From: a virus
Virus record (IMG/VR): IMGVR_UViG_3300032144_000038
Location: 1-26,294 of that record
Reading direction: 5' to 3' (one strand)
Length of the DNA: 26,294 nucleotides
Shown piece after piece: positions 1-26,294 of this stretch. Numbering within the stretch: position 1 is the stretch's first letter; every line of letters begins with the position of its first letter. The position numbers were made by a program, and so were the translations under genes. The notes beneath the pieces were generated by a model. The model did no database searches. It was not told the origin of the DNA and worked only from the letters and a program-made list of their open reading frames with translations.

Positions 1-36
1 TACCCGGCCCGAGCCCCCCGCACAGGCAGCATGAGC

Positions 37-68
37 GTCATGACAGTGCACGTGCAATAGCACGTGCA
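37..68. repeat. Palindromic site cluster at the left edge
   Basis: GTCATGAC at 37-44 is the same palindrome core that recurs at 289-296, 321-332 and 341-352. Next to it GCACGTGCA occurs twice (48-56 and 60-68), 12 bases apart, and each copy contains the palindrome GCACGTGC. No gene in the window starts just beside this cluster on either strand. It may be operators for a gene beyond the left edge or a far copy of the sites upstream of the RHH gene. Confidence 0.4.
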
Positions 69-72
69 AGCG

Positions 73-105
73 GATCCCCCGGTCTCACTGCGAGGCCGGG
101 GGGTC
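73..105 (-). terminator. Hairpin overlapping the end of the RHH gene
   Basis: GATCCCCCGG (73-82) pairs with CCGGGGGGTC (96-105), giving a 10-bp stem with one wobble pair and a 13-base loop. It overlaps the stop of the minus-strand gene ending at 85. There is no clear U-tract, so it is a terminator-like hairpin, not a textbook intrinsic terminator. Confidence 0.4.
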
Positions 106-276
106 TTCGCTTCCCGGCCTCGGCGGCAGCTCCCCCTTGCCGACATACCAGCGGATGAACTGGCGCAACACCTCGGAGCGTTCCTGGTCGCCCGCCTTCT
201 CCCCGAACTCGATCCAGAGGTCTTCGGGGCAGCGCACGGTCTGGCGGGGTGTCCCCTGCCCGGACCGGCCGCTCAT
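85..276 (-). CDS. Small ribbon-helix-helix (CopG/Arc-type) DNA-binding protein
   Basis: A 63-residue protein. The segment RQTVRCPEDLWIEFGEKAGD followed by SEVLRQFIRWYVG has the RHH layout: a short basic strand, a first helix, a polar turn and a second amphipathic helix. The tail is Pro/Arg-rich. RHH proteins act as dimeric repressors that bind short palindromes. I chose the ATG at 276 because the RHH fold begins soon after it. In-frame extension to ATG 327 or further would start inside the GTCATGAC palindromes and add unlike sequence. No strong ribosome site precedes either start. Three GTCATGAC palindromes lie within 80 bases upstream of the start, which suggests autorepression (inference). 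An alternative is a plasmid- or phage-type antitoxin without a visible toxin partner. Confidence 0.6.
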   Translation of the reverse strand: MSGRSGQGTPRQTVRCPEDLWIEFGEKAGDQERSEVLRQFIRWYVGKGELPPRPGSEDPPASQ

Positions 277-287
277 GCCGCCAAGGT

Positions 288-352
288 TGTCATGACGATC
301 TCCGCCCGAAGGGTTGCGCGCTGTCATGACAGGCAGTGTACTGTCATGACAG
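288..352 (-). promoter_or_regulatory. Operator array GTCATGAC upstream of the RHH gene
   Basis: Two perfect 12-base palindromes CTGTCATGACAG lie at 321-332 and 341-352, exactly 20 bases apart. A third core, GTCATGAC, is at 289-296. On the minus strand the spacer between the two perfect copies reads TACACT, a fair -10 element, so bound repressor would cover a promoter reading into the RHH gene. Sites spaced by about two helical turns are typical of cooperative RHH dimers. The pairing of protein and site is inferred from position only. Confidence 0.5.
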
Positions 353-390
353 GTGCGATGCGCGCCGAGCCGGTGAAACCGGCGCACAGA

Positions 391-426
391 CCGCCGGCCG
401 GATGCCGTTGAGGGCCCGGCCGGCGG
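391..426 (-). terminator. Hairpin after the TM2 gene
   Basis: CCGCCGGCCGG (391-401) is a perfect inverted repeat of CCGGCCGGCGG (416-426), an 11-bp stem with a 14-base loop, just downstream of the minus-strand stop at 437. It lacks a U-tract, as is common for actinobacterial terminators. Confidence 0.5.
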
Positions 427-436
427 GAACCCCCCG

Positions 437-679
437 CTAGTAGCCGCGGGTGTTGACCTGCCGGACGATCGTCGGGAGCCGGAAGCCGTCGACGATCCAG
501 CCGACCAGGAACAGCGCCACGGTGAACAGGTACAGCACGCCGGAGCCGGACCGGCGCAGGTAGAAGCGGTGACCGCCGAAGAACCCCGTGAACGCCCAGA
601 GGGCGTAGGCGACGCCGATGCTCCGGTTCGCGCCAGAATCGAGACGTACCGCGGTTGGCTGCGCAGGTGGTGTAGTCAT
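437..679 (-). CDS. TM2-domain membrane protein
   Basis: An 80-residue protein with a polar Pro/Thr-rich N-terminus of about 20 residues, followed by a TM2 domain. The first membrane helix contains VAYALWAFTGFFGGHRFYL, then comes a short charged turn with Arg-Arg, then the second helix around VLYLFTVALFLVGWIVDGFR. The GGHRFYL element and the WIVDGFR ending are characteristic of TM2 (PF05154) proteins. ATG 679 is preferred because it leaves a normal short N-terminal tail; an upstream in-frame extension to 826 overlaps the next gene and has no family similarity. TM2 proteins are common in actinobacteria and occasionally carried by phages, and their role is not established. It may modify the host membrane during lysogeny (inference). 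Confidence 0.75.
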   Translation of the reverse strand: MTTPPAQPTAVRLDSGANRSIGVAYALWAFTGFFGGHRFYLRRSGSGVLYLFTVALFLVGWIVDGFRLPTIVRQVNTRGY

Positions 680-710
680 GGCGTCCACCGTGGCGGCCGG
701 GTGGGTGTGA

Positions 711-890
711 TCAGATCGGCCGAACGGGCTGGGCCCGATCCTCCATCGGGTCCTCGGCCGTGGGGGCGTACCGCTGCATGTCGTCGGCCATGATGTCGGC
801 CTCGAGGTAGACCGCGGGGGCGTCACCGGGGTCGCGGGCGATCGCGTCGGCGAGAAGGTCGACGAGGGAGCGGCGGCGCAGGCGGATCAC
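711..890 (-). CDS. Small hypothetical protein coupled to the HTH gene
   Basis: A 59-residue protein that starts with GTG at 890, overlapping the stop of the HTH gene in a GTGA tetranucleotide. It has a basic N-terminus (IRLRRRSLVDLLADAIARDP) followed by an acidic, Met-rich stretch (YLEADIMADDMQRYAP). No family is recognised. The coupling says it is made together with the HTH protein. It could be a partner modulating the regulator or simply a small early-gene product. Confidence 0.5.
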   Translation of the reverse strand: MIRLRRRSLVDLLADAIARDPGDAPAVYLEADIMADDMQRYAPTAEDPMEDRAQPVRPI

Positions 891-1105
891 GCCGCCGCCC
901 TCTTCTTCCCCCGCCCCGGCCGGGAAGTCTTCCATGCGTCGAGTTGGGCCGTGGTCCACACGGGCAGCGCGTGGCCGCCTTGGACCTCACGGCGCACGGG
1001 CGCCGGGGCCTGGCCGCGAGCCACGTAGGGGCGCCAGGCGTTGAGGCTGACGCCCACGTAGTCGGCGGCCTCGGCGTTGCCGACGAGTTCCCTCACGCGC
1101 ACCAC
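887..1105 (-). CDS. Helix-turn-helix DNA-binding protein (excisionase/MerR-like)
   Basis: A 72-residue protein. The N-terminal segment ELVGNAEAADYVGVSLNAW resembles the winged-helix HTH of phage Xis/AlpA/HTH_17 proteins, in which 'tAEvAeyLGVs..t' forms the turn. It is followed by a wing-like stretch ending LPVWTTAQLDAWKTSR, also typical of the family, and a Lys/Arg-rich tail. The start is a tandem GTG-GTG at 1105/1102 with no clear Shine-Dalgarno sequence, and an imperfect operator (1108-1123) touches it directly, suggesting autoregulation. Without an integrase in the window I cannot tell an excisionase from a transcriptional regulator. The gene is coupled (GTGA) to the 59-residue gene downstream. 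Confidence 0.6.
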   Translation of the reverse strand: MVRVRELVGNAEAADYVGVSLNAWRPYVARGQAPAPVRREVQGGHALPVWTTAQLDAWKTSRPGRGKKRAAA

Positions 1106-1107
1106 GG

Positions 1108-1149
1108 TACACCGCGTGGGGTATGCGTGCAGTTACACCGCGCGGTGTG
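1108..1149. promoter_or_regulatory. Two TACACCG-N2-CGGTGTA operator sites
   Basis: Site A, 1108-1123, is TACACCG-CG-TGGGGTA (5 of 7 right-arm bases match). Site B, 1134-1149, is TACACCG-CG-CGGTGTG (6 of 7 match). Both lie between the start of the minus-strand HTH gene and the plus-strand promoter at 1203-1231, which holds a third, best-matching copy. The repeated 16-base palindrome indicates a dimeric regulator, plausibly the adjacent HTH protein (inference). Confidence 0.55.
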
Positions 1150-1202
1150 ACCAAAGTCACAGGAGATTCGCGGGACGGCGAGTGCTTCCCGATCGTTCTA
1201 CC

Positions 1203-1231
1203 TTGCAGAGATACACCGTGCGGTGTACTGT
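1203..1231 (+). promoter_or_regulatory. Plus-strand promoter with an operator in the spacer
   Basis: The -35 candidate TTGCAG (1203-1208) and -10 candidate TACTGT (1226-1231) are separated by exactly 17 bases. The palindrome TACACCG-TG-CGGTGTA (1212-1227) fills the spacer and overlaps the -10, so a bound protein would block or remodel RNA polymerase. The nearest plus-strand gene with a good ribosome site starts at 1526, leaving a leader of about 290 bases. No further convincing gene is seen in 1232-1525. Confidence 0.5.
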
Positions 1232-1525
1232 AGAGGTACAACCACATAGCCGAGACCCACACCGGAACCCCCGCTCATCACCGGGCCCGTGAACCAGGGG
1301 CACAGCGATCCAGGTAGCCCACGCCGGGCGGGAGAAGACCGGCACCGCCCCCGAGGCAGACGACACCGCGCCAACGCGCGACCGGCGCCCGGGGGCCAAG
1401 GACCCGCGAGATGCCTTCACGGCAGTCCGCTACGACCGCAGGGACGTAAGGCCACAGCGCAGCTGCAACGCTGCGGGGTCCACTCCCGCACCCCAACCGG
1501 GGGTGCCAGTCCGAGGGAGACGGAC

Positions 1526-1738
1526 ATGGAGCAGATCGACATCAGCGTGAACACCCAGCCGGGCGTCCGGGCAGCATTCGACCCCGCCGGCCTGGTGACC
1601 GTCGTCCGCGAGCCCGGCAGCACCCTGGTGCAGCTGGTCGTGAACGAGGGCAACGGGCAGACGGCGACCGTCTGGCTGGACTACACGCAGGTGACCGAGG
1701 CGATGGTCGCGCTTGGCGCGGCCGCCGCAGCGCTCTGA
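1526..1738 (+). CDS. Small hypothetical protein
   Basis: A 70-residue protein with a balanced, soluble composition and alternating hydrophobic residues suggestive of a small beta-rich fold (LVTVVREPGSTLVQLVVNEG, then TATVWLDYTQVTEAMVAL). GAGGGAG at 1512-1518 is a strong ribosome binding site for the ATG at 1526, so the longer in-frame extension back to 1289 is rejected. I do not recognise a family. A GC-rich hairpin follows the stop, making it a separate transcription unit or the first gene of a unit with the DUF2637 gene. Confidence 0.6.
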   Translation: MEQIDISVNTQPGVRAAFDPAGLVTVVREPGSTLVQLVVNEGNGQTATVWLDYTQVTEAMVALGAAAAAL

Positions 1739-1746
1739 AGCACGAC

Positions 1747-1773
1747 GGCCGGGGCGGGGCAACCGCCCCGGCC
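1747..1773 (+). terminator. GC-rich hairpin after the 70-residue gene
   Basis: GGCCGGGGCGG (1747-1757) pairs perfectly with CCGCCCCGGCC (1763-1773) around a 5-base loop, beginning 9 bases after the stop at 1738. There is no U-tract. It is likely a partial terminator or an mRNA stabiliser. Confidence 0.5.
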
Positions 1774-1849
1774 AGCACCACCCCGACTAGAGCGAAACCC
1801 ATGCTGGCAGCGCATCGCGCGCCCGGGTCCGGTGGCTGAGTGGCCACCG

Positions 1850-1865
1850 CCGACGAGCTCGTCGG
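1850..1865 (+). promoter_or_regulatory. Perfect 16-base palindrome before the DUF2637 gene
   Basis: CCGACGAGCTCGTCGG is a perfect palindrome ending about 8 bases before the ribosome site GGGAGG of the gene starting at 1883. GGTGGC/GCCACC forms another small stem just upstream. It could be an operator or an mRNA structure gating translation; nothing in the window favours one over the other. Confidence 0.35.
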
Positions 1866-1882
1866 GGACATTGGGAGGACCA

Positions 1883-2458
1883 ATGCAGAGCAACACTCGC
1901 AGCACATGGCGCCGGATCGGCTACGCGATCAGCTTCCTGATCGTGGCCGGCGTCGCCGCCTACGTCAGCTTCGGCCACATCTACGAGGTGGCCATCCTCG
2001 CCCACCAGCCGCGGCCCCTGGCCACGGCGATCCCGCTCTCGGTGGACGGTCTCATGCTCATCGCCACTCTGGCGTTGGCTGAGGACAAGGCGGCAAACAG
2101 GATGCCCCGCGGTTGGGCCCGCGCGGCGTTCTGGCTCGGCGCGGCCGTTTCGGTCGCCGCCAACCTGGCTTCGACTCTGGTCCACTATGGACCGCAGCCG
2201 CTCGACCTGGCCGTAGCCGGGTGGGCGCCGATCGCTCTGCTCGTGGCAATCGAGGTCGTGGCCAAGCCGGGCAAGCCCAAGGCGGAGACGCCTGCACCGG
2301 CCATTTCGGAGGTCACCGCGGATGACGCGGCGGCGCCGGAGCTCCCCGAAGCGCCGGTCTCACCGGCAGTCGGGAGCACCAAGCGGGCTCCGTACGGCCC
2401 CCGCAAGGGCGACTCGTACAGTGAGCGTCACGACCGGCGCAAGCGCACCGGGAAGTAG
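1883..2458 (+). CDS. DUF2637 integral membrane protein (SpdA-like)
   Basis: A 191-residue protein. Four hydrophobic helices lie at about residues 12-30, 47-66, 81-101 and 108-127. Between the first two is the DUF2637 (PF10935) signature: SFGHIYEVAILAHQ, then PLSVDGLMLIATLALAE. The C-terminal 60 residues are a polar Pro/Ala/Glu-rich tail ending in a basic cluster (HDRRKRTGK). DUF2637 proteins occur widely in actinobacterial mobile elements, including the SpdA-type spread proteins of conjugative elements, and in phages; their biochemical role is unknown. GGGAGG a few bases before ATG 1883 fixes the start, so the track-like extension to 1832 is rejected. The gene stands alone between hairpins, facing the late operon. 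Confidence 0.8.
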   Translation: MQSNTRSTWRRIGYAISFLIVAGVAAYVSFGHIYEVAILAHQPRPLATAIPLSVDGLMLIATLALAEDKAANRMPRGWARAAFWLGAAVSVAANLASTLVHYGPQPLDLAVAGWAPIALLVAIEVVAKPGKPKAETPAPAISEVTADDAAAPELPEAPVSPAVGSTKRAPYGPRKGDSYSERHDRRKRTGK

Positions 2459-2462
2459 AATG

Positions 2463-2483
2463 GCCGGACCCGAGCAGTCCGGC
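2463..2483 (+). other. Small hairpin after the DUF2637 stop
   Basis: GCCGGAC (2463-2469) pairs with GTCCGGC (2477-2483), a 7-bp stem with a 7-base loop starting 4 bases after the stop. It precedes the stronger terminator at 2510-2550 and may protect the 3' end of the transcript. Confidence 0.4.
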
Positions 2484-2509
2484 TAACCGCTCGGTAGCAA
2501 GCACAAAGC

Positions 2510-2550
2510 AGCCCCCCAGGCGCCGTTTAGCCGGCAGCGCCTGGGGGGCT
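2510..2550 (+). terminator. Strong rho-independent terminator
   Basis: A perfect 14-bp stem (2510-2523 with 2537-2550, core GCCCCCCAGGCGC) is followed by TTCTTTAT, an unusually clear U-tract for this GC content. It terminates the plus-strand unit ending at 2458. The 2551-2610 gap that follows is AT-rich and holds no gene. Confidence 0.85.
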
Positions 2551-2610
2551 TTCTTTATGTCTAAAGTGGACTATCGAATGGCCGAAAGTCCTTGTGGGAC
2601 AACGAAAAGA

Positions 2611-2640
2611 ACCGCCCCTGACCCGTAGGTCAGGGGCGGT
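2611..2640 (-). terminator. Terminator of the late operon
   Basis: ACCGCCCCTGACC (2611-2623) pairs perfectly with GGTCAGGGGCGGT (2628-2640) around a 4-base loop. On the minus strand the stem is followed by TCTTTTCGTT. It lies 36 bases after the last late-operon gene and converges with the plus-strand terminator at 2510-2550. Confidence 0.85.
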
Positions 2641-2676
2641 CCCGTTTCGAAGCCTGGCCTCGTAGCCTTAGCCAGT

Positions 2677-2778
2677 CTACGCCGGCCAGTGCTCCGGGGC
2701 GCACGCCGCGCTCAACGCCGCCACGGCCAAGACCAGGCCGAGCACACGCGCCGCGACACAGTGGAGGGTGGCGGTCAT
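2677..2778 (-). CDS. Tiny membrane or exported peptide at the end of the late operon
   Basis: A 33-residue ORF starting with ATG at 2778, overlapping the previous stop in ATGA. It consists of a short N-terminus, one hydrophobic segment (ARVLGLVLAVAALSAAC) and a short polar tail (APEHWPA). The Ser-Ala-Ala-Cys at the end of the hydrophobic segment faintly resembles a lipoprotein cleavage site, but the usual Leu at -3 is absent. Its place after holin-like genes would suit a lysis accessory protein of the Rz1/spanin type or another holin factor, but that is inference from position. The stop is followed directly by the late terminator. Confidence 0.4.
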   Translation of the reverse strand: MTATLHCVAARVLGLVLAVAALSAACAPEHWPA

Positions 2779-3005
2779 TCGTCGTTGTCCTCGAGCACGT
2801 TGCGCTCCTCGATGAGCTGGGCGTACCGCAGCATCCCCAGCCGCTTCGTGAACGAGATCGCCGAGTGGATGAACCGCATACGCCCCTCGCCACCGCCGAG
2901 GTCCGTCAGTAGCAGCACGATCGCGCCTTCGAGAAGTTCGCCCTCTTCGAGCTCGACCTTGATGTCCAGTCCGTCGAGGATGGGACCGACCGGCTGCCCG
3001 CTCAC
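2775..3005 (-). CDS. Small acidic hypothetical protein of the lysis region
   Basis: A 76-residue protein starting with GTG at 3005 in a GTGA overlap with the stop of the 77-residue holin-like gene. It is acidic in the first half (DIKVELEEGELLEGAIVLLL) and ends in a helical, charged region (LRYAQLIEERNVLEDNDE). There is no membrane helix long enough to span a bilayer. I do not recognise a family. The tight coupling on both sides supports it as a real gene; longer in-frame forms reaching 3281 run antisense-like through the neighbour and are rejected. Confidence 0.55.
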   Translation of the reverse strand: MSGQPVGPILDGLDIKVELEEGELLEGAIVLLLTDLGGGEGRMRFIHSAISFTKRLGMLRYAQLIEERNVLEDNDE

Positions 3006-3235
3006 GGCTGGGTGCCATTCCGCGACGGACGCACCGCGGCAGGCTTGGCCCCGTTCGGTACGGCGTAGGTGGCGACCGCCACCGCCAGCGCGGTGCTGAC
3101 GATCTCGACCCACTCCCCGATCGTCACACCGTCGGCGAGTGCGCTCTTGAACATGAGCACCGCAGCGCCGACGCCAGCCGCCACAGCCTTCGCGCGCGGG
3201 GCCATCCACTCGGCGAGCGCCTGCAACGTCTTCAT
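3002..3235 (-). CDS. Holin-like small membrane protein
   Basis: A 77-residue protein with two hydrophobic helices at about residues 16-33 and 42-60, linked by ADGVTIGEWVEI and followed by YAVPNG and a basic tail. The ADG-(I/V)T-x-x-EW linker and the YAVPN ending are the recurrent pattern of small putative holins found beside lysins in actinobacteriophages. GAGGTGA precedes ATG 3235 at good spacing. With the 83-residue membrane protein upstream it makes a pair of two-helix proteins, so one may be holin and the other an antiholin or a second holin. The lytic role is inferred from topology and position. Confidence 0.65.
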   Translation of the reverse strand: MKTLQALAEWMAPRAKAVAAGVGAAVLMFKSALADGVTIGEWVEIVSTALAVAVATYAVPNGAKPAAVRPSRNGTQP

Positions 3236-3309
3236 GGCACTTCACCTCATCCGTTCGTATGAGTTTGCCGATATGGGACATTCAGAACATCGGATACGTG
3301 CGTGAGCAA

Positions 3310-3561
3310 TCAGCCCTTGCCCTTGCCGTTGCCGCGCAACTTCGTCCACGCGCCGAGAGCGCCACCGACGACCGTGCTGACGGCCAGCGCGAGCACCGTC
3401 GCATCACTCGCCCGGGTCAGCGACCACACCAGGAAGCAGAACGCGACCGTGGCGCAGATGATGGCCGTTATCGCCACGGGCGGGTGCAAGGTGACCGCTC
3501 TCCATATCTCGTTGAGCCGTGGAAGTGTGAGAACGCCGAGCGGCGGGTCCACCGTCGCCAT
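3310..3561 (-). CDS. Two-helix membrane protein, candidate holin
   Basis: An 83-residue protein: a soluble N-terminus, hydrophobic helices at about residues 28-48 (VAITAIICATVAFCFLVW) and 53-73, and a Gly/Lys tail (RGNGKGKG). GGAG lies 7 bases before the ATG at 3561, four bases downstream of the lysin stop, so the longer form from 3606 that overlaps the lysin is unlikely. The short length, two transmembrane helices and positive C-terminus match class II holins. It directly follows the lysin gene. Confidence 0.65.
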   Translation of the reverse strand: MATVDPPLGVLTLPRLNEIWRAVTLHPPVAITAIICATVAFCFLVWSLTRASDATVLALAVSTVVGGALGAWTKLRGNGKGKG

Positions 3562-3565
3562 GCCG

Positions 3566-4453
3566 CTACTCCTGCTCGGCGCGCTGCGCGCCCTCGAACG
3601 CCGCATCCTCCAGCGTCTCCGCGAACCCCGGCGACGCGAGCAGCGCAGCGGCGACAGCCTCGGCGTCCACCGGCGCAGGCGCGGCCTCCACCGTCACCGG
3701 CAGCAGCCGGACCGGCACCCGCGGAATCCGGATGTGCGGCGCCGCCGCGATGACCTCGTTGCTGCACTGCGCCCGGGTGTGTACGGCCCACTGCGCCGCC
3801 GACGTGCCCGGCCCGGACCACTTCCCGGACAGCACCCAGCCGACGTCGCCGACGCCGTTGGGCAGGCCGGTCAGGTCCAGGCGCCGCACCCGGTCACCGG
3901 ACCAGGCGTAGAAGGTGCCGGGGTTGTCGGCGTCCTCGATGACGGTGATCACGTCGCGTCCCTTCCTCGTTGCCTTGCCCGGCACCAGCTCCCACGAGCC
4001 GAGCGACGTCTTCAGGTGGTCGGTGCGGATCGATAGGTGGATGTGGCCGTCGTGGTCGTCCGCGGGCTTGGCGACCCAGTTGCTGCGCACGCTGTGGCTC
4101 TTGCGGCGCCAGATCATGTACTTCAGCCACGGCATCCGCCCGGCCTCGGCCTCCGCCAGCCAGTAGGGGAACAGCACTTCGCAGTCCACGCCGAGATCAG
4201 GGCGGTGCATGATGTCCGTCGCGCACACGATCCAGCCGGGTAGCGGGTCCGGCCATGGGGTGTTGCTGAACGGGGTGTGATCGAGCGGGTTGACCGCCTG
4301 GTAGTGCGCATCGTCGGCGTGCCACGAGAACAGGTGCGCCTTGGCGGCCTCGGGGTAGGCGTCGTTCATCCGCTCGACGATCTCGCGGATCGGCTGCGCA
4401 GGCGCCAGCGGACGGCCGAGCGCGTTCCACTCCTGGTACCGCTTGGTCGCCAT
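3566..4453 (-). CDS. Endolysin-like LAS-type metallopeptidase
   Basis: A 295-residue protein. An N-terminal helical segment (residues 1-45) is followed by a LAS/VanY-like region. The AxD-type motif is in CATDIMHR (A78-T79-D80), and the C-terminal metal ligand motif is in DGHIHLSI (H137-x-H139). Between them lies a conserved-looking WLKYMIWRRKSHSVRSNW stretch, as in actinophage lysins that use a D-Ala-D-Ala carboxypeptidase-like fold. The expected activity is cleavage of peptidoglycan peptide cross-links. The residues after about 150 (to 295) hold a beta-rich segment and an Ala/Pro-rich tail with no recognised cell-wall-binding repeat. GAGGAGG precedes ATG 4453. It sits between tail genes and holin-like genes, as expected for a lysin, although a virion-associated lysin is also possible. 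Confidence 0.7.
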   Translation of the reverse strand: MATKRYQEWNALGRPLAPAQPIREIVERMNDAYPEAAKAHLFSWHADDAHYQAVNPLDHTPFSNTPWPDPLPGWIVCATDIMHRPDLGVDCEVLFPYWLAEAEAGRMPWLKYMIWRRKSHSVRSNWVAKPADDHDGHIHLSIRTDHLKTSLGSWELVPGKATRKGRDVITVIEDADNPGTFYAWSGDRVRRLDLTGLPNGVGDVGWVLSGKWSGPGTSAAQWAVHTRAQCSNEVIAAAPHIRIPRVPVRLLPVTVEAAPAPVDAEAVAAALLASPGFAETLEDAAFEGAQRAEQE

Positions 4454-4462
4454 GCTGCCTCC

Positions 4463-4969
4463 TCAGTTCCCGACGCGGTAGCAGGACAGCCACGCCTGGA
4501 GCGTGCCGGACGCGGCCATGTCCGCCAGGATCTGGACCGTGAACGTGTCACCGGCCGCCAGCGGGATCGCGGGGACCGCAACGGAGGCGATGTCGCCCAG
4601 CGCCTCTATCGGTGACCGGTAGGTCGGCGCCACGCCGGTGACGGCCGAGGTGACGGAGAGGTGGATCAGCCCGCGGGCGGCGGAGGAGAGGAGTCCGCTG
4701 TTGTCGCACGCGGCCGTGATGGCGTACAGCCCGCCCTTGCCGGTGGGGATGGTGACGACGGTCGGTGTGCCGATGGCCCAGAAACCGTCGGTGTCCTCGT
4801 CTTCGGTGTCCCACGACACGGTGGCGAGGGTGTTATCCGTGAGGGTCTGGGTTGCGACGCGGCGCAGGCGGACGCCGACGCGGGTCCCTAGGGACACGAC
4901 CTCGTTACGCACCGAGGTCAGCTTGCTCGCGGGCAGCCGCGAGTGCGCAGTGAACGTGGGCAGAGTCAT
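4463..4969 (-). CDS. Minor tail / receptor-binding protein, jelly-roll type
   Basis: A 168-residue protein. After a 40-residue N-terminus with VVSLGTRVGVRLRR, it shows the pattern of C1q/TNF-like jelly-roll domains often found at phage tail tips: VSWDTEDEDTDGFW (51-64), TIPTGKGGLYAITA (about 73-86), later GDTFTVQI, and a terminal strand AWLSCYRVGN. Such domains usually trimerise and bind host surface structures. GGAGG lies 4 bases before ATG 4969, and the gene follows the large minor tail protein by 8 bases. Its exact role (receptor binding or baseplate decoration) is inferred. Confidence 0.65.
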   Translation of the reverse strand: MTLPTFTAHSRLPASKLTSVRNEVVSLGTRVGVRLRRVATQTLTDNTLATVSWDTEDEDTDGFWAIGTPTVVTIPTGKGGLYAITAACDNSGLLSSAARGLIHLSVTSAVTGVAPTYRSPIEALGDIASVAVPAIPLAAGDTFTVQILADMAASGTLQAWLSCYRVGN

Positions 4970-4977
4970 CCGGCCTC

Positions 4978-7146
4978 CTAGACCAGGGACAGGATCAGCG
5001 GGTCAGTGAGCACGATCGGCTCAGTGGTGCCGTGGGCCTTGGCGATCCCGTTGACGGCGCGGGTGACCGTCCACGTCGGACTGGTGCCACCCGTGGAGGC
5101 GGTGACCGTGACCCGCTCCCCGCCGATGAACGCGTCGAACGGGTAGTCGTCGGGGTCGGCGGATTCGGCCGGGCTGCACGCGACCGACCAGCTGATGGCG
5201 GAACTGTTCACCCCGGCCGACAGGAAACAGGAGTCTGCCTCTAGCCAGCCGATCGGCTCGCCGGTGTCATCGCCCGGGTCGTCCTCGGCGAGCACGTTGA
5301 CCTGGTACGGCTGGTAGGGCTCGACGTTCAGATTGGCGGCCCACAGCTTGCCGTGCAGGGTCTCCACCCAGCCTTCGACCACCATCGACACGGTCCCGGC
5401 CGGATGCTTGGCGCCGTGGCCGGTGCGGTCGATCCGGTCGCCGGGAACCAGCGCCAGCCACGCCGCGATCAGGTCGTCGGAGTCGTCGACCCCGCCGTTG
5501 TTGGCGGTGAGGTCGACCGGCCAGGTCTGGTAGCGCAGCCCCTCGTACGTGCCCTCGCCGACCCGGAACCCAGCGTCATGGATCAGCTGGTCGTCGCTGT
5601 AGACGTTGGCCGTGGCGGAGTCGTCGTAGCGGCCCCGCTTGGCGATGGATGCCGCATCGGACCATGTCGCCGAAGAGCCCTCAGGGCGGCTGACGGTCCA
5701 TTCGTTGCGCAGCCGCTGGTCGTTGCGGACCGGCGTCACGACCCGGGCCGGGTCGTCGCTGGTGCGCAGCGTGGCCAGGGCGATCGTGAATGCTGGGTCG
5801 AGGTTGTACCGAGCATCCAGCGCCCGGTAGCCGAGACTCCACCCGGTGCGGGTCTCGTAGAGGATGCCGTGGTCGACCGCCTCGGCGTCGCGCAGGATGG
5901 CAACCCCGTCAGCGGGAGTCTGTGGTCCCATTTGGACCGACACACTTCCAGAGATGGAAGCGAACGAACCCATCTCCTCCGCAACGCGGTCGATGCGGTC
6001 GTGGGCCTCTTCGCCGATGTAGGCCGGGATTGGGGACCCAGCCTCGCTTGATGCCACAAACCACAGCGGGCCCGAATTCGCCACCACAAGATGACCGAGT
6101 TGCAGGCCTTCCAGTTCGGATGACGCCGGGACCCGGACGCTCGTGACAGCGCCAGGAGTAATTGACACCGGTGAGTTCAGGGAGCCCTGGACGGTGCCGT
6201 CGAGGGCATACTTCTGAATGCCGTAGAAGTATGTCGGGCCGAACACGACAAAGGCCGTGGCCTCGATGCCAAACCACTCGCCAGAAGACATCTCTGAGCC
6301 CGAGATGGAATCCACGAACGCCGCGGCGCCCGTGCTGTCGTACCCGGTCAGGTAGAACGTGGTCGAGTCTGCGGCGAGCACCCATCGCACGGCGCTGCCG
6401 CCGCTCACCCGGAATTCCATCAGCGTGGTCATGCCCGACGGGGGAGCATCGAACTTGGCAACGAAGGTAACCGACCACTGCGCGGGGAACGTGCCATCGA
6501 CCGCGCCGGAGAGCGCCGTGCTCGCCTCCATGATGACCAGGTCCCCACTGCCGGCCGGGCCGGGTGCGGTTTCGAGCACGCTTGCCGTGCTGCTCAGGCC
6601 GGGCTTACCGGAGAGCCCTGAGCCGAACTGCCCGCCGGCGCCGTCCTCCATCGGCCAGTAAGCCTGAACGCTGGTGTTGGCCGAGATGGTGCGCCGCAGC
6701 GCCGACATCACCACGGCGCCCTGCGTCAACCGGCGCAGCGGTCCGGCGACGGTCACCCTCACCGCCGATGTCATGCCGCCACCGGCGGTGGGCACCATGT
6801 CCGGGGTGATGTCCGCGATGAACCCGGTGAACCACCGGTACGGCGGAGACGCGCCGACGTTGTTGAGCGACAGCCGCACCGGCACGCCCAGATCCCAGGT
6901 GCCGTAGTAGCTGGAGGTCTCCAGCAGCGGCGTCAGCTCGCCGTCGTCGTTGTCCAGCCAGAACGTGCACTGCCCGGCCTGCAGCGTCTTCTGCCCCGAC
7001 TGCCGGCCCATCGTGATCGTGATCGGCCGGTCGAGTAGCCGGTCGGAAAGGTCTTCCGGCGTCGCCCACGACGCAGGATTCGCACCCGGGTCCGCGCCAA
7101 GGTAGGCCTCGATGATGACGTCGAGCTCTTCGTCCGGGAACGCCAC
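4978..7146 (-). CDS. Large minor tail protein (baseplate hub with LamG-like insert)
   Basis: A 722-residue protein directly after the tape measure gene (1-base gap), the place of distal-tail and hub proteins. Residues 1-150 carry the beta-rich start seen in actinophage minor tail proteins (PITITMGRQSG, CTFWLDNDDGELTP). Residues about 155-385 look like a concanavalin/LamG-type carbohydrate-binding domain (AYWPMEDGAGG, then WSVTFVAKF, WVLAADSTTFYL). Residues about 385-640 resemble a tail-hub region, and the C-terminus has the recurring strand motif TWTVTRAVNGIAKAHG (around 690-705). GTG 7146 is the start. The LamG-like part has lower GC than the rest, consistent with domain exchange. The expected role is assembly of the tail tip and contact with host cell-wall glycans. 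Confidence 0.75.
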   Translation of the reverse strand: MAFPDEELDVIIEAYLGADPGANPASWATPEDLSDRLLDRPITITMGRQSGQKTLQAGQCTFWLDNDDGELTPLLETSSYYGTWDLGVPVRLSLNNVGASPPYRWFTGFIADITPDMVPTAGGGMTSAVRVTVAGPLRRLTQGAVVMSALRRTISANTSVQAYWPMEDGAGGQFGSGLSGKPGLSSTASVLETAPGPAGSGDLVIMEASTALSGAVDGTFPAQWSVTFVAKFDAPPSGMTTLMEFRVSGGSAVRWVLAADSTTFYLTGYDSTGAAAFVDSISGSEMSSGEWFGIEATAFVVFGPTYFYGIQKYALDGTVQGSLNSPVSITPGAVTSVRVPASSELEGLQLGHLVVANSGPLWFVASSEAGSPIPAYIGEEAHDRIDRVAEEMGSFASISGSVSVQMGPQTPADGVAILRDAEAVDHGILYETRTGWSLGYRALDARYNLDPAFTIALATLRTSDDPARVVTPVRNDQRLRNEWTVSRPEGSSATWSDAASIAKRGRYDDSATANVYSDDQLIHDAGFRVGEGTYEGLRYQTWPVDLTANNGGVDDSDDLIAAWLALVPGDRIDRTGHGAKHPAGTVSMVVEGWVETLHGKLWAANLNVEPYQPYQVNVLAEDDPGDDTGEPIGWLEADSCFLSAGVNSSAISWSVACSPAESADPDDYPFDAFIGGERVTVTASTGGTSPTWTVTRAVNGIAKAHGTTEPIVLTDPLILSLV

Positions 7147-7147
7147 G

Positions 7148-9241
7148 TCACACCGTCCCGAGCGCCAGGTCGACGTCGCCGCCGAACCGGGTCCGGATCT
7201 GCTCCTTCAACTGGCCAACCAGCATGAGGATCAGCGGATCCGACGACGCGATCTCGACTCGCTGCGGTGCTGGCGCCGCCGTCGCCGCGTAGGCCACACC
7301 GGAGCGGATCGCGTCATAGATCTCATCCACCGGGGCGATCACCTCAGGCCGGCCAGCCTCCGCGACCCGCACGATGGATCCGCCCGGCGACGCGCCGACC
7401 ACACCGCCGTGGGCCATCGCAACCGGGCCACCCCGGGACGTCCCCGGGCGGTTTCCGACGGACGGGCCGATCGCCTTCCCGGTGCCCTGCTTCGTCGGGC
7501 CGACGGTCTTCGACCGGCCGATCCCTGGGATGTGCGGGATGTCGTTGAACGGGTTGATTAGGTTCAGGCCGTCAATGACCACGTTGATGCCGTCGATCAT
7601 CGCGTTCAGGATGCCCTTGATGACCTCCCACGCGGCCACGAACGGGGCCGCCAGGATGTCCTTGACCAACCCCCACGCCGCGGCGATGTCGTCACGCAGA
7701 CCGGTGAACCAGCCAGTGATCCCGGCCCACACACCCGCGATCCAGTTCCACGCGTCCCGGAACGGCTTCGTGATCGCGTCACCGACACCGGCCCAGTCCA
7801 CGCCGATCAGCCAGTCGACGAACCCGCCGAACAGGTCGACGACCCATCGCAGCGGCTTCAGTATCTCGGCGATCGCTTTGCTAATGTCCTTGATCATCGG
7901 GGCGAGGAACTTCGCCGCCAGGAAGCTGGCCCACGCCGACGCGAGCGCGATCATCGGGCCGATGATGTCCAGCGCCAGCACCAGCAGATCGGTGAGCACC
8001 GGCAGGATCGGCAGCAGCGCCTCCAGCACCGCGATCAGCGGCGGCACCAGCTTGTCCACGACCGGGGCCAGCTTCAGGATCGCAGGCATCAGCGCCTTGA
8101 CGATCTCGACGACCACCTTCGCCAGCACCGGCAGCAGCGGCCCGAGCGCCGCGAACAACTCACCGAACGCCTCACCCAGCGGCGCGATCACCGGCGTGAT
8201 CTCGGTCAGCACACCGGAGATCGCATCCAGGATCGGGCCGATCACCGGCGCCAGGCCCTGCGCGACCGCGCCGATCATCGGCAGCAGCGACGTCAGCAGC
8301 CCACCCAGGGCCGGCGCGATCTGGTCGATCGCATCACCCAGGATCGGCGTCACATCCGCCATCGCCTGCTTGATCGCAGGGATGACCGGGGTGAACGCGT
8401 TCGTCAACGCCAGGCCGATGGTGTCCTTGAACGCGGCGAAGACACCCGACAGGGTCTGCGCCTGCTTCTCCATCGCCCCGGCCGCACCGGGGAACTGGCC
8501 CATCCCCTTCAGCAGCGCGTTGATGCCAGTCGTGGCATCGACCTCGCCCTTGGTGATCATCTCCAGGGCTTCGGAGACCGGCACCCCAAGCTCAGCCGCA
8601 ATCGCCGCGTTCGCGTTGAACCCAGGCAGCGCCTCGGCCAGCTGCAGGATCTCCTCCTGCGACAGCTTGCCCTTCGACGCCATCTGACCCAGCGCCCGGA
8701 CAACCGAGTCGACGTTCTCCTGCGTACCGCCCAGAACCGCGACCAGATCACCGATCGTGGTCAACGTCGGGATGACCTCGTCGCGGGCGATGCCGACCGA
8801 CTTGCCGAACGCCAGGATCCGCCGCGACGCGTCCGCCACACCGGAGAACTCGAATGGCGTCGTCTTCGCGAACTCCTGCAGCTCGCCGAGGAACACCTTC
8901 GCGTCCTCAGCCGAACCCAGCAGAGCCTCGATACCGACCGTGGTCTGCTCGAGCGCCGCCGCGGACTTCAAACCGAACCCGGTCAACGCCGCCAGACCCG
9001 CGGCCGTGGCCGCACCGCCGATGACGAGGCCGGTCTTGAGGATCTGACCGATGCGACCCATGCCCGACTTGAGCGAGTCGCCCATGCGGGAGCCGAACGT
9101 CTTGCCGGCCTTGTCGCCGGCCTCGGCGACAACCGGGTCGACCGTGCCGAGCTCGCGGCGCATGTCGGCCTTCAGCTTGGCCGAGAAGCCCTTCAGTGAA
9201 GGCACGATGGAGACGAACGCCTGGCCCACTTCGTCGGCCAC
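7148..9241 (-). CDS. Tape measure protein
   Basis: A 697-residue protein. Residues 1-90 contain the usual opening AFVSIVPSLKGFSAKLKADM and a Gly/Ala-rich hydrophobic segment (TGLVIGGAATAAGLAALTGF). Residues about 95-275 match the tape-measure N-terminal domain (TTPFEFSGVADASRRILAFG, SQEEILQLAEALPG). The middle is a long hydrophobic run rich in Pro-x-(I/L) repeats, followed by a Trp-rich region (WNWIAGVWAGITGWFTGL) and a C-terminus with GGVVGASPGGSIVRVAEAGR, typical of actinophage tape measures. The length suggests a tail of about 100 nm, using the usual 0.15 nm per residue. It starts with GTG 9241 after GGGGGGTGA and lies immediately behind the chaperone frameshift gene. Confidence 0.95.
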   Translation of the reverse strand: MADEVGQAFVSIVPSLKGFSAKLKADMRRELGTVDPVVAEAGDKAGKTFGSRMGDSLKSGMGRIGQILKTGLVIGGAATAAGLAALTGFGLKSAAALEQTTVGIEALLGSAEDAKVFLGELQEFAKTTPFEFSGVADASRRILAFGKSVGIARDEVIPTLTTIGDLVAVLGGTQENVDSVVRALGQMASKGKLSQEEILQLAEALPGFNANAAIAAELGVPVSEALEMITKGEVDATTGINALLKGMGQFPGAAGAMEKQAQTLSGVFAAFKDTIGLALTNAFTPVIPAIKQAMADVTPILGDAIDQIAPALGGLLTSLLPMIGAVAQGLAPVIGPILDAISGVLTEITPVIAPLGEAFGELFAALGPLLPVLAKVVVEIVKALMPAILKLAPVVDKLVPPLIAVLEALLPILPVLTDLLVLALDIIGPMIALASAWASFLAAKFLAPMIKDISKAIAEILKPLRWVVDLFGGFVDWLIGVDWAGVGDAITKPFRDAWNWIAGVWAGITGWFTGLRDDIAAAWGLVKDILAAPFVAAWEVIKGILNAMIDGINVVIDGLNLINPFNDIPHIPGIGRSKTVGPTKQGTGKAIGPSVGNRPGTSRGGPVAMAHGGVVGASPGGSIVRVAEAGRPEVIAPVDEIYDAIRSGVAYAATAAPAPQRVEIASSDPLILMLVGQLKEQIRTRFGGDVDLALGTV

Positions 9242-9244
9242 GGC

Positions 9245-9993
9245 TCACCCCCCTGCGGCGAAGACTCCGGTCCGGTACCGCTCGAGGAGCGCTTTCACTT
9301 CATCCGGGTCGCGGCCGTCGACCTCGCCGACCCGCTCCACGTCCCGCCGCTTGGCCAGCGGCGAGATCGGGTCCGGGCGTTTCGCGCCGCGTTTGCCCTG
9401 CCGCTGCCAGTTCCCCACCGCGATCCGGTCAGCGATCACCGCGAGCAGGTGCTGATCCAAGGACCAGTCGTCGCGGGTGAGCTTGCGGTGCAGCAACGTC
9501 CCCGGCGTCGCCGCAAGCGACCGGACCAGCACGGCCAGGCGCCGCCAGGACAGGCCGCGGCCGAGCCGGTTCAGCTGGTCCTGCGGGCCCGCCCGGAACG
9601 CGAGATCGGCTTCGACTGCCTCGCCGTGCTCGCGGAGGAACGCGACGAGGGGGCCGATTTTCCCTGGGTGCCCTGCCTGTTCATCCACTCGCGCAGCAGT
9701 GGCATCAGCTGCAGGGCGGACAGGGTGGTCCTGCCGTCCGGGCCGCCCTTGGTGGCACCCAGCTGCGCCAGGAGTTCGTCGCCGATCATCAGCCGCAGGA
9801 TGTGCAGGATCTGCGTCGGCCGCGGATCGTCGGCCTCTTCGATCTCGGCCAGCGCGTCGATGATGTTGGCCTGACGGTCGATCGGCATGGCCAGCAGTGG
9901 CGGGAGCTCGAACTTCTCGGTGCCCCAGGTGAAGACGAACGGCTCTTCGGGGGCCTCGGTGACGACGGCGTTGAGGTCGAACGGTTGGGACAT
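9245..9993 (-). CDS. Tail assembly chaperone, -1 frameshift fusion (G-T type)
   Basis: Ribosomes that slip back one base at GGGAAAA (9664 to 9658) continue from the 112th codon of the upstream chaperone into a 137-codon reading frame ending at 9245. The fusion is about 249 residues. The extension reads on as GKIGPLVAFLREHGEAVEA and contains an RLSWRR-like and YRTGVFAAGG region before the stop 3 bases short of the tape measure start. The arrangement of major tail protein, two overlapping frames with a slippery site, then tape measure is the conserved siphovirus chaperone layout. The extended product binds the tape measure protein during tail assembly in studied phages. The annotation as one gene requires a join at 9658. 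Confidence 0.85.
9571..9993 (-). CDS. Tail assembly chaperone, zero-frame product (G type)
   Basis: A 140-residue protein with a fold-bearing N-terminal part (PEEPFVFTWGTEKFELPPLL; DALAEIEEADDPRPTQILHI; LRLMIGDELLAQLGATKGG) and a low-complexity Ser/Arg/Ala tail after the slippery site, which is what remains when no frameshift takes place. AGGAGA sits 7 bases before ATG 9993. This short form is normally made in excess over the fusion. Confidence 0.85.
   Translation of the reverse strand: MSQPFDLNAVVTEAPEEPFVFTWGTEKFELPPLLAMPIDRQANIIDALAEIEEADDPRPTQILHILRLMIGDELLAQLGATKGGPDGRTTLSALQLMPLLREWMNRQGTQGKSAPSSRSSASTARQSKPISRSGRARRTS
9658..9664 (-). other. Slippery heptamer for -1 programmed frameshifting
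   Basis: On the minus strand the zero frame reads CAG GGA AAA TCG, a G-GGA-AAA heptamer of the XXXYYYZ type. After slippage the codons are GGG AAA ATC GGC, entering the long downstream frame exactly where it becomes coding-like. The following bases are GC-rich (GGCCCCCTCGTCGCG) and could pair, but I did not define a stimulatory structure. Confidence 0.85.
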
Positions 9994-10023
9994 GCGCAGA
10001 TCTCCTTACGGGTGCGCAGATCT
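9993..10023. repeat. Direct repeat TGCGCAGATCT before the chaperone gene
   Basis: TGCGCAGATCT occurs at 9993-10003 and 10013-10023, 20 bases apart, flanking the chaperone ribosome site. It is probably a small local duplication; a function is not evident. Confidence 0.5.
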
Positions 10024-10031
10024 GGTTTGGG

Positions 10032-10067
10032 CCCACCGGCGTGGACCTGCGCGAACACGCCGGTGGG
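10032..10067 (-). terminator. Hairpin between major tail protein and chaperone genes
   Basis: CCCACCGGCGTG (10032-10043) pairs perfectly with CACGCCGGTGGG (10056-10067), a 12-bp stem with a 12-base loop, between the stop at 10112 and the next start at 9993. A partial terminator here would keep tail-tube transcript above that of the chaperones and tape measure, as in many phages. Confidence 0.65.
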
Positions 10068-10111
10068 GGCACTAGATGAACGGAGGCCCGCCCAAGACAT
10101 CGACTGATGTC

Positions 10112-10669
10112 TCAGGAATACCCCCAGTTGGCGTCATCGGTGAAAACCTTGAACGGGGCGCCGAGGGTGTCGTGGTAGTAGGCGGTGATCGTCACGCCGA
10201 AACCGATCGGCTCACCGTTGGCGTAGACGATCTCGCCACGCTCGGTCACCTCACCGCGGGGGATGTAGTACCGCTTGTGGATCGACCCGTCGAGGACGTC
10301 GAAGACGAACGCCCGCTCATCCGGGTTCGTCGCATCGGGCAGCAGCGACCACTGGCCAGCCGACACGACCGCGACGCTGCCGCGGTAGTAGAGCTCGGCG
10401 ACCTTGCCCTTGGACTCGATGAGCGCGCACTGGAATGTCCAGTCGAGCTCGGTGCGGGTCGTGCGGACGCGGGCGCTGTTCTGCCAGGCGCGGATGGCCT
10501 GGACGGACTCGTTCGGCGTGACGGTGACGCCGTCCTCGCCGACGTAGCCGAGCCCGGTGAACGCGGCGTCCAGCGAGCTCGTCGAGGTGGTGGGTCCGGT
10601 GCTGCCGACGGCAGCCACACTCAATTCCCCGGTGATGCCGACCCGGACGTGGGTCGCGAACAAACTCAT
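10112..10669 (-). CDS. Major tail (tube) protein
   Basis: A 185-residue protein of beta-rich composition. Near the N-terminus are VRVGITGELSVAAVGSTGP and later FTGLGYVGEDGVTVTPNES, the 'GY-x-x-EDG-(V/I)' stretch typical of actinophage tail tube subunits. The second half has YIPRGEVTERGEIVYANGEP, which is also family-typical, and ends in a strand (GVTITAYYHDTLGAPFKVF). GGAGG lies 8 bases before ATG 10669, one of the best ribosome sites in the window, as expected for an abundant protein. Between the tail terminator gene and chaperones, the position fits perfectly. A strong hairpin follows. Confidence 0.9.
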   Translation of the reverse strand: MSLFATHVRVGITGELSVAAVGSTGPTTSTSSLDAAFTGLGYVGEDGVTVTPNESVQAIRAWQNSARVRTTRTELDWTFQCALIESKGKVAELYYRGSVAVVSAGQWSLLPDATNPDERAFVFDVLDGSIHKRYYIPRGEVTERGEIVYANGEPIGFGVTITAYYHDTLGAPFKVFTDDANWGYS

Positions 10670-10733
10670 AGCGATGGCCTCCGTGTGCGGCGGTCGTGAT
10701 GGATGGGGCTACCGGCCGCGCAGATGCCGGAGG

Positions 10734-11126
10734 TCAGTAGGTCACTGCGTCGTTGGCACGCAGCAGAAGGGAGTACGTGGCCCAGCGGGCGAAGTTGTTG
10801 GGCACCAGCGGGTCGTCGTACTGCCGTGGGGACATGAACTCGTCGACCCGGTAGCAGACGACACCGCCGAGAAGTGTCGTGCCCTGCAGGGCGTGCAGTT
10901 GCCGCCGGACCAGTTCCCCGCCGGCGAAGGCGGCCGGTTCGGTCGCGGCCCAGTAGAGGACGTCCAGGCGGGCCGAGTCCCGCACGGGCGGCATCCACGC
11001 CCCGCCGACCTGGCGGACCTGGATCAGCTCGGCGGGCCGGGGGTTGGGGATGCGCGATTTGACCGGCACGCTGTGGAGGCTGTCGAGGTAGGCGATGACC
11101 AGGCCGACTGCGTCAGGGAAGGCCAC
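10734..11126 (-). CDS. Tail terminator-like protein
   Basis: A 130-residue protein directly upstream of the tail tube gene, the position of the tail terminator that caps the tube and joins it to the connector. The N-terminus (MAFPDAVGLVIAYLDSLHSV) followed by RIPNPRPAELIQVRQVGG is the usual pattern of these proteins in actinophages, in which an N-terminal helix precedes a beta-sheet (RLDVLYWAATEP) and a helix starting AFAGGELVRRQLHAL. GTG 11126 follows the preceding stop by 2 bases and is preceded by GGGGGT. Assignment rests on position and layout, without a diagnostic motif. Confidence 0.7.
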   Translation of the reverse strand: MAFPDAVGLVIAYLDSLHSVPVKSRIPNPRPAELIQVRQVGGAWMPPVRDSARLDVLYWAATEPAAFAGGELVRRQLHALQGTTLLGGVVCYRVDEFMSPRQYDDPLVPNNFARWATYSLLLRANDAVTY

Positions 11127-11128
11127 GG

Positions 11129-11428
11129 CTACCCCCTTGCTGCGTCGAGTGCGCCGCCGAGGATGCGGTGGTCCGCCTCGATCCGCAGCGCCGCCGGATG
11201 CCGTGCGATGACCGCGACCCGGGCGCGGGGCTCGTTCGTGTCGGAGTCGACCTGCAGCACCTCAACGACCGGCGCGATGCTCGAGTCGGCCAGCGCCGCA
11301 GTGAAGCCCGCCTGCGCCACCACAGCAACCCGGTCGGCGCGGCGCTCCAGCATCTCGTCCACCTCGGGGGAGTTGCGCAGCGCCTTGAGGCCGCGGCGGT
11401 TGGGCTTGTAGTCGACCAGCTTCGCCAT
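11129..11428 (-). CDS. Head-tail / neck protein (HK97 gp10-like candidate)
   Basis: A 99-residue protein: a basic N-terminal helix region (YKPNRRGLKALRNSPEVDEM), a long helix with RRADRVAVVAQAGF, and a C-terminal part with beta strands (ARVAVIARHPAALRIEADHRI) and a helix that ends in the stop. This helical start plus 'RAxxVAxxA' and terminal strand pattern is that of small minor capsid or gp10-like proteins at the same place in other siphoviruses. GGAGGG precedes the ATG at 11428, which is one base after the previous stop, so the upstream in-frame extension to 11509 is rejected. Confidence 0.65.
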   Translation of the reverse strand: MAKLVDYKPNRRGLKALRNSPEVDEMLERRADRVAVVAQAGFTAALADSSIAPVVEVLQVDSDTNEPRARVAVIARHPAALRIEADHRILGGALDAARG

Positions 11429-11429
11429 G

Positions 11430-11768
11430 TCAGCCCTCCACGAGACGCAGGTGTACCTCGCCGTGGTGGAACCCGGCGCCGCCGTACGCGGGCGCGACCG
11501 GGCCCTCAACCTCGAACGTGAGCGACCCGAACACGATCCGGTCCTTGGCGGAGATGCCGTCCTGGTTCGTGAACAGGGTCCACTCCCGCTCGGCGGCGTT
11601 GCGGCCGTCCTCGCGGGGCTCGGCGGCGCGGTTCTGCTCCATCCGGCCGGCGATCGACGTGCCCGAGCCGTAGGACGGCACCGAGTTGCCGTAGGCGTCC
11701 GTCGGGAACGTGGGCACGATCCAGGTCACCGTGTGGATGAGCAGCGAGGCGGGCAGCGCGGCGGTCAT
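11430..11768 (-). CDS. Head closure / head-tail joining protein
   Basis: A 112-residue protein with HTVTWIVPTFPTDAYGNSVP near the start and IAGRMEQNRAAE, then AKDRIVFGSLTFEVEGPVAP: the beta-barrel layout of head-closure (stopper) proteins such as SPP1 gp16-like and HK97 head-tail joining proteins, where 'D-(x)-YG' and 'D-(R/x)-(I/V)-x-(F/Y)-x-G-x-x-(F/Y)-(E/x)-V-x-G-P' recur. ATG 11768 overlaps the preceding stop in ATGA. It sits between connector and tail terminator genes. Confidence 0.75.
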   Translation of the reverse strand: MTAALPASLLIHTVTWIVPTFPTDAYGNSVPSYGSGTSIAGRMEQNRAAEPREDGRNAAEREWTLFTNQDGISAKDRIVFGSLTFEVEGPVAPAYGGAGFHHGEVHLRLVEG

Positions 11769-11947
11769 CGCTTGTCCCGTTCCGCGCTCTCGGCGCAGTC
11801 GCGCAACTGTGCCCAGATCGCCAGCAGCGCATGGACCTGCGCGGCCGCAATGGGATCGAACTCGCCACGCTTGGCGTCCTGCAGCATCCGCTCAGCAGTG
11901 GCGGCCTCATCTGCAGCGCCCTGCCGCCAGTGCCCGTCGGCGGTCAC
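11765..11947 (-). CDS. Small hypothetical protein in the connector block
   Basis: A 60-residue, largely helical and charged protein (ADEAATAERMLQDAKRGEF; AAAQVHALLAIWAQLRDCAE). GTG 11947 overlaps the connector stop in GTGA and its own stop overlaps the next start in ATGA, so it is coupled on both sides. The family is not recognised; similarly small helical proteins are frequent at this place in actinophage genomes. A capsid-decorating or chaperone role cannot be decided. Confidence 0.6.
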   Translation of the reverse strand: MTADGHWRQGAADEAATAERMLQDAKRGEFDPIAAAQVHALLAIWAQLRDCAESAERDKR

Positions 11948-12576
11948 AGACGCACCTGCACGCTGCGGGCGGGCCGTGGGCCGTAGCCGGCCTCGCGGAG
12001 TTCCTGCTTGTCCTGCTCCGTCAGCCGCACAGTCGGCCCAGCCGCGCCGGCGCTGTTCTGCTGCATCCCATACGAGTACTGGCCGACCCGCTCGGTGTTC
12101 ATGCCCTCGGTCGCGCTCGGCGAAAGAATTGCCCGAAGCACCATGCCGCAGCAGATGCGCACCACGTCACCCGGGACAGGCGCCTCGTCGTAGTCGTACA
12201 GGATCTGGAACGACTCGGGCCCATCCGACCACGGCCACCAGGGGTCTGCGCTCCAGCTGAACCCGACCCTGGTGATGTCGATCCGGTCGACGCCGTCAAA
12301 CGCCCAGCCGGTGAGTGGATCTCCGGGCGTGCCGTCGATGTTGATGCCGCGAACCTCGTGCACCTCGATGGCCGGCGCCGGCGGCAGTTCCAAGAACGCG
12401 CCGACTGGACGGAGGGTCACGGTGGCGTTGGTGACCGCGGCGAACTGCCGCTTGGTGTAGGTCCGGATCCGCGCGGACGCGTCCCCCAGGAGAGTCGTTG
12501 CGCGGGTCTGTTCGCCCGCGGTGAGAGTGCGCGGAGAACGGGCGTTGACGTCAGAGATAGTGGCCAGGTCCGCCAC
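11944..12576 (-). CDS. Head-tail connector (Gp19/gp6-like adaptor)
   Basis: A 210-residue protein. After a short N-terminal acidic stretch comes a helical region (TAGEQTRATTLLGDASARIR), then a beta strand region with VTLRPVGAFLELPPAPAIEV and WSADPWWPWSDGPESFQILY. The helices around VRICCGMVLRAIL and SYGMQQN follow, the pattern of Gp19/Gp15/Gp42-like connector proteins (PF09355 type). The GTG at 12576 is favoured because GAGGGGG precedes it by 6 bases; the GTG at 12600 lacks this. It overlaps the last glycosyltransferase by 26 bases, so the glycosylation cassette is fused tightly into the head-tail operon. Confidence 0.8.
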   Translation of the reverse strand: MADLATISDVNARSPRTLTAGEQTRATTLLGDASARIRTYTKRQFAAVTNATVTLRPVGAFLELPPAPAIEVHEVRGINIDGTPGDPLTGWAFDGVDRIDITRVGFSWSADPWWPWSDGPESFQILYDYDEAPVPGDVVRICCGMVLRAILSPSATEGMNTERVGQYSYGMQQNSAGAAGPTVRLTEQDKQELREAGYGPRPARSVQVRL

Positions 12577-13231
12577 GTCGCACCCCCTCGATGTACTCAC
12601 GCATCCGGCCCTCGCGGGCGGCCGTCTGGTAGTCCGTGCAGCGGGCGATGTTCGCCGCGGTCATCTCCGGGGTGCCGTGCCGGTCGGGGTGCCACAGCGC
12701 CCACGCCTCGCCCACACCGTCGCCGCGGCCGTCCGGGTAGAGGGCGAACAGCACGGCCTTGAAAGCGGTGTCCTCTGCGCCCCAGCCCTCAAAGCGTTCG
12801 TCCATCCCGCCGACGTCGTCCCACACCTCGGCGCGAAGGGCGACGATGCCCTCGCACGCGTGGATGACGTGCGACTTCATCACCGGTGTCGGCAGCTGTC
12901 CCCGGAGGATTCGCGCGGTGCGGTCTGGGGCGAAGATGCGCGTCAACGCGTAGACCGCTGTCCACGGATGCTGCCGCAGTCGGTCGGCGATCCAGGCGAG
13001 CTTGTCGGGCGTGGGTGGAATATGGTCGGCGCCGAAGATCGCCAGATACTCGCCGGTCGCCTGCCGCCTGGCCTTGTTCACGGCGCGGGCCAGCGAGAAC
13101 GGGCCTTCCGTACGGTCGTCGTCGGCGACGCACAGCTGCACGCCTGACGCTTCCCACCGGGCGCGGTTGTAGTCCCAGGCGAGGATGCGGTGCAGGTCCT
13201 GCGACCGCCACGGGATCAGGACGGAGATCAC
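12551..13231 (-). CDS. GT-A fold glycosyltransferase with GT7C-type motif (copy 2)
   Basis: A 226-residue protein. It starts ISVLIPWRSQD, a nucleotide-binding beta strand, and contains DDDRTEGPFSLARAVNKAR and a GADH motif (67-70) in the place of the DXD metal site. The C-terminal motif GGMDERFEGWGAEDTAF (141-157) is that of galactosyltransferase-type GT7C/GT27 domains, in which E-D is catalytic. It is a paralogue of the gene at 13228: same length, same order of motifs. GTG 13231 overlaps the previous stop as GTGA. Donor and acceptor sugars are unknown; it probably acts in the host cytoplasm on a phage protein or glycan. Confidence 0.75.
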   Translation of the reverse strand: MISVLIPWRSQDLHRILAWDYNRARWEASGVQLCVADDDRTEGPFSLARAVNKARRQATGEYLAIFGADHIPPTPDKLAWIADRLRQHPWTAVYALTRIFAPDRTARILRGQLPTPVMKSHVIHACEGIVALRAEVWDDVGGMDERFEGWGAEDTAFKAVLFALYPDGRGDGVGEAWALWHPDRHGTPEMTAANIARCTDYQTAAREGRMREYIEGVRRGGPGHYL

Positions 13232-13896
13232 GGCCGGTCCAGGTAGAAGCCGCGCATCGCATCGGCGGTGGCGGTGTGCGGCTGGTACGTCTGCCAGATC
13301 TGGCCGTTGGCGGGCCACGCCTCTTTGGTCACCTCGGGGTGCCACAGCGACTGGAACATGCCCTCGGCCGGGGTGTCGCAGCCGTCGGGGTAGACGGTGC
13401 GCAGGACCAGGTGAAACGCGAGGTCTTCCCAGCCCCAGCCGACGAACCGTTCGTCGTAGCCGCGCAGGCTGTCGAACACGTCGGCGCGGATCCCGATCAG
13501 CGCCTCACGGCCCATCGAGACCTCGCCGGCCGGGGCGCCCACCGACTCCGGGGTGTCACCGTTGAGAATCTGCCGGGTCTGGTGTCGCGTGAACCGACGC
13601 TGACCATCGAAGAGCACCGACCAGGGCAGGCCGGCGGCCAGATCCTTGTGGAGCCGATCGAGAGACGCCACGGACAGCGGCAGGGCGTCGGTGTTGTAGA
13701 CCAGCAGGCAGTCCGCGTCGGTCATGGCGCGGGCCCGGTTCGCGGCCCGGGAGAACGAGAACAGCGGCCCGTCCAGGCCGTCGTCGGCGTACACCACTTG
13801 CAGGTCGGTCCGCTCCCACAGCTTCGAGGTGGTCGCCTGGATGCGTGCCCGCCATGGCGTGTCCGGCCGGAACGGGATAAGAACGGCGAGGGTCAC
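13228..13896 (-). CDS. GT-A fold glycosyltransferase with GT7C-type motif (copy 1)
   Basis: A 222-residue protein: MTLAVLIPFRPDTPWRA at the N-terminus, YADDGLDGPLFSFSRAANRA, NTDA (68-71) as the likely metal-binding site, and GYDERFVGWGWEDLAF (146-161), the clear GT7C/GT27-type motif. There is no signal peptide or membrane anchor. Its first codon overlaps the formyltransferase stop as ATGA. Together with copy 2 it forms a tandem duplicated pair, which may add two different sugars or act as a heterodimer (inference). Confidence 0.75.
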   Translation of the reverse strand: MTLAVLIPFRPDTPWRARIQATTSKLWERTDLQVVYADDGLDGPLFSFSRAANRARAMTDADCLLVYNTDALPLSVASLDRLHKDLAAGLPWSVLFDGQRRFTRHQTRQILNGDTPESVGAPAGEVSMGREALIGIRADVFDSLRGYDERFVGWGWEDLAFHLVLRTVYPDGCDTPAEGMFQSLWHPEVTKEAWPANGQIWQTYQPHTATADAMRGFYLDRP

Positions 13897-14537
13897 GACT
13901 GCGCCCGCGTCCAGTTGGCCCGCTCGCCCAACTCGGCCATGGCGGCGGTGTTGTAGTAGCCCGCCCGGGACTCGTCCTGCGGCACGGCCTTGACCTGGTC
14001 AACGATCGGGATCACCTCACGCAGCAGGCCCTCACCGGCATGCACCGCGCGCCGGTAGACGTCGCGGACCTCGTCACGGTCGGGCCAGATGCTGAACGTG
14101 GCCTGCGCGACGATCGGCCCGGTGTCGATGCCGGTGTCCACCTCGTGCAGCGTCACGCCGGCGACCGACTCGCCGTTCTTCAGCGCCCAGTTGATGGGCC
14201 GCATGCCGCGGTACTCGGGCAGCTTGCCGAGGTGCAGGTTCAGGATGCGGGCCGGCCCGTCGATCAACGCGGCGCCGATGATCCGGTCGTACATGACCGA
14301 CAGGATCAGGTCGACGTCCATGCCGACCAGGGACCGCCAGTGTCCCGACCTGTTGACCGGGATGGTCGGGAAGAACCGGCGCACATGCTCCGACAGAACG
14401 GAGCCGGCCGGGGTGAGGTCCCATGCCGGCTCGACCCAGTTGGTCACCACGGCACGCACCTCGTAGCCTGCGCCGAGGCAGGTGTTCAGCGCGATCGCGC
14501 CCAGGTGCCCACGGCCGAGGATCGCGACCGTGGTCAT
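13893..14537 (-). CDS. Formyltransferase-fold enzyme
   Basis: A 214-residue protein. MTTVAILGRGHLGAIAL is a Rossmann-like start. The formyltransferase signature is present: N100 and H102 in NLHLGKLPEYRGMRPINWAL and D138 in EVDTGIDTGPIV. These match the Asn-His-Asp triad of methionyl-tRNA and sugar-nucleotide formyltransferases, which transfer the formyl group of 10-formyltetrahydrofolate to an amine. The protein lacks the C-terminal domain of methionyl-tRNA formyltransferase, so an amino-sugar or other amine acceptor is more likely than initiator tRNA. The start at ATG 14537 overlaps the GT4 stop as ATGA. Context points to making an N-formylated sugar for the adjacent glycosyltransferases. 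Confidence 0.75.
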   Translation of the reverse strand: MTTVAILGRGHLGAIALNTCLGAGYEVRAVVTNWVEPAWDLTPAGSVLSEHVRRFFPTIPVNRSGHWRSLVGMDVDLILSVMYDRIIGAALIDGPARILNLHLGKLPEYRGMRPINWALKNGESVAGVTLHEVDTGIDTGPIVAQATFSIWPDRDEVRDVYRRAVHAGEGLLREVIPIVDQVKAVPQDESRAGYYNTAAMAELGERANWTRAQS

Positions 14538-15580
14538 CGGTGCGACCTGCGCGAGGCCAGACGTTCGACCGCTTCGACCCACCGCGCCTCGTCCTCGACC
14601 CGGTCGAGCTCGTGCTCGGCCGTGCGTGCCAACGCCGCGGCCCGCGCCTTCGCGTACTCGTCCGGGTCGGCGAGGCGCCGCAGCTCGCGCTCATAGCCGT
14701 CTGTGTCGTTGCGGTCGACGAAGATCCCGGCGTCGCCGAGGTTCTCGGTCAGCCACGGCGTGGGGTGGGCGATCACCGGGATGCCCGAACACAGCGCCTC
14801 GGTCGCGGCGCGGCCCCACGACTCGTACGAGCTCGGCATCAGCAGCACCCGCGTGCGGGACCACACCCGGTCGCGCATCTCGCCGTTCGGCACCTGCGCC
14901 AGAACGTCCACATTCGGCAGACCCGACATGTCCTGCTGCGGGCCGTAGCTGCCGGTCACGCCGAGGAACTTCGTGTCCGGCATCTGCTCAGCGAGGCGGC
15001 GGAACAGTTCGCCACCCTTGCCGGTCACGTGACCGTCGGGGGCGGGAAACTCCTTGCTCATGTTGACCAGCGCCACCCGGTCACCGGGCGTCGTGGCATG
15101 CTCGTCCGGGTCGACGACAGGGTGATGAATGATGACCTCAGGCATCGGCCCGATGCGGCGGGGCTTCTGCCGGCCGACCCACTCCCGGAAGTCTTCGGCC
15201 ATCCACTGCGAGTTGACGACCAGCAGCGACACCTCGCCCTGCGGTGCCATCGTCGCCTTGTAGTTGGCCCGGAAGTTGTTGTGACTCAGGATCACGACCG
15301 GCTTGCGGTTCCACTTCCCCAGCGCCGCCGCCGGCGGCGTGTTCGCCAAGTGGGCGACGACCACATCCGAGTCCAGCAGCCGATCAAGGGAGACCTTCTT
15401 GTCCTGCCGCGGGTGGACGGTGACGCCGTCGATCTCGTACGGGTCGCCGGTCTGAACGGACAGGTTCATGTCCACCTGGTGCCCGGCGGCCACGAGGGCG
15501 CGGAGCATGCCGTGCAGCATGGTCTCCGCGCCAGCGTTGTGGCCCGGCAGGTAGGCGTGCGTCATCGCCAGGACGCGCAC
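14534..15580 (-). CDS. Family 4-type glycosyltransferase (GT-B fold)
   Basis: A 348-residue protein. The N-terminal half starts MRVLAMTHAYLPGHNAGAET, the usual strand and glycine-rich acceptor region of GT4 enzymes. The C-terminal half has GKGG (187-190) and ESWGRAATE (E253 to E261), the E-x7-E donor-binding motif, then ALCSGIPVIAHPTPW. It should transfer a sugar from an NDP donor. It lies 4 bases after the small protein gene that follows the major capsid gene, opening the glycosylation cassette. Actinophage glycosyltransferases next to virion genes have been linked to capsid or tail glycosylation; target and sugar here are inferred, not shown. Confidence 0.8.
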   Translation of the reverse strand: MRVLAMTHAYLPGHNAGAETMLHGMLRALVAAGHQVDMNLSVQTGDPYEIDGVTVHPRQDKKVSLDRLLDSDVVVAHLANTPPAAALGKWNRKPVVILSHNNFRANYKATMAPQGEVSLLVVNSQWMAEDFREWVGRQKPRRIGPMPEVIIHHPVVDPDEHATTPGDRVALVNMSKEFPAPDGHVTGKGGELFRRLAEQMPDTKFLGVTGSYGPQQDMSGLPNVDVLAQVPNGEMRDRVWSRTRVLLMPSSYESWGRAATEALCSGIPVIAHPTPWLTENLGDAGIFVDRNDTDGYERELRRLADPDEYAKARAAALARTAEHELDRVEDEARWVEAVERLASRRSHR

Positions 15581-15584
15581 GGCC

Positions 15585-15950
15585 CTACGCCTCGGTGGAC
15601 TCGGGGGCCTTGACCGGCTTGGGCGCCGGCTTGGTCATCTTGGCCGGGGCCGCCTCAACAGGCTCAGGCTCGACGGCCAGCGCCGCCTCCACGACGGGAG
15701 GCGGCGCGGCCACCACGGGAGGAGCCGTGTAGCGCTCCCACCTGCGGGACTGGTCCATCTTGGTCAGCGTCTGCCGCTGGTGCAGCGCCCGCGACCGGGC
15801 CTTGTCCATGACGAGCTCGCCATCGACCCGGTCGCGCTTGGTGCCCTTGCGGACGAGGCGCTCCGCCTCGGCCTCCGCCGCAGCCATGATGTCTGCCGGC
15901 TCGGGCACCTCAACGACGTGGCCCTTCAGGGTGTTCCGGTAGGTGAGCAC
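15585..15950 (-). CDS. Small protein behind the capsid gene
   Basis: A 121-residue protein: N-terminus LTYRNTLKGHVVEVPEPADI, then a charged helix, an RRWERYTAPP motif and a long Pro/Ala/Lys/Val-rich tail. The 'YRN-x-(L)-(x)G' opening and 'M-x-x-S-x-RWE-R' stretch resemble small head proteins that follow the major capsid gene in actinophages. AGGAGG precedes GTG 15950. The Pro/Ala-rich tail is mostly disordered and, like linkers in other phage decoration proteins, might be a glycan acceptor region (few Ser/Thr, so a weak case). Confidence 0.65.
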   Translation of the reverse strand: MLTYRNTLKGHVVEVPEPADIMAAAEAEAERLVRKGTKRDRVDGELVMDKARSRALHQRQTLTKMDQSRRWERYTAPPVVAAPPPVVEAALAVEPEPVEAAPAKMTKPAPKPVKAPESTEA

Positions 15951-15988
15951 TCTGGCTCCTCCTTCTGTGTGCGCAGGGTTGCGACGGA

Positions 15989-16855
15989 CTAGCTGGAAGC
16001 CCCGCCGGTGGTGATCTTCACGACCCGGTCGGCGTCGACGAGAGCCGCGCCAGCGAAGGTCGAGACGACCGACGCGTCCGACAGGAAGTCGGGCGCGTAC
16101 TGGAAGATCTGCCGCATGCCGACGCCGCCCTCGGTGGCGGTCGCCGAGTCGGCCGCACCACGCGGGGTTACCGGGGTCCGGTTCGCGAACGCGAACCCGG
16201 ACTCGTGGTAGGCCACGGCGGTGCCGGCGGTGAGGCCGTTGGACTCCACGACGGTGAAGCCGTAGAACCGGCCGATGATGGCGTCACGCAGCGCCGACGC
16301 CGTGCCTGCCGCGTCGACCCGGCTGAGCTTGTCCAGCTTCAGCAGGTACGTCGCGACGGCCGGGGACACCGCGAGCCAGCGGCCACCGGTGGGCACGTCG
16401 GCCTCGCCGAGGATCTCGCGGGCCTCGAGCACGATGGTCTCGACGTTGGCGCCGCCCGACGCGATGGACAGGTCCATCGCCAGGGTGTTCATCACGCCGG
16501 CGATCTGGTCCTCGGCCCGGGTCGCGACCGCGGCCACCTGGACGCGGGTGACCTGCTCGGCGAACGCCTCGAGCTCCAGCGACATCGACTCGTCGGTGAC
16601 CTTCGTCGCGTGGTAGAGGTGCTCCAGCGTCACGTCGACCGGGGTCTCCGAGATCGTGTCGTAGTCGATCTGCGTGCCGGCCGAGGACTGGGTGCGGGCG
16701 GTGCCGGGCTGCGGAACCCGGACGGTGATGGTGTCGCCGTTGCTGCCCGCGAACTCCTCGCCCGGAATCCGGGTGCAGGTCATCGGGAGCACCAACGTGC
16801 GGGTGAGCAGGGCGATGCCCGTCCGGGCGATCCCCTTGGCAGTCAGAAACGCCAT
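15989..16855 (-). CDS. Major capsid protein (P22 coat-like)
   Basis: A 288-residue protein. MAFLTAKGIARTGIALLTRT followed by NGDTITVRVPQPGTART and ISETPVDVTLEHLYHATKVT is the pattern of P22 coat-like major capsid proteins of actinophages (HK97 fold). The later part has ADVPTGGRWLAVSPAVA and the end VSTFAGAALVDADRVVKITT. GGAGGT lies 8 bases before ATG 16855, a strong site for an abundant protein. Scaffold immediately upstream and connector genes downstream agree. A stem-loop precedes the gene. Confidence 0.9.
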   Translation of the reverse strand: MAFLTAKGIARTGIALLTRTLVLPMTCTRIPGEEFAGSNGDTITVRVPQPGTARTQSSAGTQIDYDTISETPVDVTLEHLYHATKVTDESMSLELEAFAEQVTRVQVAAVATRAEDQIAGVMNTLAMDLSIASGGANVETIVLEAREILGEADVPTGGRWLAVSPAVATYLLKLDKLSRVDAAGTASALRDAIIGRFYGFTVVESNGLTAGTAVAYHESGFAFANRTPVTPRGAADSATATEGGVGMRQIFQYAPDFLSDASVVSTFAGAALVDADRVVKITTGGASS

Positions 16856-16875
16856 GGTCGGTTACCTCCTGTTGG

Positions 16876-16899
16876 CCACGGCGGATCTGATTGCCGTGG
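16876..16899 (-). other. Stem-loop between scaffold and capsid genes
   Basis: CCACGGC (16876-16882) pairs with GCCGTGG (16893-16899), a 7-bp stem with a 10-base loop, ending 20 bases before the capsid ribosome site on the minus strand. It may attenuate transcription or define an RNA 5' end that raises capsid expression. Confidence 0.4.
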
Positions 16900-16903
16900 T
16901 GGT

Positions 16904-17935
16904 CTAGTAGCCCCGGTTGCTGCGCAGGATCTTTTCCGCGAGGGCACCGGGGTCGATATCTGTTTCGCCCGCGCCTTCGGGCAGGGCGCCTGAGCGCAGC
17001 CGCTCAGTGGGCATGCGTCCGCGGGTTGTCTTCTCGGCGGACTTCACCCCGCCGATCGCGGCGAGCAGGGCGTCGGCCTGGCTCACCAGGTCGTCGCGGG
17101 TGCGGCCGTTGAGCATGTCGGCCAGCCCGGACGGGAGTTGCTTCTCCGTCGCGACCTCGAGGCGCAGGGCCTTGACCTCGGCCTCGGCGAGGAGCTTGCG
17201 CGCCTCGGCAAGCTCGGTGTCTTCCTTGGCCTTCTGCTGCACCTCGGCGGCCTTGACCGTCTCCGGCTCAGGCGCCTTGTTCGCGGCCAACTCGCGCAGC
17301 AGCTTGTCTGCGGACTGCTCGATCTCTCGCTTCGATGAACCGGAGAGGAGATCGATCAGTGCGCTGGGGACCTGCAACTCCTGGGCGACCGCGAGCCGCA
17401 ACGCCTTCAGTTCGGCCTGGGTGGCCTTGGCCTCCAGGTCGGCCTTGGTCTCAGCCGAACGGCTCTCGGCCTTGGCTGCCTTCTCGTTGGCTGCAGCCTT
17501 CTCCGCCTCGAGCTTCTCCAGCCGGGACGCGGCGGCGAGGTTCTTCTTGGCCAGGTCCTCGAACTTGCGCGTGGCCTGCTTCCACTTCTCCGCCTCGGCC
17601 TGCCACTCGGCCGCGGTCTTCTCGCCTTCGGCGCGGGCAGCCTTCTCCGCCTCGGCCGCCAGGCGTTCCGCTTCGGCGAGCTTCTCGGCGTGGCGCTTTT
17701 CGCGCTCGCTCAAAGAGCCCTCGAGGTCGGCCAGTCGGGCGGCCGCATCGGCGTTCTCGGCCGCTGCCCGTTCCTGCTCGGCAGCCCGCTGCTTCCACTT
17801 GCCAGCCTCGGCCTGCCACTCGGCGGATGTCTCGTCGACTTCCACCTCTTCGATCTCTTCCATTCCTCGCAGCCCCATTCCGGGTCTGCCCGGCCCAGCC
17901 ATTTCGGATGGCGCCGGGGATACGTGACCGCCCAC
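16904..17935 (-). CDS. Capsid scaffolding protein with internal duplication
   Basis: A 343-residue, Ala/Glu/Lys-rich coiled-coil protein (residues about 35-180, and 225-260) directly before the major capsid gene, as scaffold proteins are. It is internally repetitive: EWQAEA-x-KWKQ occurs at 39-49 and 110-120, and a helical module beginning KALRL-x-VA-x-E-x-Q-x-PS occurs at about 177-218 and again at 255-295. The C-terminal basic-to-acidic tail (LAEKILRSNRGY) likely contacts the coat protein. The start is uncertain: GTG 17935 is outermost, ATG 17902, 17878 and 17863 are alternatives; none has a good ribosome site at proper spacing (GAGGA touches ATG 17863). Recognition is by composition and position. 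Confidence 0.8.
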   Translation of the reverse strand: MGGHVSPAPSEMAGPGRPGMGLRGMEEIEEVEVDETSAEWQAEAGKWKQRAAEQERAAAENADAAARLADLEGSLSEREKRHAEKLAEAERLAAEAEKAARAEGEKTAAEWQAEAEKWKQATRKFEDLAKKNLAAASRLEKLEAEKAAANEKAAKAESRSAETKADLEAKATQAELKALRLAVAQELQVPSALIDLLSGSSKREIEQSADKLLRELAANKAPEPETVKAAEVQQKAKEDTELAEARKLLAEAEVKALRLEVATEKQLPSGLADMLNGRTRDDLVSQADALLAAIGGVKSAEKTTRGRMPTERLRSGALPEGAGETDIDPGALAEKILRSNRGY

Positions 17936-17957
17936 CCATTCCGGCTGGCGCGGGGTA
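17893..17957. repeat. Diverged tandem repeat at the scaffold start
   Basis: The segment at 17893-17924 (GCCCAGCCATTTCGGATGG...) and the one at 17932-17957 (GCCCACCCATTCCGGCTGG...) share about 30 bases with several changes, about 38 bases apart. On the minus strand both read VxPAPxxM in different frames, and the first one is in the scaffold reading frame. The duplication may have displaced or duplicated the scaffold start. Confidence 0.45.
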
Positions 17958-17962
17958 CACAG

Positions 17963-17988
17963 AAGGCCCCGCCATCGGGCAGGGCCTT
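17963..17988 (-). terminator. Hairpin terminator between the immunity-like and scaffold genes
   Basis: AAGGCCCUGCC and GGCGGGGCCUU (minus strand) form an 11-bp stem with one G-U pair and a 4-base loop (CGAU), followed by CTGTGT. It separates the toxin-bearing MuF and its downstream gene from the scaffold and capsid genes, so the latter may have their own promoter. A second hairpin lies just before it. Confidence 0.7.
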
Positions 17989-17989
17989 G

Positions 17990-18008
17990 ACCGTCCGTGG
18001 TGGACGGT
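17990..18008 (-). terminator. Second hairpin, upstream of the terminator
   Basis: ACCGTCC (17990-17996) pairs with GGACGGT (18002-18008) around 5 bases, starting 3 bases after the stop of the gene ending at 18012. It probably forms part of a tandem terminator with the hairpin at 17963-17988. Confidence 0.55.
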
Positions 18009-18011
18009 GGT

Positions 18012-18269
18012 CTAGGTGGGCCAGGCGCCGACCCGTCGCGGGTCGGGCATCGCCTCGAATTCGGGGAAGGACAGCGGGGTCAGGCGGCCGGTGCGCTTGT
18101 CGACCAGGAACGCGTAGACACCCATCACGCCGTCCCAGTCGACCATCGGCACCCAGGCGGTCCCGGTGTCGAAGCCGTACGTCAGCACCGCCGGGGACTC
18201 CCGCTCGTCGGTGTAGAGCTCGTCCAGGTGCCGGGCCAGGGTCTGCCGCGCCTCGTCGAAGGTCCTCAT
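18012..18269 (-). CDS. Candidate immunity protein for the Tox-PL toxin domain
   Basis: An 85-residue protein whose ATG (18269) overlaps the stop of the giant MuF-toxin gene as ATGA, the classic arrangement of a toxin and its cognate immunity gene. After an N-terminal helix (FDEARQTLARHLDELY) it has beta-rich blocks: AVLTYGFDTGTAWVPMV, then VYAFLVDKRTGRLTPLS and a C-terminal helix. 'LVDK-x-TG-x-(L/V)' resembles the closing strands of Imm35/YrhB-type immunity proteins, a family seen next to papain-like toxins. Similarity is by eye. Alternatives: a structural head protein or a chaperone for the giant protein. Tandem hairpins follow, so the pair ends a transcription segment. Confidence 0.55.
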   Translation of the reverse strand: MRTFDEARQTLARHLDELYTDERESPAVLTYGFDTGTAWVPMVDWDGVMGVYAFLVDKRTGRLTPLSFPEFEAMPDPRRVGAWPT

Positions 18270-21200
18270 GGGTACCTGTCGTCCGGGGTCATCTCGGCCA
18301 TCTCCTCGAACGTCGACCACCGGTCCAGGGCCGGGTCCTGCGGGTACTCGGTCTTGGCCACCAGTCCGTCGGCGATGTCGAGCTCGGGGGCTTCCACGTA
18401 GTGCAGGCCGTAGTCGGACAGGTCCAGGTCGTCGATGCGGGCCACGGCCATCCACTTGTCGGTCGGCGCCCCGCGCGCCTGCGCCCGGCGCTGGAACGCG
18501 GCCAGGTTCATCACCGGGTTCTTCGACGCCGCGGACTGGGCGTCGATGAACACGGCCTTGCCGGTGACCATGTCCCGCTCGACGTTGATCGTGTGACCCT
18601 GCATGGTGACGATCCCGCGTGCGCCACGCGGCCATGACTCCACCTCGGCGGCGACCTGCCGGGCGGACATGCTGCGGCCCAGGTCGTCGGCGACGCGGGT
18701 CGCGTACTTCCCGTCCAGGCGGAAGGTCCGCACGTAGGAGGCGGTCGTCTCGCCGAGCGGCGTCCCGGCACCGGCGGTCACCCTGATCCCGCGGCGGCGC
18801 ATCTCGTACGCGATCACCACGCGGGTGCAGTTCTGCGTGTAGGTCGCGGCGCCTGCGCGTTCGATCTCCGGCGTCATCGGCCCGTTGTAGGCCTGCCCGT
18901 AGCGCGGGTTCGCGGCCATCGCCTGGGTGCGGATGTCCTGCGGGTCGGTGACCTTCGGCAGCCGCGACGCCTGCGGGCTGAGCTTCCCGGAGTCCACCGG
19001 CGGACCAGCCGGGGGCGGGGTGGTCTTCTTCGCCGCCTTGGCAGGTGCGGCCGGGCTTGCCTTTGCGGGCGTGGCCTTGGCGGGCGCCGCCTTGGGTGCG
19101 GCCTTCTTCGCCGCCGCAACGGCGGATCGTTCTGCCGCGATAACGCGCTTCTCTACCTCGCGCAGGCGGCGGAGTGCCGACCGGTGCCAGGCCGGATGAC
19201 CGGCGTCCCGGAACAGCGGCTCCAGCGCTTCAAGCCGCTCGCGGAACACCCGTATCTCGGCCGACGTGAACTCGGGGATCTCTCTCCGGAGGCCGAAGCT
19301 GTCGCGGAGGAAGCGAGTAAATTCCGCGCCCCCCGCGGGGAAGCGGGTGCCCTCCAGGACCGAGAACGCCTGGCCGTGGTCGATGGCGACGATGCGGCCG
19401 CCAGGCGTGATGATGAAGTTCCCAGAGCCCCGGTCCGGGTTTCCCATGACGTAGTCGGCCAAGCCGAGGCGGCGACCCTCCGGGGTATCCGCTAGCTCGG
19501 CGAACTTACGCATCGTGGCCTGGTGCTGAGCCTCTTCGCCTGCGCGGAACTTGAAGGTGTCGCCATATCGTTCCGTGAAGCTCTCGCCAGGCACGAACTC
19601 CTGGATCAGCTCGTCGCGGTGGCGGCCACGGCCCGTGGCTGCGGCCCGAACGTCGAACGCCTCCACAACCTGAGGGGCCAGCACCTCGGCATCTGCGTCG
19701 ACGCCAGGCTTGCGTCGAATAGCGTCCGGGCTGGACGTGGAGTAGTCCTTGCGGACCAGGCGCTGACCGTCCGCGTAGGTCTCCAGTGTGGGGGCCGCGC
19801 TGACTCCCCCCTCCAGTCGCCGCGAACTCGTCGGCTCGCCGTCGGCGACGCGCTCCAGCCTGGCCACGCGGGCGTCGTAGGCCGCGTCCGAGGTAGCAGG
19901 CCTCTGGGTCGCCGTCGGGGCGGCCTTCTTGACGGGCGCCGTCTTGCTGGCCCGGGCCGCCTTCGCTGCACCGGCCCGAGTCGCGGCCACGCGCGCCTGG
20001 TCCTTGCCGAGGATCGACACCACGTTGCGCTCGACCATGGTGCGCAGTTCGTCCTTCGACGAGCTACGGATCCACGCCAGCACGTCCGCGCCTGGGGCTC
20101 CGGCGTCGATGTTCCGCAGCCGGGCCACGATGGAGACCAACTCGTCCTTGTTGAAGTCGTGCCAGTCCAGGTACCGGCCCACCGACTCGACGTCCAGGGT
20201 CGCCAGGACCTCAGCGTGATCGAAGGCACCCTTGCCCTCAACCTCACCGGAGATCCGGCCACCGGCCTGGCCCTGCCGCGCCTTGGTGCGCACCGGGGCA
20301 CGGTCCGGCGCCGTCCACGACTGGCCGGTGGCGGGCGTTGCGGCCTTGCGCGGCGCCGCCTTCTTGGCCGCCTTCACCGGCCCGAGAATGGTGCGCGTTC
20401 CAACGGCGCGAGCTTCGATGTCGTCGAGGTTCCGAAGCATCGCGTCGTACCAGTCCTGCCGACCGCGGGCGACGAACTCCGGCTGTAGCGCTTCGAGCCT
20501 CGCCCGGATCACAGCGAGATCCTGAGGCGCAAGGTCGATCGACTCATGGAGCCGCCGGGCATGAAGACCGACGTGGCGGTTCGGCGATAGATAGTCGGCA
20601 AACTCGGTAGAGAGGCCGCGCGTGCGCATACTGCCGCCGGTCGCGACGAAGGCCGATGTGTGGTCGATTACCGCGAGGCGACCGTTCGCCAGTCGGATCC
20701 AGTTACCGTTGCGGTCCGAGTTGTGCATGAGGAAGTCGGCGAGGCCGATCAGCTTCCCGTCATCACTACCTACGACCGCAGCCGGAATTGCCGCGTCGCG
20801 TCGGGCCACGGTTCCAGGGATGAACTCCATGCCGACCGCGTTGTCCGCAACACGGACCACCGTGGGAGCACGTACCCCGACCGCGTCGGCTATGCGAGCA
20901 CCCAACTCCTCGGCATCCACGCGACGCAGGGCGTCGTGGTCGAAGGACTTATGGACGGCCTTACGGCCGTCTGGCGCCGTGACCAGAGTGGTCTTGCCCT
21001 GCTGGCCCTGCTCAAGAGCCTGCGTCTTCGATCCCGGCTGTTCGATAACGTCACGGACTGCCTGCTGCCGTTGGGCGTACGTCGGGGTCATGGTGCCACC
21101 TCGAGCAGCCTTCGCCGCCTTCACCGGGGACGCCGCGCGTGCAGCCGCCAGGATGTCATCCCCGGCGCGGGCGGCACGCTCCACCGCTACCGCCGTACGG

Positions 21201-22534
21201 GCCATCCGCGACGCCGCCTCAAACTCGGCCGCCAGGATCTCGTCACCAGCCCAGGCGCGGGGCATCGGCAACGACAGGTCCACATCCCCGCCAGGACGCC
21301 GCCACACGTACCGGGCCGTGGCCGCATCCGCCGAACCGGCCAGCACATTCCCGGCCGCGTCCACCGGAACGATGTCCTCGTTCACCCGCCGCAGCGACGT
21401 GCGCATCCGCGACGTCACCGCACGGGCCGACGCGCCGTTCGCGGCGAGCTCACCCACCAGACCCAGCTGCGCCGTAGCGGCACGACGGGCCTCGTAGACG
21501 CTGAGCTCTTCCGGGGTGAGCATCGGCGAGGACTCGGGGCGAAGCTTTCGGGGAGTGGCCTTCGCAGGGGCGGTCTTCGTCGCGGCCTTGGCGGCCTTCA
21601 CCGGGGCGGGTGCGCCGAGCGCGTCGACCAGCTCCTGCTTGCGCATCTTCGCCACGCCCGGGATGCCCTGCTGCCGGGCCATCGCCTGCAGCTCCGGCAC
21701 CGTCAGCCGCGACAGGTCCACATCGCCGGCGAGACGAGTCACCTCAGCCGCGCGCCGCGATGGCTCGGCGACCCCGAACCGGCGGCGGGCGGCGGGGGTC
21801 GCCTTGGTCTCCCAATGCCGGCGCCAAACCCGCCGCGCATCAGCGCCACTGTGGCCGGCGGTGACCCGACTCCATTGTGCCTGCAGCAGTCTGACCTCGG
21901 CCGGCTCCTGCTCGCGCCGGTATAGCGGCTCCGCCCAGCAGTGGCAGTGGTCGTGGTAGCGGGTGCCTCGGCTAGCCACCGTTGCCGACGCCTTCGAGAC
22001 GTACACGGCACCGCGGCTGGCCAGCATGGCGCAGAACCCACACGCCCGGCCCGACAACCGCCGGCGCCAGCCGACAACGCCGCGGCCCTCGGTCGCGGTC
22101 CGCTCCACTACATCCCGATCACCAGCGCGCACTGTGCGGTCGGCGACCCCGCCCATCTGCGTCGCCATCGACCGCAGCGCCGCTTCTGTATCAGCACCGC
22201 CCGCGATGGCCGTCTTGAACGCCACGGGTCCGGTCACCTGCAGCGAGGTCCGCAACGCCCCAGCATTCATGGACCCCGGCACCATCTCCAACCCCGACGC
22301 CCCAGATAGGGCGGCGTGGCGAGGTAGGAACGACATCGCCGAACCGCGTGTCTGGGCGTAACCGAACGCGATCCGCGACACCAGGCCGTCAACGGCACCC
22401 CAGTACCAGGTCGAGATGTCCGCCGGGTCCGCGCCCAGTGCCGTCTGCACCACCACCGACGTGACGCCGGCAGCGACGGTGGCTACCTCACGCTGATGCC
22501 GCTGCGCGAGCCGATCGGCGGCGAGCGTTGCCAT
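18266..22534 (-). CDS. MuF-type head protein fused to two kinase-like domains and a papain-like toxin
   Basis: A 1422-residue protein. Residues 1-210: MuF head-morphogenesis domain with the metal-site pattern CGFC (165-168) and HDHCHC (194-199). Residues 273-308: Rho-N/SAP-like helix pair. About 500-705: first kinase-like domain, K529, catalytic loop HNSDRNGNW (604-612), metal motif VIDH (D624). About 765-845: helical KDEL-repeat linker domain. About 910-1130: second kinase-like domain, K929, GNPDRGSGNF (1031-1040), AIDHGQAF (D1052). About 1180-1380: Tox-PL papain-fold domain with NCTRVV (C1236), QGHTINV (H1314) and FIDAQS (D1331). Ala-Lys-Pro linkers join the parts. GGAGG 6 bases before ATG 22534 fixes the start. 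MuF fusions to toxins are known; the tandem kinase-like domains are unusual. It is likely packaged and ejected into the host (inference). Confidence 0.8.
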   Translation of the reverse strand: MATLAADRLAQRHQREVATVAAGVTSVVVQTALGADPADISTWYWGAVDGLVSRIAFGYAQTRGSAMSFLPRHAALSGASGLEMVPGSMNAGALRTSLQVTGPVAFKTAIAGGADTEAALRSMATQMGGVADRTVRAGDRDVVERTATEGRGVVGWRRRLSGRACGFCAMLASRGAVYVSKASATVASRGTRYHDHCHCWAEPLYRREQEPAEVRLLQAQWSRVTAGHSGADARRVWRRHWETKATPAARRRFGVAEPSRRAAEVTRLAGDVDLSRLTVPELQAMARQQGIPGVAKMRKQELVDALGAPAPVKAAKAATKTAPAKATPRKLRPESSPMLTPEELSVYEARRAATAQLGLVGELAANGASARAVTSRMRTSLRRVNEDIVPVDAAGNVLAGSADAATARYVWRRPGGDVDLSLPMPRAWAGDEILAAEFEAASRMARTAVAVERAARAGDDILAAARAASPVKAAKAARGGTMTPTYAQRQQAVRDVIEQPGSKTQALEQGQQGKTTLVTAPDGRKAVHKSFDHDALRRVDAEELGARIADAVGVRAPTVVRVADNAVGMEFIPGTVARRDAAIPAAVVGSDDGKLIGLADFLMHNSDRNGNWIRLANGRLAVIDHTSAFVATGGSMRTRGLSTEFADYLSPNRHVGLHARRLHESIDLAPQDLAVIRARLEALQPEFVARGRQDWYDAMLRNLDDIEARAVGTRTILGPVKAAKKAAPRKAATPATGQSWTAPDRAPVRTKARQGQAGGRISGEVEGKGAFDHAEVLATLDVESVGRYLDWHDFNKDELVSIVARLRNIDAGAPGADVLAWIRSSSKDELRTMVERNVVSILGKDQARVAATRAGAAKAARASKTAPVKKAAPTATQRPATSDAAYDARVARLERVADGEPTSSRRLEGGVSAAPTLETYADGQRLVRKDYSTSSPDAIRRKPGVDADAEVLAPQVVEAFDVRAAATGRGRHRDELIQEFVPGESFTERYGDTFKFRAGEEAQHQATMRKFAELADTPEGRRLGLADYVMGNPDRGSGNFIITPGGRIVAIDHGQAFSVLEGTRFPAGGAEFTRFLRDSFGLRREIPEFTSAEIRVFRERLEALEPLFRDAGHPAWHRSALRRLREVEKRVIAAERSAVAAAKKAAPKAAPAKATPAKASPAAPAKAAKKTTPPPAGPPVDSGKLSPQASRLPKVTDPQDIRTQAMAANPRYGQAYNGPMTPEIERAGAATYTQNCTRVVIAYEMRRRGIRVTAGAGTPLGETTASYVRTFRLDGKYATRVADDLGRSMSARQVAAEVESWPRGARGIVTMQGHTINVERDMVTGKAVFIDAQSAASKNPVMNLAAFQRRAQARGAPTDKWMAVARIDDLDLSDYGLHYVEAPELDIADGLVAKTEYPQDPALDRWSTFEEMAEMTPDDRYP

Positions 22535-24023
22535 TCGGCGCCTCCGCGGTCTCGTCGGCAAGCGGCGCAACCCGTCGCGTCACCGCGTTCAACTCGTCGA
22601 CAGCCGCCTGCTCAGCGAGGGCAGCTGCGGCCTTCTCTGCCGCCTCGGCCTCGGCGGCGTCGCGGAGCCCGTCATCCTCAGCTGCCATCTGCTCCCAGCG
22701 CTTCAGGTCCTGGTCGGTCACGCCCGGCCACTTCTCCCACATGGCCCGCGGCGGGATCGACAGCATCTGAACACCCTTGCCGAGCCCGTCCACGACCTGG
22801 CCCAGCGACTGAGGCCGGGTGTCGCGCCACACGACCTGGGCGGACATGTCCTCCCATGCCCTCTCGTCATCCATGGCCTTGCCGCACAGGCGCATCATCT
22901 GCTCGACCGACTCGCCGAAACTGGTCTGATGCTCGGCGATGTCCTGCCGGTGCCCCGCCGCCAGAAGCTCCAGCGCCTCGGCCGGCACGTTCGAGATACC
23001 CGACCCGATCACCAGGTTCTGTGGCGGAACCTGCGCCACTGAGGACATGTGCAGGAGCACCTTGTCCCGCGAGTCCAGGTAGCCCGACACGTCGGTCTGC
23101 GAGAACTCCCCGAACTTCATATCCGGTGACGTGCCGGCCAGGATCTGGTCGACAGCGACGTTGAACAGCGGCGGCGTCGGGCTGCCCTTGTCGTCGACCT
23201 GCACTTCCATGCCGGTCACGTACCGCTGCCGGAACGCCGCATACTGCAGCGCCATCGCAAGACTGAAGGTGATCTGGTTGACTTGCTGCTGCAACCACAG
23301 CAGCGGTTCGACCTTGCCGCACGGCACGCCCAGGTCGTAACGGTCCCGGTACCTGACCACGGGCGTCACCGTCAGGTCGTGCTCCTCGACGCTCACAATC
23401 CGCGGATCGAGGTCGCCGGTGCTGGGCAACTCCACGGTGTAGACGGCCTCATCGTCGAAGAGCCGCACCGTCATCAGCTTGCGCCGCTCCGACGTCGCAC
23501 CGTACGCGACCACCCGCTCGTACTGGACCTCCATCGCCAGCTGCGGCCACTCGTCATTCGTGGGGTCCGCGTACAGCGCCGTCATCCGGCACGCCGACAT
23601 CGGCGTAATCACCGGCACCGGATCCCCAGGGAGCACCAGCGCATACGACGTGCCATGCCGGATCGCCGCCCGGTAAAGAGCGGCCTGGCGGGCGTCCATC
23701 CGGTTCGGCTGCCAAACGGCGTCCCACACCGGGGCGTTCTTCGTGTCCGGCGCCCGGCCAGACTTGCCTGTCGGGCGGAACCCATCGACGAACAGGTTCT
23801 GTGCCAGGGCGGTCACCACGAGATCGAGCACGTTGAAGCGGGACTGCTCCACCAGCATCCGGTACTCGCGCGACGCCCGCCGCGGCACGTAGACGCCGGC
23901 GGCCTGACCGGAGACACCATCCGCCAGCGCCCGGTCAATACGCCTCAGGCGAGGCTGCTCCTTGTCGCGGGCGTCGCGCAGCGCCCCGAGAGCGTCCTTG
24001 ATGCCATCAGCTGACAGGGGCAC
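22488..24023 (-). CDS. Portal protein (SPP1 gp6-like)
   Basis: A 511-residue protein between large terminase and the MuF protein. YVPRRASREYRMLVEQSRFN with VVTALAQNLFVDGFRP is the conserved opening of actinophage portal proteins of the Gp6 family (PF05133). Further on are VWQPNRMDARQAALYRAAIR, the stem-like segment with WLQQQVNQITFSLAMALQYA, and SSVAQVPPQNLVIG, then a long helical C-terminus. The start is taken at GTG 24023 because GGGGG lies 7 bases upstream; the TTG at 24041 gives 517 residues and overlaps the terminase stop. It forms the dodecameric channel through which DNA enters and leaves. Its 3' end overlaps the MuF gene by 47 bases. Confidence 0.9.
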   Translation of the reverse strand: MPLSADGIKDALGALRDARDKEQPRLRRIDRALADGVSGQAAGVYVPRRASREYRMLVEQSRFNVLDLVVTALAQNLFVDGFRPTGKSGRAPDTKNAPVWDAVWQPNRMDARQAALYRAAIRHGTSYALVLPGDPVPVITPMSACRMTALYADPTNDEWPQLAMEVQYERVVAYGATSERRKLMTVRLFDDEAVYTVELPSTGDLDPRIVSVEEHDLTVTPVVRYRDRYDLGVPCGKVEPLLWLQQQVNQITFSLAMALQYAAFRQRYVTGMEVQVDDKGSPTPPLFNVAVDQILAGTSPDMKFGEFSQTDVSGYLDSRDKVLLHMSSVAQVPPQNLVIGSGISNVPAEALELLAAGHRQDIAEHQTSFGESVEQMMRLCGKAMDDERAWEDMSAQVVWRDTRPQSLGQVVDGLGKGVQMLSIPPRAMWEKWPGVTDQDLKRWEQMAAEDDGLRDAAEAEAAEKAAAALAEQAAVDELNAVTRRVAPLADETAEAPNGNARRRSARAAASA

Positions 24024-24027
24024 TACG

Positions 24028-25815
24028 TCACCCCCACCCAATCACTCGGCCGGTCCGCTTCCCGGCCACCTTCTCGGCCGCCTGCAGGGCGCCACTGTTG
24101 AGCACGATCCGTCGACCCATCCGAGCCCCGACCATGCACACCGCCAGGTCGACGAGTTTGTCCGAGTCCCGGGTCACCTTGCCGAGGCTCTCGCCCCACT
24201 GGTTCGTACGCCGCCGCGCGTTGTGAACGTGCAGCCGCAGACCCGCATCGCCGTCCCAGGTCAGGTTGCCGTCCTGAATGTCGGTCGCCGTCTGCATGGC
24301 TGCCTCGGTGAAGAGACGGTTCCGCTCCGCGCCACCGCGCTGCGACAGGCGCATGTCGAACAGCACCGCGTTACCGGTCTGCTGCCCCGGGGTCGCCCAG
24401 ACAAGCAGCTCGTTACGGAAGTCGCGGTGCCACTCGTCGATCAGCTTCATCCAGTACAGCGACTCGTCCGAGTCGTCCCGCGCCGGCGACGGATCCACCC
24501 CGAACCAGGTCAACCGGTACCGGTCTCGGGCCGCACGCACCGCGGCATCGACCTCATGCCGCGGCGCCAGCCAGCCCTTGCCTCGGTCGCCGCGCGGGCG
24601 CTGCCACAAGCCGAGCGTGAAGATGTGCCCGTCGTCCAGGCGACAGCCGACCAGGCCGGTCGAGTCCGTCGACTTCGAGCAGTCCAAGAGCATCGCGATC
24701 TGCTCGCCGTCGTGGACGATGACGTCCGGGCGGGCGAGCTCGTCGAACCGTCGGGGGTCGGTCCACGCGTCCTCGCGGGCCGCCAGCCCGTTGCCGTAGA
24801 ACCGGATCGAGTCGGCCACCGACGTGCGCGGGTCCAACACCTCGCCGGCTAGCCGCTCCAGGTCCGACCACGGCGCGTCCGCGTAAGCGGCCTCGAGGAA
24901 CTCTTGCAGCCCGGCATCGGTGTAGATGTCCAAGTAGGGCGGGGCCTCGATCGAGTCGTAGAGGATGTCAACCCGCTTCGCCCGACCGGCAACCTGCGCC
25001 TGCCATGCCAGAAACGTCCGCTCCGCGACCGAATCCGACCCTGGCGTGTGCGCGTTGGTGAACTCACACAGCCGTGCCTGCAGTTCCCGCGGGCTCTTGC
25101 CGACGTTCCGCCGCGCCACCTCGGCCGTACGGTGACCGCCGCTCGACTCGGTCATGTGGTGCGACTCGTTCAGCGCGATCGCCGTCGCCGGATCACCCTC
25201 GGAGGTCTTCTCCGACGCGGTGAGGATCTCGTGGCGCCCGCCAGAGTCCTTCAGGATCGTGCGGGTCTCGCCACAGTCGATGGCGAACGCGTCCCGGGTC
25301 CGCCGCGGCAGCATCGCATTGGCAACCCGCAGGACATCCTTCGCCTGCGCCTCCGAGTTCGCCGCGACCTGCACCAGCGGCATCGGGTGCCGCTCGCCGA
25401 CCCACAGCCCACCACGCTGCACCAGATGCGTCGGACCGACCAGCTCCCCATCCAGCCAGGCGCCGGCGAACGGGTCCTTGCCGGTGCCCTTCGCGCCACG
25501 CTTCAGCCCTGACCGGAAGAGCCACCGGCCCGTGTTCGGGTCGAAGGCGTACCAGAGGATCAGGAACCGCTTCTGCCCGGGCGTGAATCGCCAGGGCTCG
25601 CCGGTCAGGTAGTGGATCAGCCCGGGGCCGTCCTCTTCCTCGCGTCGGCCCTCAGCCCAATCGATGATCTGCGGCCCGAGGCTCGAGGCCAGCAGCAGAC
25701 GGCGGCCGTCGTCGTCGCGCGGATAGGGGATGCTCAGCCACGCCTGCGTGCCATACCAGGGGTCTACGAAGTACCCGGGTGGCAGTTCCAGGTCGTTAGA
25801 GGTCGCGGTAGTCAT
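24028..25815 (-). CDS. Terminase large subunit
   Basis: A 595-residue protein. The ATPase has a Walker A-like GAKGTGKD (107-114), preceded by RSGLKR, and a Walker B strand AIALNE ending in catalytic E217, followed by SHHMTES. The nuclease domain starts near AMLLDCSKSTD (D378), with further acidic residues in VDPSPARDDSDES. The N-terminal LPPGYFVDPWYGTQAWLSIP and TPGQKRFLILWYAFDP are family-typical of actinophage TerL. It translocates and cuts the genome at the portal. The start overlaps the small terminase stop by 20 bases. Confidence 0.95.
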   Translation of the reverse strand: MTTATSNDLELPPGYFVDPWYGTQAWLSIPYPRDDDGRRLLLASSLGPQIIDWAEGRREEEDGPGLIHYLTGEPWRFTPGQKRFLILWYAFDPNTGRWLFRSGLKRGAKGTGKDPFAGAWLDGELVGPTHLVQRGGLWVGERHPMPLVQVAANSEAQAKDVLRVANAMLPRRTRDAFAIDCGETRTILKDSGGRHEILTASEKTSEGDPATAIALNESHHMTESSGGHRTAEVARRNVGKSPRELQARLCEFTNAHTPGSDSVAERTFLAWQAQVAGRAKRVDILYDSIEAPPYLDIYTDAGLQEFLEAAYADAPWSDLERLAGEVLDPRTSVADSIRFYGNGLAAREDAWTDPRRFDELARPDVIVHDGEQIAMLLDCSKSTDSTGLVGCRLDDGHIFTLGLWQRPRGDRGKGWLAPRHEVDAAVRAARDRYRLTWFGVDPSPARDDSDESLYWMKLIDEWHRDFRNELLVWATPGQQTGNAVLFDMRLSQRGGAERNRLFTEAAMQTATDIQDGNLTWDGDAGLRLHVHNARRRTNQWGESLGKVTRDSDKLVDLAVCMVGARMGRRIVLNSGALQAAEKVAGKRTGRVIGWG

Positions 25816-26248
25816 CCAGTCGGGTCACCGTCGCTCCCTCACCGGTCGCCGGCTTCGGCGCCACGTACCGGATCCGCAGACCGCGGCGGGCATCAACCGT
25901 CGTGCCGAGCACCTTCTCCCGCCGGGCCAGCTCGGCCGCGGCCGCGGTCTGGCCGTAGAAGAATCGATCGGCAACGACGGCCGTTTCCAGGCAGAACATC
26001 CAGTCGGCGTCGGTCCAGAGCCGGCAGTGCGGCATCCGGGTGACGATCCGCCACCACTGCTTGGTCGCCGAGTGGGTCGGGATCTCCTCAGCGCCGCCGA
26101 ATGGCAGCACCCGGACCGATTTGGTCGGCAACTTCACCGGCACCGGGCCGTCGTACGGCTCGTCGACGACCTCGTTCCAGTCGTGCACCTGCTTGTGCCG
26201 GGTGACCGCCTGACCGGGCGGCTTCGGCTTCGCGCCGCCTATGGGCAT
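25796..26248 (-). CDS. Terminase small subunit-like protein
   Basis: A 150-residue protein directly before TerL. After a Lys/Pro-rich start (MPIGGAKPKPPGQAV) it has KQWWRIVTRMPHCRLWTDAD, then ELARREKVLGTTVDARRGLR with IRYVAP, a pattern shared by small terminase-like proteins of actinophages, which recognise packaging sites and stimulate TerL. ATG 26248 gives the standard start and lies one base after the stop of an upstream open frame; an in-frame ATG at 26260 adds MDLD. Neither has a strong ribosome site. It is separated from TerL by an overlap, not by a gap. Confidence 0.8.
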   Translation of the reverse strand: MPIGGAKPKPPGQAVTRHKQVHDWNEVVDEPYDGPVPVKLPTKSVRVLPFGGAEEIPTHSATKQWWRIVTRMPHCRLWTDADWMFCLETAVVADRFFYGQTAAAAELARREKVLGTTVDARRGLRIRYVAPKPATGEGATVTRLDDYRDL

Positions 26249-26249
26249 A

Positions 26250-26294
26250 TCAAGATCCATCCGGTTTCATGATCTGCACCCTGGCTTTGCCGCT
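26250..26294 (-). CDS. 3' end of an upstream open frame, cut by the window edge
   Basis: The minus strand is open from the right window edge to TGA at 26250, giving 14 C-terminal residues (ending VQIMKPDGS). It would stop one base before the small terminase ATG at 26248, which is the kind of spacing seen throughout this operon. It is too short to identify; HNH endonucleases often occupy this place in related phages. Confidence 0.3.
   Translation of the reverse strand, partial: SGKARVQIMKPDGS

Follow-up and report, generated by a model that had tools for sequence, protein, structure and literature searches.

A likely exchangeable virion glycosylation cassette between the capsid and connector genes of an actinomycete-type siphophage

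Why would a phage keep genes of sugar-transferring enzymes within its virion assembly genes, and what would these enzymes modify? The stretch of DNA analysed here (the window) is a viral contig of 26 kb (26,294 nucleotides) from an actinomycete-type siphophage. Its morphogenesis operon on the minus strand runs from terminase, portal, MuF-type protease, scaffold and capsid over a 121-aa protein into a four-gene block, and continues behind it with connector, head closure, tail terminator, tail tube, chaperones, tape measure and tail genes. Based on comparison with relatives, and without any biochemical or mass data, we consider it likely that this block is an exchangeable virion O-glycosylation locus adding an N-formylated sugar. 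Elsewhere in the window we noted an excisionase-like protein on the plus strand (1832-2458; phrog_733, 1e-9), which hints at a temperate phage, an endonuclease VII-like stretch (residues 276-319) within the 1434-aa MuF/protease-type protein (18266-22570), and two overlapping tail assembly chaperone ORFs (9245-10072 and 9571-9993), probably a programmed frameshift pair.

The cassette lies between capsid and connector and encodes, in order of translation and all on the minus strand, a GT4 glycosyltransferase of GT-B fold (14534-15580, 348 aa), a sugar N-formyltransferase-like protein of the ArnA N-domain type (13893-14537, 214 aa) and two GT-A enzymes with a GT7C motif, named 'a' (13228-13896, 222 aa, GWGWED motif) and 'b' (12551-13231, 226 aa, GWGAED motif). 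A first-pass annotation had proposed exactly these four enzymes, and this part held, as all four genes are real. Their GC content and codon-position GC are those of the flanks, and dN/dS values of 0.30–0.58 against homologues, without stops, show that they are maintained and are not chance ORFs. Reading the junctions directly also confirmed the proposed translational coupling through an ATGA (14537-14534) and two GTGA overlaps (13896-13893 and 13231-13228), as well as the 26-base overlap of GT-A 'b' with the connector (adaptor Ad1, 11944-12576, minus strand; phrog_137, 8.9e-22), which forms the downstream border of the slot and whose start at 12576 is supported by relatives (alignment A5). The claim that all genes are linked by overlaps had to be corrected at the GT4 start, where a 4-base gap (15584-15581) separates GT4 from the gene of the 121-aa protein (15585-15950, minus strand). 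For the formyltransferase a longer ORF start (14582) sits upstream of the likely ATG.

The identity of the enzymes and their catalytic motifs are shown, while catalysis itself is inferred. GT4 matches Glycos_transf_1 (1.7e-9), Glyco_transf_4 (3.9e-8) and phrog_26352 (5e-100) and has an intact E-x7-E motif (ESWGRAATE), so that the test for group-1/GT4 domains plus EX7E is met. The formyltransferase matches Formyl_trans_N (1.5e-23), the ArnA N-domain (1.7e-22) and the NCBIfam ArnA model (3.3e-27) and keeps the N-x-H and D catalytic residues (NLH, VDTGIDTG). The N-terminal formyltransferase of ArnA, acting on UDP-4-amino-arabinose, is its closest solved homologue and shares the catalytic N, H and D residues, but the window protein with its 214 aa lacks the dehydrogenase half and its substrate is undetermined. 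Both GT-A enzymes belong to phrog_1721 ('a' with 3e-12, 'b' with 8e-18); for GT7C 'b' scores 30 bits, and 'a' only 18.4 bits, below the Pfam cut-off of 23 bits. A structure model of 'b' (pLDDT 75) resembles beta-1,4-galactosyltransferase 7, GalNAc-T2 and the chondroitin and heparosan synthases (Z up to 13.7). With the GWGxED motif and the GT-A fold both present, the pair fits the class of GT7C-motif GT-A enzymes. A complete DXD motif is absent from the pair, which shows NTD and GAD at this position; since only the last Asp is kept, we regard the two as probably, though not certainly, active. The GT-A homologues in two related contigs (L019 and L047) have DGD there. As lone queries, 'b' found no relatives in viral contigs and 'a' none in annotated phages, and relatives of the pair could only be found by profile searches. 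None of the cassette proteins has a transmembrane segment.

The position of the cassette was then compared among relatives. A GT4 profile search found 25 contigs, and in nearly all of them GT4 sits ahead of the connector and immediately behind the capsid gene, or behind a small gene next to the latter. About 20 contigs with three capsid families share this slot, which persists in those whose capsid belongs to the Phage_capsid or SU10 family, and in 8/8 contigs there is one group-1 glycosyltransferase per contig. The link to the slot is not absolute, as in L137 GT4 is located behind the head-closure gene. The divergence of GT4 tracks that of the portal and of the tail tube (Spearman 0.84 and 0.75, respectively), from which we conclude that GT4 is older than the capsid replacement. 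As GT4 outlasts this replacement and follows portal and tail tube, a capsid acting as the only acceptor is unlikely. Cassette-less relatives, which the first-pass annotation had suggested looking for, do exist: a direct capsid-connector junction was found in six contigs (L027, L032, L034, L035, L037 and L038), and in L141 only a small protein lies between capsid and connector.

What follows GT4 is exchanged among relatives, being of a formyl type, an epimerase type, a methyl type or nothing at all. The close relative L019 (capsid 91% identical) has capsid, a homologue of the 121-aa protein, GT4 (77%) and a different GT-A, followed by two SDR epimerases, a GT2 and a further glycosyltransferase before the connector, whereas L014, a Micromonosporaceae MAG contig (capsid 77%, GT4 61%), shows GT4, a methyltransferase and the connector. 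Formyl-type (type I) cassettes with GT4, formyltransferase and GT-A are found in the window, L094/L105, L097/L098 and L095; their formyltransferases are 64–70% identical, and homologues of GT-A 'a' (55–62%) follow directly after the formyltransferase or its sugar genes. Epimerase-type cassettes are present in L019, L099, L100 and L101, and partly in L082. Both types occur in both main capsid lineages, and SDR1 is 83% identical between these lineages compared with 40–60% for backbone proteins, showing that the modules move. Slot conservation and block exchange are thus shown, and the view of a block that is accessory yet fixed in the late operon is only partly right, since GT4 alone is fixed in the lineage and the rest is swapped. 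In L091/L095 the formyltransferase is accompanied by a Gfo/Idh/MocA oxidoreductase and a WxcM-type amino-sugar N-acetyltransferase (E 2e-44), and in L095 these neighbours point to an amino sugar as formyl acceptor, inferred from gene context only. No amino-sugar aminotransferase (DegT) was found in eight related contigs, so that the sugar to be formylated has to be supplied by the host or by another source.

A wider survey with the capsid profile gave 50 loci. In some of them the capsid-connector or neck region contains other sugar genes, namely those of GT32-like enzymes, FkbM and other methyltransferases, NTP-transferase, Stealth-like enzymes, pyruvyl transferase and GT2, and in others the connector comes straight after the capsid. 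In L139 (IMG isolate 2675903061), having a window-like portal, connector and tail, a GT32/FkbM-type set replaces GT4. When 301 genomes of the host family were searched for prophages, nothing came up besides the contig already known and a single capsid-GT4 pair with 37% identity.

Which particle proteins could be the acceptors is suggested by their C-termini. Among the structural proteins of the window only two end in serine, a residue that is last in about 16% of called genes: the major capsid protein of P22-coat/Phage_capsid_2 type (15989-16855, minus strand; ...KITTGGASS, terminal Ser codon 15992-15994) and the major tail tube protein (10112-10669, minus strand; phrog_117, 1.2e-41; ...DDANWGYS, Tyr-Ser codons 10115-10120). 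In GT4 contigs all complete tail tubes of this lineage end with [W/F]GYS, and the Phage_capsid-type capsids of L062, L065 and the L094 group end with YTYS, YSYS or YDYS, so that the Tyr-Ser end is common to capsid and tail tube although the two proteins are unrelated. In total 37/463 called genes of GT4 contigs (a count including redundant contigs) end with Tyr-Ser, all of them capsid or tail tube, compared with 0/527 genes of the comparison contigs; an aromatic-Ser end was likewise seen in no other called gene of the GT4 contigs and in 0/527 of the comparison genes. The GT4-less relatives L141 and L144 have tail tubes ending with DPTP, and in L139 with its other sugar set both capsid and tail tube end with GS. 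A counter-example is the SU10-type capsid of L064, which ends with LYF.

The same trend holds beyond the GT4 contigs. In the capsid survey all 11 loci that have sugar genes, and none of the 9 that lack them, show a tail tube with Ser end (Fisher 6e-6, a value that ignores relatedness, with four of the nine sugar-less loci being near-identical). Among annotated phages such a tail tube was found in 7/7 with glycosyltransferases and 1/8 without (p 0.0012), and the corresponding numbers for the capsid are 6/7 and 1/8 (p 0.009). Both proteins are Ser-ended in Che8, Brujita, JangDynasty (representing the cluster of Corndog in this comparison), TChen, GMA2 and P1312, only the tail protein is in Baka (capsid ending PSF), and neither is in Tortellini, CactusJack, prophiGD33-1, D29, TM4, Samty and Yang. 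Xeno is an exception, having the Ser end without a recognisable glycosyltransferase, and several distant tails are Ser-ended, yet no sugar gene was found nearby. Shared ancestry of tails and capsids within lineages and near-duplicate contigs mean that the p-values overstate independence. The signature itself is shown; the acceptor residue is inferred from it, and the tail-tube structure model is too poor to place the C-terminus (mean pLDDT 59).

These data also bear on other targets. The 121-aa protein, with an Ala/Pro-rich tail ending STEA, homologues in L019 and L014 and no family match in Pfam, PHROG or NCBIfam searches, had been named as a possible acceptor by the first-pass annotation, which failed: it is absent where other capsids keep GT4 and has no Ser end, and the C-terminal serines of tail tube and capsid are the likely acceptors. 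More generally it could be argued that the target is some other virion protein, such as this one or an accessory decoration protein in the slot of relatives, and accessory proteins with decoration-like gene position indeed lie beside GT4 in L064, L067 and L070/L099. Against this stand the same two observations on the 121-aa protein and the restriction of the Tyr-Ser end to capsid and tail-tube genes, which leave this explanation very improbable.

Alternatively, the enzymes could modify glycans of the host wall or surface and thereby alter the receptor against re-adsorption or superinfection, as serotype-converting phages do. Phage glycosyltransferases often act in this way (PMC12619734), surface glycans are abundant in the host family, and Stealth-like, pyruvyl-transferase and polysaccharide-type enzymes are found in related slots. 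However, no GtrA flippase was found in the window or five related contigs, and without membrane segments in the cassette proteins the criterion for a Gtr-type system (GtrA flippase plus membrane glycosyltransferase) is not met. Moreover, coupling of translation to the connector would allow only late expression, and this reading gives no account of the Ser signature at the C-termini of capsid and tail tube. We thus regard this alternative as unlikely and prefer modification of the virion.

Glycosylation of virions is known from mycobacteriophages. In Che8, Corndog and Myrna proteins are glycosylated, and phage glycosyltransferases act on capsid and tail tube (PMC12363180, PMC11600133), with the glycans sitting at the C-termini of both (PMC12619734); this O-glycosylation goes back to Freeman et al. 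2023 (via PMC12363180, PMC11600133, PMC12619734 and PMC11652166). According to its abstract, that work reportedly found the subunits of capsid and tail tube to bear O-linked glycans at their C terminus, and it may already define the exact glycosylated residue. Our own literature search gave nothing relevant on a phage glycan locus with a formyltransferase, nor on a C-terminal serine. As in Che8, a glycosyltransferase cluster is phage-encoded in the window, and homology of the GT-A pair to Che8 gp109, the middle one of three adjacent glycosyltransferase genes, is shown (hhalign E 6e-19, both phrog_1721). Capsid and tail of Che8 (...KTGS and ...SDGS) are Ser-ended like those of the window. The Che8 cluster is located at the right end of the genome and not inside the capsid-connector operon, and the window differs further by its N-formyltransferase, its relatives by their sugar-building enzymes. 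An argument against virion glycosylation is that the initiating enzyme would be of a different family than in Che8: GT4 shows no match to gp108 and alignment A3 gave none to gp110, although the initiating glycosyltransferase of Che8 is not established. Between its capsid and its head-to-tail adaptor, the cluster J mycobacteriophage Baka (gp13-gp20) carries a methyltransferase and glycosyltransferases, one of which is a phrog_1721 member, but neither a GT4 of the window's family nor a formyltransferase was seen. Streptomyces phage TurkishDelight has a tandem GT4 (gp20, 38% to the window GT4) between capsid and major tail genes, but as a single fused gene without formyl or GT-A partners and with another capsid type.

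That the GT-A enzymes group with Che8 gp109 rather than with known DNA glycosyltransferases also speaks against a glycosylation of phage DNA bases as protection from host nucleases. Virus glycosyltransferases hypermodifying DNA are known (cited in PMC12619734), but the cassette genes sit within the morphogenesis operon and no thymidylate-synthase-type gene for hydroxymethylated bases, which covers this route only, was found in the window or five related contigs. We consider this explanation very unlikely.

Virion glycosylation, already hypothesised in the first-pass annotation, is therefore supported by comparison but not by biochemistry, and a glycan on virion proteins remains inferred. In the proposed model the cassette enzymes would be made late in infection, alongside the virion proteins. 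GT4, a soluble enzyme and the putative initiating protein glycosyltransferase, would transfer the first sugar onto the C-terminal serine hydroxyl of the tail-tube subunit (-Tyr-Ser), the main acceptor, and probably also of the capsid subunit (-Gly-Gly-Ala-Ser-Ser), and the two GT-A enzymes would then extend or branch it. The formyltransferase is predicted to N-formylate an amino sugar, most likely a host-made nucleotide sugar, giving a formamido sugar in the glycan. Step order and sugar identity are inferred, as is the benefit, which might be shielding or an altered adsorption or stability. Masking of epitopes, also suggested earlier, has been reported for mycobacteriophages (PMC11652166, PMC12363180) and is for the window phage a suggestion without data. 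With the block behind GT4 being swapped, virions of otherwise similar phages should show different glycan types.

A bolder reading, to which we give even chances, is that of a virion 'serotype' locus in actinomycete phages: a glycosyltransferase would recognise a free C-terminal Tyr-Ser (more broadly Ser) tag on two unrelated particle proteins, and exchangeable formyl, epimerase, methyl, pyruvyl or Stealth-like modules, shuffled among phages by recombination, would determine which glycan type the particle has, in the manner of bacterial O-antigen loci. Bacterial O-antigen and capsule clusters share the conserved first glycosyltransferase with exchangeable downstream sugar modules, but the window cassette lacks polymerase, flippase and lipid carrier enzymes and its proposed acceptor is a protein. 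As virion glycosylation has been documented so far for a few mycobacteriophages, the locus suggests that it is modular, varied and common across a wider set of actinomycete phages, and formyl or other unusual sugars on particles would bear on the adsorption, stability and recognition of phages. The C-terminal signature may predict from sequence alone which phages and which of their proteins are glycosylated, and Tyr-Ser is a two-residue tag that can be tested by mass spectrometry.

Some further genes were observed in the corresponding region of relatives. Putative sugar-phosphate transferases resembling Stealth_CR2 (weak Pfam matches) lie directly behind the capsid in L017, L024, L039, L048 and L051, and L017 has a nitroreductase-family gene between capsid and connector (10889-11416). 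The capsid-connector interval of L058 encodes a fusion of a methyltransferase with a CTP-dependent riboflavin kinase domain (7323-8234; PF01982, 1.6e-11). Encoded behind the capsid or sugar genes are a protein of L030 (8440-9768) whose C-terminus resembles the DNA-binding protein Lsr2 (PF23359, 2.8e-12) and a protein of L014 (10117-10533) whose ending is similar by eye, and the head-closure protein (Hc1) of L014 (12704-14404) carries an N-terminal extension of ~450 aa.
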